From Thermoplasmatota archaeon (GTDB lineage: Archaea; Thermoplasmatota; Penumbrarchaeia; JASLWR01): a stretch of DNA of 64,000 nucleotides. Of the stretch, positions 1 to 64,000 are shown piece by piece. Under the pieces are notes generated by a model. That model saw only the letters and a program-made list of their open reading frames with translations. It was not told the DNA's origin and ran no database searches. How positions within the stretch are numbered: the first letter of the stretch is position 1; each line of letters begins with the position of its first letter. Location: the NCBI GenBank assembly GCA_030740765.1, contig JASLWR010000008.1, positions 1-64,000 on the forward strand. The letters run 5' to 3'. The position numbers and the translations under genes were made by a program.

Positions 1-1757
1 GTGGTGGACACCGGCACGTATACGTACTTGGATTGATTCTGTGTATCCAGAAGTCCCGACTGCTGCATATCGTTCCACCGCGAGTATTCCCCTTCCCATT
101 GCGCAGTGAAATCGGGTGAGTATTCATCCAGTTCCGATTGGTAAGATATCTCCTGTTCGTTGAATACCCGGTAAGCATCTTCCACCGAAATAATACGGTC
201 GGGATATCTTTCTCTCATCTTCTGCAAAGTAAGGCAAATACCAACAGCAGTATCACACTTTATAAGCCCGTACCCTTGAGCAAAATCCAGGGATCTCCCA
301 TTGGTTCCACGGACGGGCGTTTCCAAATTGGGAACGCCTTCACCAGTGTCCAGGAACATGGTTGACAACTCCATGATCTCTTCAATTTCATGAATCCTTG
401 TTTCGGGAGCGGAAGCCCAGTCAATGTCGCCGTATTCCTCGGTGCCGGACCAGTCCTCTCGAACCTCGCTCATGCCCAATGATGGACAAGCCTGGAACAT
501 CAAAGCCGCCAGACCCGATGCGTGGGGGGTTGCCATACTCGTTCCGCTAATGGCAAGATAATAGGGGTTGGGATTGTCACCCCTCATCTTATCAATAGCC
601 GATATTACAGTTTTCCTTGCATGAGACGACCATATCTTCACACCTGGGGCACCTACGTCGGGCCAGGTCTCTATTAGGTCGCTCTGCCCCCGAGACGAAA
701 ACGAAGCCATGGCGCTACCGTCGCGCTCAAGAGCCGCCACGGCTATGTTTACAGGAGTGTTTGCGTAAGGTGACGTAGTTATTTCCTGGCCATCATGATT
801 ATTACCACCGTCGTTTCCTGCTGCAAAAACACAGACCACGTTATTTTCATCGGCCAGTTTGTAGCATACCTGACTTATGGTATCCTGCGGATCCCATTTT
901 CTTCCGGAGGTACCCCAGCTGTTGGATACCACGCGGATATTATAGAGATTGTTGTTAGGCTGTGAGTTCTCATATACCCACTCCAAGCCCCCGAGCACAT
1001 TGGTAAGAGTTATACCAATATCGCCTACGCTCAAACCTATCAAATTAGCTCCGGGAGCTACACCTCTCCGGGCTCCTGCGGAGGCGTCGCCGTTGCCTGC
1101 TACGGTCCCGGCGCAGTGGGTGCCGTGGCCGTAGGATGTGTCGGTATTGATCCTTTCGTGCCAAGGGCCGCCGGGAACATCGGATTTCAGGTTCACGATG
1201 GTTTTTTCTCCGTAATCGAGATCGGGATGATCCGCATCGATTCCCGTATCCAGTATGACAACTGTAATCCCGGAACCGTCGATCTGGTCATCACGGTGAT
1301 AGATCCCCTCTTCCATGACCCGGGTATCCCATACATTTGTAGCGTTAATGGTTTGAAGACTCACTTCCATCATCAACTCCACTCGGGTATCGTTCTCGAT
1401 CCAATCCACGAACGGTAGTGATGCTAGATTCGCTATGGCAGAAGCGGGTCCCTCTAGGGCAAGGGCTGGTACGACGTGAAAGCTCGCTGTCATGTGGAAA
1501 CCCATATTCTCGAATAACTCTTCGTCAAAAAGGACGGAATCTCCCCTGAAGCGCACGAGGATATTTACCTCGGTATCGTCATCCCAATCATCCATCAAAT
1601 TTTGCAAATCGGAATTGATAACGGACCTAACAATGGGCCCGGTGATGGAATATGTATTATCGTCCCTCAGCTTGTGAGTCAGCACAGACCCGCTGGCGGA
1701 TGCTGTAAGCATGAACATTATTATCGTTATTATCAAGCTAGATATGTTTCTACGCAA
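1..1757 (-). CDS. Subtilisin-like (S8) serine protease, secreted; C-terminus runs off the window start
   Basis: Reverse-strand reading from TTG at 1757 gives MRRNISSLIITIIMFMLTASA (signal peptide), then VVILDTGIDADHPDL (Asp), GHGTHCAGTVAG (His) and GTSMATPHASG (Ser). The frame is open to position 1 and is missing from the ORF track because it is truncated and has a non-ATG start. Confidence 0.93.
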   Translation of the reverse strand, partial: MRRNISSLIITIIMFMLTASASGSVLTHKLRDDNTYSITGPIVRSVINSDLQNLMDDWDDDTEVNILVRFRGDSVLFDEELFENMGFHMTASFHVVPALALEGPASAIANLASLPFVDWIENDTRVELMMEVSLQTINATNVWDTRVMEEGIYHRDDQIDGSGITVVILDTGIDADHPDLDYGEKTIVNLKSDVPGGPWHERINTDTSYGHGTHCAGTVAGNGDASAGARRGVAPGANLIGLSVGDIGITLTNVLGGLEWVYENSQPNNNLYNIRVVSNSWGTSGRKWDPQDTISQVCYKLADENNVVCVFAAGNDGGNNHDGQEITTSPYANTPVNIAVAALERDGSAMASFSSRGQSDLIETWPDVGAPGVKIWSSHARKTVISAIDKMRGDNPNPYYLAISGTSMATPHASGLAALMFQACPSLGMSEVREDWSGTEEYGDIDWASAPETRIHEIEEIMELSTMFLDTGEGVPNLETPVRGTNGRSLDFAQGYGLIKCDTAVGICLTLQKMRERYPDRIISVEDAYRVFNEQEISYQSELDEYSPDFTAQWEGEYSRWNDMQQSGLLDTQNQSKYVYVPVST

Positions 1758-1887
1758 TCTATGACCCCCTAAACAACAAGAGAATATCATTCTCCCTTAA
1801 TTCATTTTAGGGATTAAAATTTCAATTGGCATTTGGAAATCTCGCTTGAATTGGAATGGTATAACCTTAATTATCTTCTGTACCATA

Positions 1888-2364
1888 TCAAGCCAGCCTC
1901 TTCCTTACCGGACTCCAGAAATTCTCTTTGCACCCGGGACAGTATTTCGCTGTGGGTGATAGTATGTCCTCGCAATACGGACATACGAAGGGATCTGCCT
2001 CAAGCTCTTCGCCGCATTTGTAGCATTTCACCTGCGAGGGCAGGACCTGGGTCGAGCAGGACGGGCACCGGAATTTTCTATCCTCGAAAACCGTGGCGCA
2101 CTGCGGACAGGCGTTATCATAGATGCTGACCTCTGCACTGCAATCCGGGCAAAGATACCTCTTTGTACCGTAATCGGCATTCAGCTCGAACTCTTCGGCA
2201 TAATTTCGAGGTACCCGGGTGGGTCTTCTATTTTCAGGTACTCGTTGATTGTACCATTTAAAAAAGACCAACAATATCACTATCAAAACTAATAAAATAA
2301 TTATGATCGTTATATACCGGGTCTCCGTATCCATTTCAACAACCAAAGCAATCAGTTTCACCAA
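1888..2364 (-). CDS. Membrane-anchored multi-zinc-ribbon protein
   Basis: N-terminal TM (YITIIIILLVLIVILLVFF) followed by CPDC..CPQC, CPSC..CYKC and CPYC..CPGC. Confidence 0.75.
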   Translation of the reverse strand: MVKLIALVVEMDTETRYITIIIILLVLIVILLVFFKWYNQRVPENRRPTRVPRNYAEEFELNADYGTKRYLCPDCSAEVSIYDNACPQCATVFEDRKFRCPSCSTQVLPSQVKCYKCGEELEADPFVCPYCEDILSPTAKYCPGCKENFWSPVRKRLA

Positions 2365-2520
2365 TGTAATCTCAATTAGTCCGAAAAGTGGTAGTAGTGC
2401 TCAACCTTTATCTTTTTTACGGCAAGCTCCGACGTAATTGACGGCCTAAAAGCTAAGACGGGATCCGTTGAATATAACGGTTTTCTGCCCGAAGGAGGGA
2501 TACTGAATTATCCGGGTCGA

Positions 2521-5500
2521 TCAGGTTCTCAATTTAGCCAATATATCTTCGAGCTTCTTCGTGGTATCGGCGACATTCTCCACTTTATCAGGGGATGTTA
2601 TTGCGGGTGCCGGTGAGCTTATGACCGGGGATGTTCTCGCTATAACGGGTGCAGTACCTGACGAGAGAGGGGCGGTTTTCGCTACAACCGGTGTTGTAGT
2701 GCTAACCGAGACTGGAGCAGTTCGAGCGATAACGGGCGTGGCGCCGGAAGCCGGAACGGGAGAGGTCTTCGCCACCATGGGTGTTGCACCAACCGGGACA
2801 GGGGAGGTCTTTGCTACCATGGGTGTAGCTCCGCTAGCCGGTGTTGGTGAGGTCTTCGCCACTCCGGCGATGGGAGCGGTACGCTTGATCGATGATAAAA
2901 GTCCCTGAATATCCACTCCCTCCTTAGTTGCTTCCTCCGGTGAAATGGAGGCAGGGGGCAATGCCATCTGTACTTCACCCGCAGGCACGCTTGTTGTCTT
3001 GGGTAACGTAACATCAACCGCAGTCGGTCCCTGGGGTAGGGCTTGGGTTGTGGACACGATTCTCGGAGCTCCTGGTTGCATACCAACCGCAGCGGGTTGG
3101 AATTGGTCCTGCATCATGGGCTGGGTCCCGGGTGGAATGAAATAATCCGCCTGTTGCTGTTGCGGGTAAAAGGGTTGCTGGGGGTATCCATTAAATCCAG
3201 GAGCCCCGTACCCTTCCATTCCACCATACATGGTTTGCATCTGGGCTTCGAATCTGGACCGGTTCAGCTGGTTCAGATATTCCATGTTCTTCCCTTCTTC
3301 CATTTCCCGATCATCGCTTGAATCTTCTATGTCCATTTCGTCACTTATAAATGAATCGTCTTCGGCATCGTAATCTGCGGTGGCATCGTAGACCAGGCTC
3401 TCAACGTTATATTTTTTCTTGAGAAAGATAACGGAGAACACCGTGATCATGAAGGCAAGAAAGATGATGAGAAAGATGAATACATAATCGAGTGAGGATA
3501 TTCCCATTTCATTTGTTTTATTCTCATCAACCTCAATTTCATGCTCTATCACGCTGAAATATCCCTCTCCCTTATCATTCTCTGGATATGCATCCTTTAT
3601 GCCGGATATCTCGGATGTGATCAGGAAATCACCTGGTTTGGAAAATGTATGATTGAATTTCACACGTACATAAGAGTTGCTTTCCATATATGTGATGTTG
3701 GTGCGATAGATAAGTTCTCCGCCTGATCTGATATTCACCCACAGTTCGCTGCCGAACTTCTCCGAATCAAAGAACTGGGCACCCTTGTTAAGAACGTCCA
3801 GGTAAAGACCGAGAGGCAGGTTCTTCTCCACCATATAGATATCCTTTGCAATGTCGTTCTCGAGATACAGATCGGTCACTGCAAATTCGAATTCGACCAC
3901 TCTTATATTTATAGTGGTCTTCTTAACCAATTTAGCTCCCACGGTGATCCAACCCTGTACCTCGAAGGTGTACCCCTTTAGGTCAACTCCCGTCGGTGGT
4001 TTAAAGGAAAGCGCCATCTCTTTGGATTCCCTGTACTGAAGAAAGAGATTTTTCTGGCCCAGCAATCCCCACTTTTCGCCGAAAATATCGAAGGACAGAG
4101 TAACGTCGCCGTTGCAGGTATTATGAACTTTTAGCTTTACAAGGGTTTCACCCTGTGGTATTGCATCATAGGTCCGGTTTGACTCTTCAAATGAAAAATC
4201 CAGGGTTTCTGCCACGGTCAATGAGAACGTCTGCTGGAAGGAAATATTTACATTTACCATGGAACCCAGTTTCAAAACGAATTCATATGATTTGGCTGCC
4301 TGATCCAGAGGGATCTTAACGTAGAAAATTGGTTCGGTGGTATAACCAAAATCAACTGTGAATTGCGGTTCGGGTATGTAAACCCAATCGGGATATTCGC
4401 ACTCCACCTCCCAGGTATAGGTATCTTCAATATTACCAATATTACGGAGCATAATGACAAAGGACACGTTATCGCCTATGAAGCCGACCTTGGAGGATAC
4501 GTTACATGTTATTTCGGCATTTCGTATCGGGATCACGTTCACTGTAAATTCCACAGTGTCCTGGATCTTCAAGGGTACGTCCGAAAGCACGTCAATGGTG
4601 AATTTATATTTTCCAACCGGAGTGCTCGGGGGCACCCTTATCTTGAATTCGATATCAGCCTCCAGGTCCTGTGGAAGCCCTCCCTCCCTGATGTTAGAGG
4701 AATCCAACCATGTTTCCCATTGACTGGGCTGGTTCGGGCTGTCAGATACGACGAAAGTTCCCGGATTGCCGACCATATCATCCAGATCGTTACCCGTGTT
4801 GATTATGGTAAAGGTGAATGTCGAATAACCCCCGGGCTGACCATCTCTTTCCGGGATCAAAGTCTCGTCCCTGACTACATCGACATCATAGATATGGGTT
4901 ACAATGGTTTGTACGAAACCCATTTCTTTCTGCCCACTATCCGAATCTATAGGTTGGGCTACAAGGGTTGTAATATGACTGAAACCCGCATCCGCCTCTG
5001 CCGGGAGATAGACTATCACCGGTATAACAACCGTACGACCCATCTGTATATGTAGTCGGGCCTGAGTATCATCTACCAGCAAAGCTACCCATTCACCGTG
5101 GGAGCTGTCTATCCACAGGTCATAAATATCATCCCCGTTTCCAAGGTTCTGGATCTGGAACTCGTAGAGAACATCCTCTCCCGGCAGCTTGTACTGCGCC
5201 TCAGGGGTCTTTATATCGATCCTGTGGAGGAGAAGAACATCAATGTTAAAGGTCAATGTAGAACGGTTGGATGAGAGTTTCGATCTCAAAGTGACATCCA
5301 GGGCGTATTTTCCCACCATGGCACTGTAAAGGTCACCTACCACGATACGAACTGTCATCTTCCTTATTTTCTTAGCATCATCTTCGGGGCTTGAACGTGG
5401 TGGTATCCGGGGAAACTTATCCGGATAGAGTATTATATTCCATCCTTTAATGGGAGTGCTGTCCACAACATAGTCGTCATAGAAGTTACCCTCGTTGGTA

Positions 5501-5769
5501 ACTGTACAATTAAAGGTGACCAGATCCATTGGGTAAGCCTGCTTAGTCTGGGGTTCAGGTTCCGGTTCGTTACAAACAAGCTTGGGCGTGAACTGCGGCC
5601 CCCTGGATGATTGAAGCGCATCATCTACAGCCTCTTTGTCATTCACATCAGCTTTAGGTATTCTCTCATCATCGGCAAAACCGGAAAAAGGATTCAACAG
5701 AACTATTGTTATCACAAACATAAATACTATGGCTTTAAAATGACCTTTCATTTCCAAAATCAAAATCAT
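2521..5769 (-). CDS. Large surface protein: signal peptide, NEW3/CARDB-like repeats, TM, Pro/Thr/Ala repeat-rich cytoplasmic tail
   Basis: 1082 aa ORF; repeated PGxxVxYxFxIxNxGN motifs; TM SLDYVFIFLIIFLAFMITVFSVIFL; tail with repeated A[TP]P(M/V)(V/I)A[KR]T[SA]PV. Confidence 0.8.
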   Translation of the reverse strand: MILILEMKGHFKAIVFMFVITIVLLNPFSGFADDERIPKADVNDKEAVDDALQSSRGPQFTPKLVCNEPEPEPQTKQAYPMDLVTFNCTVTNEGNFYDDYVVDSTPIKGWNIILYPDKFPRIPPRSSPEDDAKKIRKMTVRIVVGDLYSAMVGKYALDVTLRSKLSSNRSTLTFNIDVLLLHRIDIKTPEAQYKLPGEDVLYEFQIQNLGNGDDIYDLWIDSSHGEWVALLVDDTQARLHIQMGRTVVIPVIVYLPAEADAGFSHITTLVAQPIDSDSGQKEMGFVQTIVTHIYDVDVVRDETLIPERDGQPGGYSTFTFTIINTGNDLDDMVGNPGTFVVSDSPNQPSQWETWLDSSNIREGGLPQDLEADIEFKIRVPPSTPVGKYKFTIDVLSDVPLKIQDTVEFTVNVIPIRNAEITCNVSSKVGFIGDNVSFVIMLRNIGNIEDTYTWEVECEYPDWVYIPEPQFTVDFGYTTEPIFYVKIPLDQAAKSYEFVLKLGSMVNVNISFQQTFSLTVAETLDFSFEESNRTYDAIPQGETLVKLKVHNTCNGDVTLSFDIFGEKWGLLGQKNLFLQYRESKEMALSFKPPTGVDLKGYTFEVQGWITVGAKLVKKTTINIRVVEFEFAVTDLYLENDIAKDIYMVEKNLPLGLYLDVLNKGAQFFDSEKFGSELWVNIRSGGELIYRTNITYMESNSYVRVKFNHTFSKPGDFLITSEISGIKDAYPENDKGEGYFSVIEHEIEVDENKTNEMGISSLDYVFIFLIIFLAFMITVFSVIFLKKKYNVESLVYDATADYDAEDDSFISDEMDIEDSSDDREMEEGKNMEYLNQLNRSRFEAQMQTMYGGMEGYGAPGFNGYPQQPFYPQQQQADYFIPPGTQPMMQDQFQPAAVGMQPGAPRIVSTTQALPQGPTAVDVTLPKTTSVPAGEVQMALPPASISPEEATKEGVDIQGLLSSIKRTAPIAGVAKTSPTPASGATPMVAKTSPVPVGATPMVAKTSPVPASGATPVIARTAPVSVSTTTPVVAKTAPLSSGTAPVIARTSPVISSPAPAITSPDKVENVADTTKKLEDILAKLRT

Positions 5770-6200
5770 CCCTCCTTTTTATATAATCTATTATATTGAT
5801 CGTGTCCCGCCTCATACTGGTATATTAAATGAGATATGGGAATATAATTATTTAAAGTGATTGTTGAGAATCGTCCGGGAATATACGAGAGCCAATCTGG
5901 GTTTGTGTTTCGTCTTTTAAACATTATTGCCTACCTCCATAATATCAGTTCTTTGGGACGCCGGCCCGTGATCGTTGGGGGGAACCCTCCGAAAGCTAAG
6001 CTGATAAAACATCCATGGTTATCTACAGATATATAAATGTTGAAGGTCTTATGACAATTTTTGACAGGTGGGGTGGAAATTTGTTATTGACTTAGATTAT
6101 TTGTGTGAATCGATTCAGCCCAGGCAGACTCTTAATATCTTGAACAGGACAAACCTTAATCGACATATCTGAATCGAAACAGTTCATCGATTAAAAAACA

Positions 6201-7202
6201 TTATAAACCCTTCTGATATCTTCGGTAGATGATCCGATCAACCTCATTTTCTATCATATCCGGTATGAACATCTTTTTCTTAGTTGGGCGATAGACATTC
6301 TGATTCGATTCGGTTTTCGTTTTCTCAACAAATCCTCTCTTCACCAGTGTTTTCAACCGGCTATCAAGGTACTTTCTCGGATAGAACTCCCTGATCCTGT
6401 TGTTGAGCCGATCATAGTAGTAACCGTCCGATATGCCAAAAACATCAGCAATGTCATCTCTGGTTACCGGATTCTTGCCGTAGTACTTCTCGATTTTTGT
6501 TATGATCAGGAATACCTGCTGGAGAACATCCTTGTTCTTTACCCTCATTTCCAGGATCAATGAGCTGAACTCCCGAAAGTAATAACGAGGGAATTTCGGT
6601 AGATATCCTCTCTTAACTAGTGTATGGTTATCATTCGTAATCGGATAACAGCAATTATCAAATATTGTCTCCAATTTTTCCACGACGATATCTTCCTTAT
6701 CGAGAAAACTCCGAGCCGTCTCATATCCGTCTTTACGGATTATTTCAGCCGATGTGAATCCCGTTCGGTCAAGAAATATCGGCGCGCTCTTGATACGATC
6801 CAAAAGGCTATGAATAAGTTGCTTTTCGTCATTTCCCTTTCCTATCGTTTGGCCAGTCGTTCGCTCTTCCGTCACCCTTATCGAAGCACCGCCCAGACCT
6901 ACGAAGGTCTTGCTGTTGTTGCCGTATTTCCTGATGTATTTTCCGGAAAAAGTGTTCTTGAGAAATGCCTTCATCTGATCCTCGGTCAAACCATAGGCCT
7001 TCCTGAGTAGTCGTTCACGCTTGTTGAACTTTTTCAATTCGACTGGACCCTCCAGAAGTAAAAACCCCACCAGGGTGCAAAGTATCTCCTCTTCATTTCC
7101 TCTTGCCGGTTTACCCCGGAGATTCGTTTTGTTCTTTGAGCGCCAACTCTTTTTCATGCTAGGGTCTCCCTGGTTCCTGTAAGGGAGCCTGTCATCAACC
7201 AT
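6201..7202 (-). CDS. Hypothetical protein with C-terminal winged-helix-like region
   Basis: 333 aa ORF; C-terminal VTRDDIADVFGISDGYYYDRLNNRIREF...LVKRGFVEKTKTES resembles wHTH; an internal ATG (MKKSWRSK) may be the true start. Confidence 0.5.
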   Translation of the reverse strand: MVDDRLPYRNQGDPSMKKSWRSKNKTNLRGKPARGNEEEILCTLVGFLLLEGPVELKKFNKRERLLRKAYGLTEDQMKAFLKNTFSGKYIRKYGNNSKTFVGLGGASIRVTEERTTGQTIGKGNDEKQLIHSLLDRIKSAPIFLDRTGFTSAEIIRKDGYETARSFLDKEDIVVEKLETIFDNCCYPITNDNHTLVKRGYLPKFPRYYFREFSSLILEMRVKNKDVLQQVFLIITKIEKYYGKNPVTRDDIADVFGISDGYYYDRLNNRIREFYPRKYLDSRLKTLVKRGFVEKTKTESNQNVYRPTKKKMFIPDMIENEVDRIIYRRYQKGL

Positions 7203-7313
7203 TCTCCGGATCTGGCCTTTTTAATATCCGGAGGACTGCGAACATTTCCTTTCATTGTTTCTCCTGGTGCAATGGCGTTCAATAGCTACCATTATTCATA
7301 TTTCAAAGTGTTT

Positions 7314-9131
7314 TTAATTCATTCCGAGAATTGAAAATTCATTATCTTTAGCGTAATAATGAGGAATGTCACGAATGGATTTTGTGTAAATATGATCATT
7401 TGCGATTAAAATTTCAAAATTCCTCATAATAATTTTTTCATCTAATTTCATTCCATTTTTAATAAGTCCCATCCTCTCAATTAGGTCTTCGAAGGTGACC
7501 CCGTTCTCGTTCATGGATACTATCCCCAAAACGGAATACTTCGTTAGCATGTTTTTGTCGCGGATCGTCTTCCCTTTTATAACTACCCCCGTACCAAGAA
7601 GAATAACCAAAATAAAAATACCGATTATAAGACTAAGGATTTGCATGGAAAAGAGTGCATCATCTTTTTCAACCAAGTCTCTCCCTGTAGACACCGGTGA
7701 CAGGGAAAAAGTACTCAGAACGTTGCCGCCCAAGTCCCTGTATGAAAGGATTACCGCATCACTCTCATCCTTCACAACCTTTGTCCAATCGATTTCAAAC
7801 TCCGTGCGATCCGAATCTCCAAGAGGTATGTCTTTCATGACCACCGTCATGGAATTCCCATCAGGCTCCATCTTTGTAACGGCGAAATCATATTCTTTAT
7901 CATGGAATCGAATGATGTAATTATCACTTTGATTCCGTGTCATTACCATATCGGAGGCGCTAATTTGATACGATTTTTCTTGAAAAAAGCGGGTGAACAA
8001 CATACTGTAGGATTTATCGAGATGAGGCCATTCGATTATGGATTTATGTTGTTCCAAATCAGCCTCGAAGCTCATATCTTCTAGGACGATCCGGGCCCGA
8101 TCTTCTCCGTGGACCTTCATGATTATAAGAGAATATTTTTCATTAGAAATATCATCGATGAAGCCCTCGTCATTCAAGCGAACGCTCATATCCAATTGTG
8201 ATGTACCCGATAGGATGAATCTTTCCCAGAATACATCATCCGGTAGCGAAGGCCATGAATTCTGATTATCATTCAAATTTCCCGAAGGCACAACTGCGGA
8301 TTTGACGATTTCCCCCTCGATCTGCAATTCATACGCTTCCCCAGAAAACAGGATCTCGAAATATTCATTGGTCGGAAAGGGATTCTCCACATTTATTTTC
8401 ACCGTAATGATCTTCTCGAGAGCGATACCCGTGATTAGTTCGCCGATAATGAGGAATGAATACTCTTTCTGCTCGATACCCCAGGGTGGGTTGAAGGAAA
8501 TTATCAATTCTTCTACCTCTTCGATAATGACAAAAAGATTTCTATGCTCAAGTATTCCCCAAGGTTCCCCGAAGATACGAAATGTGAGCGGCAGAGCGGC
8601 ATTTCCGACATTCGCAACCCTTAATGGTAGAAGGATTTCACCTCCCATCACAGCATTATAGGTGTCATTCAAGACCGATAACGAGAAATCCAGAGTCTCA
8701 GTCACGTTTACCTTGAAACTTTGCTCAAAGGAGGTATTCCCATATCCTTCCGAGAACAATGTGAATAGAAAATCATATGTGTCTACAGGGGCGTTCATCG
8801 GTACTCGAACGTTGAACAACAACTGATATGTATCACCGAAATCAACAGTGAACGTAGGATCTCCCAACCATATCCAGGATGCCTGGTCGCTCTCCACCCC
8901 CCAATTATATGTGGCTCGGATATTTCCCGTATTGTTTAACATTGCAGTGAAGGAAACGTTGTCCCCAATATTGGCGTCCTTGGATGTTTCTTTGATCTCC
9001 ATCTCTATATTGTAGAAAGTAAATACATTTAAGGTAAACGAAACCTTGTCCTGATGCGTCAGGGGAATATCGCTGTATATGTCCATAACAAACTCGTAGA
9101 CCCCCGCAGGGATCAAGGGGGGGATCCTCAT
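7314..9131 (-). CDS. C-terminal part of a surface receptor-like protein (ectodomain, TM, cytoplasmic winged-helix-like tail); split from 9128-10279 by a 1-nt frame break
   Basis: Collinear with residues ~380 onward of the 2521-5769 protein; TM ILSLIIGIFILVILLGTGVVI; tail KYSVLGIVSMNENGVTFEDLIERMGL...EILIANDHIYTKSIRDIPHYYAKD is wHTH-like. Confidence 0.7.
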   Translation of the reverse strand: MRIPPLIPAGVYEFVMDIYSDIPLTHQDKVSFTLNVFTFYNIEMEIKETSKDANIGDNVSFTAMLNNTGNIRATYNWGVESDQASWIWLGDPTFTVDFGDTYQLLFNVRVPMNAPVDTYDFLFTLFSEGYGNTSFEQSFKVNVTETLDFSLSVLNDTYNAVMGGEILLPLRVANVGNAALPLTFRIFGEPWGILEHRNLFVIIEEVEELIISFNPPWGIEQKEYSFLIIGELITGIALEKIITVKINVENPFPTNEYFEILFSGEAYELQIEGEIVKSAVVPSGNLNDNQNSWPSLPDDVFWERFILSGTSQLDMSVRLNDEGFIDDISNEKYSLIIMKVHGEDRARIVLEDMSFEADLEQHKSIIEWPHLDKSYSMLFTRFFQEKSYQISASDMVMTRNQSDNYIIRFHDKEYDFAVTKMEPDGNSMTVVMKDIPLGDSDRTEFEIDWTKVVKDESDAVILSYRDLGGNVLSTFSLSPVSTGRDLVEKDDALFSMQILSLIIGIFILVILLGTGVVIKGKTIRDKNMLTKYSVLGIVSMNENGVTFEDLIERMGLIKNGMKLDEKIIMRNFEILIANDHIYTKSIRDIPHYYAKDNEFSILGMN

Positions 9132-10279
9132 CTGAAGGAAATGTCCGCCGCGTGGCCCTTTGCTAATCCGGTATCATTCACAGAGGAACTATCAACATAA
9201 GTGTTCCAGTTCACAGGAGTAGCGGGGGATCGGGATAACAAGAAGGTCCCGGTTGAACCGATGACAGCATCCAGGTTGTTCCCCCTATTAACGATCTCAA
9301 AAGCGAATGTGATTTCATCACCAGGTATCCCGCCCTTGGTCCTTTCCAGCTCGTTTTGCTCCACCTCTATTCTCGTGATGTTACCGATTTTCGTCCCAAC
9401 GTAACCTCGCTCCACCTGAGGAGTGGGCTCTCTCTTCAGACTTGCTGCAAAGGTAGTCCGATGGACATAACCCGCATCCGCATTTCCCGGAATGAACACT
9501 ATTACCGGTGCGACCACGCCATTGCCAATATGGAGATTAATTGTTTCCATGGAGTCGTCAACAAGTTTGACTACCCAGAGGGGATCCGAAGACTCGACCC
9601 ATATATCGTATGTACTATTGACATTTCCAGTATTCCATATCTGGAATTCGTACATTACTACCTCACCGGGCAAACGGGATTTCTGTTGAGGGGATATTAT
9701 CTCAACCCTATGGAGTGGTAGGATTTGAACGGTAAAGGTTAAAGTGGAGGTGTTGAGGGACAGCGAAGAACGGAGCGTTACTTCAATGGAATAATTGCCT
9801 ACGTTGGCATTGGATATGTCTCCAACTACGATACGAACCGTTAAGCTTTTGATTTTCTTTGAATCATCCTCAGGGCTCGATAATGGCGGAATCCGAGGGA
9901 ACTTTTCAGGATAGAGGATTATGTTCCATCCCTGAATCGGAGTGCTGTCCACAACATAGTCGTCATACATATTACCCTCGTTGGTAACGGTACAGTTAAA
10001 CGTGACGAGGTCCATAGGATAAGCCTGCTTCGTCTGAGGATCGGGGCCAGGTTCGTTACATACAAGCACAGGTGTGAATTGCTGCGCTCTGGTGATCCCA
10101 TGGGAATCATTTCTGGAACTGGCATTATCGGGATCATCAACCGCTGCTTGTACTCCATCACGGTTCACAAATATAAGCGAGCCCGGTAGAAGGAAAATTA
10201 CGGTTAAAAAAAGGATCATTAGCGTTCTGGGAGCTTTTATTCCTGTGAACAATTTTTTGCCTCCATATATTATATTCAT
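9128..10279 (-). CDS. N-terminal part of the same surface receptor-like protein; paralog of the 2521-5769 N-terminus
   Basis: Shares (N)QTKQAYPMDLVTFNCTVTNEGNxYDDYVVDSTPIxGWNIILYPxKFPRIPPxSSPEDD with 2521-5769; ends at TGA overlapping the downstream ATG (ATGA). Confidence 0.75.
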   Translation of the reverse strand: MNIIYGGKKLFTGIKAPRTLMILFLTVIFLLPGSLIFVNRDGVQAAVDDPDNASSRNDSHGITRAQQFTPVLVCNEPGPDPQTKQAYPMDLVTFNCTVTNEGNMYDDYVVDSTPIQGWNIILYPEKFPRIPPLSSPEDDSKKIKSLTVRIVVGDISNANVGNYSIEVTLRSSLSLNTSTLTFTVQILPLHRVEIISPQQKSRLPGEVVMYEFQIWNTGNVNSTYDIWVESSDPLWVVKLVDDSMETINLHIGNGVVAPVIVFIPGNADAGYVHRTTFAASLKREPTPQVERGYVGTKIGNITRIEVEQNELERTKGGIPGDEITFAFEIVNRGNNLDAVIGSTGTFLLSRSPATPVNWNTYVDSSSVNDTGLAKGHAADISFR

Positions 10280-10326
10280 TCTATTAGTTATTAAATAGTA
10301 TTGGAACGGTTATTTGAGATTATAAA

Positions 10327-10590
10327 AGTAATGAGGATCTTATGACATTTCTTGACAAGACGGAGGCTACTGGCCCGTCTTGAAAGTTTGACATGCCAAC
10401 AGGTGTGTCTTCACTTGACAAGTCACCACTTGTCCAGTGTGGCACGCCCGCAGGCATACAGGCCCGCGATTCTGCTCACATTGTCAAGCTGCAAACCTCG
10501 ATGTGTCTGCGACCCATCTATCCCTTTCGAGGCCTTACTCGAAAGGCTTCGACATTTTTATCGAACTTTGCACCTATGACAATATATAGC
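10327..10590 (-). repeat. Hairpin-dense intergenic element (copy A), possible structured RNA
   Basis: Perfect inverted repeats: 10356-10382 (CAAGACGG/CCGTCTTG), 10412-10439 (CACT-T-GACAAGT/ACTTGTC-C-AGTG), 10523-10546 (CCTTTCGAG/CTCGAAAGG), 10548-10565 (TTCGA/TCGAA). The reverse complement of the 10530-10590 end matches 52640-52700. Confidence 0.6.
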
Positions 10591-10697
10591 GGCTGTATCA
10601 TAACGCCTATGTATTCCCTAATGGGGATTGTAAAAACACAGAGCCCCTAATTTCAAAGTTAATGGTTATCATTGAACTTTATTCAGAGGATATAATC

Positions 10698-12881
10698 ATG
10701 GATTACTCGCTCACTTCATTTGACATAGCGGTACTTGAAAAAGAATTTCAGGTACTCAAAGGAGCCTACTTCGACAAGGCTTTCATGCTTGAAACGGGAG
10801 AGATAGTGATCCGGTTCACGGTTAAGAAGGACAACGTTGATTCTTCTTTTCACAGGGTATTGCCGGAATTGTCACTACAGATCGCGAAGGAGGCCCGATC
10901 ATCTAGCAAAGAGACCGAAGAAAGTGGATCAACAGAGCTTATCCTGGATGAGAATTGTAAAGAGATAAAACTTGAAGGAGAGAGAAGCAGCGGTGGCAAT
11001 TATTACAAGGTGAACCTGTTTATCGGACCAGGAAGACTTCTCTTTTGTACGCATAAGAGTTTCATTTATCCGATGATACCACATTCGTTTGCCATGTTAC
11101 TCCGAAAATATCTGAGAAACAGACGACTCCTGAGGATTTACCAGCATCGTTTCGACAGGGTCTTAACAATCGAATTCGGTCACGTTGACGATCACCACAA
11201 GCTCATACTGGAGATGTTCAAGGAGGGTAATGTGATACTGGTAAAGGATGAAGGGATAATTCAACCGCTTTTCTCCCGCTCATACAGCGCAAGAACGATT
11301 CGAGCCAGGCATGATTATTTATTTCCTCCCGAAAGATACAATCCAAAGGGAAAGGAACCATCCCGGTTCATAGATGTAATGGAGACCACCGAACTGGACG
11401 CGGTCAGGTGTCTTGCCATGGAGCTGAACCTCGGTGGTGCCATGGCGGAAGAAGTGCTGAAAAGATCGGTGATTGACAAGAACAGAACCGTAAAAAGTCT
11501 ATCCCAGGAGGAAATGAAAAGTATCGCTGACATTATCCATAAATTACTTGAGGAAACCCTTCAGGCCGGCGACAGCTTCGCTTACAAAAAAGCGGGGGAG
11601 ATCCGAAAGATAAGCCGCTTCCCGCTTGAAGGGATCGCCGGTGATAAGGAATGGGAACTTGAGAAATTTCCATCACTCAATGGGATACTGGAAAAGATCG
11701 CTCTATCTAAAGGCGATTACGAAGAGGCTGAGGTCGATGGGGCGGATGGAATCGACGGCAGCACGCACGATCCAAAGGTAGCGAAAGTTCTTAGAAAGAT
11801 AACGCAGCAGGAAAAAGGTATAAAAAAGTTCGAGGCGGAAATTGAGAGGAACAGCGAACTGGCAGACCTGGTTTACCTGAACTACCAGCGATTGGAGGGA
11901 ATAATTAAAGCACTCCGTGAGGCACAGATGAAATTCGGGTGGAAAGAGGTCCGAAAACGTATAAAAAATATTCCGGACATCAGCTCCATAGATCAGTCCA
12001 CATGGAGAGCGGGTGTGCTGTTGCCGCATAGTGACGGGGTCAAAAGAGAGGTCTCTATCGAAGTGAAAAAGGACGTGAATGAGAATGCGGCGGCGTATTT
12101 CGAGAAGGCTAAAAAGAGCAGGGCGAAGATGAAGGGGGCGAAGCTGGCTCTCGAAACATCATACGTCGAGCTTGAAAAAGCCAAGAAAAAGGCGGAAAAA
12201 AGGGTGGCGGAAACCGAGAAAATTTCGCAGGTCAAGAAAAGTACCAAGAAGAACTGGTTCGAATCATACCGCTGGTTCATCTCGTCGGACAGTAACGTTG
12301 TAATTGGCGGCAAGGACGCGAAAACGAACGAAAAGATAGTGAAAAAATACCTTGACAAAGGTGCCCGATACATACATACCGACGTTCACGGCTCGCCCTC
12401 TGTGGTGGTGCTGCCCCACAGTGACGGGGAGGAGATATCGGGGCGGACCCTTAAGGAAGGCGGGATCTTCTCCGCTTGCTTTTCACGGAGCTGGGCCCGA
12501 CAGGTAGGCTCGCAGACGGCATACTGGGTAAACCCGGACCAGGTATCGAAATCGCCACAGAGCGGAGAGTTCCTACCAAAAGGATCATTCATCGTCCGTG
12601 GGAAAAGAAACTGGATGGCAAAGCTCGAGATGAGGATAGCTGTGGGGCGGGTCCGGATCGATGGGGATGAAAAGTACATGAGCGGACCCATTAGCGCTCT
12701 TGAAGTTCATTCCGACGAGTATGTGATAATCGTTCCGGGGGAGATCGAGAAAAATACTCTTGCCAAACGCCTCTCAAAAATCTTTAACGAATCCACGGAT
12801 CTGTTCTTGAGCATGCTGCCACCGGGAGGCGGGCAGATCACCGGCTCGTACGGGATCGACGAATCGCTGATAAAAGATTGA
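10698..12881 (+). CDS. rqcH: NFACT family protein (archaeal Rqc2/RqcH-like)
   Basis: Translation from internal ATG: MDYSLTSFDIAVLEKEFQVLKGAYFDKAF; central coiled coil; C-terminal NFACT-R region KNWFESYRWFISSDSNVVIGGKDAKTNEKIVKKYLDKGARYIHTDVHGSPSVVV. Confidence 0.9.
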   Translation: MDYSLTSFDIAVLEKEFQVLKGAYFDKAFMLETGEIVIRFTVKKDNVDSSFHRVLPELSLQIAKEARSSSKETEESGSTELILDENCKEIKLEGERSSGGNYYKVNLFIGPGRLLFCTHKSFIYPMIPHSFAMLLRKYLRNRRLLRIYQHRFDRVLTIEFGHVDDHHKLILEMFKEGNVILVKDEGIIQPLFSRSYSARTIRARHDYLFPPERYNPKGKEPSRFIDVMETTELDAVRCLAMELNLGGAMAEEVLKRSVIDKNRTVKSLSQEEMKSIADIIHKLLEETLQAGDSFAYKKAGEIRKISRFPLEGIAGDKEWELEKFPSLNGILEKIALSKGDYEEAEVDGADGIDGSTHDPKVAKVLRKITQQEKGIKKFEAEIERNSELADLVYLNYQRLEGIIKALREAQMKFGWKEVRKRIKNIPDISSIDQSTWRAGVLLPHSDGVKREVSIEVKKDVNENAAAYFEKAKKSRAKMKGAKLALETSYVELEKAKKKAEKRVAETEKISQVKKSTKKNWFESYRWFISSDSNVVIGGKDAKTNEKIVKKYLDKGARYIHTDVHGSPSVVVLPHSDGEEISGRTLKEGGIFSACFSRSWARQVGSQTAYWVNPDQVSKSPQSGEFLPKGSFIVRGKRNWMAKLEMRIAVGRVRIDGDEKYMSGPISALEVHSDEYVIIVPGEIEKNTLAKRLSKIFNESTDLFLSMLPPGGGQITGSYGIDESLIKD

Positions 12882-12898
12882 ATATATCTCGATCTACA

Positions 12899-15568
12899 TT
12901 AGGAATAATTATCCATAACGTAATCCCTGCACCCGTCACACCAGTAACAGTTGTGTTCAGGATAGAATTTTGAAATCTGCCCGCAGCGGTTACAAAGCGG
13001 TGCAAGCGAAATTATTGGTATAGCTCGATTTACATTTCCAGAATAATTATCGGATACCGATTGCGATTGTTCAAATGCAACGGAAATCGGTATATTCCCA
13101 CTCTTCGGCGCATGATATGTGATATCGGAAAACCGGGACTGTGATCCGTTATTATTCATCCGGTTCAAATCATCCCTTTCCTCGTGAACATATTCTTCGC
13201 AGCCTCCGCACCACCACATACCATGCTTGTCGATGAAGAGAAGGGGAGAGCTGCATTTTCGGCATTTATAGGACTGAATGTGACCGCCAACGTCTGCCGT
13301 TTCTTCATAATTATCCGTGTCATCCCGCCCCATCCGGGAAAATACCACAAACAGTGTTACAATCACTGCTATAGTGATCACCACAACGATTGTACCCATC
13401 AGCCATCCCGACACACCGCTCTTACTCTCGGTTCCACCCTCGCCGCTTCCACCATCGTCCTTGCCGGTATCAGTTTGTCCCGAATCGTCGTCGGAATCAT
13501 CATCGCCAGTTCCGTCATCATCATCCAACTGGTCGTCATCGTCCCCGGCAGCATCATCGTCTTCATTACCATCATCCTCATAATCATTATCTACTACCCC
13601 GGATGCACCGGGGAGAGTAACATGGATAATCATGGTCTGGGTAATCGGGTCTACAATATTACCGTCCGTTATAGACAATAACACCGTGTAATTTCCACCT
13701 TTCTCATAAGTATGATTGGCGTATCTTCCATCAACAGTTCCCGTATTATCACCGAAATCCCAGCTGAACTTGATGGAATCACGGTCAGGATCCGACACCT
13801 GAGGTGCCGTGAAAAGCACGGTCAGGTTGTTTTCGCCCGGCTTTTCGGGGTCCGCATCCACTATACTGTAGAAAAAAATATCTTCCGGAACCGGCGGATC
13901 GTTAACGTTCTCCACAGTGATGGTTATGTTGGAATAATCCCGGGCCATACCGTCGTCCACCCAGAATGCAATTTCATAGGTACCAATTAAATTTTCGCGA
14001 CTGGGGTGAAAAAAGAAATCACCGGTGATCTCATCCAGGGAAAAATCGACACCACTTGAAATATCCTTTATCGTCATACTGATGTTGGTATGGAACGTCA
14101 GAACATCAAGGGGATCGAGATCGGTGGCGGAAAGTGTAAGATTGAGATAATCATACTGGAAAACGGTTTTATCGCTTAAAGTAAGCAGTACGGGATCATC
14201 ATTTATTTTGGTAACGATAACTCTTATTTTTTCTAGATCGGAGTATTTCGTACCGTCCTTGATCTTGATACCCACATATTCCACGCCGTACCAGTTCGCC
14301 GGGGAAGATAATTCCAGAATATCACCGGGCAAAATATTTGCCTGAACGTGCTCGGTAGGTTCCAGGTGATAGGTGAGGTCCACGTTGCTGTCGTCAACAT
14401 CATGGGCGTAATCGTCGAGGTCGAGACTGCTATCAGTTCCTCCTTCCCCAAAAGTGACATCAGGAAGGTCATTGAAGTATGGGGGGTCGTTCACCGGGGT
14501 TACCGTTACCCGAATGTCCTTCGCTGCGGCCTTTACACCGTTAGAGGCACTGAAGCTAACCGTTGTGTTGCCGTACCAGTTCTTTTGAGGTATGAAGGTG
14601 ACCAAACCATTGTCATCCATGGTCACGTTCATAAGCTCGGTAGTTTCCACTGTATACGATAGGTTACCATCACCGGAAAAGATTTCTTGGAGGTCGATAC
14701 TGTCGGAATCCACGCCGTCCTCCCTCATTGTAAAATCGAAACTTTCGCGGTTCACGGACGGACCGTGAACAAATGTTGTGGACGACAGCTCATAGACGGT
14801 TTTCAATTCCCCGTTAACGTAAGATTCCATCTTCGCATACCATCCCATTGCATCGTCGAAATACTGGAGGGAATAGCTGTTCAGATCACTCTGGGTTCGC
14901 AGTTTCATGATGGAAAAGTTCCCCGCAGGGACCGTTACCGTGTCTCCCGAGATGCAGGTGTAACTGCTGTTGTAGGAATGATCGCCGTCGCTGTAATGAG
15001 GATTTCCACCTACTAAACCGGAATTCCGATAATAATAGCTCTGGGACGCGTTCCATGATTCTTCAGGGAGGATGGGATAATCCATCTGGTCATTTGGAGG
15101 TTTATAATAGGAATAATAGTTCAGATGATAGTTGGGTCCGATACTGGTAGCGGAGGTTTCCACTGCGGCCTTGTCGGACGATCGGTAATAATTGGTGGAA
15201 TTGTAATAATAATAACCGTCCGATACGGGGAAAATCCCGATCCAGGAGCTCTGGCTGCGTCCGGCCACTCCGTAAACATTATAGGTCCCCTGAGGCGTTG
15301 TCACGGTTGTGAGGTTCATGACCTCGTAGCTGGCCCAGTACGAATAAGAACTGTAGAGGGATTCGTCGTAAAGCGTCTGTGTGTAATTAAATCGGTCGCC
15401 GATGGACCATACCGGGTATGACGATCTGTCGCGACCAAAAGCTCTCAGAGTATGTTTCCCGGATAACTCAATAGAAGAATGATTTGTAGAATTACCCACT
15501 TGGAGCTGAAATAATAGTGACGAAGTGGCCAACAACAATAAGGTAAACAATACCAATGTTCTACGCAT
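12899..15568 (-). CDS. Surface protein with Ig/cadherin-like and PKD-like domains, Asp-rich linker, TM and cytoplasmic zinc ribbons
   Basis: Signal peptide; VTPVNDPPYF / ITVENVNDPP repeats; PKD-like KFSWDFGDNTGTVDGRYANHTYEKGGNYTVLLSITDG; poly-Asp stretch; TM; CRKCSS..WWCGGC and CNRCGQ..YWCDGC. Confidence 0.8.
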   Translation of the reverse strand: MRRTLVLFTLLLLATSSLLFQLQVGNSTNHSSIELSGKHTLRAFGRDRSSYPVWSIGDRFNYTQTLYDESLYSSYSYWASYEVMNLTTVTTPQGTYNVYGVAGRSQSSWIGIFPVSDGYYYYNSTNYYRSSDKAAVETSATSIGPNYHLNYYSYYKPPNDQMDYPILPEESWNASQSYYYRNSGLVGGNPHYSDGDHSYNSSYTCISGDTVTVPAGNFSIMKLRTQSDLNSYSLQYFDDAMGWYAKMESYVNGELKTVYELSSTTFVHGPSVNRESFDFTMREDGVDSDSIDLQEIFSGDGNLSYTVETTELMNVTMDDNGLVTFIPQKNWYGNTTVSFSASNGVKAAAKDIRVTVTPVNDPPYFNDLPDVTFGEGGTDSSLDLDDYAHDVDDSNVDLTYHLEPTEHVQANILPGDILELSSPANWYGVEYVGIKIKDGTKYSDLEKIRVIVTKINDDPVLLTLSDKTVFQYDYLNLTLSATDLDPLDVLTFHTNISMTIKDISSGVDFSLDEITGDFFFHPSRENLIGTYEIAFWVDDGMARDYSNITITVENVNDPPVPEDIFFYSIVDADPEKPGENNLTVLFTAPQVSDPDRDSIKFSWDFGDNTGTVDGRYANHTYEKGGNYTVLLSITDGNIVDPITQTMIIHVTLPGASGVVDNDYEDDGNEDDDAAGDDDDQLDDDDGTGDDDSDDDSGQTDTGKDDGGSGEGGTESKSGVSGWLMGTIVVVITIAVIVTLFVVFSRMGRDDTDNYEETADVGGHIQSYKCRKCSSPLLFIDKHGMWWCGGCEEYVHEERDDLNRMNNNGSQSRFSDITYHAPKSGNIPISVAFEQSQSVSDNYSGNVNRAIPIISLAPLCNRCGQISKFYPEHNCYWCDGCRDYVMDNYS

Positions 15569-15698
15569 ATAGTTTCCACCGTGTATGATAAGCTAAAGGA
15601 ACTATATTGAATAGTATCTGGAATTAAATATTTTACCTAAGATTAAAACGTATCCCTGAAAACACCCACAGACCATGCACCACTTTCCGTTCCTACAA

Positions 15699-16862
15699 TC
15701 AAGCTTTAATGACACACACCATCTTGAATCTATCGGGACCCACGAGTACTTTCATGAATTTTGGGAACTGATCATCCAATGCTCGGTCTCCGGTGTAAAT
15801 TATCATATTTTCTATTTCGTCGAGCTTTCCTCGTGTGGAAATTACCCTGATATTGTGGATACCCACTGTTTCCAGAACCTCTGCTGAGAACTGCTGGTTC
15901 CCGCGGCCCAGGAGAAATCCCTGCCTCCCGATGGGAGTGAGAATAATTTTTCCTGTACTGCCATCCAGCATATCAAGCATCTGTTCGTCCCACACGTCCT
16001 TCCCGATCATTTCTCGTCCCATTACCGCATCGACACCCAGCAGCGAGCCATTGATCCCTAATCTCTTTTTAACTGCAAACACGGTGGTGCCGGCTCCCAG
16101 AAAATAGATATTTTCGTTATCCGCTTCTATGTCGTGAGCAATTTCCTCGGCGATTCCTTCCTTTTCCATTTCCTCATCTACGATCCCCGCCGATTTGGAG
16201 TGCTGCACCATTCCCTTTAGTACAGGGACCGATGCGTAACCATGCAGTTTGGCAGTCAAAATCCCTCGACGATAATTATCTTCGTCGATATCCATTATCT
16301 CTCGGTCCTCCAAGTCTGTCTTACCCGCGACATAAGCCGCAAGTATCTCACCTGCCGCTTCGGGAGATAGCGCGAAAACGGAGGAATGCATCTTGACCCC
16401 CGCCGGAACGCCAAGCAGCAGCGGTTTTGGGTCCACACCTGAATTTTCAATACCGGAAAGCAGGTCTCTTGCAGTGCCGTCACCGCCAGCAAAACACAGA
16501 AGCTCAGCACCCTCTTCGGTCATCTTCAATACCGCATTCAAGGTATCCGCAGCAGTGGTCGGCAGACCGCCCGAATCATAACAATGAGAGAGGCGGATAT
16601 TTTCAATTGATGCCAACATCGACTCTACCTTTTCAGAGCCCATTGAACTGTTGCATATGAAAAAAGTGATCATCCCTCCTGATTCAAAATGACTCCGAAA
16701 CGAGCGAATACACTGCCCCATGCAATAATAAGAAACTGGTTCGCCTCCCCTTCTCAGCGCTTCTGTGTACGTTGGTTCCCCGTCGGTACCCTTGAGGCCC
16801 ACTCTTCCGCCCATGCCCGCTATGGGATTTATTATCAATCCGATCTTTAGCATGTCCGTCAC
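15699..16862 (-). CDS. ATP-NAD/AcoX kinase-like protein (NAD kinase superfamily)
   Basis: KIGLIINPIAGMGGRVGLKGTDG and LLCFAGGDGTARDL motifs; LLGVPAGVKMHSSVFA. Confidence 0.8.
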   Translation of the reverse strand: MTDMLKIGLIINPIAGMGGRVGLKGTDGEPTYTEALRRGGEPVSYYCMGQCIRSFRSHFESGGMITFFICNSSMGSEKVESMLASIENIRLSHCYDSGGLPTTAADTLNAVLKMTEEGAELLCFAGGDGTARDLLSGIENSGVDPKPLLLGVPAGVKMHSSVFALSPEAAGEILAAYVAGKTDLEDREIMDIDEDNYRRGILTAKLHGYASVPVLKGMVQHSKSAGIVDEEMEKEGIAEEIAHDIEADNENIYFLGAGTTVFAVKKRLGINGSLLGVDAVMGREMIGKDVWDEQMLDMLDGSTGKIILTPIGRQGFLLGRGNQQFSAEVLETVGIHNIRVISTRGKLDEIENMIIYTGDRALDDQFPKFMKVLVGPDRFKMVCVIKA

Positions 16863-16892
16863 CGCATTTATTTAGAGCAAACTGCGGAAGAA

Positions 16893-17399
16893 CTATGAAA
16901 TGTAGCGATAGTGTTTTCCGTCCTTTGAAAATATCAAATTATCCTGAATCATTCTATCAATATATTCATCTACTTTCTCGGAACTGCGATCGGCCTCAGC
17001 GAGAGCCTTTATGACATCGTCCGCTGTGAAGTGCCCCAGTTCTTCCGTCAAGAGACGCATGACTGCTTCCATGGTTCTTTTTTCACCGGTAAATTCACCC
17101 AACCGGTATCCCACGTACTGGTAAGAGGTGTCGAAAGCGGATGGTACTTTTTTTTCAAGGTCCCTGAACCGCTTGTCGGTCATTTCCGCAATGAACTCAT
17201 CAGTTTTCCCAGCAAGCTCAGAATTTAATCGACCTACGATTTCCGCAGCTTCGCTAACATTGTCCGTTTGATAGAACTTTTTGAGACCCGTTATTTTGAA
17301 ACGGTTGGAACAATAACTGCACCGTGCTGACTTTACGGTAGCGAGAACGCTTTTTGCTCTGGAACAACGGGGACAACGCAATACCTGATACCTGGTCAT
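16893..17399 (-). CDS. Zinc-ribbon plus winged-helix-like hypothetical protein
   Basis: MTRYQVLRCPRCSRAKSV...ARCSYCSNRFKI, then an alpha-helical region and a C-terminal wHTH-like region (HFTADDVIKALAEADRSSEKVDEYIDRMIQDNLIFSKDGKHYRYI). Confidence 0.6.
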   Translation of the reverse strand: MTRYQVLRCPRCSRAKSVLATVKSARCSYCSNRFKITGLKKFYQTDNVSEAAEIVGRLNSELAGKTDEFIAEMTDKRFRDLEKKVPSAFDTSYQYVGYRLGEFTGEKRTMEAVMRLLTEELGHFTADDVIKALAEADRSSEKVDEYIDRMIQDNLIFSKDGKHYRYIS

Positions 17400-17441
17400 G
17401 CCCTTCACCGAAGTTTATCCGTTATGAAAAATTCTGCGAGA

Positions 17442-18350
17442 TCACCAACCCCGGTACTGGAGCCTTTCCTCTTCGGGTATATCCCCTGCCTGTTGCCCCT
17501 TCATTGCCGCTCCAAGACCTTTGGAAACTTTGGCGAGTATCTGGGGATCATCAAAATGAGTTGTAGCTTCCACGATGGCGTTTGCGAGAAGAGCGGGATC
17601 CCCGGATTTGAATATGCCGCTGCCCACAAATATCCCGTCGCAACCGAGCTGCATCATTAGTGAAGCGTCGGCGGGTGTGGCGATACCGCCTGCTGCAAAG
17701 TTAACTACGGGTAGTCGGCCCATCTTCTTAACTTCATGCAAAACGTCCAACGGCGCGTTAATTTCACTTGCGTAATCTTTCATGCCCTCATCTCCCAGGT
17801 CCTTGAGATGAGCGATCTCACGGTTCAAGGTCTTCATGTGCCTTACAGCCTCCACCACATCGCCAGTACCCGCCTCGCCCTTGGTACGGATCATGGCCGC
17901 ACCCTCGCCGATCCTTCGGCAGGCTTCACCGAGATTTCTGCACCCGCAAACGAAAGGTATTATGAAATCTTTCTTGTAAACGTGATCGAAGGGGTCTGCA
18001 GGTGTCAACACCTCGCTCTCGTCCACCATGTCCACTCCCAGGGTCGATAGAATCTGGGCCTCGGCAAAGTGACCGATCCTGCATTTGGCCATGACGGGAA
18101 TGGTCACGGTTTCTATTATCTTCACGATCATCTGAGGGTCCGCCATTCTAGCGACACCGCCCTCCGCTCTTATATCGGCAGGAACTCTTTCAAGGGCCAT
18201 TACGGCAACAGCTCCCGCTTCCTCGGCGATCCGAGCCTGTTCGTCGTTGGTCACGTCCATTACCACCCCGCCCTTCTGCATCTTTGCAAATCCTCTTTTT
18301 AAAAGTTCCGTACCGAATCTCAATTTCTTCAGATCTAATTCAAATACCAT
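17442..18350 (-). CDS. pdxS: Pyridoxal 5'-phosphate synthase lyase subunit PdxS
   Basis: [53 protein letters not shown] and [40 protein letters not shown]. Confidence 0.97.
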
Positions 18351-18483
18351 ACGTGCACCACTCCTGTGTAAAATAGAATGAATCCAGGTTTAAAGGCGGT
18401 TGTTCCCGCCTCACCGAGCACCTGAATGAACCGGCCATATATAACATTCACCAATGAATCATCAACTGATGCAATATCAAGGA

Positions 18484-19140
18484 TCAGTCTTTGCGGTTTC
18501 TGCCATCAAGAGGCCTATATAGATAATATGTCGCGCGACCCCTCCCCTCCTTTCCAATGAGGTTGCATTGAGATAAATAATCCAAATCTCTCCCCAAAGT
18601 GGGTTTCAGGATGTGGTCAAGGCTTCGCGCCACCTCGTTGCTGGTGATCTTCCGGTTCTTATTGGCCCAGAAATACTGTAAAACTTCGCTCAAACGTTTT
18701 TTTCTTTTAGAGGTTAGACCTTGAACCCGTTCAAAGGAAACCGTTGGGCCTTCCGGACTCATAACGATATAGAGACCTTCGAGATCGGCGGCCGAGCCCA
18801 CCTCCTTTCCAATAGCAAGCTTTTCAACAGGAGTAGACTCCCGAACGGTGAAAACCGGATGAAAACCGTCATGGGGAGCCAACATCACGTCCATGGCTTT
18901 CCTGGGAAGATCATGAATAACGCCGGTTTTGAGCTCCATATCCCCCAATCGGTTCTTCACGATGGAAATTACCGAAGAGATAGTTTCGGGATCTCCCTTG
19001 AACACTATTGCCACTTTCCCCTCACCCAGGAAATATCTTCCCACAAGAATGATCTTAGTTTCGCTCAACAGCGTACCCGCCGCATTCAGTGCATCCAGAA
19101 AGCTAGTGGATTCCAGTATCGCTATTGATTTCTTAGACAT
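18484..19140 (-). CDS. BMC-domain-like protein with C-terminal winged helix
   Basis: Residues ~5-80: SIAILESTSFLDALNAAGTLLSETKIILVGRYFLGEGKVAIVFKGDPETISSVISIVKNRLG aligns without gaps to the BMC (PF00936) pattern GxIExxxxxxAxxAADxMxKxAxVxLVGxxxxGxGxxxxxxxGDxxxVxxA. The C-terminus (RLSEVLQYFWANKNRKITSNEVARSLDHILKPTLGRDLDYLSQCNLIGKEGRGRATYYLY) is wHTH-like. Confidence 0.6.
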   Translation of the reverse strand: MSKKSIAILESTSFLDALNAAGTLLSETKIILVGRYFLGEGKVAIVFKGDPETISSVISIVKNRLGDMELKTGVIHDLPRKAMDVMLAPHDGFHPVFTVRESTPVEKLAIGKEVGSAADLEGLYIVMSPEGPTVSFERVQGLTSKRKKRLSEVLQYFWANKNRKITSNEVARSLDHILKPTLGRDLDYLSQCNLIGKEGRGRATYYLYRPLDGRNRKD

Positions 19141-19332
19141 GAATTCGCCTGTTATACCAAGTATTATTCCCCTTTGTTAACGACCTTATTCAAGTTCTAT
19201 ATTATGATTTTATCTATGTGCGCTTAAATTTCTGAAAATCATGATGTTACAAGCGAATATTTTTAGTAGATTGGCGGGAATTAACGTATACGAACTTTCG
19301 AAATTACGCACCCTATCCAGAGAGGTATGCAC

Positions 19333-20370
19333 ATGGGACTTTTCAAGAAAAGCGGATCAAGAACCGTAATGTGGCCTGAAAATGAAAAAGCAGATCAGTT
19401 GGTGTTCAAGTGCCCCGAAGCGGCACACGCCGGAAATCTGCTTGTAGTGAGAGGGAATGAATTCGCCGTTTTATTTCAATACGGTGCGGTAAAACAGGTT
19501 TTTTCCGACCCCGGCCAGTCAACTCTTCCTACGGACGGTAACGTCTTTTTCGTATCCAAACAAAAGTTCGAGGGGAAGTTCGGTACCAAGCAACCCCTGA
19601 CCTTCCATGATGCCAGGTTCGACATGGTACAGCTTCAAGCATTCGGCGAGTACAAATGTAGGGTTGCCGACCCTGTGAAGTTTTTAAACGAGATAGGAAT
19701 GGATAGACGGAGTCTCACCCCGCAGGATATGGCTGAGATAGTGCGTGATGAGGTGGTCATGGCCCTCAACCAGGCCCTTGGTTTTATGAAAAAGAAGGGT
19801 ATGGCCGTAACACAGATCCCACAAAAATTGAAGGCGATCGGAAACGTTACAGTGAAGGCGGGGAAAAGGTCATTCGAGGACATGGGAATGGTGCTTACGG
19901 AAATATCGGAACTGTACATCAACCCGCCGAAAAAGGTAAAGGATGCGATTCAGGAGGTATCGACCATATCAGCCTTCACGGACGAGCAGATATCGAAAAG
20001 GACGAAACTGGCCGCCGGGGACGCCATGAGGGATGCCGCCCGGTCCGGGGGTACTGTTTCCATCGGTAGGATAGGCGATGAAAGTAATGTTACCATAAAG
20101 GATAGTGTTGTACAGCGCTCGAACATCGGTGGTGGGGGAGGCGGAGGAGCTAGCGGTGAAACCCACATACAGGACAGTGTGTTGACTCGAACCAATGTCG
20201 GTGGAGGCGGCGGAGGAGCGGCGGCCTGCCCCAACTGTGGTGGGAGCATTCAGGCGGGGTGGATCGCCTGTCCAGCATGCGGTGAGAAACTGAAACAATC
20301 TTGTCCCGGCTGCGGTGCGGATATTCAATCCGGGTGGGTGGCCTGCCCGGCTTGTGGAAACAAACTTTAA
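19333..20370 (+). CDS. SPFH/Band-7-like (YdjI-type) protein with C-terminal double zinc ribbon
   Basis: MGLFKKSGSRTVMWPENEKADQLVFKCPEAAHAGNLLVVRGNEFAVLFQYGAVKQVF; Gly-rich DSVVQRSNIGGGGGGG linker; CPNCGG..CPACGEKL and CPGCG..CPACGNKL. Confidence 0.8.
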   Translation: MGLFKKSGSRTVMWPENEKADQLVFKCPEAAHAGNLLVVRGNEFAVLFQYGAVKQVFSDPGQSTLPTDGNVFFVSKQKFEGKFGTKQPLTFHDARFDMVQLQAFGEYKCRVADPVKFLNEIGMDRRSLTPQDMAEIVRDEVVMALNQALGFMKKKGMAVTQIPQKLKAIGNVTVKAGKRSFEDMGMVLTEISELYINPPKKVKDAIQEVSTISAFTDEQISKRTKLAAGDAMRDAARSGGTVSIGRIGDESNVTIKDSVVQRSNIGGGGGGGASGETHIQDSVLTRTNVGGGGGGAAACPNCGGSIQAGWIACPACGEKLKQSCPGCGADIQSGWVACPACGNKL

Positions 20371-20382
20371 TTTTTTTAATCA

Positions 20383-20691
20383 TTAAAATGACATGATCTG
20401 CGCGTGCTTTATTCCTTGTATCAGAAGTACGCAGTCCTGATCGACAAATCCCTGTTCAACTGCAAATTCGACGATCCGGTTTCCAACCATGTTCATCATA
20501 TCGGCGGTCCGAATGAGTGAAATCAGTTCGTCCTTTGATATTTCTTTTTCATAATAGAATCCGGGGTCCACGAAAATATTCATCTTGCCTTCTCGGAATG
20601 TCAGGCCAACAATATCTCTGTCACAAATTGCCACGATCCGCTGGTTCCCATGGATATGTACCCGGCAACAGAAATTCGTATCGATGGTCAT
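20383..20691 (-). CDS. DUF424 family archaeal protein
   Basis: RIVAICDRDIVGLTFREGKMNIFVDPGFYYEKEISKDELISLIRTADMMNMVGNRIVEFAVEQGFVDQDCVLLIQGIKHAQIM matches the DUF424 pattern as recalled. Confidence 0.75.
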   Translation of the reverse strand: MTIDTNFCCRVHIHGNQRIVAICDRDIVGLTFREGKMNIFVDPGFYYEKEISKDELISLIRTADMMNMVGNRIVEFAVEQGFVDQDCVLLIQGIKHAQIMSF

Positions 20692-20723
20692 GTTATTTTT
20701 CCTGAGTATTATTATGGAATCTA

Positions 20724-22865
20724 TCAAGTGGTATCTACAGTTTTGTATTTATTCGGCCCTGTTCTGTAAATATCCCCCAACTGGTTCAATTTTGAAAGAG
20801 TGATCAGAACCACGTCCTTTGTAATATTCTCGATTTCGCTTTGTCGGATTATTTCCTCCACGGGAACCCCTGTCTTTCCATAATCTTCCACTTCAGCCTG
20901 CAGGTCACGAATAACACGCTGAATAGTGAAAACACTGGCCCTCTGCGAATGGACCATGGAGCTGGTTATTCGATCGATTCCCCCCATCTCCAGCGAAGCC
21001 TCCTTTTCCAGGTAATATCCAATGAGACCTATAGCGACTTCAACATGTTCCAAACGGACCTCATCCGACAAGTGGGCTTTGGCGCATGCTTCCGAGAATC
21101 TTATTAGTCCCTCGAGCTGTCTTGCCGTGCACGTGACCACATCTTCCCTGCTGCCGCTCCTGATGCCAACGTAATACTCTCGTATCCGGTCCATGGATTC
21201 CTCGGTCATTACGGGAAATACGTGCTTTTTCGCATAAGCAATATACTTTTTCAGGAAATCCCGGTCATAATCGGGTTCAATATTCTCGCTGGCCAGCTCC
21301 ACATCATCCTTCCCGTATCGCCCATAGGGAGCCACTTCCCGGTATCGTTTTATCTCGCCGTATCTGTGAGTTTTCAGTACGTGAGCTGCCAATTTGTCAT
21401 CTTTCGCGCGGTCGGGAATGTCCTGTATGGTGAAGATCATGTCGAAACGATCGAGTAGCGTCGGAGGCATGTTTATCTCGTCCACCAGCGACTCCGAGTG
21501 GCCGGTGAATCGACCCATTTTCGGGTTGGCCGCTCCGAGAACGGCACACCGGGATTGTAGGGTCGCCTGGATGCCCGCCTTTGTAATTGTAACCCTTTGC
21601 TGTTCCATGGCCTCATGCATTGAGCTCCTGTCGTGAGTGGTCATCTTGTCGATCTCATCGATACAGACAGTACCCATGTCGGCCAATACGAGAGCACCCG
21701 CCTCGAGATTCCAACGCCCCTTCTCGTGCTCGTCGGGTACAGCGGCGGCGGTAAGACCCGCCGCCGTTGCGGATTTGCCAGTGGTCATTACCCCACGAGG
21801 GGAAATTTTTTGAATGTAGTTCAGCAGCTGCGATTTCGCAGTCCCGGGATCCCCCACCATTAGAATGTGCATATCACCTCTTAGGAAACCGTCCGGCGTT
21901 TCTTTCCGGACTCCGCCAAACAACTGCAGGGCAAGAGCGAGCTTTTCCTCTTTCATTCCCTGTATAGTGGGAGCAATGGAACTGGCGATCTTAGAAAGAA
22001 CTCCCTCGGCTTGGGAAACCGTCCTGAAAAGTTTCTCTTCCTCTGGAGTAATGAGTATTTCCTCGTAATCCTCCTCTGACCTGTTTATACCCCTGCATTC
22101 CAGAAATTTCTCGAACAGTGTGGACTTGGTATTCCCCCGATCCCTAAGCTGTCGAGACTGAAGAATACCGTTGAATACCACCCTATCTCCGGGAAATACG
22201 CTGTCGGTGAGATCGCCTTCCACGTATACGGTCAATCTCTGGGGTTGAGCGCCACCACGGAGTCCCTCTGGGAATTCCTGAACGTCAATGCTTTGAGTAT
22301 CGATAAAGGTGGATTCTCTCTTTAACAGTGTGAAACGGGTAGCGGAGGCTGCTCGGCCGCATCCGCCCTGATCCTTGGGGCAGAACAGGGGTTCCTCAAA
22401 ATCCTTCCGGCTCTGGAGAATGTTGATGGGGGTTTCACACCTCCTGCACTTGAAGACGGCCACCGTTACCCTGGGCCTGACCTCGGTAACCCTCCGCACG
22501 AGGGCTTCTATGGATACGAGACGATCAAGATGACTTGCACGGATGTTCCGGATGTCCTCCCTTGCCATGGCGGGTGGAATATCAATGATGTGCATTATTA
22601 GTTGTACTTTGCGGTCCACATGCATGAAATCCTTCATGGCCTGCTCTCCCAGAGATATGGCCCATCTGGGAGATTCCAGTACGTACTCGGAAAAATCCCT
22701 GTTGAATTCCACGATATCGGTGAAATATACGGATATACTCGCTGTTTGCGGAAAGCTATCGGCAGCTTCCCGGATCAACGGACCGTATTTTCTCTGACCT
22801 TCAGTCTCACCCCTGAAGAATATCCGCCACATTTCTTTTATCTCTTCTTCGTTCCAGATTTCCAT
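20724..22865 (-). CDS. mcm: Replicative minichromosome maintenance (MCM) helicase
   Basis: MVGDPGTAKSQLL (Walker A), CIDEIDKM (Walker B), FDMIF arginine-finger region, N-terminal zinc-binding CRRC..C..C. Start chosen at MEIWNEEE, preceded by GGAGGG; the track start is 22892. Confidence 0.95.
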   Translation of the reverse strand: MEIWNEEEIKEMWRIFFRGETEGQRKYGPLIREAADSFPQTASISVYFTDIVEFNRDFSEYVLESPRWAISLGEQAMKDFMHVDRKVQLIMHIIDIPPAMAREDIRNIRASHLDRLVSIEALVRRVTEVRPRVTVAVFKCRRCETPINILQSRKDFEEPLFCPKDQGGCGRAASATRFTLLKRESTFIDTQSIDVQEFPEGLRGGAQPQRLTVYVEGDLTDSVFPGDRVVFNGILQSRQLRDRGNTKSTLFEKFLECRGINRSEEDYEEILITPEEEKLFRTVSQAEGVLSKIASSIAPTIQGMKEEKLALALQLFGGVRKETPDGFLRGDMHILMVGDPGTAKSQLLNYIQKISPRGVMTTGKSATAAGLTAAAVPDEHEKGRWNLEAGALVLADMGTVCIDEIDKMTTHDRSSMHEAMEQQRVTITKAGIQATLQSRCAVLGAANPKMGRFTGHSESLVDEINMPPTLLDRFDMIFTIQDIPDRAKDDKLAAHVLKTHRYGEIKRYREVAPYGRYGKDDVELASENIEPDYDRDFLKKYIAYAKKHVFPVMTEESMDRIREYYVGIRSGSREDVVTCTARQLEGLIRFSEACAKAHLSDEVRLEHVEVAIGLIGYYLEKEASLEMGGIDRITSSMVHSQRASVFTIQRVIRDLQAEVEDYGKTGVPVEEIIRQSEIENITKDVVLITLSKLNQLGDIYRTGPNKYKTVDTT

Positions 22866-23087
22866 TTTCGACCCTCCAAGGCCCCGGGTCACAGCAAATC
22901 GCTGTGCATGAAAGTGTATCAGATAGATAGTATATAAAGGTTAATTAGGGGGGTTAGTGAAAGTAAAATAAGCCATAAAAATGGTACATACTAACAGGAA
23001 AGCAATGGAGCGAAGCCTCCGGCAATCTCCCAATGACACAAGAATACCTTGGAGTGTGTTTCGCCCCCAGGCTAACACAATACCCCT

Positions 23088-23945
23088 TCATTCATTTGTC
23101 TCTTTGGACCTTGAGGATTTGTCATTGAATGGTTGGAGAATCAGGTTGAGAAAATGTAGCTTTCGGGGTTCACGGTATTCGTCCAATCCAATTTTAAAGG
23201 TAAGCTGGCCATTCTTGGGTTCGTCGGTATAAAGGGAGAACAACCGGTCCCACCAGGAAAAAATGGTTCCGAAATTGGAATAGGATTCCCGATAAATGTT
23301 ACTGTGGTGTATTCGGTGCATGTCCGGAGTAACAAAGAGCTTGCGAAGAATCCGGTCTACGGGATCGGGGATATAGATATCAGCATGAGTGAAGAAGGCC
23401 ATTCCTGCCAGGCCGATCTCGAATATTACCACTCCGGCTGCCGGAGGTCCCAGGGCAATAACCACACCTGTTTTGATTCCGAGGGAGATTAGTATCTCCA
23501 ATGGGTGAAACCTGGCTGCGGATGTAACATCAATATCCAGGTCCGTATGGTGTGTTCTATGCAACCTCCACAGCGGATCTGCTCTGTGAAAAAGAGCGTG
23601 TTGTATCCAGATTATAAGGTCGAAGAACACAATAGTAAAAGGTATGGTGAACCAGATGGGTAAGTCCAGTATATTCAGTAAACCCCAGTTGTTGTTCTTG
23701 GCCCAGATAGCAGCACCAACAGGCAGGATGGGAAAAACAGAAACGAATGTAAATGCCATTACTCTCACCAAAATATTATTGAAGAAAGTAAGTCCAAGAT
23801 TTGATATCCATCTGGTCGTTCGGGGGACCGAAAGCTTCCGTCTCCTGATGACCATCTCCAGACACAGTAACAGAAACAAAGTTACGAGAACTACCGCTGA
23901 GCGGATGAAGGGCTCGTAAACCAGTATAAAATCCAATCCATCCAA
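23088..23945 (-). CDS. Sterol desaturase/fatty acid hydroxylase superfamily membrane protein
   Basis: Histidine clusters HALFH, HRTHH, HRIHH with multiple TM helices. Confidence 0.85.
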   Translation of the reverse strand: MDGLDFILVYEPFIRSAVVLVTLFLLLCLEMVIRRRKLSVPRTTRWISNLGLTFFNNILVRVMAFTFVSVFPILPVGAAIWAKNNNWGLLNILDLPIWFTIPFTIVFFDLIIWIQHALFHRADPLWRLHRTHHTDLDIDVTSAARFHPLEILISLGIKTGVVIALGPPAAGVVIFEIGLAGMAFFTHADIYIPDPVDRILRKLFVTPDMHRIHHSNIYRESYSNFGTIFSWWDRLFSLYTDEPKNGQLTFKIGLDEYREPRKLHFLNLILQPFNDKSSRSKETNE

Positions 23946-24089
23946 ATTTTCAATATCCTTTCAATTTCAAAACGCATTTTAAATTCGTAGGCACTCCATG
24001 AAAATACATATAATTTTCATCGGTTTAATCTCACTATCAGCACTCTATGAACCCATTTTTCATTTCATTCCACAATGTAGATTTGCTCA

Positions 24090-24680
24090 TTATTTCTTGA
24101 AAAAAGCTTTGATCTTATCGGGTGCAAAAGATCGGTAAACCTTCAATATAGAGCGCCAGGATTCCGCCTCCATGCTTTCAGGCATCTTCCCAAGCACAAA
24201 TCCCCCGATCAGTTTCTTGCCACCAACGTCAATTGCAATTATCGAAATATTGTCGGGATACCTCATTATCTCGACATTGGTCGTTTGTTTCCTTCTGGTT
24301 CTCATGGGTATCAAGGTGATGAGGGATTCACCTGCAATATCGTAATCCTCCAGCGAGTCATTCACCTTCAAGGGAAAATCGGACCTATCGTCGAAATAAT
24401 TACCGTGGATAACAGCCAACGCCTCCAGGGGTTGATCGAATTTATCCTCCGAGTAATCCGGAAAATACATCAAAACCGAAGTGTCATCCGGGAATCGGGT
24501 TTTCCTGCAGTCCGTTGCTGTGTAGACCACCATTAGCCTTGAGCGATCATCTATTGGGTCATCATCGCAGAAGACATGAAAAGGGGGTCTTGACATTATA
24601 TTATTCTTGAAGTTCATCCCCAGGGATATACCGTCGAAGGAGTATTCTTCCGCTTTCTTGAATTGGATTTTCTGTGTCAT
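24090..24680 (-). CDS. Hypothetical protein
   Basis: 196 aa ORF between oriented neighbours; no family recognised. Confidence 0.5.
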   Translation of the reverse strand: MTQKIQFKKAEEYSFDGISLGMNFKNNIMSRPPFHVFCDDDPIDDRSRLMVVYTATDCRKTRFPDDTSVLMYFPDYSEDKFDQPLEALAVIHGNYFDDRSDFPLKVNDSLEDYDIAGESLITLIPMRTRRKQTTNVEIMRYPDNISIIAIDVGGKKLIGGFVLGKMPESMEAESWRSILKVYRSFAPDKIKAFFKK

Positions 24681-24887
24681 AGGACGAAAAAAGATAATGA
24701 GTATATAAAATAAGTTTTGGTGATTTTCTCGATTGGTACCAATGAAGAGAGGGTATTCCTTTGTTGAGATGAGTAATTACATTGTATTGTTTCAGACATA
24801 GAAATATTGGTTTTCCTTTGAACGTTAATAAAGTAATAGCCATAACAAATGAGACAAAAAGTCAAAGCAAATTCTTACAAAGAACAA

Positions 24888-25712
24888 TTATTTTACTTGC
24901 TCCTCACAAAGTAAAATAAGCCTATCGGGTCCATCACAATATAGAGAGAAATAGCATCCAGGATCAACTAGACCTGGTGATAATTCCCCATTATCATCAA
25001 TGTGATTAAAACCCTTGAGAAAAAATCGATCGCCAGTATTTACCAAGCCATCATGGTTCAAATCTTGGAACGAATAAAGATTAGTTTCATCAATAGGCTT
25101 ACCATAGATTTCAGAAATTGTATGGATTCCATTACTTAGATCGAAGCGATCTTTAGAATATACTCGAAAATACGTTCGAGTAACTGCACTCCCTACGTAA
25201 GGTGGATCTGAACCGCCAGATGCAACAATAAGCTGATAATCTTTATTATCGGTCCTAGCACCACTTTCAAGGTTTATGCTAGCAAAACCGTGTAATGCCC
25301 AATTTTCATAAAAGAAATATGAAGGATTATCTTTGTTGAATGAGGAATACCCCCAAGTAGAAGCGCTGGCACATAGGATACAAACGACTATTGCTCCAAG
25401 GCTATTTCGGTCAAATGATTTTCTTTTCTTATAGAACAATTTGTTGGCATAGATTATCAGAGAAATTACTCCCAAATAAGTAACTATGAGGTATATGATA
25501 AGAATGACCATTGACAATTGAAAATCTTTTTTCAATGCATATGTTATATAGGACCATGATAATAGATTTACAACTGTTATTAGTGATGATATATACAATG
25601 CAAGTTTTTTGTGAAGTCGTAATAAAAATCGAAAAGATAGGTAAAACGATAGGAATATGAAAAATAATCCTAAAATCCATAGTATTAGACTGGGAGTATA
25701 ATTAAAAACCAA
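24888..25712 (-). CDS. Multi-TM protein with C-terminal extracellular domain containing an EF-hand/dockerin-like loop
   Basis: Several TM helices then DLNHDGLVNTGDRFFLKG; AT-rich compared with flanking genes. Confidence 0.55.
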   Translation of the reverse strand: MVFNYTPSLILWILGLFFIFLSFYLSFRFLLRLHKKLALYISSLITVVNLLSWSYITYALKKDFQLSMVILIIYLIVTYLGVISLIIYANKLFYKKRKSFDRNSLGAIVVCILCASASTWGYSSFNKDNPSYFFYENWALHGFASINLESGARTDNKDYQLIVASGGSDPPYVGSAVTRTYFRVYSKDRFDLSNGIHTISEIYGKPIDETNLYSFQDLNHDGLVNTGDRFFLKGFNHIDDNGELSPGLVDPGCYFSLYCDGPDRLILLCEEQVK

Positions 25713-25733
25713 ATATGTTTCCTCTTTGATATA

Positions 25734-26087
25734 CTAAGTCTCGACATTACTGAAAACAATGAATCTATCGATAATAGCACCTAATATACTAAGAAAACTG
25801 ACTAAAAACAACATTTTTAACCAAAATATTCGAAAGTGTGGAATCTTATATTCATTGTTCTTTCTTAAATAGACTAAAATTATCAGGAAAACTAAAAAGA
25901 AATTGAGGGGGAGATTCATGATCCAAGTTTTCATCAATGTAGAAAAGAGGGGAACTTCCGGTTTAAATAAGAAATCAAAGACTATTGCATTTCCTGAAGA
26001 ATAATCACAAAATAATAAAATAGATATTAGGGAAAATAAAGTGACAGTGTATACATGGATCAATCGATTTCGAATCATTTGTTTCAT
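25734..26087 (-). CDS. Small hypothetical membrane protein
   Basis: 117 aa ORF with three predicted hydrophobic stretches, just upstream of and co-oriented with 24888-25712. Confidence 0.45.
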   Translation of the reverse strand: MKQMIRNRLIHVYTVTLFSLISILLFCDYSSGNAIVFDFLFKPEVPLFSTLMKTWIMNLPLNFFLVFLIILVYLRKNNEYKIPHFRIFWLKMLFLVSFLSILGAIIDRFIVFSNVET

Positions 26088-26636
26088 ATTATCATAGGCT
26101 TTGCATTACTCCATAAGGAATCATAAATCTCCGTACCATTTTCGAGATGTTTAAACGCCCTTCCTCCAAAGGATGAATTGCAATATATTAATCGATTTCA
26201 TGATATAAAAATTTTACCCTAAACGTAAATAATTATACACCTATTGAGAAGTCGATTATCTACAACGGACTCAGGTATCGAGGAAGAAACTCATTTAATG
26301 GCGAGAGGGGGTGCAAGAGGAGTTGTTATAGTAGACAAGTGGTTAAAAGAATATAGGCTTGTTCAAATAGATGATGATTGTGCTAATAAGATACATGACG
26401 AATGGGAAAGAAAGAAAAGTAATGATTAATCTGAACATGACCGGTTTTCATCCCTCGACGCCCACCCCAACCAATTTATCCACCCATGGTGTTGATTAGT
26501 ATTCCCATCTTCGAAGTAGGTCCATTAACTGCCACTTCATATTATGACTTCAGTGAAGAGTGGATTGCGGTTGTTTTGAATTTTCTTATGGGTGTCGTAA
26601 ATATATAAAATATGATTTACTTAGGTGAATGAAAAA

Positions 26637-27767
26637 TCACACCAATTCTCGATAAACCTCATAAAGCCTTTTCACAGACTCCCCCCATGTGTATCGTTTC
26701 GCCCTTTTTATTCCGTCACGGATCATATTCCGCCTTAACTCCCCGGAATCGCTCACAGCCTTCATGGCTTCAGAAATACTTGCCGGATCATGAGGGTCCA
26801 CTTTCAATTGTTCATTTCCTGCAACCTCCGATAACGCCCCCATTCCCGAATGGATCACCGGACAGCCGGATGCCATTGCTTCTATAACGGGCAGGCCGAA
26901 ACCCTCCGAAATCGAAGGGAATACAAGGGCCAGGGCATTACGGTACAATTCACTAAGTCGTTCATCGTCCACGTGACCGGTAAATTTTATCCTGTCCTCC
27001 AATCCTCGTTTCCTGATACGATCGAAAATACTTTCGTTCTCCCACCCCCTTTTCCCGGCCCATACCAATTTCACATTTCCATTACCGTCACTGACCGTAA
27101 AATACTCGAACGCTTTTACAATGTTAGCGAGATTCTTTCGCGGCTCGACGGTCCCCACGCAAAGAAAATACTTTTCAGATTTATCCGGGTCAGGTCCTGG
27201 ACGAAAAACGGGATCCACGCCATGGTGTATCACTCTCGTTTTTTCGCCAATCTCCGAACCGTACCATTTTATTATCTGATCTCGGGTATAGCAAGAGGGT
27301 ACCGAGATGAGGTCCGCATGACGGGCGCTGACTTTCACTGCTCTTTTCCAGTACTCCCTGGTAGCAAAAGGAAAAAGATCGGGTTTCTCAAGATAGATAA
27401 GATCGTGGATCGTTACCAGGGTTTTGGTCGCTTCCGGTAGCGGTTTTATGAGAGGTAGAACGAATTTCAGGCAGTGAATAATATCAAAATTATGCTTCCA
27501 AGCCAGCTCCGCAAGTGTGATATGATCGAAATACATACGTGAAAACCAGCTGTCAAAAGCCCCTTGAACCACTCTGAACTTTTCTTTTTGGACCAGAGCC
27601 CTGCTTCTCTTAGAGCGCTCCAGATCCGCCTTGCTAAGGTACAGGATATGTTCAACGGGGTTGGAATATTTTTTGCCTGACATGGTCTCCAGCAGATTGA
27701 CAGCATAACGGCCAATGCCTCCCCGGTGGGCCCCGACGCAATCCCTGGCGTTGATGGCGATCTTCAT
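26637..27767 (-). CDS. GT4-family glycosyltransferase
   Basis: RGGIGRYAVNLLE, YFLCVGTVEPRKNLANIVKAFE, ALVFPSISEGFGLPVIEAMASGCPVI. Confidence 0.92.
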   Translation of the reverse strand: MKIAINARDCVGAHRGGIGRYAVNLLETMSGKKYSNPVEHILYLSKADLERSKRSRALVQKEKFRVVQGAFDSWFSRMYFDHITLAELAWKHNFDIIHCLKFVLPLIKPLPEATKTLVTIHDLIYLEKPDLFPFATREYWKRAVKVSARHADLISVPSCYTRDQIIKWYGSEIGEKTRVIHHGVDPVFRPGPDPDKSEKYFLCVGTVEPRKNLANIVKAFEYFTVSDGNGNVKLVWAGKRGWENESIFDRIRKRGLEDRIKFTGHVDDERLSELYRNALALVFPSISEGFGLPVIEAMASGCPVIHSGMGALSEVAGNEQLKVDPHDPASISEAMKAVSDSGELRRNMIRDGIKRAKRYTWGESVKRLYEVYRELV

Positions 27768-27775
27768 CGGATTAC

Positions 27776-28510
27776 CTATTTTTTCATATTATTTTGACCT
27801 AGAAAAAATTTAACAGCATCCTTCAATATTTCCGCATGATCGAATGCAAGTTCCACCGGTTCCTTCCATGAAAGCCACTTAACGGCGGCGGCATCATCGC
27901 CAGCTTTGGCCTTTCCGCTGAGCCGCCTCATTATGAAAACACAGCTTACGGTGTGCCCCCTGGGGTCTCGGTCCGGCCTTGAATACACACCCACCGGCAT
28001 ATGCACCTCGGTTTTAAAGGAAGTCTCCTCGAAGACCTCTCTTACAACCGCCTCCTCAACAGTTTCGCCATAGTCAACGAAACCGCCGGGAAAAGCAAAC
28101 ATTCCCCTGAAGGGTTCGTTCTTCCTCTTGACCGCGAGAAATGAATCCCCTTCGAATATGATCCCATCCACGGTGAGCGCCGGTTTTCGACCGTATTTAA
28201 GCAGAAGTTCAACCTCTTTCGTTTTCTCGTCGAAAACACGCAGAAGTTCCTCGCCAAGGGCTGTCAGAACCGTCTCACCACCATCACTACCACCTCTGCG
28301 GGATACTACGAGTGGTGCACCAATATCGCTCTCCATACGTTTTATCTTACCCCATGCATGCCTGTATGACATCCCCATCTCGTTGGCCGCCTTGAGGATC
28401 GATCCCAATTCTTTCACCAGCGTGAGAAGTTTTGTTTTTCCTTTACCGAAGGATTCTCTATTTTTCAACCCCATTCTCAGTTGCACGTTAAAATCCGGAA
28501 CATCTTCCAT
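27776..28510 (-). CDS. ModE-like wHTH fused to NUDIX hydrolase
   Basis: N-term LVKELGSILKAANEMGMSYRHAWGKIKRMESDIGAPLVVSRRGGSDGGETVLTALGEELL (ModE-like); NUDIX box GGFVDYGETVEEAVVREVFEETSF. Confidence 0.85.
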   Translation of the reverse strand: MEDVPDFNVQLRMGLKNRESFGKGKTKLLTLVKELGSILKAANEMGMSYRHAWGKIKRMESDIGAPLVVSRRGGSDGGETVLTALGEELLRVFDEKTKEVELLLKYGRKPALTVDGIIFEGDSFLAVKRKNEPFRGMFAFPGGFVDYGETVEEAVVREVFEETSFKTEVHMPVGVYSRPDRDPRGHTVSCVFIMRRLSGKAKAGDDAAAVKWLSWKEPVELAFDHAEILKDAVKFFLGQNNMKK

Positions 28511-28639
28511 TATAGGACCATCTCCTTGTCGGTTAAAGGGAATTACCGTGTACGTAAAATCATGCGGAAATTAAATATCTTATGCACGGATTTACCACCA
28601 TCGGTATTTCAGATTTACTTAATTACGATTATCAACAGG

Positions 28640-29323
28640 ATGTATAATATGAGCGACGAAGAAATGGCTGAGAATTCAAAAAATGATTCCCAGGACCCCG
28701 AAAATATTTTTGACTATGAAAAGTTACTGAACAGGGCTTGGGATAGTCTACCGGATTCTGTAAAAGAACATTCCCGTTTCAGTGTCCCCAATGTGGATGC
28801 CCTTGCAGAGGGAAACACCACTGTTGTAAGGAACTTCGCGGACATTGCAGGCATACTCAACAGAAAACCCAGCCATCTCTTAAGTTACCTTTTGAAAGAA
28901 TTGGGGACCGCAGGCGTTCTTGAAGGTAGAAGAGTCGTATTCAAGGGTAGGGTCCCCCCACGTCAGATCGGACAAAAGATCGAAAGCTATACCAAAACCT
29001 TCGTCCTCTGCTCCGAATGTCAGAGACCTGACACCCATATAGTGAAGGAAGGAAGAACCCAGATATTGCAGTGTGAAGCCTGTGGTGGACATCGTCCAAT
29101 AAAGGTCAAGAAAGGTGCGAGAAAAACGGAACTGAATCCCGTGAGAGAAGGTGCTGAAGTGGACGTTTTAATAACGGATATCGGGAAACAGGGTGACGGG
29201 GTTGCAAAAGCGGGTGGATTTACGATTTTCGTTGCCGGTGTGGCTAAGGGTGCCAGAGTGAAGATCAAGATCGACAGAGTACAGGGCAGGATCGCCTTTG
29301 CTAGAAAGGTAATGGATATCTGA
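28640..29323 (+). CDS. Translation initiation factor aIF2 subunit beta with C-terminal TRAM domain
   Basis: VRNFADIAGILNRKPSHLLSYLLKELGTAG; zinc ribbon CSECQRPDTHIVKEGRTQILQCEACGGHRPIK; TRAM-like GAEVDVLITDIGKQGDGVAKAGGFTIFVAGVAKGARVKIKI. Confidence 0.9.
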   Translation: MYNMSDEEMAENSKNDSQDPENIFDYEKLLNRAWDSLPDSVKEHSRFSVPNVDALAEGNTTVVRNFADIAGILNRKPSHLLSYLLKELGTAGVLEGRRVVFKGRVPPRQIGQKIESYTKTFVLCSECQRPDTHIVKEGRTQILQCEACGGHRPIKVKKGARKTELNPVREGAEVDVLITDIGKQGDGVAKAGGFTIFVAGVAKGARVKIKIDRVQGRIAFARKVMDI

Positions 29324-29421
29324 ACCCATATTGTTCAGCGTGATCCCTGTTATTCGTGAAACGGTGAAAATTATCGGTAAGTTCGAATGTATTTCATAAA
29401 CGAAAACACAGGTGACGGGTA

Positions 29422-31815
29422 ATGTCGCCATTGAAAAGGGAAACGCTCATCAATGGGGCGATCATCTTTCTGTCCGCTCTCGTTCTCCGAATTTTCCTTG
29501 CGGAAAGGATGCCGCTTGATTTTGATGAAGCTTGGTATCTGGCAAATAGCAGTCTGACCATGGATGGTCTGATTCCATACAAAGATTTCTTTGGTAGGTC
29601 TCCCCTCCTACTCTACATGATCGGCGGGATGATAAGGCTTACTACACATGATATATTCTTTGGGAGACTAGTATCTGTCCTTTCCTCGTCCATATCCGCC
29701 GTGCTTATTTTTTCCATCGCAAAAAAATATTTTTCAGGGAAAATCGCGATGATCAGCGGTCTTCTTTACGCACTCTCCCCATTCCCCGTAAGATATGGCT
29801 TTCTTGCGGTAACCGAACCGGTCAGTATCATGTTCGTTCTCATAGCCGTTCATTTCTTCCTCACGGGATTTAACAATGATAAAAAAAAATGGTTTTTACT
29901 TTCAGGAATCTTGCTTTCGATGGCCGTTCTGGTCCGGCGGTCTTCCGCCATTTACGCCATTGCGCTTCCCATTTTCTGTTTTATTTATTATTTCGTTTTG
30001 AGAATCCGAAAAAAAAAATCCGCCCGAAAACTCACGTCACGGCTTTTCGCCAACACAATAATTTTCGGTGCTGGCTTCTCGATTGTTTTTTTGGGTTTAC
30101 TGTTCTTCCTTGTAAACGAAGCAAACCTTAATATTGTCATCTCAATGTACAACGTCAACGAACTGTGGAAATACGTGGACCAGGAAAAAACTATCATATG
30201 GAACTTAAAAGAACTGGCATACAAGATGTGGTATCTGGCAATTTTTATTGTTATATTCGTATCGGCGGCCATGAAACGATTTCTAAAACCATACTATTAT
30301 CGCTTATTCATATCATTGACCGCCACTATCTCGATATTCCTTATGCATTCAGCGCTCCCGGTGGATGAGCTTGAGGGCTTTATATCACGCTCAACGGGCG
30401 GTTTTATTGCCACATCTGCCTACGTGCTGGCCGTTTTTGGCATTATTTTCATTTTATCCAGACCCTGGGTTACATTGTCGCAAACAAAATCGAATCAGGC
30501 CCTTATCATCAAACGGTTGCTTCCGTTATCACTTCCCTTAGCTGTTGCTGCTTTGATTCCCGGTTTGGAGCTGTCGAATATATTTATTGAATGGGCCATG
30601 AAGGCGTACGTGCTGACCGTCATTCTGCTTTTACTTTTAAATCTTGGGAAAAACGTCGTAAAAAAATATGATCCGAGTACAGGAAAACTCTATTATTCCA
30701 TCATATTCATTCTCTATATCATTTACTTGGCCGTGATATCCAAGCAAGTATATAGTGATCGTACGTTAAAAATCCTACTTGCAGGTGTGCTTGCAGCCGC
30801 CCTTATAATGTCCGTTAAAATTCTCGGTATGTGGAAAATAAAGATTGTGGAGACGCATATTCCCAAGCTGTTGGGTGGAAAAAAGATAGGGGGCTTCGTC
30901 CTTTTTCTAGGTGTGATAATGAGTATATCATGCCCCATCATTATTTCACTGGTATATGATAGTGTCAATACTTCAAATATGGTATTTCTCGGTCTCATGC
31001 TTTTTACAGCATATCTCGTTGCCTGGATCATTAGCGCTGATATATATCGGTTGGACGCATCCGAAATGAAAGGTTGGACACATCAATGGCCCATGAAGTA
31101 CAATTATGCAATCCCACTATTTTTGATCATCGTTCCCTTACTGTTCTATTTCCTTCGATCTTGGTGGATGCCGATATATTTCTTCGAGCTCGCACCGGGT
31201 CTCTGCATCATATCGGCCATAGTTCTGGTGGGCTTGTTTAACTCAGATAAAAGTAAGAGGTACACCATCAGGGGCAATGAAAAATCGATCCTAAAAGGTA
31301 AAACAGTCGCATGGAAAACATCAATCCATAGCTTGCTTAAACGTCCCCTTGTACCGGTTCTCATCGTGATCATATTCGTATTGCCGGTTTATATGTACGC
31401 AGCGGATCCATACAACGTCTATCTGGGTCGAGAGGAACAACACCCTTCGTTGACGAAAATAAGAAATATTTCCAGCTACATTGAAGAAAATTCCGGGGAT
31501 AACGATGAGATATTCGCATGGCCAATTTACGCCTTCCAATCGAACAGGCATGTTATATTCAACATCACACATCCGCTGCTGTACCAGGAATATGTGGGCG
31601 AGAACGAATACGGATTAAATGAGTTCAACTATCCTACCGTCCCTGAGATAATTGAGTATATGGATGAAAATAATATAAAGATAGTAGTTGTGGACCAGAA
31701 CATCAAAGACGTTTTTTTTACAGAAAGGGACTATTTCAGGGAATATATATATACCCGGTACAATTTGGTCCGATATTACGAGACTGTGGAAGTATTGATA
31801 CGGTCAGCCCAATAG
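29422..31815 (+). CDS. Polytopic membrane glycosyltransferase (PMT/GT39-like)
   Basis: 797 aa, many TM helices; N-terminal FDEAWYLANSSLTMDGLIPYKDFFGRSPLLLYMIG typical of the family. Confidence 0.75.
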   Translation: MSPLKRETLINGAIIFLSALVLRIFLAERMPLDFDEAWYLANSSLTMDGLIPYKDFFGRSPLLLYMIGGMIRLTTHDIFFGRLVSVLSSSISAVLIFSIAKKYFSGKIAMISGLLYALSPFPVRYGFLAVTEPVSIMFVLIAVHFFLTGFNNDKKKWFLLSGILLSMAVLVRRSSAIYAIALPIFCFIYYFVLRIRKKKSARKLTSRLFANTIIFGAGFSIVFLGLLFFLVNEANLNIVISMYNVNELWKYVDQEKTIIWNLKELAYKMWYLAIFIVIFVSAAMKRFLKPYYYRLFISLTATISIFLMHSALPVDELEGFISRSTGGFIATSAYVLAVFGIIFILSRPWVTLSQTKSNQALIIKRLLPLSLPLAVAALIPGLELSNIFIEWAMKAYVLTVILLLLLNLGKNVVKKYDPSTGKLYYSIIFILYIIYLAVISKQVYSDRTLKILLAGVLAAALIMSVKILGMWKIKIVETHIPKLLGGKKIGGFVLFLGVIMSISCPIIISLVYDSVNTSNMVFLGLMLFTAYLVAWIISADIYRLDASEMKGWTHQWPMKYNYAIPLFLIIVPLLFYFLRSWWMPIYFFELAPGLCIISAIVLVGLFNSDKSKRYTIRGNEKSILKGKTVAWKTSIHSLLKRPLVPVLIVIIFVLPVYMYAADPYNVYLGREEQHPSLTKIRNISSYIEENSGDNDEIFAWPIYAFQSNRHVIFNITHPLLYQEYVGENEYGLNEFNYPTVPEIIEYMDENNIKIVVVDQNIKDVFFTERDYFREYIYTRYNLVRYYETVEVLIRSAQ

Positions 31816-31866
31816 CATATCTTTGACCCCGCTGCGTCCCTGCTTCGAAAAGTATAAAAAGAAAAA

Positions 31867-33093
31867 ATGTATAGACTTAGCATAGGTGCTACCATGTCAG
31901 AAATATCCCCCAAGGCGGAATCGTTGAAGAAGCTCGGTGATGAAACATTTATGAAAAAGGATTACCCCGCTGCCATTAAGTATTATCTGGGAGCAGTATC
32001 TACCTTCCCTCAATTTGATAAAGCGTGGAACAACATGGGATTGGCGTACCGGGAAATCGATAATCTGAACTTTGCACTAAAATGCTTCAAACGCGCCATG
32101 CAGATAAACGAGGACAATGACTCTGCGAAGGCGAACATCGAAGCCCTTGAGAAAGAGATTCAGGACAATCTCTTTGGTGTCAAACGAAAGAAATCGGTGG
32201 TACAAAAGTACGGCCAGGCGAGACCCCCGGAAGAATCCCCACAGGAAAAGAAGGCAGCGCCACCGGCTGAAAAAAGTACCAAGGAAGATAAAACTGTTCA
32301 TGAAGAGCCCACCATGCTTCCTTTCATGCAAGCTCATAAGGAAGAGAAGGGGGAGGAGGAAGAGGTGGAGAAGGATACGGCCCCACCGCCTCCACCTGTA
32401 GAGGAAGAGATCTTGGAACCACCCGAAGAACCCATAGTAGAGCCGGTCCGCAGAGAGAGGATTGTCATAGAAAATCGAACGGGTCCCCTGGGTCTTCGCA
32501 CCATAAGCGTGGCAAAGACCGTACCCTACGAGGCGGACGATATGGTGGTGGAGGAAAAAACGGGAGATTACGTGTGCTCGGAGTGCGGAACATCCCTCGA
32601 TACAGAGGATACGGTTTGCCAGTCCTGCGCCCAGAAGTTGGAGAACGAGATAGAGGCAGGGGATCTGGAGGGAAAATACGAGGAATGCGAGGAGATATCC
32701 GATAATCTCGGTTTGCGGGTTCAGGCGCTGCATGAATTCTCCGAGGTGGACGAGGACGAGAGGGCAATCTTCAAGATATATCGCGTTGATAAATTCCTTT
32801 CCCAGGCCGACTGGGAGATCAGCTCGGGCAAGTTCGACAAAGCTCTGAGAACTTTCGGGGCCGCTGAAAAGATGATCGAGACGCTTTCCGAAAAATATCT
32901 ATACCCAAAAGCCGGGAAAATCTATTCTTCCATCCGAAGTAAGCTTCTGGAGCGTGACGATTACGAGGAACATCTCAGCCTTCTAGCTAAACCCCTTTTC
33001 CAGGCAGAGAGGGCTTTGGAGAAGAACAGGGACAGTGAGGCGATCTCTTTTGCCCTTAGGATCAAAGAGTACCTGGACAATATGGAAGATTGA
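31867..33093 (+). CDS. TPR protein with acidic/proline-rich linker, zinc ribbon and C-terminal helical domain
   Basis: YPAAIKYYLGAVSTFPQFDKAWNNMGLAYREIDNLNFALKCFKRAMQI (TPR); CSECGTSLDTEDTVCQSCAQKL. The start may be the downstream MSEISPKAESLKK. Confidence 0.75.
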   Translation: MYRLSIGATMSEISPKAESLKKLGDETFMKKDYPAAIKYYLGAVSTFPQFDKAWNNMGLAYREIDNLNFALKCFKRAMQINEDNDSAKANIEALEKEIQDNLFGVKRKKSVVQKYGQARPPEESPQEKKAAPPAEKSTKEDKTVHEEPTMLPFMQAHKEEKGEEEEVEKDTAPPPPPVEEEILEPPEEPIVEPVRRERIVIENRTGPLGLRTISVAKTVPYEADDMVVEEKTGDYVCSECGTSLDTEDTVCQSCAQKLENEIEAGDLEGKYEECEEISDNLGLRVQALHEFSEVDEDERAIFKIYRVDKFLSQADWEISSGKFDKALRTFGAAEKMIETLSEKYLYPKAGKIYSSIRSKLLERDDYEEHLSLLAKPLFQAERALEKNRDSEAISFALRIKEYLDNMED

Positions 33094-33142
33094 AGGTACT
33101 ACAAAGTATCTCGGCTTCAAACATAATCCAGCGGGAAATATC

Positions 33143-33150
33143 TTTAAATA
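33143..33150 (+). promoter_or_regulatory. Probable TATA box of the tRNA gene
   Basis: TTTAAATA ~31-38 nt upstream of the mature tRNA start. Confidence 0.5.
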
Positions 33151-33180
33151 TAAAATAACCAATAGCGCCGGACCGATAAT

Positions 33181-33276
33181 GCAGGTGTGATCTAGCCTGG
33201 TTAGGATTTGGGCCTTCCACGGTATAGCAAATACCGGAGAAAGCCTACTGCTCGGGTTCAAATCCCGACACCTGCA
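33181..33276 (+). tRNA. tRNA-Gly(TCC) with a 22-nt intron (33220-33241)
   Basis: Acceptor GCAGGTG/CACCTGC, D-stem ATCT/GGAT, anticodon stem TGGGC/GCCTA with loop CTTCCA|A, T-arm TCGGG-TTCAAAT-CCCGA. The intron CGGTATAGCAAATACCGGAGAA has stem CGGTAT/ATACCG and sits at canonical position 37/38. Confidence 0.92.
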
Positions 33277-33283
33277 TTTTTTT
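33277..33283 (+). terminator. T7 tract after the tRNA
   Basis: TTTTTTT directly after the discriminator base. Confidence 0.5.
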
Positions 33284-33545
33284 GACTGAAAGGAAAAAAA
33301 ATGAAGGGGTAGGCGGAACTTGTTTCCGCCGGAGCAGAGCGGGAACCTGCACTTTTTTTCGACTAGGGGGGGAAAAAAAGTGGAGGGGCAGCAGAGCCAG
33401 TATGGGTCTGCGTGCACCTGCATCTTTTTCTTTCAAAGGTATTGCGGAATCTACCAAGTAACACCCAGGTAGGCCAGGTGTACCATAGAGTACACCAAGA
33501 TATAATGGGCGCCTGAAAGGGTCTGCGAGCACCTGCATTTTTTAA
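33277..33545. repeat. Post-tRNA degenerate repeat region with recurring ACCTGCA + T-tract
   Basis: ACCTGCA at 33345, 33416 and 33531 (plus the tRNA 3' end at 33270), each followed by a T-rich tract; GGGTCTGCG[TA]GCACCTGCAT present twice; hairpins GGCGGAA/TTCCGCC and GGTGTAC/GTACACC. Confidence 0.6.
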
Positions 33546-33553
33546 ACAAAAAA

Positions 33554-33739
33554 TTATTCCTTCGAAATCAAATCCCACGCGACGTTGATCTCCTGCATGA
33601 GAAAGGTCGCTTTATCCTTGTCGCTCTGCCACCTATCAGGATGATAGTTCTTGATTATTATCCTGCGGGCTTTCTTGATATGTTCGGGGGTGGAATCCGA
33701 CTTCAATTTAATTTGAAAATTCTTTTTTCCGAGGAGCAT
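33554..33739 (-). CDS. Small J-domain-like protein
   Basis: STPEHIKKARRIIIKNYHPDRWQSDKDKATFLMQEINVAWDLIS contains the HPD motif between helices II and III. Confidence 0.7.
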   Translation of the reverse strand: MLLGKKNFQIKLKSDSTPEHIKKARRIIIKNYHPDRWQSDKDKATFLMQEINVAWDLISKE

Positions 33740-33859
33740 ATTGTAAAGACTGATGCTATTAACATAAACTCGTTAGTACTTAAATCTACGCACCCGGATA
33801 TTCACCACTGATACAAGAATACACATTAAGGACCTTTTCAGCCCGTAGTTGGTCGCGAG

Positions 33860-36148
33860 CTAATTTTTTATTTTACCACGGACCAGTATCACGAACACAA
33901 GAACGAAAAGAAGAATCACGCCAAAGAAACTTCCTTCCGGTCTATTATCATCTTCGTCAATATACACCGTAGTATTATAGATAGTCTCATCAAAACTGAT
34001 CTTTGAATCTTTAAAGGTCACGAGGTCAAATCCACCAACAACGTTGATCTTGGTATCGGAAATATGAATGGGCTTTTCTGACAATACACCAATACCTATA
34101 CCGTCCTTGCCGCCGATTTGGTTATCCGCTATTTGCACTGTGCTGTCGATACCGGCAAGTATGGAAAAAGTGTTGTTCCCCATACGATTTTTCTCGATTC
34201 TGCAAATACTATTCTCGACATAGAGTGCCCAGTTCCGCTGCAGAAGATAAGTAGCGGTAAGCGCACCTGAATTACTCGTAAGGTCGAGACATCCCTCGAT
34301 TATATTATCGGAAATGCTGACGGAGGTCTGTTTGACCAATATCCCGTATTTTCCCATTCCAATGAGATGATTCGAATTGATATTCACACGATTATCTATG
34401 GCACGGTATATGAGTAAACCAGTCGAGACCACATTCCGCAGGGTATTACCATATATATTTGCCTTTGTTCCCTCACCAATATAGAGAACATTTTCGCAAT
34501 CTGAGAACATGGAACCGGTTACTGACATCCTGCCTCCCATGACCTTTATCGCCCACCCGGAAATGTTGTTCATCTCGATCCCGTGAATCACAATTGGACG
34601 GGTTTCCAACAATTCGGATACATTTGGTAAAATATTTGGGTTTGTATCCAGTTGTATCACCCCCATACCGGACACAGAGATATTATCAAATCTGCATGAA
34701 ACGATGGCAGCAGTACCCTGGGATAGCTCTACAGGTGCACATGCGAAATCTGCGAATTTAGAATCCAGTAATTTTATATAAGCTCCCACATCAAGCGAGC
34801 TTATCCCCGAAAGAGCATTCTTACCGAAAAAATTACACTCTATCATTATGGGACGGGAGCATCCCTTGACAACTACTTGCCGTGTACCGCCATTAACATT
34901 CACTCTCGAAAAAAGCGGTTCGGAATTCAGTATAAAAATACCCCAGTCCCCGCCATTGGAAATAGAAATATTATCGTAGACACCCCCCGTTTTCAGAGCG
35001 GACTCTATGAAAACCGATGGTTCCATATCTGAAAACGAATTAGCATTCAACTCAACCCTGATCACATTCAAACCCTCAGAAAAACCTTCCTTGAGGGCCA
35101 AATGATGCTCATTAGGCAGCATATTGGGAACTTGGGGTATGTCTTCCCCACCGGTTTGGTTTCCCCTCATAAGAATATCCTTGTATCGATGATAGAACCC
35201 CGACCCTTCCAGAACCTGAAAAAAATTTAAATTTTCTCCAAATCCACCTCCATATGAAGTACCGGATATAATTTGGGGCTGTGAAGCGCTCTGTATAATA
35301 CCATTCACCCAAACTTTTATTCTCAGTGCGCTTTCAATAGGTCGGTCATAGGAGAGTACCAGACGAAGACCGCCCACAGAAAGATGATCGTATGCCGAGA
35401 GATGAAAACGGCTTTCAAGTAACACACTTCCGGGATCACTATCATACAAATTTTTAAAATCGGAAATAAGAGAATTAAATGATTCCGAACCTAAACGTTG
35501 AGCTGGGTAGCTCAGAGACCCTTCGGCACTCGAGATATTTACTAGCCATTGGGTTGTGTCATCATTGTTATTTGTTCGGGAGATCTCATCTGCCCGTAGT
35601 CCAATACCGTTCACCACATTGTCAAGTATGATGTTTCTCACCAAAGGTTTAGAGTTGCCTGAAACAATTAATCCGTTCTGTGCATCACTTATTGATAGGT
35701 TTTCCAGAATCGGCGAGCTGTTATTGCAGATGAGGGTCCTTGTGCCACCGGATATTTTGGCATTACTGATATGGGCAAAACCACCTTCTTCGATCAGTAT
35801 GCTTTCCCACGAATAAAGTGGATCGCTCCGTTGGAAGATCACCGGGTCGTTCTTTTCACCTTCCACCAAGAGCCTACCAATAATTGTCAACCGAACGTCC
35901 TTACCCAACGATACCACGGTCCCGGCAGATATCGAAAGCGTTTCTCCGGCATCGACAAGTCGGTCCTCGTCCATCAACAATATATTTTTGTTTGAATTGC
36001 TTTCACGAGCACCGGGTAGATCAGGTGACTGATTCGCAGGTAGCGAAGTGTAGACGTGACTGCCTCCACTGTGTAGCATAATAATAAAAATGATAAGAAA
36101 AATCAATAAATATGAAATCCTTTTTTCCATCATATCCAACCAATCCAT
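33860..36148 (-). CDS. Right-handed beta-helix (NosD/pectate-lyase-like) surface protein with C-terminal TM
   Basis: Signal peptide; repeated short N/G-rich strands (GTRTLICNNSSPILENLSISDAQNGLIVSGNSKPLVRNIILDNVVNGIGL; NNRVNINSNHLIGMGKYGILVKQTSVSISDNIIEGC); C-terminal SFFGVILLFVLVFVILVRGK. Confidence 0.8.
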   Translation of the reverse strand: MDWLDMMEKRISYLLIFLIIFIIMLHSGGSHVYTSLPANQSPDLPGARESNSNKNILLMDEDRLVDAGETLSISAGTVVSLGKDVRLTIIGRLLVEGEKNDPVIFQRSDPLYSWESILIEEGGFAHISNAKISGGTRTLICNNSSPILENLSISDAQNGLIVSGNSKPLVRNIILDNVVNGIGLRADEISRTNNNDDTTQWLVNISSAEGSLSYPAQRLGSESFNSLISDFKNLYDSDPGSVLLESRFHLSAYDHLSVGGLRLVLSYDRPIESALRIKVWVNGIIQSASQPQIISGTSYGGGFGENLNFFQVLEGSGFYHRYKDILMRGNQTGGEDIPQVPNMLPNEHHLALKEGFSEGLNVIRVELNANSFSDMEPSVFIESALKTGGVYDNISISNGGDWGIFILNSEPLFSRVNVNGGTRQVVVKGCSRPIMIECNFFGKNALSGISSLDVGAYIKLLDSKFADFACAPVELSQGTAAIVSCRFDNISVSGMGVIQLDTNPNILPNVSELLETRPIVIHGIEMNNISGWAIKVMGGRMSVTGSMFSDCENVLYIGEGTKANIYGNTLRNVVSTGLLIYRAIDNRVNINSNHLIGMGKYGILVKQTSVSISDNIIEGCLDLTSNSGALTATYLLQRNWALYVENSICRIEKNRMGNNTFSILAGIDSTVQIADNQIGGKDGIGIGVLSEKPIHISDTKINVVGGFDLVTFKDSKISFDETIYNTTVYIDEDDNRPEGSFFGVILLFVLVFVILVRGKIKN

Positions 36149-36288
36149 TCTCTATTACTAAAATCTTTATGAGATTATCGCCAAGTTTAAAAGGAATCGG
36201 CTTCCAAGAACAAAAATGAGTAAAAGAGATAAATAAAATAGGCACAATGAACTTAAGCTGATTTGGTAAAGCAAAAGGTACGGTAAAA

Positions 36289-39200
36289 ATGCTGAAGTGG
36301 ATAATTATTTTCTTGCTGCTGTCTCTCACCGGGACAGTCTTGGTCGTTCTCACCCCTGGTGGGAGCAGCGCCGAGGCGACCCGGAGTTCGTACGGAGTGG
36401 TCCTGAAGGTTATCGATCAGCCTTATTTTCCAAACGATGGAAAATGGACGGGGTTTTTGAACATAACAGTGACAAATACCTGCCCCGACAAATCCGATAC
36501 CTTCAGATTGGAGGCCACCCAAAAACCAGCAGGTTGGGATGTCATCGTCCTCGAACCGACCATCGATGTGGGTACCAGCCCTCCTACCGGACCGGAAAAG
36601 AGCACGACACTGCTGATCAGTTGTCCGAAGATGGAAAAGCAAGGAACATATCGGATTGCCATAAAAGGGACGAGCCAGGGTGACCCTGCTCAATATCACA
36701 GCATATATATTGACGTTGAAGTAATGCTTGTTCCTTTCGTAAATGTGGAGGGACCCATTAACGTGGAGGAGACAGATATAGATCCGGCAAACGGAATACC
36801 CGACTACCTTGAGGGTGACCCCGGTGACTACGTAACCTATGATTTCCAGATACGAAATGTAGGCAACGGTGAAGAGGCTTATTTCATATCGCTGGATTCA
36901 CCCAACAACTGGTGGCACGAGATTCAGGGACCATCCTTCACCCAGACCCTGAGCATTAACCAGACTGCGATTAAAAGAGTGAAAGTGAAGATCCCCGGCA
37001 ACGCTGAAATGGGCGATACAGATGTCCTCAAATTCATTGCAACTTCACAGGTTGACCCGAAATTGCATCATCTGGCCACCGTGGAGACAAGGGTAAAACA
37101 GATATTCAGTTTAGGCCTTGAGGCCCCCCTCTATTCCACATTCTCTTATCCCCACTCGGAGGTGGAGCTTGATTTCAATATCACGAATAAAGGGAACGGA
37201 GCCGATGATACCGCAAGGATGGAAATGAAGTCGATCTCCCCCGATTGGATATGGGAGTTTGATCTATCCAATATCGGCCCAAATGGAATTCCAAGATACG
37301 GGAAAGCACGATGCGTTCTATCGCTTGTCATACCCAAAACCTCTCTCAACAGGACCTATTCACTCACCATCGAAACCTATACCTCCCTGAAAAATGTCCC
37401 TGACGATTCCCTGACTCTCAATATTACCATATTTCAGGAGTTCGATCTCAACCTCAACCTCAGCACAAATACAGCAAAGGTTTTTCCAGGTGAGGAGATA
37501 TCATATAATTTCACGGTGGAGAATCCTGGTAACGGTGATGATAATTATAGTATCCAACTGCTAAAAGAAGGGGAAATTAACGTAACGTCGTGGTGTGAAC
37601 TCGATACCAGCTATGTAGAACTGGGTAACGATTTTTCCCACGAGATATTTTTTAATGTTCGTATACCGGAACTGAGCAAGGCGGGCATCTACGTTATCAG
37701 CGTACAGGTCATCTCAAACGGAGCCCGGAAGATGCAGCTCGTGGTTACAGAAACCATCAGTTTTTCCTTTGAAGTAATGAAACAGTACTCTCTCGAGATG
37801 ACAAAGCGGAAGGGAGATGAGCTTCTTTCCATCAACTCGGATGAGATCGATCCTGAGAAACGATTGGATGTGTTCCATTTCAACGTAAGCAATCTTGGAA
37901 ACGCCCAGGATATTGTGCTTTTTACAATCGACTATCCCGATATTGGAGGATGGAGCCCCCCCGATTTTATGATCTCGCAGGTTATGCTCCAATACAGGGA
38001 AACCCGTGGAAACCTGATATTGACGGTCCGAGCTCCATTTGGTATCGCCATAGGGGAATATCATTTCACCGTACAGGTGAGATCCACCCGGGACCCGTCA
38101 GAAAATCCTGCATCGGATTCAATTGATTTCTCCGTTAAGATAGTTCGTTTCGACATTGACGTGGATAAGATAATCTCACTGGATTCCCGTCTGGTGGATT
38201 CATCCGTGAACGTTAGCGATAGTGAGATCCACAGCATAGAGCTGAAGATATGGGTAAGGAACGTGGGAAATCTCGATATAGATCGATTCAACGTTTCCCT
38301 GTTTATCAATAACGATAGGATCGCTCCCTACAGGACACGTGAAATATTCGATTTCAAATCCGGTATGAAAAAGGAACTGACATTCGATTTCAGTCCAGCC
38401 ACCTACAGCACTTATCTTATTATCTTCCTCCTAGATCCCGACGGGACTATCTCTGAGATGAACGAATCCAACAATAGGGTTACTCTCACATATATTCTTA
38501 TAGAGCCCAGTGGCGATTACTTGTTCAGTGTGGATTTGGCGCAATGTGGTGGAATGAGTCCGGGCCCCGTGAGTGACGAGTTGAAAAATTGTTTTTCCGA
38601 GAATAATATTAACCTTTCCACAGGTGCAGTAATAAGTTCTTTGGAAGAAAACGAATGGAAAGTAACTGATGGGCCGACGGAATATCTTTTATCTGTAAAG
38701 GGAGGTGAAGTGGTGATATACCGTTTCGAGAAGGGTGCTGAGAGAAATGATTCACCATTATTGTTGATCATAGAAATCCTTGGTGCGATCATGACACTGG
38801 TAATAATCGCAGTCATTGTTATCAGGATAAACAGGGCCCGCCGAAAGGATCCGTTATTGGACACTGGGTTAGTTGAGGGCGAGGAATACAAGTTCCGGGA
38901 GAGGGGAATAAAGCCCGAATTTGATGGTTTGGAATTGGATGATTTCTTCGAAGGTATGGAGGAAGAGGAGAGCAAAAAGGATCAGAAAAAGGAAGATACG
39001 ATAAAGGACAAAGGAACCGGTTATTACGTAACCAGCCAGGATCAGCCTGGGTCTGAAAAACCCGACCTTGGATTCACCATCTATAAACCCCCGGCTGAGC
39101 TTACTGAGACAGCGGACTCTCAAGAAGCGGATCATAAAGACTGGGAAGAATATGGTACAACTACAGATTCTTACGAGGCCGATGAAGGGGAGTGGGAAGA

Positions 39201-40098
39201 ATATAGTGCGACTACAGATTCTTACGAGGCCGATGAAGGGGAGTGGGAAGAATATGGTGCGACTACAGATTCTTACAAGGCCGATGAAGAGGAGTGGGAA
39301 GAATATGGTGCGACTACAGATTCTTACGAGGCCGATGAAGGGGAGTGGGAAGAATATGATACAACTACTGACTCATACGAGGCCGATGAAGGGGAGTGGG
39401 AAGATTATAGTACTTTAGCCAACGTGGAAGAGAGCGTTGAGAGCGATCTATACTTGGATACTGAAAAGCTCCCGATATTTGGAGAAGCGCTTCCACTGGA
39501 TGAGGATATCATTGAGGAAGTATCGCTCGAACCAAAAATAACACTTGATATTCCCGAGACAAAGCAAAAGCTAATGCTCGAACCTAAGCCGAGAACCAAA
39601 GAAACTCAAAAAACTGATATGAAAAAACCACTTATGATGAAACCGGTTTCCGGGCCGGTGGTCTCCGGATCAACCGGAGAGAAAGAGAAACTTGATGATA
39701 TTTTCGGCATCATGACACCCGCCAAAAGAGAGAGAGGCATCAAAGATATAACGCCGGTGACGACAATTAGTGAGAAAAAAACAACCGGACCGATGTTGAC
39801 CGGTCCAGTAGTGCAAAGTGAATGCACTCCCGAGAGATCAAGGCAAGTGGGGCGGCCTATTATGAAACCACGGGACGAGTCGATACAAACGGCCCCAGTA
39901 GTGCAAAGAGAGCACACTACCGAAATATCAAAGCAGGTGGGGCGACCGATGATGAAACCGCAATCCAGCTCAAGAAGACCAATGATGAAACCCCGAACTT
40001 CCCCCCGGAGACCCACAATGAAACCCAAGGCCGACACGACTCCAGCGGAGATACCCGCAAACAAAAAAGAAAGGCCAAAGATGAAACCGATAAAATAA
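36289..40098 (+). CDS. Very large surface protein with NEW3/CARDB-like repeats, TM, acidic 17-aa tandem repeats and a basic MKP-repeat tail
   Basis: Signal peptide MLKWIIIFLLLSLTGTVLVVL; repeats (YNFTVENPGNGDDNY etc.); TM LLLIIEILGAIMTLVIIAVIVIRI; tail as described. Confidence 0.8.
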   Translation: MLKWIIIFLLLSLTGTVLVVLTPGGSSAEATRSSYGVVLKVIDQPYFPNDGKWTGFLNITVTNTCPDKSDTFRLEATQKPAGWDVIVLEPTIDVGTSPPTGPEKSTTLLISCPKMEKQGTYRIAIKGTSQGDPAQYHSIYIDVEVMLVPFVNVEGPINVEETDIDPANGIPDYLEGDPGDYVTYDFQIRNVGNGEEAYFISLDSPNNWWHEIQGPSFTQTLSINQTAIKRVKVKIPGNAEMGDTDVLKFIATSQVDPKLHHLATVETRVKQIFSLGLEAPLYSTFSYPHSEVELDFNITNKGNGADDTARMEMKSISPDWIWEFDLSNIGPNGIPRYGKARCVLSLVIPKTSLNRTYSLTIETYTSLKNVPDDSLTLNITIFQEFDLNLNLSTNTAKVFPGEEISYNFTVENPGNGDDNYSIQLLKEGEINVTSWCELDTSYVELGNDFSHEIFFNVRIPELSKAGIYVISVQVISNGARKMQLVVTETISFSFEVMKQYSLEMTKRKGDELLSINSDEIDPEKRLDVFHFNVSNLGNAQDIVLFTIDYPDIGGWSPPDFMISQVMLQYRETRGNLILTVRAPFGIAIGEYHFTVQVRSTRDPSENPASDSIDFSVKIVRFDIDVDKIISLDSRLVDSSVNVSDSEIHSIELKIWVRNVGNLDIDRFNVSLFINNDRIAPYRTREIFDFKSGMKKELTFDFSPATYSTYLIIFLLDPDGTISEMNESNNRVTLTYILIEPSGDYLFSVDLAQCGGMSPGPVSDELKNCFSENNINLSTGAVISSLEENEWKVTDGPTEYLLSVKGGEVVIYRFEKGAERNDSPLLLIIEILGAIMTLVIIAVIVIRINRARRKDPLLDTGLVEGEEYKFRERGIKPEFDGLELDDFFEGMEEEESKKDQKKEDTIKDKGTGYYVTSQDQPGSEKPDLGFTIYKPPAELTETADSQEADHKDWEEYGTTTDSYEADEGEWEEYSATTDSYEADEGEWEEYGATTDSYKADEEEWEEYGATTDSYEADEGEWEEYDTTTDSYEADEGEWEDYSTLANVEESVESDLYLDTEKLPIFGEALPLDEDIIEEVSLEPKITLDIPETKQKLMLEPKPRTKETQKTDMKKPLMMKPVSGPVVSGSTGEKEKLDDIFGIMTPAKRERGIKDITPVTTISEKKTTGPMLTGPVVQSECTPERSRQVGRPIMKPRDESIQTAPVVQREHTTEISKQVGRPMMKPQSSSRRPMMKPRTSPRRPTMKPKADTTPAEIPANKKERPKMKPIK
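39109..39414 (+). repeat. Six tandem 51-bp units encoding TTDSYEADEGEWEEYGA
   Basis: Units: TADSQEADHKDWEEYGT, TTDSYEADEGEWEEYSA, TTDSYEADEGEWEEYGA, TTDSYKADEEEWEEYGA, TTDSYEADEGEWEEYDT, TTDSYEADEGEWEDYST; 6 x 51 = 306 bp. Confidence 0.95.
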
Positions 40099-40104
40099 AA
40101 AGGA

Positions 40105-40344
40105 TTGAGTTATTTGCAGGAATTCCCCGATAGGCACAATATCAAAGACAGGATTGAACGGGCATATGCCATGGCAGCCCCATATCTATCCGATCACCCA
40201 TCGGTACTGGAATTCATTCAGGCACATAAAGACCTGGAAGCTGAGGATTTATGCGCTTTGATCGAAGAGAGACTCTCTGGTGAGGTTCCACCCCGGAGCA
40301 CGGACCTGAGGATATTGAAAAATGCTGTAGAAAAGGAAATATGA
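40105..40344 (+). CDS. Small hypothetical protein (TTG start)
   Basis: 79 aa helical ORF, co-oriented with and immediately downstream of 36289-40098. Confidence 0.45.
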   Translation: MSYLQEFPDRHNIKDRIERAYAMAAPYLSDHPSVLEFIQAHKDLEAEDLCALIEERLSGEVPPRSTDLRILKNAVEKEI

Positions 40345-40353
40345 TTTTTAATT

Positions 40354-40518
40354 CTACAAGGGACCCAGCCCGGCCCCTTTGCTTCTCAGGCAAAATGCCT
40401 GGGCCAGCACCGTGATCGAACACTGTCCCGATACCTGATACCACGCGCAGAATTTCCCCAAGCAAGCTTTTTTCAATATGGGACACACAAGCTCAATTTC
40501 GTTCAAAGGATCACTCAT
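40354..40518 (-). CDS. Small cysteine-containing hypothetical protein
   Basis: MSDPLNEIELVCPILKKACLGKFCAWYQVSGQCSITVLAQAFCLR; the internal ATG is preferred over the track start because the longer ORF overlaps the 40535-43156 gene. Confidence 0.5.
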   Translation of the reverse strand: MSDPLNEIELVCPILKKACLGKFCAWYQVSGQCSITVLAQAFCLRSKGAGLGPL

Positions 40519-40534
40519 CTTGGCTGCCTCATCT

Positions 40535-43156
40535 TCATTTTTGATCGCTAAAGTCATCTCCGCACTGGACGCAATAACCAAGATCCCAATCCGCTTTCTC
40601 GTTGCATTTCGGGCAAAGGAAAATACTGTGGTCCTCGCGCTTTGGGATTCCCTCAAAGGATACTTTCTCCGCCGGCTTCTTTCTTTTTAGAAGCAGGATC
40701 ACTACCATGATGACCACCAGTACCGCAACGAGTACTATGGCGATGATCGCCCAGATGGGGAAACCTTTACCCCCCAAATCATCTCCAGTGTTCCCGGAGC
40801 CACCGGGCTTCATCCCGGATTCACCAGGCAACACGGTGAAATTGAAGGTTTCCTTCTTGATATCGCCGTACCCGTCGTCCACGACCAATAGGATTGCGTG
40901 ATCACCTTCCTTGAAAACGAATGTCGGGGACGGGTCAACTGTCATTATTTCTCCGTCAAGGAACCATTTGTAGGACAAAGTATCACCGTCGGGGTCCGAG
41001 GACGTTACATTGAAATGAGCTTTTTCGTCCTCTTTTATACCAGATAAAACCGAATCAGGAGACTCGTCAAAATATATCTCAGGACCCCTGTTGATGTCAA
41101 CCACTCTCAGGGTCCATGTGTACGTGTCATTGTATTCGCCATCGTCGGCAAGTACCTTGATAATGATGTCACAGGTCCTTTTACCCTTTACGTGGGTGAC
41201 CGTGTCATGGTCTGCCGAATAGATAAAATTTACCGCTTTTGCCCCCGTGACCTCTATTCCGTCAACGAACCAGGTATAGGAAATCGGATCGCTGTCCGGA
41301 TCACTGACAGTAATATTGAATTTCATGTTCTCGGTCTCGTTAATAGTGAGAAGCTCGCTTGCGACCCCACCACCCATTGCATTTACGATTGTGGGGGCTT
41401 GATTCTTATTGTTTACAACCAGCGTCCAAGTATACTCATCACTGAGGTTCAATAAGTCTTCAACCACTACTTTTATTTCGTAAGGTGAACTCTCGGATGA
41501 ATTCAAACCTGAAAGTTCTGACTCAAATGTAAAGAAGCCGCTGGTCTCCAAGTCCAGCAAGGCACCGTCAAGATACCACTTGAATATAACTGATTCCACA
41601 CCTGCATTGTCATAGACGATGACAAAACCGACTTCCTCGTTCTCAGTGATTGTGATCATCTGCTCCAGCGGAGTGTGACTGGTAATGGTTGGTGCGGTAT
41701 TGATAGTCACCCCCCATTCGTGGGAAACATTGGCGTCGAAATCATCGTAAACCACCACCATGATCAATATGACATCCCCTTCATTGAACCCTGTAAATGT
41801 CATCTCGTAGTCAGACCCGGTGGTTTCCGAAACGGTTTCCCCATCCACGATCCATACATATTTGATATCATCACCATCCGGGTCCTCCGCAACAATTTCA
41901 AAGACAGCGGCGGCCCCCTTATTGATTATAATATTAGTGAAAGGCTGATATCCCGTTATCACAGGTTCTCTATTGGCTGTAACCTCAAAGTTAAAAACAG
42001 CGTGGTTATTCGTCTCATCACTCTCCTCGATTAAGTCATCAGGGTCCAGAATGATCTTGAAAGTATGGCTTCCTTTGGATAGTGGTTCTATCTCATAGTA
42101 AATAGAGTATTCACTGTAAGACTCTATAATATCTATAATGATGTCGTCACCGAAGGGATCCCCATCCAGTTCGGCCCGGACCCTGGCATATGGCACATTC
42201 CCGTAACCCACGTTGGATATATTACAGCTAATATTCACTGCTACAAGCTCCCGGGGGGACAGAGGGGTTACTGAAAAATCAGCAGGAGTAATTGTGAGAT
42301 CACCCGAACCCGGAGAACTGTTCGCGTCTCCGAACCCTATTAGTCCTTCTATGGTATTCTTTACAACCGATGAATAATTATTATAGACCTCGAAAGGTGA
42401 CGAACCACCGTCACCCACCATGGTCCCAATTCCGTGTACGGGATAAAAATCCATCAAAATACCGACAACCTCTCCAGTGTCCTCGGCTCCAACAGTGGCG
42501 ATATAGTTGAATAGAGTATGCATTTCCATTGACTCGGTTTCCCCCATGGATGTTATTGATTGATTGACCGTCATCAAGGAATTCACGTTCCAGGTGGTCA
42601 AATGGGACATGGGAAAATTGAAATCCTCTCTTGGAGGCTCCAACAGTGTTATCACGGTACTGGTGTATGGACTGTTCTGGCCAGCCAAAGTCATGGTACC
42701 TGTTATATCATCTATCCGTTTTATGAAAGCAAGATCGGATCTTCGATAGTAGGCAAAACCTATCGATTCGCTGTTACCGGCGTATGCCCCCGAATACTGA
42801 CCATAAATGTAAGAACCCTTTTGAGCGATATTGCCTTCGATTGTTACGTTATATATATCATACGAAGAACCGTTGACGGTGACAGTTTCACTTCCCGCCA
42901 CCGTCAAGACCTCCACGGTTGTGACCTCATCGATAGTAATGTGGAAACCCCCTGAATTTAGTGATTGGGGTTCATCCGAATGAAGATAGTATTTCCACCA
43001 ATCACCGGTTTCCCATACCGGGAGCTGATACGAACGGGTTTCACGCTCTTCATCACCGGAAGCATTCGACGCGAAAATTCCCTGTGCAATAACAAATAAT
43101 AATGTAATGCATATCAAGACTACTGCGGTTTTTCTGAAGACCTGCTCCATAATCAC
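40535..43156 (-). CDS. Surface protein with CARDB and Ig/PKD-like repeats, TM and cytoplasmic zinc ribbon
   Basis: SKGSHTFKIILDPDDLIEESDETNNHAVFNFEV (CARDB); repeated DPDGDxxxYxWxxDG; TM FPIWAIIAIVLVAVLVVIMVVILLL; CPKCNEKADWDLGYCVQCGDDF. Confidence 0.8.
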   Translation of the reverse strand: MIMEQVFRKTAVVLICITLLFVIAQGIFASNASGDEERETRSYQLPVWETGDWWKYYLHSDEPQSLNSGGFHITIDEVTTVEVLTVAGSETVTVNGSSYDIYNVTIEGNIAQKGSYIYGQYSGAYAGNSESIGFAYYRRSDLAFIKRIDDITGTMTLAGQNSPYTSTVITLLEPPREDFNFPMSHLTTWNVNSLMTVNQSITSMGETESMEMHTLFNYIATVGAEDTGEVVGILMDFYPVHGIGTMVGDGGSSPFEVYNNYSSVVKNTIEGLIGFGDANSSPGSGDLTITPADFSVTPLSPRELVAVNISCNISNVGYGNVPYARVRAELDGDPFGDDIIIDIIESYSEYSIYYEIEPLSKGSHTFKIILDPDDLIEESDETNNHAVFNFEVTANREPVITGYQPFTNIIINKGAAAVFEIVAEDPDGDDIKYVWIVDGETVSETTGSDYEMTFTGFNEGDVILIMVVVYDDFDANVSHEWGVTINTAPTITSHTPLEQMITITENEEVGFVIVYDNAGVESVIFKWYLDGALLDLETSGFFTFESELSGLNSSESSPYEIKVVVEDLLNLSDEYTWTLVVNNKNQAPTIVNAMGGGVASELLTINETENMKFNITVSDPDSDPISYTWFVDGIEVTGAKAVNFIYSADHDTVTHVKGKRTCDIIIKVLADDGEYNDTYTWTLRVVDINRGPEIYFDESPDSVLSGIKEDEKAHFNVTSSDPDGDTLSYKWFLDGEIMTVDPSPTFVFKEGDHAILLVVDDGYGDIKKETFNFTVLPGESGMKPGGSGNTGDDLGGKGFPIWAIIAIVLVAVLVVIMVVILLLKRKKPAEKVSFEGIPKREDHSIFLCPKCNEKADWDLGYCVQCGDDFSDQK

Positions 43157-43387
43157 ACCTTCCTTGCTCTAAAATATATTATTGAAACAATAACATTAGT
43201 TAATCAATCTTTCGTTATATTAAAAAATATATTCCCACATTATTCATTTCCATTTATAATGGTACCTTAGCATTGAGAGATACAAAATTATTTATAATAA
43301 GGTGCATAATTATATATAACCAGCATTATAATTCAAAGCAAGTCCTGTACGATGGATACCAGCCGAAAAAGGTCAGAGGAATGTTGA

Positions 43388-44578
43388 ATGGATAAACGTT
43401 ATACTCCTGTCATATTAGTCTTCTTTATTCTTTGTTTATTACCAGGCACCACTTCTTTATCAAAAGGGGAGGAAATGGAGTTATCGGTGGTGGATGCCAC
43501 GGAGTTGGCCGAAACGATAATCAAAGGTGACATAATTCACTTTGTTGCTCAAGTTCAGACCCATGGTGAAATAAAATATTCTGCGACGCACAAGACAGGG
43601 ACCTACATCAATCTCACGGATGAGGCGAACACCACATATACTTTTCAGTACAAGTTGAACAATACCGAAAAGCCGTATGCAAATTTTTACCGCCTCCATC
43701 TGAAATTGAACACCGGCTTCCTGCCCCCGGGAGTTTGGTATTTCGTTCACCATGTGGAGCTGGCAAACGGAACCTGGCGAGAGTCCAGCAGATTACCTTT
43801 GTCAATACGCGAAAGCGATTCAGCACCCATTATTGAACCCATCACTCCTCACTCCGATTATGAACATACTGTCAATGATGAGCAGGTCTTCTCTGCGAAT
43901 ATCACCGATCCCGACGGCGACCGGATCGTTCATGTGGATCTAATGGTTAACGGGACAAATCATACTATGGCAAATGACGGCAGCATATACACGAAATACA
44001 TTGGAAAATTACCTCACACAGTGGATTTCTACAAGTATTTCATCCACACCACTAGAAAGAAGGATGGGGATAACAATTGGACCTACAACTGGACATTTCC
44101 CCTCATCATCACGGAAGGAATAAAAACCCAGAACGATACCCTACCTGAAGTCGAGGACATAACGAATATTCCTTCGAAGCTATCTGAGGATGAATCCATA
44201 CGATTCGAGGTAAGCTACAAGGATGTGGAGGGCGATCAGCCGGATAAAATATTGGTGAGCATATTCAACAGTTCCTTGGATACGCTTATCTCTTCAGTCA
44301 CCATTCACCTTAAGACGGGGTCCATAAAGGAGGGGGCTACCTTTGAACGCACTGTCAACCTCGCCACTGAGGGAATCTCCCACGGGGATTGGATGTACCG
44401 TATAGAATATACGTATAACGGAACCGATTTCTTGTTGGCCGAGAGGGACTTCAAGGTTATAAAAGAAACCCCAGATAAGACCGATAATCCCGTTCTCATA
44501 GTTTTGGTTATTTTGATTACCATCGTCATACTACTCGCTCTCTTTGTTTTCACTTTCGGAAAAAGGGACCCATACTGA
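43388..44578 (+). CDS. Secreted/membrane-anchored surface protein
   Basis: Signal peptide, many N-x-S/T sequons, C-terminal TM NPVLIVLVILITIVILLALFVFTFGKRDPY. Confidence 0.7.
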   Translation: MDKRYTPVILVFFILCLLPGTTSLSKGEEMELSVVDATELAETIIKGDIIHFVAQVQTHGEIKYSATHKTGTYINLTDEANTTYTFQYKLNNTEKPYANFYRLHLKLNTGFLPPGVWYFVHHVELANGTWRESSRLPLSIRESDSAPIIEPITPHSDYEHTVNDEQVFSANITDPDGDRIVHVDLMVNGTNHTMANDGSIYTKYIGKLPHTVDFYKYFIHTTRKKDGDNNWTYNWTFPLIITEGIKTQNDTLPEVEDITNIPSKLSEDESIRFEVSYKDVEGDQPDKILVSIFNSSLDTLISSVTIHLKTGSIKEGATFERTVNLATEGISHGDWMYRIEYTYNGTDFLLAERDFKVIKETPDKTDNPVLIVLVILITIVILLALFVFTFGKRDPY

Positions 44579-44684
44579 AAGTCCACAATTATTCCTCGCA
44601 AGGTGGAGAGTTCACCGAAACTTATATAAATAGCTAACCCATTGGTCTCGCTAGTTCGCACATCTCAATAAAGGAGGCAAATCA

Positions 44685-45194
44685 ATGTTATACTCTAGGG
44701 TAAAGGGTTTTGAATTCAAAAAAGCCATCGAAGGCATCATCGGAAAACAGGTGGGCATGATATTGAATACCAACACATGGCGGGTTACCCATTTTGTGAT
44801 CTCTCATGGGATGGGCAAAAAGGCAAAGAACCTGATACATGAAAAGTATGTAAATAAATTCGACATGGACAACAATCTCATACTTCTTAACGACGAGCAC
44901 GAAGAAGAGGAAATCCCATCAACCTCAAAGAGAGAGATGTTCATGTGCAAGGATTTTGTCGGAATATCGGTAGTTTCTTCAGATAATAAAAAGATCGGAA
45001 AGGTCACCGATTTCGATATGCCTGAGAAATTGAAGATCTGGAAAATTTGGAAGATTATGATCGCCACAGGTTTCAAAAGTCGTCGTCTCAGGATATCGCC
45101 AGAGGATATAATGAGCCTCGGAGAGGAGATGGTTCTCAGAAAGACCTACGATGAGCTATTCCCCTCGAAAGAAGAAGAAGAAGAAGAACAATAG
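44685..45194 (+). CDS. Tandem PRC-barrel-like protein
   Basis: IEGIIGKQVGMILNTNTWRVTHFVISHG and FVGISVVSSDNKKIGKVTDFDMPEKLKIWKIWKIMI...RLRISPEDIMSLGEEMVL. Confidence 0.65.
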   Translation: MLYSRVKGFEFKKAIEGIIGKQVGMILNTNTWRVTHFVISHGMGKKAKNLIHEKYVNKFDMDNNLILLNDEHEEEEIPSTSKREMFMCKDFVGISVVSSDNKKIGKVTDFDMPEKLKIWKIWKIMIATGFKSRRLRISPEDIMSLGEEMVLRKTYDELFPSKEEEEEEQ

Positions 45195-45205
45195 GAGTAA
45201 TGATC

Positions 45206-45607
45206 ATGGAAAAGGAAGAAGTGGAAGAAATTGAGGTGCCCAAACTGGAATTGAAGGCTAAAACCAGTAGGATCAAGGGTCAGCCGGGTTTGGTAAGAGT
45301 TCATGAATCCCTTGTGGAGGATGTGGACTTCAACGCCGGTGACAAAGTGTTCATGTGCACACCGGAAATCGATAAGGGAGTAATCGTGAAATTGAACGCA
45401 GATAAATTCATTCCCACCGACGTAGCCTCAATAAGGAAAAGGGATATGGATAAGTTAAATATCCAGGACGGAGACACTGTAATAATAAAAAATTATAAAA
45501 AATATACTGAGAGTTTAAAGGATGGGTATCAAAAGATAAAAGACAAGATCATCCGAAAGAAAGATGTAGAAGAGACTGAAGAAGATGAAGAAGAAAACAA
45601 GGAATGA
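45206..45607 (+). CDS. Double-psi beta-barrel-like (Cdc48-N-like) protein with acidic tail
   Basis: VRVHESLVEDVDFNAGDKVFMCTPEIDKGVIVKLNADKFIPTDVASIRKRDMDKLNIQDGDTVIIK. The first in-frame ATG of MIMEKEEV is at 45200. Confidence 0.5.
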   Translation: MEKEEVEEIEVPKLELKAKTSRIKGQPGLVRVHESLVEDVDFNAGDKVFMCTPEIDKGVIVKLNADKFIPTDVASIRKRDMDKLNIQDGDTVIIKNYKKYTESLKDGYQKIKDKIIRKKDVEETEEDEEENKE

Positions 45608-45640
45608 TACTCGTCCAAAATATGATAAAGGAGGAATAAT

Positions 45641-45922
45641 ATGGTAGGTGTAGGCGAAAGAATAACCGCATACTTCAGGGAACTTACAGGGGGTAATCCC
45701 CGCAAGATCGATAGGTATATCAGTGAGCATTTGCCGGAATTGATCGATACTCACCGGTTGTCCACCAAGAACGATTTTATCGATATTGACAGTTCTTTCA
45801 ACTGGGCGGAAACCGAACTGAATGATCTGGATTCATGGAAAGAAGAAACCGAAGAGCGTCTGAAAAAGGCCCGACTTCGAATGGAAAGGCTCGAATTAAA
45901 ATACGGAGTGGAGGGGAAATAA
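45641..45922 (+). CDS. Coiled-coil protein, paralog 1
   Basis: RKIDRYISEHLPELIDTHRLSTKNDF followed by a heptad-rich helix; RBS GGAGGAAT upstream. Confidence 0.65.
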   Translation: MVGVGERITAYFRELTGGNPRKIDRYISEHLPELIDTHRLSTKNDFIDIDSSFNWAETELNDLDSWKEETEERLKKARLRMERLELKYGVEGK

Positions 45923-45923
45923 T

Positions 45924-46259
45924 ATGGCGATGTCAACAACGAACCAGGTCGGAATATTGATAGTGGCTTTATTATTGGCTTTCGTCTTCGTATACCTGAT
46001 ATATTATATTTATCAGATGAAGAAGAAAAGAACGGGAGGGGCGGATCACATCCAGCTCTATTTTGACGAACATTTCCGGAACATCATTGACGAATGGGAT
46101 CTGATGCCAAGGTCCAAGGTGAAGACCTGGAAGAAGGACATGAACAAAAAGTTGAAGGTTATCAGCCGGGATATCGGAACCATTAAGAAAAAGAAAACGT
46201 CAGTCAATTCCCGAATGGACGCCCTTGAGAAGGGAATGAAAAGCCTGGAGGAATTCTAA
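45924..46259 (+). CDS. TM-anchored coiled-coil protein, paralog 2
   Basis: TM QVGILIVALLLAFVFVYLIYYIY, then DHIQLYFDEHFRNIIDEWDLMPRSKV and a coiled coil. Confidence 0.65.
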   Translation: MAMSTTNQVGILIVALLLAFVFVYLIYYIYQMKKKRTGGADHIQLYFDEHFRNIIDEWDLMPRSKVKTWKKDMNKKLKVISRDIGTIKKKKTSVNSRMDALEKGMKSLEEF

Positions 46260-46273
46260 AGGAGGAAAAGGAT

Positions 46274-46621
46274 ATGGCCGAGTTAATTGAACAGGAACAG
46301 GAAATGGAAGAGAAGCCACCCTTTTTCGCCAGGGTCAAAAAGCTCTTCTCGAAACAAAAGGAAGCGCAACCTGAAGAGGCCCATTACAAGAGGAGGTTCT
46401 TCGACGGAAGGATCGAGAGATATCTCGATGAGAACTTCAACAACTATATCGAGGAATTCGGGCTGGTAACCAGGGTCGACACACTTGAGTACGAGGAGAA
46501 ATATGATTTACTAGTTCAGCGCATTACCAATCTCAAGACTTTTATTAATACGGCGGATGCGGATATATCATCTCTCGAGAGAAAACTGAAAACAGTTAGA
46601 ACTGCGGCGAAAAAAAAGTAG
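46274..46621 (+). CDS. Coiled-coil protein, paralog 3
   Basis: GRIERYLDENFNNYIEEFGLVTRVDT plus coiled coil; RBS AAAGGAGGAAAAGG upstream. Confidence 0.65.
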   Translation: MAELIEQEQEMEEKPPFFARVKKLFSKQKEAQPEEAHYKRRFFDGRIERYLDENFNNYIEEFGLVTRVDTLEYEEKYDLLVQRITNLKTFINTADADISSLERKLKTVRTAAKKK

Positions 46622-46654
46622 TCGCAGTTATTCTTCTTTTAATTAGTCTTTTAT

Positions 46655-48208
46655 TTACACGCCTTTCTCTCGGTCTGTACCCTGTTTCTTCCTGGCAAAT
46701 ACTTCTTTCTTTATATATTTCAACATCTGCACGGGGTCCACTACTTTGAGAAGATATACAAATTCCTTCTTGGTGAACTGCCTGAATATGAACATTGCAG
46801 CAAAATAGATTACCGCTCCTACTCCCATGTAGAGAAAGATGTCATAATACCGGACTATAGGATGATACTGGTAAAGAATGTAGTAAAGAAAAAGGCTCAT
46901 CAGTCCTGCGGATATCAGGTTGAATATTATTTTCCAATTGCTTTTTGTCCCTGATATGGACTTGTATATTACTATGCGGGATACAACGACATAAATGGTT
47001 GTGGATATGAGCGTTCCCAGTGCCGCACCCACACCTTTGAGACCTGCAAGTGGGATTCCAAATAAGGATGCGGGTACCAGGATAAGGTTCAATAATATAT
47101 TTAAAATGGCAGCGGGGATCCCCAGCAGGGCTGCCATTCTGGGTCGGTTGGTCCCAGCAAACTGGGAAGCATATGGGATATTGAGAGCGATGAGTAGTGA
47201 GTAAATGGCGAAAATGCGGAGTATGGGTGCTGCCGGAAGAAAGTCATCGCTGGTCATAATATGGATCACGTCGCTTGGAAACACCGCCATAAAAAAACAG
47301 ATGGGTATGATGAAAAGGCCAATATATTTCTCGGCGACCCAGCTAAGGTTTTGAATGAGGCCCTTCTTGTTTTCCGTATGGTATTCCGAAATGGTGGGAA
47401 AGACTAGCTTCTGCACAGCGACCCCGAACATTATGATGAAGACCGTTATTCGCCACGCTGCAAAATAGTGACCCACGTCTTCCGGATTCCAGAAATAACC
47501 CAGCATTACCCGGTCTGTGGTGACGACCAGTACGGATGCGATTGTAATAAACATTATGGGAAAGGCGAATTTTATATAATCTTTGGCAAGCTCCCAGGAT
47601 GGCCGTTTTATCCGGTAACCCCTGAACATCAGTATCGACACTAAAAAGTACGCCATCATTGAGATGTTCCACGTCCAGGCAAGACCGTAAACACCCATCT
47701 GGAAGTAGACGATTATCAGGACGGCGGCCAGTCTCGAAAGGGTGGACATCAGCATTCCTAGCTGAGCTTTCGCGATCTCCTTTCGGGCTTCATATGTGGC
47801 AACAAAGACTCCGTTGAAGGATGTGAGCACGTAGTTTATAAGAAGAATATATATAGCCACCTCTATCTTGGTGGACTCAAAACCCTGATTAAATATATGT
47901 TTCCAGGTGAACATTCCAACCAGTATCACGATTAAAAAGAACGCTGTCAACACAACTTTCATAGCCAGGTAAGTACCGATACAGGTCCCAACATCCTTTC
48001 CTTCGGACACTTTTTTTATATGGGCTGTGTTTGTACCTGGATTTAGAATGAACATGAACAGGCCGAGAGTTGCTAGACCAAAGGCTACAACGCCGTAAAT
48101 GTAATCGGCGTTGATCATGTATCTGGCGATGACGAAAAGGATTATATATCCCAGTATTCCGCCAGCGACGTTATTCGCTATGATCAGCAGTGTTTTCCTT
48201 GCTAACAA
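46655..48208 (-). CDS. Polysaccharide/oligosaccharide flippase (MOP superfamily)
   Basis: ~14 TM helices; N-terminal ARKTLLIIANNVAGGILGYIILFVIARYM typical of Wzx-like proteins. Confidence 0.85.
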   Translation of the reverse strand: MLARKTLLIIANNVAGGILGYIILFVIARYMINADYIYGVVAFGLATLGLFMFILNPGTNTAHIKKVSEGKDVGTCIGTYLAMKVVLTAFFLIVILVGMFTWKHIFNQGFESTKIEVAIYILLINYVLTSFNGVFVATYEARKEIAKAQLGMLMSTLSRLAAVLIIVYFQMGVYGLAWTWNISMMAYFLVSILMFRGYRIKRPSWELAKDYIKFAFPIMFITIASVLVVTTDRVMLGYFWNPEDVGHYFAAWRITVFIIMFGVAVQKLVFPTISEYHTENKKGLIQNLSWVAEKYIGLFIIPICFFMAVFPSDVIHIMTSDDFLPAAPILRIFAIYSLLIALNIPYASQFAGTNRPRMAALLGIPAAILNILLNLILVPASLFGIPLAGLKGVGAALGTLISTTIYVVVSRIVIYKSISGTKSNWKIIFNLISAGLMSLFLYYILYQYHPIVRYYDIFLYMGVGAVIYFAAMFIFRQFTKKEFVYLLKVVDPVQMLKYIKKEVFARKKQGTDREKGV

Positions 48209-48404
48209 TTATGCACCAGAGCGTGTAAGTGGCTAAAGAAATATAAAAATTGGGTTCCGTTTGGTCACAGACGGCTGGGTGAATCACCCACAGATTTCTA
48301 TGGGTTTCATCCTCGGAAACGCAGGTATCTGCTTCCCCTTCTCCTCGAAGGGGATTCCTGCGGATGGAAAAACAAATATAATCCAACGACGCTCCCGGAC
48401 GCCG

Positions 48405-49508
48405 ATGGCGACCATCAAGGAGCAGGTCGATCTGCTTGAAGAGGAGATCCGGAACACAAAATATAACAAAGCCACCCAGCACCATGTGGGCAAACTTAAG
48501 GCAAAGGTGGCAAAGCTAAAGGAAGATATCGAGAGGAACCGCTCATCAAGTGGAAAGGGAGGCGGCGGTTACGAGGTGAAGAAGAGCGGGAATGCTACAG
48601 TCTCTATCGTTGGATTCCCGTCCGTGGGAAAGTCCACAATGCTGAATTGTATCACGGATGCCGACAGTGAGGTGGGTTCGTACAATTTCACGACCTTGGA
48701 GGTGGTTCCGGGTACTCTTCATCATCATGGAGCAAACATACAGGTTCTAGATCTTCCTGGACTCATCGAGGGAGCGTCAAAGGGAAAGGGAAGAGGGAGA
48801 CAGGTCATAAGCGCGGCAAGGAGTTCCGATCTCATTATTCTGATGCTCGACGTGTTCTCCCCGGACCTGGACCTGTTGACACGAGAGCTTTCGGATTCGA
48901 AGATAAGGCTGAACGAATCCCCGCCGAACATACACCTCACTGTCAACGACGCAGGGGGAATTGAGGTGGCTTCAACCTGTCACCAGCCCTACATGACGGA
49001 GGAACTCATACGCGACATGGTCAGGACCTACGGTTTCGTCAATGCCACCGTAGTGGTGAGAAGCCGCATCAAACCCTACCAGTTGATCGACAGCCTTACC
49101 GGAGGTGTGCTGTATCTCCCAACTATCCTGTTTATCAACAAGGTAGACCTTGCCGAAGCTGAGATAGTTTCAAAAATCATTGATAAATACAGGTCCTACA
49201 ATCCGCTTCCCATTGCCGTGGGTAAGAACCAGGGAATTGAGCAGATCAAGGATCGAATATTTGATACGCTTCGATTCATGAGAGTTTTTCTGAAACCCCA
49301 GGGAGGTAAGGCGGATCTTGAGGAGCCCATGGTAGTTAAGATGGGGTCGGACGTGGAGTCCATTTGCAACAACATACACAGGGATTTCGTTCATAATTTC
49401 CGTTACGCCCGGGTCTGGGGCCCCAGTGCGAAGTTTCCGGGTCAGAAGGTGGGTCTATTCCATCAACTAAAGGACAAGGATATATTATCGGTGGTAATAC
49501 GAAGATAA
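48405..49508 (+). CDS. drg: Drg (Obg-like) family GTPase
   Basis: GFPSVGKSTMLN (G1), DLPGLIEGASKGKGRGRQV (G3), FINKVDL (G4), C-terminal TGS-like region VWGPSAKFPGQKVGLFHQLKDKDILSVV. Confidence 0.95.
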   Translation: MATIKEQVDLLEEEIRNTKYNKATQHHVGKLKAKVAKLKEDIERNRSSSGKGGGGYEVKKSGNATVSIVGFPSVGKSTMLNCITDADSEVGSYNFTTLEVVPGTLHHHGANIQVLDLPGLIEGASKGKGRGRQVISAARSSDLIILMLDVFSPDLDLLTRELSDSKIRLNESPPNIHLTVNDAGGIEVASTCHQPYMTEELIRDMVRTYGFVNATVVVRSRIKPYQLIDSLTGGVLYLPTILFINKVDLAEAEIVSKIIDKYRSYNPLPIAVGKNQGIEQIKDRIFDTLRFMRVFLKPQGGKADLEEPMVVKMGSDVESICNNIHRDFVHNFRYARVWGPSAKFPGQKVGLFHQLKDKDILSVVIRR

Positions 49509-49586
49509 TTTTTATGTAACACCAATCTTAATACACTCAGCCTCCATTAACTCTATAGTCATTATGCGTGTATAGAAGGGGAGCAC

Positions 49587-50135
49587 ATGATAAAAAAGGT
49601 GTATATCACGGCAAATGAACTGCAGGAGAAATCCTTCGAACTGGCCAAAATGATCTGGGACGACAAATACTACCCGAACTTCCTCATTGGTATCTGGAGA
49701 GGCGGCACCCCTCCCGGCATCGTTATTCATGAATTCCTGGTGTACAAGGGGATCAAACCATACCACACCTCCATCAAGACCCAATCCTATACCGGTATAA
49801 TGAGTAGCGGCCCGGTGGAGATAAAGGGTATAGATCACGTTATTGACCGAGTGAACAGCGAGGACCGTATGCTTCTGATCGACGATGTGTTCGACACGGG
49901 AAAGACAATGGTGGAGGTTTTAAGGGTAATAAGAGCAAAGGCAAGGAAGAATGCGCCTGAGATCCGCGTCGCCACCGTGTACTACAAACCTTCGAGGAAC
50001 CAAACCGACATCACTCCCGATTATTACGTTTGCACGAACGATAACTGGCTTGTATTTCCACACGAGCTGGAAGGCCTTACCAAAGAAGAGATAATGGAAA
50101 AAAATCCCAATATATTCAAATTTATAAATGAATGA
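49587..50135 (+). CDS. Purine-type phosphoribosyltransferase
   Basis: PRPP-binding motif MLLIDDVFDTGKTMVEVL. Confidence 0.88.
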   Translation: MIKKVYITANELQEKSFELAKMIWDDKYYPNFLIGIWRGGTPPGIVIHEFLVYKGIKPYHTSIKTQSYTGIMSSGPVEIKGIDHVIDRVNSEDRMLLIDDVFDTGKTMVEVLRVIRAKARKNAPEIRVATVYYKPSRNQTDITPDYYVCTNDNWLVFPHELEGLTKEEIMEKNPNIFKFINE

Positions 50136-50147
50136 AGAACATCGATC

Positions 50148-50798
50148 TTAGCTATCGATCATCATCTCTATGGAGCCATCCCTGATCTCACGTGTCGCCA
50201 CTTCTATCTCGAGGTAAGCCGATCTTCCATCCCTTGCAGCCCCGGGATTGATATACGTGATACCGTCCTCCCGGACTATACCATGACACTCGTGGATATG
50301 ACCGGACAGCACCAGCATCGGCTTGTGAGCTTGAACTGCCTCAAGTATCTCACGGGAACCGGCATGACCACTTTGCGACAGATCGTTTATGCCATAGGGC
50401 GGCCCGTGAAGTACAAGGACGTCAGCACCCTGGATAATACGTTTTATGTTCTCCCCCAAAAATTCCTCGTCGTACTCCCGAATGGTACCGAACATTTTTC
50501 CGGCACCGCCGAATCCAGCAAATTTTATTCCGTCAAACTCATAGGTATTTCCATGGAGGTCGACCCCGTGGCTTTCCGCTACCCCTAGCTCGACCCCGGA
50601 AGGATCACAATTGCCTGGAACCGCAAGGACCAGACCCGGAAGAGAATCAATGGTCTCTCTGGCTTCCCTGGGGGTCCCAAAATGTGTAATATCGCCGCAC
50701 ACGACTGTGAGATCGGGTGCCATTTTCTCAATCTTCCCCCTTATCATCTGCACAGCTCTGCTGCTGCCGTGGATATCGCTGGTAACCAGAATTTTCAT
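50148..50798 (-). CDS. Calcineurin-like metallophosphoesterase (YfcE/MJ0936-like)
   Basis: KILVTSDIHGSSRAV, VVCGDITHFG, VPGNCDP, VLHGPPYG, SGHIHECHG. Confidence 0.9.
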   Translation of the reverse strand: MKILVTSDIHGSSRAVQMIRGKIEKMAPDLTVVCGDITHFGTPREARETIDSLPGLVLAVPGNCDPSGVELGVAESHGVDLHGNTYEFDGIKFAGFGGAGKMFGTIREYDEEFLGENIKRIIQGADVLVLHGPPYGINDLSQSGHAGSREILEAVQAHKPMLVLSGHIHECHGIVREDGITYINPGAARDGRSAYLEIEVATREIRDGSIEMMIDS

Positions 50799-50852
50799 AG
50801 AAATATATCCCCTTTTATACGATTATGGATCATGTGGTTTGAAAATGTTCGA

Positions 50853-52583
50853 TCAGTGGGTATTACGATTACGATCCCGGCACGTTAAAAGAGCAAGACC
50901 GGTAAGGGCTGCAATAACCAGGAGTACCGGTGGTTGAAAAGAGGACGACACGTATCGGCTCGTTCTCGTTACTACTTTTATTTGGGAATCCGCATTGTTG
51001 TTATTATTAATACTATCGGGATTTATCGCTTCCTTTAGAACTCTACCCAGATCCACCGAAACGGAAATGTTCACTTCGTCCTTATCGGTGGACATATAGA
51101 AATCCACACCCACTTTGTAAGTTTTCCCGGCACTGATCTTCGTGTTCTTGGGGATAAGTCCGATTTTTTCTTCGTCACCAAGCTTGAACACCACAGTGAG
51201 ATCGTCCACGAGCAAGGCATCAGTAGGCCCAGTATTGTGAATTGTAACAGATGATATTAGATCGTTCTTGTTATAGGTCGAGATAGGCATGATATCGCTT
51301 GAAGATACCGATAGATCGGAACCAACCTTGAACCGTACCTTTGCAATATTGTTTGAAGGAGAATGGTTTCCATGAAATTCAATCAGTTCCCGGATATCAT
51401 TATCCTTGTCAACTATGACCCTCAACTCGTATACTCCCACGGAATAAGGAGAGTATCCGGTGGTAATAACGTGTTCCTTACCAACTGCTAAGCCGGTATT
51501 CTTGAATGCCCATTTCTCCTCGAGTATGGCATCTCCCGTAAAGGGATCGATATAATATACCTCCAAATCGACATAGAAGCTCTCGTTTTGGGGAATATCG
51601 GAACCACCATCGTTCTCTATTGCCGCTGTTATGGTGACCGTGTCCCAATCCTTCGGGTCGCTGGAGAGTAAGTCCCACTGTATATCAGGTAATGAACCAT
51701 CCATTTTCACCATCAGGTCCGGAAAACCCGTTATTACCGTGAGATCCTCATATACTTCGCTTGTTGCGGTCCCTCCCTTTTCATCGGTGAATTGGAAGTA
51801 ATACCTATGATCACCTTGCTCCAGTTTTGTGGTAAATCGATAAAGTTCCCCATCCTTGAAATCTCCATTGCCGTACTTTCCACTCCCTGGAGCCGATTCC
51901 ATCTTGTGAAACACGTTGTCGATATATACTCCACGAGCAAAGGCTCCCTCGGCGGGAGGATGATCGTCGGCATCCGAGTACAATATCTGGAAAGTAAAGA
52001 GATCAGTCGTATTCCCCATTTCCGGGTATACAGTCCTCTCCTTATAGATTCCGGGAGCAGGATATAAAGTGGGGTTCGTGTTCACATAAGGAGCTTCTAT
52101 ATATCCCGATGCCGGCAGCCGATAACTTGTATTACGTACCTTTAGCTCGAAAAAGTAACGGTACTGTCCTGGGTTCAGACCGTCCATGCTAATGTTGAAT
52201 ATAGATCCGTCGGAATACTCGTTATCCACAGTTGTCATCTCATAAGTAGTATTGATATCGTCGACATCGTTCCCAAGTATCAAGTGAATATAATGTCCGG
52301 CCTGTTCATCCAAAGGGTCTCCACCCTGATCATCTAGGTACATGATCCTGAAATCATATTTAGTCGATGTCAGACCCAAATCCGGTTCAAGACCATCTGT
52401 ATGGCATCCATCTTCACCGGTCCATACGAGTCGCGGTCCGCCTCCTGGCGTTCCACTGGCAGTTAATGGAGCGGTTCCGGGAAAGAATGCCATCAATAAT
52501 AGAATAATAATGAAGGCCACCGGAAACGATAAAATGGGTATACCGCTTCTTTGACCCTTCATCTTATAAGCAGTGAACATCAT
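50853..52583 (-). CDS. Surface protein with CARDB-like domains and C-terminal TM
   Basis: Signal IPILSFPVAFIIILLLMAFFPGTAPLTASG; KEHVITTGYSPYSVGVYELRVIVDKDNDIRELIEFHGNHSPSNNIAKVRFKV; C-terminal TM PPVLLVIAALTGLALL. The N-terminal extension in the track (to 52760) lies in the repeat element and is rejected. Confidence 0.75.
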   Translation of the reverse strand: MMFTAYKMKGQRSGIPILSFPVAFIIILLLMAFFPGTAPLTASGTPGGGPRLVWTGEDGCHTDGLEPDLGLTSTKYDFRIMYLDDQGGDPLDEQAGHYIHLILGNDVDDINTTYEMTTVDNEYSDGSIFNISMDGLNPGQYRYFFELKVRNTSYRLPASGYIEAPYVNTNPTLYPAPGIYKERTVYPEMGNTTDLFTFQILYSDADDHPPAEGAFARGVYIDNVFHKMESAPGSGKYGNGDFKDGELYRFTTKLEQGDHRYYFQFTDEKGGTATSEVYEDLTVITGFPDLMVKMDGSLPDIQWDLLSSDPKDWDTVTITAAIENDGGSDIPQNESFYVDLEVYYIDPFTGDAILEEKWAFKNTGLAVGKEHVITTGYSPYSVGVYELRVIVDKDNDIRELIEFHGNHSPSNNIAKVRFKVGSDLSVSSSDIMPISTYNKNDLISSVTIHNTGPTDALLVDDLTVVFKLGDEEKIGLIPKNTKISAGKTYKVGVDFYMSTDKDEVNISVSVDLGRVLKEAINPDSINNNNNADSQIKVVTRTSRYVSSSFQPPVLLVIAALTGLALLTCRDRNRNTH

Positions 52584-52639
52584 TTCAGCCCCATATCGAT
52601 CCGTTTTTGATATCACGTTCTTTGGTATTAATATCCACT

Positions 52640-53070
52640 TTTTGGTATATATTGTCAATGGTGAAAATCTCGATAAAAAGTCGAGGCCTTTCGAGTAACG
52701 ATTTGACGATGCCCGTTGGCACTCCGCAAACTCCTTAGGACTTTGCTGCATCCTAGGCAAGTATGCCTACGGGTTCACGCCTCGGCAAATCCAGGCGTGT
52801 CTTCAAGGTAACGTCCTTGAAGGCGCAGCAGAGCTGTAGGGTCTGCGTAGTGCAACGGGAGCCTGTAGGTTTGCAAAGGAAATCGAAGGCTCAGCAATGC
52901 CCAAAGGGTATTGCGTAGCCTGACCGCACACTTGCGGGCAGGGATAGGAACATCTCTGATGTTTCAAGACGAAGTGGGAGCCTGTAGATTTCCAGAGGAA
53001 ATCGAAGGTTCAAGGGTATCTCTGATGCCCTGGAATGAAATGGGAGCCCGAAGGTCCGATTCCGCTGAAT
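52640..53070 (+). repeat. Hairpin-dense intergenic element (copy B), possible structured RNA
   Basis: Hairpins at 52669-52685, 52776-52799, 52801-52822, 52824-52847, 52894-52914, 52924-52937, 52949-52963, 52987-53003, 53014-53030. Internal repeats GGGAGCC(T/C)G(T/A)AG at 52857, 52976 and 53042. Confidence 0.65.
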
Positions 53071-53150
53071 ATAATTAATTCCAAATCCCTGTTAATAAAA
53101 TTGAAATAGACCCTATACTGGTATGAGAGAAAGAAAAGAAAAAAAGGAAA

Positions 53151-53966
53151 TTACATCATATCGTCGCTTTCGAACTCTTCTTCTTCCTTTTTCTTCCCGC
53201 CGAATATCAGCAGGATGAGTATGGTAAACGGAATGAACACGATGGCCATCGAAAGTGCTACACCGTAGATAGAGTTCAGTATGAGCGAATTTGCGAATTG
53301 ATGTGAAAGTCCTTCTATTGAAGTCGGAGATATGACATAACCATCCCCCATCATCGCAATTATCACATTCTGCAGATCCAATACGAACCAGGAATAAATG
53401 AAGACGACAGAGAACAACACGAAGAACCATACAAGGTACTTACCTGAAAGCAGATTAAGATTCAGGTTCTCCTTTTTAAGGTTATGTTTCTTTGCGAATT
53501 TCTTCACTGAATAGAAGTGGTTCGAAGTTGACGCCAACTCAAGATAGGTCACCACGCAGAAAGAGAATATAAGAACAGCGAATAGATCCCAACTTCCAAG
53601 TTTCCCAACATCTGTGTACATCCTGCTTCCCCAGATACCGACTATGGATGCCAGTATGAAGAACAGGACCGTAGACATTACCATCAAATTGTTCAGGCTT
53701 GGTACGATCTCCAATTCGGATAGTTCGATTATTTCGAAAGGAAGACTGCCCCACAATCCCACGAGACCCAATATGACCGCTATGCCAAGAAAGATAAAAC
53801 CCACCAGTTGCAGCGTTTGCGATACTTCCCCGGCGTTGATAATCTGGTACAGGAAGAAGCCTCCCGCAAAAAGGACGAGGGTGCCGATTATCTGCAGCAG
53901 AACGATCAAATATGCTGACTTTGTTGCATCAATGGACATTTGTGATCCAGCTAATCCGTCTGCCAT
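53151..53966 (-). CDS. Polytopic membrane protein of the MoxR/DUF58 operon
   Basis: 271 aa, about 7 TM helices, acidic C-terminus; co-oriented and tightly spaced with the DUF58 gene. Confidence 0.6.
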   Translation of the reverse strand: MADGLAGSQMSIDATKSAYLIVLLQIIGTLVLFAGGFFLYQIINAGEVSQTLQLVGFIFLGIAVILGLVGLWGSLPFEIIELSELEIVPSLNNLMVMSTVLFFILASIVGIWGSRMYTDVGKLGSWDLFAVLIFSFCVVTYLELASTSNHFYSVKKFAKKHNLKKENLNLNLLSGKYLVWFFVLFSVVFIYSWFVLDLQNVIIAMMGDGYVISPTSIEGLSHQFANSLILNSIYGVALSMAIVFIPFTILILLIFGGKKKEEEEFESDDMM

Positions 53967-53969
53967 TTT

Positions 53970-55466
53970 TTAATCCCCCCTAATTCCTGAAGCAGATCGT
54001 GCTCTTAACAGTACCTGCTGTAGTGGTGTTTGTGGTTTCCAGTCAACAATATTAATTCCGTATCCTCTCATCTCCTTCAAAAGAATATCCCGCTCAAGAC
54101 GCAGAACATCATAAGCTAATGGGTCGAATTGCAACGTCTTTTTGGTACCCAGTAAGCTAGAGCCTTCCTGGACGGCACCCTTCTCCTTGGCCAACAATTC
54201 AAAATCAATGGTGGAAGGAGAAAGAATGGTTACATCGAACTCGAGTGCTTTCATCATGCTGACTGCCTTTCTCAGAGAGTCGTCGTCATCCAGAGAAGAA
54301 ATAATGATGACAGGAGACATTCGTGGTAGATATGGCAACGCAACCTCTACAATACCCTGCAATGGTATATCCCCTTTCGGGGATGCGCCAGCAAGGGCCG
54401 TCAATATCTCGTAGAGCTGCTTCTGTCCACCACCTTTCTTGATTGTCATTACCTTGTCACTGTATACTACCAGGCAAACCGAATCTCGGCGTCCAAGGAA
54501 ATACTGGGTCAATGTCGCTGCCGCCCTGGCACCGTATATATTTGCGTTGTCGGACTCCATCCCGATGGCGGAGACCTCCCTTGCATCGAAGACGATGGTG
54601 ATATCGGAGACACTCTCCCTCTCCTTTTCGTTAACCAACAGTCTCCCGGTGGAGGCGAATGCTTTCCAGTTTATCATCTTGAAGGAATCTCCAGGTACAT
54701 AATCCCTGATGCCCCAGAACTCATATCCCGGGCCCGGCATTTTCACGCGCATCTCGCCGGGGTACATCTTGGGCTGTCTGGATTTAAGACGTAATTCCTT
54801 GATCTCCCTCGTCTGTGGGAATACGGTAAGCCTCGTGGTGTAGTTGATGTTGACCTCATTGTAGAACAGATAGAAAGGATCGTGTGATCTAATGGATACC
54901 GGACCGAGCTTGTATACTCCCTTTAAGGGACAGCGTATCGCATATCTCAACCGGGTCTTTCCCTTTGGTTTAAGATCGAGATACGTGTAATTACTCCCTC
55001 TCCGGAGTTCCACCTGCTTTGGCAGAGTATCCCTTACCTCGACAATTCCACCTTTCGAGGAGAAATAACCGATTAGGGCTCCGGTAACAGCACCGATCAT
55101 AAGGGCCGATAGGGCGAGGAATCCCGCCCCGTTCCCCAGACTCTGAAATCCCCAGAGCCAGAAACCGAGGGGAAGTGAAAGCACCAGGCCAACAACTCCC
55201 CCGCCTATTACTGGGGCTATTATTTGAAAGGATTTCGGTCGGATCAACTGAAGTTCGGTCTTTATCATTCCGTCCTCGAAGATCCTTTCGTTGGACATCT
55301 GCCTGTTCGGCCGCACCATCATATTCAGATTTATGAAGATGCTTATACCCAAGTATACAAACAGTACGATACTGATCCCGAGGAGGAGTAGATTTCGAAA
55401 TATCAGTCCCAGTAGTACTAGACCGACCCCCGTACACAGCAACAATACCGCTTTCTTGGTCCACAT
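53970..55466 (-). CDS. DUF58 domain protein
   Basis: GYEFWGIRDYVPGDSFKMINWKAFASTGRLLVNEKERE. The start MWTKKAVLLL at 55466 avoids overlap with the MoxR gene. Confidence 0.9.
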   Translation of the reverse strand: MWTKKAVLLLCTGVGLVLLGLIFRNLLLLGISIVLFVYLGISIFINLNMMVRPNRQMSNERIFEDGMIKTELQLIRPKSFQIIAPVIGGGVVGLVLSLPLGFWLWGFQSLGNGAGFLALSALMIGAVTGALIGYFSSKGGIVEVRDTLPKQVELRRGSNYTYLDLKPKGKTRLRYAIRCPLKGVYKLGPVSIRSHDPFYLFYNEVNINYTTRLTVFPQTREIKELRLKSRQPKMYPGEMRVKMPGPGYEFWGIRDYVPGDSFKMINWKAFASTGRLLVNEKERESVSDITIVFDAREVSAIGMESDNANIYGARAAATLTQYFLGRRDSVCLVVYSDKVMTIKKGGGQKQLYEILTALAGASPKGDIPLQGIVEVALPYLPRMSPVIIISSLDDDDSLRKAVSMMKALEFDVTILSPSTIDFELLAKEKGAVQEGSSLLGTKKTLQFDPLAYDVLRLERDILLKEMRGYGINIVDWKPQTPLQQVLLRARSASGIRGD

Positions 55467-55470
55467 TACT

Positions 55471-56589
55471 TTACACCGCGGGTACTGGCACTTCTGCAAG
55501 AATCTTGTTAAGGATATCCTCAGGCAGCACACCTCTAATACGAGGTTCTGGTTTCAGGATAATCCTGTGAGCCAACCCATGTACGCAGATAGCCTTGATA
55601 TCATCCGGAGTAATATAGTCTCTTCCGTGAAGGACGGCCCTTGCTCTCGAGAGCTTGAAAAGCGCCAGCGAACCTCTGGGTGAGGCGCCCACCACAACAC
55701 GGGGGTCCTCTCGTGTCCTTGTCACGATCTCCACTATATAGGTCAACAATGCTGGATCAAGGTGTATTCCTTCCACAGTTCGCATCATGGCCAATATCTT
55801 CTCCGGATTGGTTACTACTTCCACATCGACATCGTCCTTGCCCCGGCCCATCCTCCTGATGAGGATCTCTCGTTCATCCTCTCTGGACGGATAACCCATG
55901 CTCATCTTCTGCATGAACCTATCTACCTGAGCTTCTGGTAGTGGATATGTACCTTCCTGTTCAATGGGATTCTGGGTAGCCATGACAAGGAAAGGCTTTG
56001 GTAGCTTATGAGTCACTCCTTCGATGGAGGTCTGTCTTTCCTGCATTGCCTCGAGCATGGCCGCCTGAGTCTTTGGCGGAGCTCGATTGATCTCATCTGC
56101 GAGAACTATGTTCGCAAAAATTGGGCCTGCCCTGAACTTGAACTCGTTTTCTTTTTCGTCGTAGATATAGGTACCCGTAATATCAGAGGGAAGTAAATCC
56201 GGAGTAAACTGAATCCTTCTGTATTTACATCCCAGTGTGTCTGCAAAGGTCATAATCATAAGGGATTTCGCGGTTCCCGGGAAATCCTCCATCAATGTAT
56301 GGCCGTCTGCAAGAATGGAAATCAATACATTCTCCAGAACGTCTCTTTTACCTATGATTGCCTTGGATACCTGTTCTATAACGGCATTCGCCGTTGCTGC
56401 CACACCTCGGATGGCTGCTGGGCTCGCCTTGGGCGCACCACCTGCTCTCGGAGGTCCCCTAGCGGGTCCAGCAGGTCCTCTCGGCCCAGGTCCCATGGGT
56501 CCTCTTTGCGGAGGCCCCATTGGCCTTGCGCCAGGTCCGGGTCCTCTTGGTCCGGGGGGCAATTTCTTTGGTCCTGCTCCATTTGTCAT
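55471..56589 (-). CDS. MoxR-family AAA+ ATPase with Pro/Gly-rich N-terminal extension
   Basis: VLISILADGHTLMEDFPGTAKSLM (Walker A variant), NIVLADEINRAPPKTQAAMLEAMQERQ, ATQNPIEQEGTYPLPEAQVDRF; N-terminus GPKKLPPGPRGPGPGARPMGPPQRGPMGPGPRG. Confidence 0.95.
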   Translation of the reverse strand: MTNGAGPKKLPPGPRGPGPGARPMGPPQRGPMGPGPRGPAGPARGPPRAGGAPKASPAAIRGVAATANAVIEQVSKAIIGKRDVLENVLISILADGHTLMEDFPGTAKSLMIMTFADTLGCKYRRIQFTPDLLPSDITGTYIYDEKENEFKFRAGPIFANIVLADEINRAPPKTQAAMLEAMQERQTSIEGVTHKLPKPFLVMATQNPIEQEGTYPLPEAQVDRFMQKMSMGYPSREDEREILIRRMGRGKDDVDVEVVTNPEKILAMMRTVEGIHLDPALLTYIVEIVTRTREDPRVVVGASPRGSLALFKLSRARAVLHGRDYITPDDIKAICVHGLAHRIILKPEPRIRGVLPEDILNKILAEVPVPAV

Positions 56590-56632
56590 ATTTCATCACC
56601 TTTTTATAATATTCGGATTTCTCCTTTGACAG

Positions 56633-58963
56633 TTATTTTTTCCATTTATTGATAATTTCTATTAATCGCCTGAAATCCTCATCCGAATAGCTAATCTTAT
56701 CGTCTCTTACCAATTGTATGAGCTGGGGATTTCCGATCAGTCTGTCGATATCCCGCGGATCAACCTCACGGAACTCTTCAGGCGAGAGACCCCGGTCCAT
56801 CCGGACCTTCTCTATTACAGCTCGCTTTAAACGTGATTTTTTCAATTCTGAACCTACTGGCACCATGGATCTTTTCTTGAAGGTCCGCACGTTGAACTCG
56901 TGTTCCCACTCCTTCTGACCTTTGGTCAATAAAACCACAAGGAAAAGACCAGCAAAGAGGAATATTGAAGAGACCAGCACGTAACAGCTCTGTGAAGTCA
57001 GAACGCTTGTGACTCTCAAACTTCCGTACATCGGTCTCAGCCATACAGCATCCTCACCGTGCCGGCTGTCATCAATAAGTACGAGTATTTCCGGGTCCTC
57101 ATCCGAACTGAATTTGTCATAAAACAGGTAAAAGATCAGCTCCTTCATAAATTTCTGGTTATCATAATCCGGTTCCCCATCCGGTGTATTGTCTGCGAGA
57201 TTGTCTCCATCCGCCTTGTCATCCGGATGAAGGGATGTAGTATTGATCCGACTCTCGGAGTAAAGAGAGTGCGAAAAGTCCTCGTAATCAATGGACATGT
57301 GGTCAAGTGCGAAAAGGTCATTGGTGAATATATCGGCATCCGCTACAAAAACCACAGAACCTTCTCCTACGAAGGTAGGGTCTACAACCTCTACAATGAG
57401 TTCGACACGATTCGCAGCAGTGGATACTCTGTCAGCCAGGCTGGTCGAACCTTCATCGGGCAGCTCGATCTTCTCGTTGTTGTTCAGATCCACGTAACTG
57501 TTCTCCGAACCCCTGGCGATCACATTAGTCAAGGTCTTGAAGGAGTACAGTCCAACAGGTTTGTTCATGATCACCTGGTAATGGAAAAGGTCCTCGTCGA
57601 TCATATTGTCTATCTTGTATATTTCGAAAGTTTCCCCATCGGAGCTTAATTCTATTTGAAATTCGCGGTTACCATCCACAATTTTCCAACTTGGCGGTAC
57701 TGCCCAGTTGACCACGTCATCCTTGAGCCTGGCGTAAATAGCTTCCAGACTGAGTTCAGTCTCCGATGTTAGCTTAACATTATTGGAAAAGATTATTTTA
57801 TATTCACTAAATAGTTTCTGCAGTTCTTCCGGGATCATGCCCTGGAACATATCAGAGATCATATCATTATCGGATTCCTGTCCGAAAATGTACACTTTAG
57901 CGTCATCATTCACACCATTAAGGCTTTCCTCGTTCACCCCGATCTCGTATGGGTCCTGATAACCGTTCTTATTTTTATCAACCCAATCCCCATCGTCATC
58001 CCATGTATCTTCATCCACGCCTTCAGTGGATTCATCGATCACCTCGTTGGCAACTCCATCATTATCATTATCTAGTGGTTTTCCCGTGACATCGAAGTCC
58101 TCAACAGCCTTATTGAGATCGATCCATACAGCCCCGCCCTCGCGTCCGATCTTGTCCTTGCCGGTCTTTTCACCCAGATCATATTTCCCGTTTCGATCCA
58201 GTTTATTGGAGCCATCCAAGAAAGAATCATGGCTAAAAGCCCCTTCTCGGGCATTTTCATCTTCACAATCAAAATCATCGTCCACATGGTTTTTTACCAG
58301 CTTCCGGTTATCCTGATCGTTATCGATATCGTCCAGAACATCTTCGTCCACCCAGCGGTCTCCGTCATCGTTATCATCCCAGATGCCATCCGGGTTGTTC
58401 TCCCAAACCTTGTACTGTCCGGCACTGTTAGGCACATCCCCTTCTGAATATTGGTACTGCCAGCGGCCTTGGTCCAGACCGAGAACAGCCTCACATATGG
58501 GAAAGTTCACATTCTTGTCGAATCGCTGGTCATAGAACTGCCCGGTATAGTACGTTATGTTGAATTCGTCCGCCAAGGGTTGGACATAACCGAAATCATC
58601 GGCTATTATTGCATGACCACCAGCTTTTATAAAAGACTTGATGGCATCGATTTCGTTTTGCGTATATTCCCGTTCGATTCCCGCAGCTATATACAGCGTC
58701 CTCTCTGGATCAACCATATTTTGCTCGAATATCCCCGGGGTCGTTACCACGGTTCTAACAGTGTAGTTCGAATCCCCTTTTAGATCAGATACGAATCCCG
58801 AGATATCCCGGGGAGTATCATTGAACCCGAGAAAGATCGGGTCATCATCAGAGTCAATCGCATCAAGTAAAATGGGATAAAACAAGTACGTTGCCATTAA
58901 TACCAGGGCAAATATGATCGCCGCTACCCTCTTCAGCATCTTTCCACCCTTTATGCCAGTCAC
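56633..58963 (-). CDS. DUF4350-like membrane protein with large DxDxDG Ca-binding-like insert
   Basis: N-term TM; NMVDPERTLYIAAGIEREYTQNEIDAIKSFIKAGGHAIIADDFG; insert rich in DNDDGDRW, DNDQDN, DNDNDGV, DKNKNGYQD; C-terminal TM SCYVLVSSIFLFAGLFLVVLL. Confidence 0.75.
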   Translation of the reverse strand: MTGIKGGKMLKRVAAIIFALVLMATYLFYPILLDAIDSDDDPIFLGFNDTPRDISGFVSDLKGDSNYTVRTVVTTPGIFEQNMVDPERTLYIAAGIEREYTQNEIDAIKSFIKAGGHAIIADDFGYVQPLADEFNITYYTGQFYDQRFDKNVNFPICEAVLGLDQGRWQYQYSEGDVPNSAGQYKVWENNPDGIWDDNDDGDRWVDEDVLDDIDNDQDNRKLVKNHVDDDFDCEDENAREGAFSHDSFLDGSNKLDRNGKYDLGEKTGKDKIGREGGAVWIDLNKAVEDFDVTGKPLDNDNDGVANEVIDESTEGVDEDTWDDDGDWVDKNKNGYQDPYEIGVNEESLNGVNDDAKVYIFGQESDNDMISDMFQGMIPEELQKLFSEYKIIFSNNVKLTSETELSLEAIYARLKDDVVNWAVPPSWKIVDGNREFQIELSSDGETFEIYKIDNMIDEDLFHYQVIMNKPVGLYSFKTLTNVIARGSENSYVDLNNNEKIELPDEGSTSLADRVSTAANRVELIVEVVDPTFVGEGSVVFVADADIFTNDLFALDHMSIDYEDFSHSLYSESRINTTSLHPDDKADGDNLADNTPDGEPDYDNQKFMKELIFYLFYDKFSSDEDPEILVLIDDSRHGEDAVWLRPMYGSLRVTSVLTSQSCYVLVSSIFLFAGLFLVVLLTKGQKEWEHEFNVRTFKKRSMVPVGSELKKSRLKRAVIEKVRMDRGLSPEEFREVDPRDIDRLIGNPQLIQLVRDDKISYSDEDFRRLIEIINKWKK

Positions 58964-59122
58964 TAATTTTCTTTATGTTTTCAGGGAACTGGTTTTCTTC
59001 GCTTTCGCAGTATACTTCTAATGATATTTAATGTTTTAGGTCTTATGTTATACGCCGATATTTGATACATCCATCACGGTAAAAATTAAAAAAAAAAGGA
59101 CCTCGATCGAGGCCCCTCTTCA

Positions 59123-62100
59123 TCATTTTTTTAGAATGATCTCCGTCTCGACGAAATCTGCTTCGCTCTCTTCGAGTTTTTTCATGGCCTCTTCTTCATC
59201 CAGCTGTATAAAGGTCAGCGAACTCTCGATACCCCGCAGATTGGTAATTGCATTGTTCCTTTGGGACTCGCCAATCTCGTGGGAGCTGTAACGAGCCTCT
59301 TCTAGAATAGTGAGGAAACCGTTGAGGCTGTTCTTGTCCACGGGTAATGCCGTGCGGACCGCATCCTCGAACTCCCTGAAAGTCTCAGCCTCGCGCCTGA
59401 GATAACCGAAACGCCTCAGATGCATACCCAGTTTCTGGTATGATTTGAAGATGACGGCCGTGTACTCGTTACCCGCGATAAGCTGGTCGGCAGCCCTTTT
59501 AATGATCCTCTTGATACCACGGATACGGGCTCTCTTGCGGAGATAGAGAACCAGAAGTATAATACCAAGTATCAACAAAACAAGGAATATTCCCACTCCG
59601 ATAAGGGATGCGGGGCGATCTAACCACCATTGAAGGTCCGTTGGTCCCAGTTTAGGAGGCGGTATGGGCCTGGCAATATAGTTAAGATCGATCTCCTCGT
59701 CTGATTTCGTAAGATAGCCGCTTCCCTTGAACTCGATAAGGGCTTTGCCCGACGCGCCAAGTCCAGGTGTTTGAATAGATATCCCGTCCACAGACCTGAA
59801 GCCTGTAAAGTTGAAATCGATTCGGCCCAGATAGTTGGTCTTCATGTTGGAGAGGTTGATATACCGGATACCCGAATCGTCCCACAACGTAACGGTCAGA
59901 GATACCATGGTACCGTTAACTGGTACAGGTTCGTTCAGCAACGTGTTCTTTTCCAGAAGTAGAATGCTGAACTGGTAGCCGGTCTCCACGTTGGGATTGA
60001 CATAACCTATATCGGAAATCTCATCACCCGTGACGTCCTCGGGTATGTCTACGATCTTGATGTATGTATCCGCCACCACGACTATGCTTCTGGATTCCAG
60101 AAACTGAGGTTTGGTCACATATTTTTGTGTATTATTGAAGTACATCTTCAAAATATACGGACCCACTTCCAGACTCTTGGGAACCGAAGCAACGATCTCA
60201 TACTGACCGAAATCATCGGTGGTGGTATCGGGAAGCTTCTGCTCCCCACCGTCCCACATGAAGAATGCAGATACTTTAATGCCTTTGACGTAACGTGGAG
60301 GGCTCGTTCTCTTGTTCTCGAAAACCTCCACCACTTCGCCACTTATCTTGATGGTATCTCCACGGGTGTATTTGGATCCGTTCAGTATGCTTGGATCTAT
60401 GGAAACGTAAATATATGCCGAGATGTTGTAAGTGATATCCTCGGATTCAGTATAATCATACGCATCCCCGGCAGTAAAGTGCTTTTGCTTGTCTTTAGAA
60501 TGGATCACCTTTTCGGATCCTCTGAATATCCCCACCACGAATGCATCCCCTACTCCCTGGGTCTTTGGGATCTGGAAGCTCGATAACACGAAATTCCCAT
60601 TATTGTCCGTATGTGCTTCACCTATGGACGAACCCAGAGGCGCGAACTTTGTCTTCTTCCAGTATAGCTCCACGGAGCGGTTACCGATCCCGTATGCGGC
60701 ACCCCGATCGTCGTAGAGACGACCCCTTATTACCGCTTTCTCCCCCTTCAATCCGGATCCCTGCATAATTTCGATGGTGGTCTTCGCCACCACATCCACG
60801 ATCTTACCATAGTACGATCCGTCGCCGGCGTAACTATCTGTATCGAATCCCTTGTACCAGTAAGTGTCATCCATGTTGGCTCGCACCATCACCGGACCGA
60901 TGGGATCATTTATGCCGAGGTTCTTATCTATGCTGAATCTCCCGAACTGGTCGGTTGTTCGCTCACCCAGATATTTATCCCCCCACCAGATATCCACCGA
61001 CATCTTCTCGATTGGACTGGTCCAGTGACCCGAGGCATCCCTCTGGTCCTTGTCCCACAGAACGCCTGTGATCTTGAAGGCGCTGGTGGGTCCCGTTCGG
61101 CTGACGATATCCAGCTCGTTCTTACCGTCCTTGTCCATTACGTGCAACTCAAGTATTGTTCTCGCTTTCACAGTATAATATGCCTCGCCTGTGGCTTCCC
61201 TGTAGTACATGGTTTCCCCGTGATCGGCATTCTCCACCCTGAAATGATAAGTAATATGCACCCTGGTCAGAGGCTGGGTCTTCTTGATAGTGAACTGCCG
61301 GGTGAAGTTTCCAGACGGCAATAACGTTGCTTTCATCCCCGGTTCGTAATAGAGTTCGGAAGGATCGCCCCAGTTTATGATCACCTCGTATTTGAAGGAC
61401 TCGTTGGCAATGACGGGATCCGGGCCCTGCCCTCTGTTATCCACTATTGCACCTGATATGTTTATAGTGTCGGTCCTGTAGACCACACGATCGTCCACAA
61501 TAAAATGCGTTGGACGATGGACCTTGAACTCCACAACGGTGGAATTATCCACATAGTAATAATTGGGTTTTTCCTGTTGTGGGTCCGTATAGCCGGAGTG
61601 AAATTCCACCCCAATGGTATGTTTGCCCGGCCGTATGGTCTCAGGTATCTTGTATTGATAGGAAAATGTCCCGGTCCCCGACGTCGTAACCGTGGAGGGG
61701 TAGACAGGATTGTTATCGAATTTCACGTGTAGGACCTTCTGGCTTAGTCCCCAATGTAGGTCAGCATCCTCCAATGTGCCGGTGATCTCCAGGGTGTCAC
61801 CCACCTCGATATCATCCAGATCCGGTGAGGTAACCTGGAAATCGATCTTGACATTGTGCCATATCTCAGCCCGGTAATCCACCTGATTCGGTGGCCAGGT
61901 TGAAGGTTCTGTTGCTAACCAGTGTCCGCCAGGAGGCGGTGATCCGGGAGTATGCTCGTAATAGGTTGTCCCGTTCCTTGTGGTCAGACCCTTGAATGTG
62001 AAATTAAGCGGATATAGTCCTTCCTGGGTCTCGGTCACTGTGAAATACGTCGAAAATGAACCCAGGGTTGCTTGGGTTGCACCGGTTATTGGTGCCGGAA

Positions 62101-62641
62101 GTATCTCTCTAACGTGCCCTTCGCCCCAGTATACATGGACTGGTGCGTTAGGTACTCCGATCTCGCCCTGATTCCAAAGACCGTTCTCATTGGAATCCTC
62201 GAACAAAACGCCAACCACCGAATAATTTTCATAATACATAACACGAGGCCAGTTTGTGGGATAAATGAATGAAATACCGGTGGCAGCAGTTAGATGAAAC
62301 CTTGATCTCTGTTTTGGGGGCGGGTTGTTTATCTGATCGTTCTCCCTCTGTATTCTCTCCTTGTATACCTGGAACACGATTGGGTCAATAGTACCGTCCA
62401 GACGCAACAATCCATCGCTATACCCCGCAGCAGAGGAATCCGCCTGCGGACCATCCGTTTGCTCCGGTTCATACTGGATCATTTGTTCCTCGTTAGCCTC
62501 CATGTATGAGCCCGCGGAGGGTTCCTCCGATATCCCAATGGGCTCGATAGCGGTTTCATTCTCGTATGTCGGTATCGTCTGGTAAAAAACCATTGCCAAC
62601 ATGACAATGACTATCACGATTGCAAAAACCTTTCTCATCAT
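59123..62641 (-). CDS. Large surface protein with Ig-like repeats, TM and C-terminal DUF4129-like domain
   Basis: Signal/TM MMRKVFAIVIVIVMLAMVF; repeated GDTIxIxGxxxD; TM SLIGVGIFLVLLILGIILLVLYL; C-term HLRRFGYLRREAETFREFEDAVRTALPVDKNSLNGFLTILEEARYSSHEI. Confidence 0.75.
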   Translation of the reverse strand: MMRKVFAIVIVIVMLAMVFYQTIPTYENETAIEPIGISEEPSAGSYMEANEEQMIQYEPEQTDGPQADSSAAGYSDGLLRLDGTIDPIVFQVYKERIQRENDQINNPPPKQRSRFHLTAATGISFIYPTNWPRVMYYENYSVVGVLFEDSNENGLWNQGEIGVPNAPVHVYWGEGHVREILPAPITGATQATLGSFSTYFTVTETQEGLYPLNFTFKGLTTRNGTTYYEHTPGSPPPGGHWLATEPSTWPPNQVDYRAEIWHNVKIDFQVTSPDLDDIEVGDTLEITGTLEDADLHWGLSQKVLHVKFDNNPVYPSTVTTSGTGTFSYQYKIPETIRPGKHTIGVEFHSGYTDPQQEKPNYYYVDNSTVVEFKVHRPTHFIVDDRVVYRTDTINISGAIVDNRGQGPDPVIANESFKYEVIINWGDPSELYYEPGMKATLLPSGNFTRQFTIKKTQPLTRVHITYHFRVENADHGETMYYREATGEAYYTVKARTILELHVMDKDGKNELDIVSRTGPTSAFKITGVLWDKDQRDASGHWTSPIEKMSVDIWWGDKYLGERTTDQFGRFSIDKNLGINDPIGPVMVRANMDDTYWYKGFDTDSYAGDGSYYGKIVDVVAKTTIEIMQGSGLKGEKAVIRGRLYDDRGAAYGIGNRSVELYWKKTKFAPLGSSIGEAHTDNNGNFVLSSFQIPKTQGVGDAFVVGIFRGSEKVIHSKDKQKHFTAGDAYDYTESEDITYNISAYIYVSIDPSILNGSKYTRGDTIKISGEVVEVFENKRTSPPRYVKGIKVSAFFMWDGGEQKLPDTTTDDFGQYEIVASVPKSLEVGPYILKMYFNNTQKYVTKPQFLESRSIVVVADTYIKIVDIPEDVTGDEISDIGYVNPNVETGYQFSILLLEKNTLLNEPVPVNGTMVSLTVTLWDDSGIRYINLSNMKTNYLGRIDFNFTGFRSVDGISIQTPGLGASGKALIEFKGSGYLTKSDEEIDLNYIARPIPPPKLGPTDLQWWLDRPASLIGVGIFLVLLILGIILLVLYLRKRARIRGIKRIIKRAADQLIAGNEYTAVIFKSYQKLGMHLRRFGYLRREAETFREFEDAVRTALPVDKNSLNGFLTILEEARYSSHEIGESQRNNAITNLRGIESSLTFIQLDEEEAMKKLEESEADFVETEIILKK

Positions 62642-63010
62642 TACACCTCATATCTCATTCAGATTTGCGTTCCATTCCTCTAATATAGACAATAATTTTT
62701 GGCTTTTAATATCTCGACCGTTTTTAAATCTTTTTACTTAAGTGTTTCGATTTTATATTAGTTTTATCCGTTTATTTCGATCACCGGTCCCAAATCCCCC
62801 TTGTCGGATGGTGGGATTTTTCATTTTCGGTATCGGAAAACCGAACGGATATATTTTTACCATCGATCTCAATGGGTCTCAGCCTTGTTGGAACTAATAA
62901 TACAACTAAGCGATAATTAAATATGGTCGGTTCATGAACTGTATTGTAACAATAATGTAATTATATGAACATGAACATGGAATTCGAGACATTAATTCCA
63001 TTAATAAATA

Positions 63011-63634
63011 CTAAAGCAAAAGTCGGTCCAGCAGATTATGCATCACCAATATTGCCTGATGGGATTGCAGGCTCACGGGCCCCAGTGAAAGCGGAAACGG
63101 GGGAATTTCACTAATGATCTCAGCTTCTTCGCTGGACAGATCCAGATTATCTGACAGAATTATCAATAATGTTTGTTTATCATTCATTGATGTCTTGATT
63201 AAATCTGTCACACACATATTGAATGCATCCCCGCCGTCTTCATGCAAATGCACGACGTAGGAACTCTCGTCGATCTTTTCTATGAGGGTCCGGAGGTCCC
63301 CCGGAATGAGCTTGATACCAGGAAGGACCTTCTTTTCAAAGATGAATATCTCTTCTTTGAGCGCGATCCTGATGAGAGCAGCAGTACTCCTCTCGTCCGG
63401 ATTTAGGTTCTTCATATTTTTCCCCTGGAATTCCACCACCTTAGTGTCCCCATCACCCTGCAGGACCAGGAGGATTACCGCTTCCCTTCTGATGCCGTTG
63501 GATACAAGAAGAGCGGCTGTGACGCACCTTGCAATTTCGTCTATCCTGCCAGACCCCGGAAGATCTTCGAGGCTGAACGTCCCGTCCAGCGGTAAGTCAT
63601 GACCTATTACAATGAATATCCTCCTGGCTTTCAT
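63011..63634 (-). CDS. trmY: tRNA (pseudouridine54-N1)-methyltransferase TrmY
   Basis: FSLEDLPGSGRIDEIARCVTAALLVSNGIRREAVILLVLQGDGDTKVVEFQGKNMKNLNPDERSTAALIRIAL matches the TrmY/DUF358 N-terminal pattern. Confidence 0.88.
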   Translation of the reverse strand: MKARRIFIVIGHDLPLDGTFSLEDLPGSGRIDEIARCVTAALLVSNGIRREAVILLVLQGDGDTKVVEFQGKNMKNLNPDERSTAALIRIALKEEIFIFEKKVLPGIKLIPGDLRTLIEKIDESSYVVHLHEDGGDAFNMCVTDLIKTSMNDKQTLLIILSDNLDLSSEEAEIISEIPPFPLSLGPVSLQSHQAILVMHNLLDRLLL

Positions 63635-63655
63635 GTGAATTCCTCTCTCGATCGG

Positions 63656-64000
63656 TTAATCAAGATATCTCCTCTCCACTTCCAATCGATCGTACGTTGG
63701 ATACTCTTCCACAATGGCACATCTAAACGGAATATGATCGTTGATCTCCTCGGCTATATACCAGGCAGTGGTCAGGCACGAATTGACGTGATCCCTTTCT
63801 ATCATACCATCCGGTATGTCGAAATCTTTCTGAAGAGTAAGCAGATTGTCATCTGTGGGAGAGCATTCGATCAAAGCTCTCACCAGAGTGTTGTCTTCAG
63901 TAATTTCATGATACGGCTTCATCACGTTTCGGGCCCTTCGACCAATTCTATTTTTCAGCTGTACTCCGTCCTTGAATGCAACAGTACAGAAATGAATGTT
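63656..64000 (-). CDS. C-terminus of a radical-SAM-related protein (COG2108-like), truncated by the window end
   Basis: The ORF continues upstream of the track start to the edge: NIHFCTVAFKDGVQLKNRIGRRARNVMKPYHEIT. The HxCxxxFKDxVQLxxRxxRRA motif resembles the archaeal radical-SAM family C-terminus. Confidence 0.5.
   Translation of the reverse strand, partial: NIHFCTVAFKDGVQLKNRIGRRARNVMKPYHEITEDNTLVRALIECSPTDDNLLTLQKDFDIPDGMIERDHVNSCLTTAWYIAEEINDHIPFRCAIVEEYPTYDRLEVERRYLD

Follow-up and report, generated by a model that had tools for sequence, protein, structure and literature searches.

Probable palindromic non-autonomous mobile elements of a new family in an uncultured Thermoplasmatota archaeon

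The genome of an uncultured Thermoplasmatota archaeon probably carries mobile elements of a new family, palindromic and non-autonomous, which combine an anatomy like that of PATEs and REPs with a use of genes like that of Rickettsia palindromic elements. The position of the host within the Thermoplasmatota was supported by a scan with a DRG-type GTPase, with protein identities of 50-55%. The family, named here family 1, is represented in the window (the whole 64,000-nucleotide stretch of one contig that was analyzed) by two loci sharing a sequence block, which an earlier note had interpreted as the conserved promoter or leader of structured RNAs. The shared block is probably the left end of a short, non-autonomous, palindrome-bearing mobile DNA element of the PATE/REP kind, which would move as single-stranded DNA.

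The two loci of the window and their repeat families

The shared block lies at 10535-10588 (minus strand) and 52646-52698 (plus strand), with the bases and coordinates originally given. No inverted repeat between two loci of the window is stronger than this one, with 34 nt at 85% and a further 24 nt at 92%, and a chance match is excluded by its E value of 1.2e-10 (blastn, whole 3.59 Mb genome). The compensatory change of C-G to T-A in the closing pair of the hairpin is genuine: in 14 copies that pair was C-G in six, T-A in five and T-G in three, and the change is one among many compensatory changes in family 1. The family is not limited to the two members first noticed. A model of the first hairpin (R1) gave 74 distinct sites in the genome at E ≤ 0.01, to which BLAST added eight, i.e. 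about 82 copies, and BLAST with either window locus returned dozens of partial matches. Both ends are present in 71 distinct copies, and 59 of 71 copies are intergenic. A third copy on the same contig, at 71649-71717, lies beyond the window. The features of the window are as follows:

52649..52650, plus strand: dinucleotide AT, the target of copy A at its left junction; conservation of A 58/60 and of T 56/60
52651..53070, plus strand: family-1 copy A, 420 nt, left end ATTGTC..., right end ...CGATTCCGCTGAAT; boundaries taken from 60-71 complete copies
10460..10583, minus strand: family-1 copy B, by direct reading; covariance-model match at 10463-10583 (minus), E = 2.2e-13
10352..10414, plus strand: unit 1 of a family-2 hairpin doublet, TTGACAAGACGG..CCGTCTTGAAAGTT plus TGACATGCCAACAGGTGTGTCTTCAC
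10415..10459, plus strand: partial family-2 unit 2, TTGACAAGTCACCACTTGTCCAG plus TGGCACGCCCGCAGGCATAC, by direct reading and comparison

Copy A was matched by the covariance model at 52651-52727 (E = 4.4e-4) and folds strongly both as RNA (z = -8.3) and as DNA (z = -7.2). Its middle is absent, the GCGGAATCG arm expected to pair with the right end being missing, so it is interpreted as an internally recombined copy that keeps both termini. In copy B the 5′ hairpin ATTGTCATAGG...CTTGACAAT is complete, and of the 3′ hairpin the 5′ arm, GTGAGCAGAATCGC, is present; the copy has no right end and is joined to two family-2 units. Copy A would thus have lost its middle, and copy B would have lost its right end and become fused to the two units of the other family.

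Concerning the sequence downstream of the block, the RNA folds of 10320-10572 (minus; z = -4.3) and 52664-53080 (plus; z = -8.3) surpassed every shuffle, in agreement with the dense hairpin arrays described for both loci. The downstream part of 10327-10590 belongs mainly to another element family and is not a diverged version of the sequence at 52.6 kb. Family 2 has related copies throughout the genome, ending in CTTTAC, CTTCAC or CTTTTC, and in the window no base separates its unit 2 from the TTCAC with which unit 1 ends. The tandem "hairpin array" of the window is explained by this arrangement, in which new family-2 units directly abut the end of the old one. The doublet, of the form TTGAAAAG..CTTGAAAG plus TGACACGCC..GGTGTGTCTTTAC, was seen at 10352-10459 (plus) of the window and at loci L045, L046, L054, L041 and L040; some family-2 copies lie within genes or at gene edges (ETF-alpha, Mur ligase-like and TatC-containing).

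Three other features of the window were recorded separately. An in-frame 51-bp tandem repeat occurs six times at 39054-39461, within a large CARDB-type surface protein gene (36289-40098). A 96-nt tRNA match at 33181-33276 is long, possibly owing to an intron or a long variable arm, and after it three copies of CACCTGCATTTTTT are found at 33269-33552.

Anatomy of family 1 and a possible route of movement

Family-1 elements begin with ATTGTC, nearly always preceded by AT, and end in GCTGAAT or GCTTCAT; nearly all copies show the AT-ATTGTC junction and GAAT/TCAT-type ends. The compact form consists of the hairpin ATTGTCAA...TTGACAAT, GTTC, the hairpin GCGGAATCG...CGATTCCGC and T-GAAT. More generally, the four bases between the hairpins are mostly GTTC or GTGC, and the right terminus is T-GAAT or T-TCAT. 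There is thus a palindrome near each terminus, the left one beginning at base 1 with no sequence before it. The supposed leader is this left terminus, and the element to which it belongs has two hairpins, sharp boundaries and dispersed copies. Outside the element, where a conserved promoter had been suggested, only the dinucleotide AT is conserved (A in 58/60 copies, T in 56/60), and of the quoted TATATATTGTCA only AT followed by ATTGTC is common to the copies, the remainder being flanking DNA. Terminal inverted repeats are absent, since ATTGTC and ATTCAGC (the reverse complement of GCTGAAT) agree only in ATT.

The pairing of the hairpins was evaluated for 37 pairs over 14 copies, and 95% of 398 cells were paired. 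Double changes occurred at 11 pairs, compared with 4.4 ± 1.5 in shuffles (none of 500 as high), and when the partner was shifted by 1-3 columns pairing dropped to 29-44%. Base pairing of the family-1 hairpins is therefore selected. Five compact copies folded as single-stranded DNA gave z values from -4.7 to -8.3.

The tetranucleotide in front of the right hairpin and the final four bases of the element covary: GTTC is found with TGAAT and GTGC with TTCAT, while copies L128, L018 and those of genomes G001 and G007 have GCT or GCC with TTGAG-like ends. At the central position of this guide/end pairing, 60 copies showed T-A in 39 cases, G-C in 14 and mismatches in seven, counts that are not independent because the copies fall into subfamilies. 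In IS200/IS605 elements and some REPs, tetranucleotides located 5′ of a hairpin pick the cleavage site by pairing (PMC8266576). It is on account of the similar covariation of guide and end bases in family 1 that single-stranded DNA mobility is proposed, even if the covariation could be a mere extension of the terminal helix. The left end has no internal guide, unlike IS608, and there is no room for one inside the element because the left hairpin starts at base 1. The excess of G.T over A.C (24 to 12) is weak evidence of one active strand.

It seems reasonable to envisage a trans-acting transposase that handles both excision and insertion, the element then being a folded single-stranded DNA. 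Insertions lie directly behind an AT dinucleotide, with a target duplication of at most AT, and the four bases before the right hairpin may act as the guide that chooses the right cleavage site, by analogy with IS200/IS605 elements and REPs. Long copies would come about as further hairpins are gained, exchanged and inserted into existing ones.

As to the enzyme, no transposase with family-1 ends was found. The host genome has four Y1 transposase matches, with no family-1 element in the flanks of these genes, and TnpB was not found in it. A resident IS200/IS605 element was considered as the parent and rejected, since the Y1 flanks differ, TnpB is absent and Y1 does not track the element: the carriers G001 and G007 have no Y1 match, and the Y1-rich genome G003 has no element. 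Among the remaining 5′-hairpin matches inspected, none was seen to enclose a gene as an autonomous copy would; they close within a few hundred bases, or are truncated or degenerate. Three IS200-type Y1 elements, L063-L065 (G000 C158:39095, C81:56529 and C55:41722), share a common AACTACCAGCCCCTAAAGGAGCTGGCGTTTT end, and two of them are truncated.

Copies range from compact ones of 93 nt or less to one of 716 nt, the long ones having grown through nested hairpins. In copies of at least 130 nt, GTA/GA made up 12 of 29 distinct 3x2 internal loops, more than any other sequence, and did not occur in shuffles; the inner stems within these loops are unrelated to each other. One insertion is common to three duplicated flanks: L089 (reverse complement, 1797-1955), L144 (1509-1668) and L145 (reverse complement). 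In these three copies two hairpin stems are wholly different, both arms of each having been replaced together between conserved GTA/GA borders; L144 is apparently a partial conversion. Such replacements leave some room for an unlikely variant of the mobile-element reading, namely that the elements form a new class, mobile as single strands and evolving by the exchange of whole hairpins, in which the moved cassette would be a palindrome and the mobilizing enzyme would not be a recognized Y1 transposase.

Evidence for mobility and alternative explanations

The clearest trace of insertion is an empty site. The sequence around copy L029 is repeated at L020, where the element is absent. The flanks of both agree at 74/79 positions across the junction of CACAGAAT and TATTAAATTC, and the difference between them is exactly the 93-nt element, with no target duplication beyond AT, a dinucleotide that also ends the element. 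Similarly, L071 has a nearby paralogue without the element, with a 1-nt gap near the junction. The sequence that supplies the empty site for L029 is a third dispersed repeat, GCCACTGAAGCACAGAAT...AATTCTTTTCTGTG, present at L020, L023, L029, L132 and L221 and frequently linked to 3′ modules of family 1.

In-gene copies are in frame, free of stops and located in conserved genes. At L015 the element codes for residues 443-517 of a glycerate kinase. Its solved relative 2b8n aligns with this kinase in two pieces (44-431 to 39-381 and 527-559 to 392-424), ten residues of 2b8n separating the parts that match either side of the element, and the Pfam MOFRL domain is divided into two stretches. Insertions of 31 codons occur at L074, L087, L100 and L103. 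Besides the kinase, the host proteins include a DUF4143 ATPase, a TPR protein and a TraB-like protein, the last with the copy close to its end. The copies lie on either strand of their host genes, and splicing is ruled out as an explanation because the host gene is in some cases on the strand opposite to the element. Long copies with stops are located outside genes. The reading of stop-containing copies as introns was discarded, since the "interrupted" frames were 5′ extensions upstream of start codons.

The distribution is patchy. Elements were found in three of 14 genomes of the class (the host and two of 13 others), all of the compared genomes being draft MAGs, some incomplete, with the host genome 94% complete. 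They were not found in the 11 other class genomes, and those three are the only matching genomes among 297 sampled from the phylum. The two other carriers, G001 and G007, are related to each other and belong to another family of the class; their copies are diverged, with the same architecture and unrelated flanking sequence. Exact-pattern scans of named genomes and viral contigs gave no matches. As judged from these comparisons of sequence, i.e. the empty site, the in-frame gene copies and the patchy distribution, family 1 appears to be mobile.

The interpretation of the earlier note, a structured regulatory or non-coding RNA family with a conserved promoter or leader, now appears very improbable. 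Its structural part stands, as the family is conserved and covarying and has further copies in the host genome and in two other class genomes. The strong RNA folds and covarying helices would suit an RNA, and the recurrent GTA/GA loop of the 3′ modules resembles the core of the bulged-G (loop E) RNA motif. This loop is indecisive between RNA and DNA, however, because tandem sheared G.A pairs form in DNA too. An RNA function is not sustained by the other data: there was no Rfam match, even at an E value of 5, no promoter is conserved outside the element, in-gene insertions occur on both strands, and the diverged copies of the two other class genomes have unrelated flanks. Although 29 copies have a same-strand gene start at most 200 nt downstream, gene starts only downstream on the same strand numbered 24, versus 15 only upstream on the other strand, a difference that is not significant (p = 0.20). 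A crude count of 34 versus 12 had given an impression of leader-like orientation bias, which fell to these figures with stricter gene calls. As for the association with surface-protein genes, it holds for both window copies, but elsewhere the neighbors, read by eye, are mixed (NadA, triosephosphate isomerase, Lon, phosphofructokinase, acyl carrier protein, tRNAs and others). Genes of this type abound in the genome, and the link within the window appears to be coincidental.

A classical MITE, mobilized by a DDE transposase acting on terminal inverted repeats, is likewise highly unlikely. Family 1 is small, multicopy and non-coding, with some gene insertions in frame, as a MITE might be, but its ends are not inverted repeats (ATTGTC versus ATTCAGC), the target duplication is at most 2 bp and there is a palindrome at each end. 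Finally, an RNA-level element (a ribozyme intron or retro-element, reverse-spliced or reverse transcribed into DNA) would account for the highly structured sequence and the precise insertion without evident target duplication, but is hardly credible given that in-gene copies are in frame and stop-free, which an intron does not need, that stop-bearing long copies lie outside genes, that copies antisense to genes are unable to splice, and that the host genome has no reverse transcriptase and reverse transcriptases do not track the element.

Family 1 among known palindromic elements

Bacteria and haloarchaea are well-known hosts of palindromic non-autonomous elements. In the literature, no description of family 1 and no report of such elements for Thermoplasmatota were found. 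Family 1 preserves intermediates that are usually lost, namely compact two-hairpin copies, stepwise hairpin growth, the exchange of hairpins within a shared insertion, ends of three types that each have a matching guide, and core metabolic genes that have taken up a copy in frame. It thereby offers a handle for finding its mobilizing enzyme.

The Helitron or IS91-type rolling-circle elements have an AT target, no target duplication, a hairpin near the 3′ end and termini TC...CTRR. Family 1 resembles them in the AT target, in a target duplication of at most AT and in the hairpin near the 3′ end, but its termini are not TC...CTRR and it has a 5′ hairpin. The PATEs of Haloquadratum walsbyi have palindromes related to resident IS605-type transposons (PMC3119063). 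Like PATEs, which show no evident target duplication, family 1 has no terminal inverted repeats and has palindromes near both ends; it is too short for a transposase, has many copies and is targeted by other elements. Its empty site shows no duplication beyond the AT that also ends the element. Unlike PATEs, it grows via nested hairpins to 716 nt and has nothing before the left palindrome. No resident IS605-type element with family-1 ends was found in the host genome, which is 94% complete, and because this tested link is lacking, family 1 is not classed as a strict PATE.

With the REP/BIME sequences and their TnpA-REP (RAYT) enzymes, the likeness lies in short high-copy palindromes in doublets and in a tetranucleotide at the hairpin foot that could select the cleavage site (PMC8266576). 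The foot is, however, GTTC or GTGC instead of GTAG, no RAYT is associated, and family 1 is also found inside genes and reaches a much larger maximal size. Like Rickettsia palindromic elements, which are short palindromes lying in frame in conserved protein genes and adding reading frame (PMC10969869), family 1 has in-frame, stop-free copies within conserved genes. This is a likeness of behavior only, with no homology claimed, as the sequence, the host domain and the ends are different and most family-1 copies are intergenic.

Follow-up and report, generated by a model that had tools for sequence, protein, structure and literature searches.

We report a 218-residue archaeal protein in which a shell-type domain of the bacterial microcompartment (BMC) family is followed by a linker and a winged helix (wH), and which has a full-length paralogue inside a shell gene cluster of the same genome. 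That genome also holds a complete shell and enzyme locus of the sugar-phosphate-utilisation (SPU) type, and archaeal marker genes lie on the same contigs as the BMC genes. The fusion of a BMC domain to a helix-turn-helix (HTH) module is already known from EutK; what is less expected is the archaeal context and the complete BMC system. The reading we favour, tentatively and at a little short of an even chance, is that the protein is an EutK-like, BMC-derived accessory component that links a compartment, or its own oligomer, to DNA in an archaeon equipped with a complete SPU-type system.

Architecture of the BMC/winged-helix protein

The gene (Table 1) lies on contig C147, within the window, by which we mean the whole 64-kb stretch of DNA analysed. 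Its coordinates and sequence agree with an earlier, sequence-only reading of the window, and the frame is intact over 218 codons and both domains. That reading had proposed an N-terminal BMC fold and a C-terminal winged helix arranged as in EutK, and this much is borne out by sequence matches in the PDB, by fold matches and by the paralogue on contig C73. The significant PF00936 match that it had called for was not obtained, the Pfam match to residues 5-65 (E 0.012, 16.0 bits; 18.3 bits in the genome-wide search) falling under the gathering cut-off of 24.5 bits; the predicted fold is nonetheless of BMC type.

Table 1. Coordinates of the gene, its domains and motifs, and the shell loci found elsewhere in the genome
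Feature	Coordinates	Strand	Basis or content
BMC/winged-helix gene	18484..19140	(-)	ATG start, 218 aa; full-length paralogue G000:C73:29850-30506, E 4.3e-17
BMC (PF00936-like) domain, aa 5-86	18883..19128	(-)	Pfam, PDB phmmer and Foldseek
Pfam PF00936 match proper, aa 5-65	18946-19128	(-)	E 0.012
aa 22-26, G-T-L-L-S, equivalents of PduA edge Asp22/Lys26, here Gly22 and Ser26	19063..19077	(-)	alignments
G-E-G pore-loop motif, aa 39-41	19018..19026	(-)	alignment
Acidic linker, aa 90-139, pI 4.8	18724..18873	(-)	sequence charge and model
C-terminal winged helix, aa 140-218, pI 10.2, wing motif GRGRATYY	18487..18723	(-)	36% identity to wH of C73 paralogue
SPU-type shell locus	L015 (G000:C119) 670-9795		complete gene set
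Second shell cluster, C73	L016 (G000:C73:15001-35000) 13808-15509		BMC-P, diverged PduT-like BMC-T and BMC-wH paralogue in a row

Several weaker lines of evidence point the same way. The CsoS1 model of NCBIfam matches the protein weakly (E 0.0033), the top phmmer match in the PDB is a tandem BMC-H fusion, 6ner (E 1.3e-5), and almost all of the 48 PDB matches listed are BMC proteins. An AF2 model of the protein made without an alignment was poor (pLDDT 45), and the best 50 Foldseek matches to it in the PDB were all BMC shell proteins, the best with E 2e-3. Modelling of the BMC segment with PduA as the sole other row gave a pLDDT of 67, a predicted secondary-structure order of E-H-E-E-H-E and 182 Foldseek matches at E<=1e-3, of which the 50 listed were all BMC proteins; this second fold test is not independent, its alignment having contained PduA, and model confidence was low to moderate in both. 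A Pfam match to DUF1827 (E 0.003, 18.3 bits against a cut-off of 23.4) was set aside as noise.

The strongest evidence for the predicted BMC domain is the C73 paralogue, which aligns with residues 1-209 of the window protein at 29% identity (E 4.3e-17) and passes the Pfam cut-offs both for BMC (2.2e-15, 56.8 bits) and for HTH_DeoR (PF08220; 3.2e-5, 24.0 bits against 21). At the level of sequence, its Pfam matches settle the architecture of the window protein as BMC domain, linker and winged helix, and the likeness in architecture between the two predicted proteins is well beyond chance.

The two winged helices are 36% identical, with wings reading KEGRGRATYY and KVGRGRATHY, and both are basic (pI 10.2 and 10.5), as is the C-terminus of EutK (10.0). 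The low-confidence model of the window copy shows two long helices and then a two-stranded wing; a beta-hairpin is predicted, again at low confidence, at about residues 123-136 of the linker. EutK_C (PF16365) gave no Pfam match to the window protein, whose winged helix resembles regulators of the DeoR and ArsR types. Matches of a wH profile in the PDB were marginal, and no convincing third copy was found in the genome.

The residues at the edge of the BMC domain bear upon what the window copy may do. In PduA, Lys26 and Arg79 control hexamer-hexamer tiling and touch the conserved Asp22 (PMC4139245). By alignment the window protein has Gly22 for Asp22 and Ser26 for Lys26, with the arginine at residue 80 falling near Arg79, and so does not keep the conserved BMC-H edge set of Asp22, Lys26 and Arg79; in the C73 paralogue Asp22 and Lys26 are retained but Arg79 has apparently gone, and the BMC-H protein encoded on C119 has all three. 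Since two conserved edge residues are lost, the window copy is probably a poor facet tile, if it tiles at all. The K26A variant of PduA still makes layered sheets in vivo, though not nanotubes (PMC4139245), so that such a loss weakens tiling and does not prove it gone. Position 29, which we had considered as a further lost edge residue, is uninformative, for it varies among normal tiles (Asn in PduA, Arg in EutM, Lys in the C119 BMC-H) and is Lys in the window protein. The pore-loop motif aligns as G-E-G in the window protein, G-S-G in PduA and G-G-G in both the C119 BMC-H and the C73 paralogue.

Shell loci, gene setting and archaeal host

The genome searched comprises 3.59 Mb in 158 contigs, at 93.7% completeness and 1.8% contamination. 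Profile searches across it found strong PF00936 domains on contigs C119 and C73 and four PF03319 pentamer genes, of which C119 has three and C73 the fourth; within the 64 kb of the window neither profile revealed a second shell gene, in accord with the sequence-only reading. That reading had gone on to infer repurposing of the fold from the lack of a shell system, and had itself named a full shell operon elsewhere in the genome as evidence to the contrary. Such an operon was found, in the complete SPU-type locus on C119, together with the C73 cluster and its BMC-wH paralogue, and the inference as stated falls. Repurposing of the window copy in particular is possible, because this copy is genetically separate, strongly diverged and devoid of the Lys26 and Asp22 equivalents.

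The C119 locus reads, in order, CcmP-like BMC-T (NCBIfam 1.3e-78), an unassigned protein, BMC-P, an acylating-type aldehyde dehydrogenase (PRK15398 above cut-off), an RnfC-like protein, PduT-like BMC-T, BMC-P, triosephosphate isomerase (TIM), RpiB (PF02502 9.1e-55), BMC-P, BMC-H and DeoC (PF01791 8.1e-14; TIGR00126 deoC 5.8e-89, above cut-off). Every SPU subtype shares two enzymes, DeoC (pfam01791) and RpiB (pfam02502) (PMC8217296); here both occur alongside BMC-H and BMC-P genes, the combination that we took as the mark of an SPU locus. The likeness to SPU loci extends to the acylating aldehyde dehydrogenase, the CcmP-like and PduT-like BMC-T proteins and the three BMC-P proteins; the locus differs in that no PduL (PF06130) was found in the genome by profile search and in that other contigs carry the genes for the BMC-wH proteins. 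Four of its proteins (aldehyde dehydrogenase, the unassigned protein, DeoC and TIM) bear N-terminal amphipathic-helix extensions, and these predicted helices suggest cargo targeting and a working compartment. The presence of such a locus on an archaeal contig is more unusual than the window gene itself.

The C73 cluster lies in the interior of its contig and contains no enzyme genes. Just upstream (L016 12308-13556) is a sulfotransferase-like protein, by eye apparently split into two adjoining ORFs, and about 6 kb downstream (L017 1422-2237) is a ParA/MinD-family ATPase, CooC-like by eye, for which there is no evidence of a role in positioning compartments. The window gene shares a contig with neither shell locus and is, as had been thought, an isolated shell-type gene. 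A satellite BMC locus is defined by an incomplete set of shell genes, contiguity of those genes and another, non-satellite locus in the genome (Axen et al. 2014, PMC4207490); with its single shell-type gene and the complete locus on C119, the window gene fits this definition if the sub-threshold PF00936 match is accepted.

The immediate neighbours of the window gene are pdxS and a divergent SPFH gene, and there is no eut operon. The link to pdxS is weak, the pdxS sites of other genomes of the class differing in neighbourhood. The SPFH/Band 7 protein (19327-20370) has a double zinc ribbon and two glycine-rich stretches, each preceded by a motif of the form DSVVQRSN / DSVLTRTN, and a similar string, RDSVVQRSNIG, occurs in an ORF on C73 (L016:2431-4278). 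A large, secreted-looking protein elsewhere in the window (12899-15568) appears, by eye, to have a transmembrane segment and, at its C-terminus, two motifs resembling zinc ribbons.

The host appears to be a genuine archaeon, each of the three BMC-bearing contigs carrying archaeal marker genes: MCM and DUF424 near the window gene, Orc1/Cdc6, RadB, archaeal type II GAPDH and Lsm on C73, and aIF2-alpha and an archaeal PAC2 protein on C119. A 16S fragment matches the archaeal SSU model. BMC domains were found in one of 12 genomes of the class and, above cut-off, in one of 390 of the phylum, which suggests that the BMC genes were acquired from bacteria. The same rarity within the class, and an assembly of 158 contigs at 93.7% completeness and 1.8% contamination, could be taken to mean that the BMC genes come from a bacterial contaminant binned in error and that their host is not archaeal. 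We consider contamination unlikely, and a binning artefact of this kind very improbable, given the archaeal genes on all three contigs, the homologues in 11 of the 12 class genomes (its own counted) of the gene directly after the C119 locus, and the similarity in G+C (0.445-0.474 over the stretches compared) and in tetranucleotide profile. In tetranucleotide usage the BMC region of C119 correlates with the window at 0.55-0.70, the lowest value being that with one third of the window, and with E. coli at 0.45.

No orthologue of the window protein was found outside its own genome, including in scans of genome contigs with a two-protein alignment and with the C73 paralogue, from which the window's own or near genomes were possibly left out. 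Scans of viral contigs returned nothing but part of a bacterial pdu operon, on a single contig, and tblastn against plasmids returned a match to the BMC part only, over 26% of the query, from Enterococcus raffinosus.

Accessory component or regulator

The closest known parallel is EutK, in which a single BMC domain is likewise joined by a linker to a basic C-terminal domain of HTH type, and whose BMC domain is 41% identical over 58 residues to that of the C73 paralogue. EutK differs in carrying PF16365 where the paralogue has a DeoR-type winged helix; the window copy is far more diverged in its BMC domain, having lost the Asp22 and Lys26 that EutK keeps, and its gene is archaeal, with no adjoining eut locus. 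With BMC-H tiles of the PduA/EutM type the window copy shares the modelled fold and about 20% identity, and it departs from them in its additional winged helix and in its lack of two conserved facet-edge residues. DeoR regulators have a winged helix N-terminal to a sugar-phosphate-binding domain. The C-terminus of the C73 paralogue scores above the DeoR cut-off, but in the BMC-wH proteins the winged helix lies C-terminal to the BMC domain.

When eutK is deleted, Eut compartments become static and polar, and EutK has been proposed to act like ParB, as a nucleotide-binding protein, through its positively charged tail (PMC12487888). The BMC fold of the window protein would most likely oligomerise, or dock onto or into a shell; its basic winged helices, of which a hexamer would have up to six, could bind DNA, to judge from fold and charge; and the window protein or the better-preserved C73 paralogue may hold the compartment to the chromosome or set its position there, as proposed for EutK. 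The window copy would then be a relocated, faster-diverging duplicate and a minor or solitary component. This accessory role draws on the EutK phenotype as precedent (PMC12487888), on the BMC domain and fold of the window protein, on the paralogue that sits with BMC-P and PduT-like BMC-T in the C73 shell cluster, on the complete C119 locus with its DeoC, RpiB and four proteins bearing cargo-type helices, and on winged helices as basic as the EutK tail. It is weakened by the sub-threshold BMC match and the missing Lys26 and Asp22, with which shell docking may have been lost, by the separation of the gene from both shell loci, by a winged helix that PF16365 does not match and that resembles DeoR/ArsR-type regulators, by the failure to find an orthologue outside the genome, and by EutK itself, which is monomeric in vitro (PMC12058022).

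The main rival, put forward in the sequence-only reading, is that a repurposed BMC fold has no role other than that of an oligomeric regulator of transcription or a sensor of sugar phosphates, with a small ligand in the acidic GEG pore and a winged helix directed at, for example, its own gene, the SPFH gene, pdxS or the SPU locus. PdxS uses ribose-5-phosphate and glyceraldehyde-3-phosphate, and it is suggestive that these are metabolites handled by RpiB, DeoC and TIM of C119; the isolation of the gene, the two lost edge residues and the DeoR- and ArsR-like winged helix also fit a regulator. We nevertheless think this rather unlikely. A paralogue of the same architecture is encoded within a shell cluster, so that the BMC-wH architecture was probably not born as a stand-alone regulator; other genomes of the class do not share the pdxS neighbourhood; and no upstream motif common to the window, C119 and C73 rose above shuffled sequence (6 shared 12-mers against 3-15 in shuffles). 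More unlikely again is that the protein is simply a minor component of the shell, encoded by a satellite locus, with a winged helix that faces lumen or cytosol, interacts with proteins or captures cargo and has no function on DNA: one shell-type gene with a complete locus elsewhere suits the satellite definition (PMC4207490) and EutK is reported to be shell-associated (PMC12487888), but the strongly basic winged helix with its conserved GRGRAT wing suggests nucleic acid, and the window copy lacks the edge residues. Least of these is the chance of a decaying, non-functional duplicate of the C73 gene; the strong divergence of the BMC domain and the missing orthologues would suit decay, against which stand a 218-codon frame unbroken across both domains and a wing motif and wH core conserved with the paralogue.

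A wider scenario, which we regard as doubtful, is that the archaeon obtained a complete SPU microcompartment from a bacterial source and either evolved or retained a pair of BMC-wH proteins, of which the window copy left the shell to become a BMC-fold DNA-binding regulator or nucleoid tether, coupling sugar-phosphate levels or compartment position to the chromosome.

A possible extension of microcompartments to a second domain of life

Published papers place BMC proteins outside the archaea, with 'none in archaea' detected (PMC5683377) and BMCs 'found only in bacteria' (PMC6620236), and the SPU catalogue spans 26 bacterial phyla, the word 'archaea' being absent from its main text (PMC8217296). 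We found no report of an archaeal BMC locus in the literature searched, preprints and most subscription journals lying outside its scope. One candidate, a 'pduA' of M. smithii (PMC10939349), proved to be a predicted annotation and not a BMC locus.

If the complete SPU locus, with its cargo-type N-terminal helices, does belong to this archaeal contig, BMC organelles would extend to a second domain of life, and the locus would offer a case for studying the transfer of organelles between domains. The two BMC-wH proteins, for their part, may provide a second system in which to test the role of an EutK-type DNA-binding tail, whether in positioning or in regulation.

Follow-up and report, generated by a model that had tools for sequence, protein, structure and literature searches.

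Does a non-coding locus built almost entirely of inverted repeats encode a structured RNA, or is it a piece of mobile DNA? The question is raised by positions 52640-53070 of the window, the stretch of 64,000 nucleotides from a Thermoplasmatota archaeon that was analysed here, where a preliminary description had seen about nine consecutive stem-loops and had proposed both possibilities. The genome of the window, G000, consists of 158 contigs and is 93.7% complete. Our preferred reading, to which we assign a probability of roughly 0.65, is that the locus represents a rearranged copy of a hairpin-only, non-autonomous mobile element, which would move in a manner resembling that of IS200/IS605 elements.

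The hairpin locus and its copies

The nine inverted-repeat pairs described previously are all present, between 52669 and 53030, and the direct repeat said to recur about 119 bp apart is found as a 37-nt sequence that is 89% identical at a spacing of 119. The plus strand folds to -190.3 kcal/mol, while 100 dinucleotide shuffles of the locus give -137.4 +/- 6.8 kcal/mol (z -7.8, 0 of 100 as low), so that the expected excess of folding energy over shuffled controls was obtained; the minus strand, relative to dinucleotide shuffles, is less extreme with a z of -6.2. The expected excess of inverted repeats was obtained in part, as there are 11 perfect 6-bp repeats where 3.2 are expected, but single shuffles contain up to 17, and for this reason the inverted-repeat count by itself is weak evidence at the locus. 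No plausible ORF covers the hairpins, in agreement with the preliminary description: the sole long overlapping frame is one of 635 aa on the minus strand with a TTG start at 52760, and inspection indicates that its true start is likely to be an ATG (MFTAYKMKG...) near 52585. The stem-loops themselves exist as described, but they are partly nested and do not simply follow each other in a row, and the limits of the unit within the hairpin stretch are corrected to 52651-53070.

At gathering score, an Rfam scan of the window returned tRNA alone and no family at the hairpin locus. The tRNA gene (33181-33276, plus strand) is probably intron-bearing, because its 96 nt match a model of 71 positions; nowhere else in the window are inverted repeats as dense as around this gene, at 33.0-33.6 kb.

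Comparison of the locus with its own genome by blastn gives 68 matches at about 40 places, confirming that further copies exist. When blastn is combined with a covariance model of H1, the left hairpin of the element, the repeat family occupies about 75 distinct places in G000, making the locus one copy of many and not a unique feature. The H1 model by itself gives 109 matches on both strands of G000, a number that overcounts places because a strong copy is often matched on both strands. Sixty-seven complete copies could be delimited, with lengths from 68 to 716 nt, and at least 16 of these are exactly 93 nt, the commonest size. The window contains a second copy (Table 1), whose neighbours are a minus-strand gene at 9128-10279 and a plus-strand RqcH/NFACT-like gene from 10662; these flanking genes are divergent, and the H2 part of the copy is fused to another hairpin array. 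A third copy lies on the same contig, past the end of the window at about 71,670. Besides G000 only the genomes G007 and G001 match, giving 3 of the 198 genomes in the phylum sample, and exact DNA-pattern scans of genome contig and viral contig collections gave no match. No paper describing this hairpin family was found in the literature searched, which is not proof of absence.

The basic unit and its insertion sites

In its minimal form the element measures about 93 nt and extends from ATTGTC to (T)GAAT or (T)TCAT, with H1 starting directly at the left end of the element and a second hairpin, H2, near the right end. H1 has the form ATTGTCAATGGTGAAAAGCTCGACAAAAAGTCGAGGTTTTCAGCTTGACAAT and is followed by H2, which has the form GTTC-GCGGAATCG...CGATTCCGC-T-GAAT. 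In 24 minimal copies the stems of H1 and H2 together comprise 32 pairs with 93.5% of cells paired, and 45 double-change cells are counted where shuffles give 13.2 (none of 500 reaching the observed value), a covariation signal that is abolished by sliding the pairing partner. Mismatches on the plus strand include 30 of G-T and 10 of A-C (p = 0.002). The covariation of the stems and the excess of G-T over A-C lead us to conclude that the fold of one strand is under selection, with the plus strand being maintained. Such a selected one-strand fold would suit RNA and single-stranded DNA equally.

A second pairing links H2 with the right end. Across the 67 copies the foot of H2 covaries with the tail of the element, GTTC occurring with GAAT and GTGC or GTGA with TCAT (Fisher p = 4e-7), although the underlying table is approximate, the pattern-based count of H2 feet misassigning a few of the copies, which are also listed singly. 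In the relatives G007 and G001, inspection reveals the foot/tail pairs CTC with GAG and TCC with GGA.

Insertion of the element follows a simple rule. AT stands directly to its left in 63 of the 67 copies (background 0.098, p ~ 1e-58) and a purine occupies position -4 in 58, defining the target as RNAT. Direct repeats between the flanks extend over merely 0-2 nt in the 67 copies, leaving no target duplication, and terminal inverted repeats are absent, the mean being 5.7 matches in 20 and the maximum 9. At least the last 2 nt of the left flank and of the right tail agree in 60 of the 67 copies, and AT is found in both positions in most. Because AT is constant at either end, the data are also compatible with a duplication of 2 bp (AT), as would be produced by a classic MITE that depends on a DDE transposase; the missing terminal inverted repeats, in place of which hairpins lie near both ends, led us to reject such an element, and we consider it very improbable.

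Insertion into genes leaves exact junctions. In a DUF4147/MOFRL protein the MOFRL domain is interrupted by L032, an insert of 219 nt that is in frame and stop-free, and the rejoined flanks align to positions 3-106 of 106 across the junction. Further in-frame copies, each of 93 nt, are found in genes for a DUF4143 ATPase (L097) and a TPR protein (L084), and a 213-nt copy with stops (L025) interrupts another ORF. The orientation of the copies to neighbouring genes is mixed, with both directions represented, which rules out a conserved upstream or terminator element. The RNAT targets, the lack of terminal inverted repeats and target duplication, the mixed orientation and the exact, restorable gene junctions therefore identify the element as mobile and non-autonomous, and we regard it as very likely that the family is a mobile element. 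The idea of a mobile hairpin array was thus correct in essence: there are many dispersed copies, exact insertion junctions and modules in common.

Nesting and exchange of hairpin modules

Table 1. Coordinates of the window copy (L021) and its parts, and of the second family copy in the window.
Feature	Position	Strand	Evidence
Whole element copy, ATTGTC to GCTGAAT, 420 nt	52651..53070	+	67 aligned complete copies and exact junctions elsewhere
Target site on the left flank, ATAT (RNAT in the family)	52647..52650	+	flank statistics of 67 copies
H1 5' half, apical stem CTCGA/TCGAG	52651..52686	+	H1 model match 52649-52702; comparison with intact L022
Nested modules inside H1: CCTTTCGAG.., CACGCCT/AGGCGTG, CTTCAAGG/CCTTGAAG, GCAG../..CTGC	52687..52851	+	identity to L022, L024
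95-nt module: GCAATGCCC/GGGTATTGC, CCGCA/TGCGG, AACATC/GATGTT	52888..52982	+	95/95 identical in L021, L023, L025, L026
51-nt double-hairpin unit within 95-nt module, ends approximate	52918..52968	+	in L025; missing from L030, flanks continuous
H2 3' side: GTAG-tagged inner hairpin GATTTCC/GGAAATC; GGGTATC/GATGCCC	52979..53070	+	alignment to other H2 regions
Right-end tail TGAAT, partner of foot GTTC in intact copies	53066..53070	+	foot/tail association
Second family copy in the window	10344..10585	-	H1 model 62.5 bits; blastn with copy library

The copy in the window differs from the basic frame in having neither the 3' half of H1 nor the 5' half of H2. Counted along the element, positions 1-201 match copy L022 at 89.6% identity, positions 1-151 match L024 at 89.4% and positions 191-332 match L023 at 96.5%, and positions 329-420 align with the H2 regions of L022, L033, L034 and others. 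This copy is a mosaic, and the simplest reading is that it was formed by deletion or recombination at a unit common to both regions, GGGTCTGCGTAGTG; it is through this apparent event between repeated units that H1 kept its left part and H2 its right part. The loss of the two halves also explains why the locus was first perceived as a row of hairpins and not as a closed structure.

Longer copies keep the two-hairpin frame and gain hairpin units at three slots, nested over several levels. The extra lengths are 47-57 nt, about 102 nt and further values within the H1 slot, 50-51 and 99-100 nt in the slot between H1 and H2, and 59-68, 113-126 nt and further values in the loop slot of H2. The gains are quantised as 0/47-53/99-102 and 0/59-68/113-126 nt, corresponding to a unit of about 50 nt or of 60-66 nt. 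The same slots can be seen both empty and filled: set beside L056, L038 has an extra 49 nt after GTCG, the end of H1 is followed by 50 or 51 nt in L053 and L038, pairwise comparison identifies 50 nt in L119 and 53 nt in L054, and a slot inside a module holds 51 nt in L025 and is empty in L030. Inserted units mostly fold into two hairpins. Four copies (L021, L023, L025 and L026) contain an identical 95-nt module, while the 5' halves of their H1 hairpins are merely 50-69% identical, and the modules have therefore been copied recently between frames.

The modules also occur in arrays that lack the ATTGTC frame (L028, L038 at 3168-3315, L040, L050, L173, L181 and L182). Some of these arrays carry another frame, CACTTGAAAAGCC...GGCTTGAAAG / GCCAACAGGTGTGTC, and at least one further family appears to draw on the same pool of hairpins. 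A long palindromic repeat, AGCCACTGAAGCACAGAAT...ATTCTGTG (L037, L039, L044 and L117), likewise has inner modules in common with the family; it has been struck by a 93-nt copy in L044 and probably in L117, with L037 and L039 resembling the empty site. Downstream of a radical-SAM-like gene, at positions 1-330 of L186 (G000:C18), a nested-hairpin unit is located in a stretch that is rich in GC and apparently structured. Here a module may have entered an RNA gene; a permissive Rfam scan of L186 gave chance matches alone and no fitting family.

The inner hairpins often follow the pattern CC-[C/T]GTAG-stem-GA-GG, and GTAG occurs 74 times in the family compared with 10 for CTAC. The commonest of the larger asymmetric internal loops is GTA/GA, with 19 in the plus-strand fold and 3 in that of the minus strand. 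These recurrent, strand-biased loops, which we take to resemble the RNA G-bulge (sarcin-ricin) motif, would together with the strong covariation and the one-strand excess of G-T suit structured RNAs with a regulatory or protein-binding function whose family has been amplified, with the hairpins kept for the function of a transcript. GTAG tags are, however, also typical of the single-stranded-DNA hairpins of REP sequences (PMC3733652, PMC8266576). The copies moreover stand in both orientations to genes, some lie inside ORFs, their lengths span 68-716 nt, the locus matches no Rfam family, and the copies are confined to three genomes of the phylum sample. We consider functional RNAs of this kind improbable; the structured ncRNA envisaged in the preliminary description was not borne out, for want of an Rfam match, a fixed gene orientation and a distribution beyond three genomes, and a unique ncRNA at the locus is ruled out by the number of copies and by the way they insert. 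It should be cautioned that complex clusters of hairpins with strong covariation can be mobile debris instead of functional RNAs.

Growth could alternatively have come about through replication slippage, template switching and gene conversion alone, the hairpins being multiplied with no transposase acting on the modules. The window copy, a mosaic whose parts meet in a repeated unit, is in keeping with such processes, as are L108, L115 and L118, which have lost the inner stem of H1 or nearly all of H1. The basic unit is nevertheless present at many unrelated RNAT sites, some of them in genes, which requires a cutting and joining activity, and the module gains are near-constant in size and restricted to fixed slots, making this explanation highly doubtful. 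We also regard as unlikely a self-nesting hairpin transposon, in which one host enzyme reads the foot/tail rule and puts hairpin pairs into hairpins. Were it true, cutting would be set by pairing inside the element, and growth would proceed recursively in fixed units to large folds with GTAG/GA loops, an open-ended "hairpin grammar."

The family bears on how palindromes that have no transposase of their own, such as REPs, PATEs and mitochondrial GC clusters, spread and grow. G000 offers about 75 copies, ranging from the bare 93-nt double hairpin to nests of 716 nt, and because the same slots occur both empty and filled, the growth steps and the right-end pairing rule can be read directly and are testable in vitro.

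Candidate enzymes and related systems

Under the IS200/IS605-like reading that we prefer, the element would move as single-stranded DNA. The enzyme would be a Y1 (HUH) TnpA supplied in trans, which would fold one of the strands and recognise its hairpins. It would cut at the right-end tail, as directed by the complementary foot on the 5' side of H2, and would join the element to the 3' side of an RNAT target. On this view related hairpin elements would have landed on existing hairpins and become the nested units, with recombination among them. In IS200/IS605 elements the cleavage sites are set by complementarity to guides located 5' of each palindrome (PMC8266576), and the foot/tail pairing at the right end fits this scheme. 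Counted against it is that the search for a transposase whose ends match gave none; at the left end, where H1 starts directly, no guide pairing with the RNAT target could be assigned. We give the Y1 single-strand mechanism an even chance.

Two intact IS200-type TnpA genes are present in G000 (L127 and L129), one of which adjoins what we read as a TFB-like gene, a mark of an archaeal genome. Both were considered as partners with matching ends and rejected, as their ends are unlike H1 and H2, and models of H1 and H2 (R1, R2) gave no match around the four Y1_Tnp loci of two intact genes and two fragments. The REP-associated model NF047646 gives these TnpAs 25.8 and 22.1 bits, below its cut-off of 80, and they score as IS200. 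Y1_Tnp was not found in the two relatives holding copies, whose genomes are incomplete, and TnpB was not found in any of the three genomes, all incomplete. An RVT_1 reverse transcriptase gave no match in G000, at 93.7% completeness, and its absence from this incomplete genome rules against retro-mobility. The IS200-type right-end hairpin CCCCGTAGCTTGCTGCGAAGTGAGCAAAGCGAACGATGGG is found in L127 (1320-1480, minus strand) and at 13 other places in G000, making 14 copies, several of them at contig ends; its loop layout is GTA...GA, as in the inner modules.

The closest comparison is with the PATEs of Haloquadratum walsbyi, palindrome-associated elements too short to encode a transposase, in which SMR-A repeats of about 110 bp insert into near-terminal palindromes (PMC3119063). 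Like PATEs, the hairpin family is archaeal and non-coding, has palindromes near both ends with no terminal inverted repeats or target duplication, undergoes internal deletions mediated by repeats, and accepts short repeats within its near-terminal palindromes (PMC3119063). Features of PATEs and IS200/IS605 derivatives that were found here are the end palindromes, the lack of terminal inverted repeats and duplication, the target on the left and, by sequence, a complementary guide on the right. Unlike those of PATEs, however, the palindromes of the family were not found at the ends of any IS200/IS605-type element in G000, and the basic unit is merely two hairpins of 93 nt. In contrast to SMR-A, the inserted units are pairs of hairpins, measure about 50 or 60-66 nt, lack prominent inverted terminal repeats, are nested over several levels and are common to different frames. 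We prefer to describe the family as PATE-like in its working and do not class it as a PATE, because the link to the ends of an IS605-type element was tested and not found.

Yeast and fungal mitochondrial GC clusters and double-hairpin elements are short mobile units that merge and shuffle into many size types with one end in common (PMC4478555, PMC2800124). Their likeness to the family is one of form, in the short palindromic or double-hairpin units, but they are organellar and flanked by direct repeats of AG or ACT (PMC4478555, PMC2800124), whereas the family resides in a prokaryotic chromosome, has an RNAT target and combines a fixed two-hairpin frame with foot/tail pairing.

The GTAG-tagged REP and BIME sequences associated with RAYTs are likewise high-copy palindromes, and the inner hairpins of the family often bear a 5' GTAG as they do (PMC3733652, PMC8266576). 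By analogy with REP/BIME, a HUH transposase would be a plausible partner. The frame nevertheless differs from REP/BIME in that the H2 foot is GTTC or GTGC, with GTAG mainly in the inner modules, and in that H1 and H2 are different hairpins in direct order, not a REP and an inverse REP. Membership of REP/BIME with RAYT was rejected, as there is no GTAG foot on the frame and no gene that scores as a REP-associated tyrosine transposase.

Rickettsia palindromic elements are palindromic repeats that lie in frame inside protein genes. We know of no recursive modules in them. The in-frame copies in L032, L084 and L097 are a point of likeness with these elements (named in PMC5799277), which belong to an unrelated organism. 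What is new in the family described here is recursion in fixed units together with the foot/tail rule.
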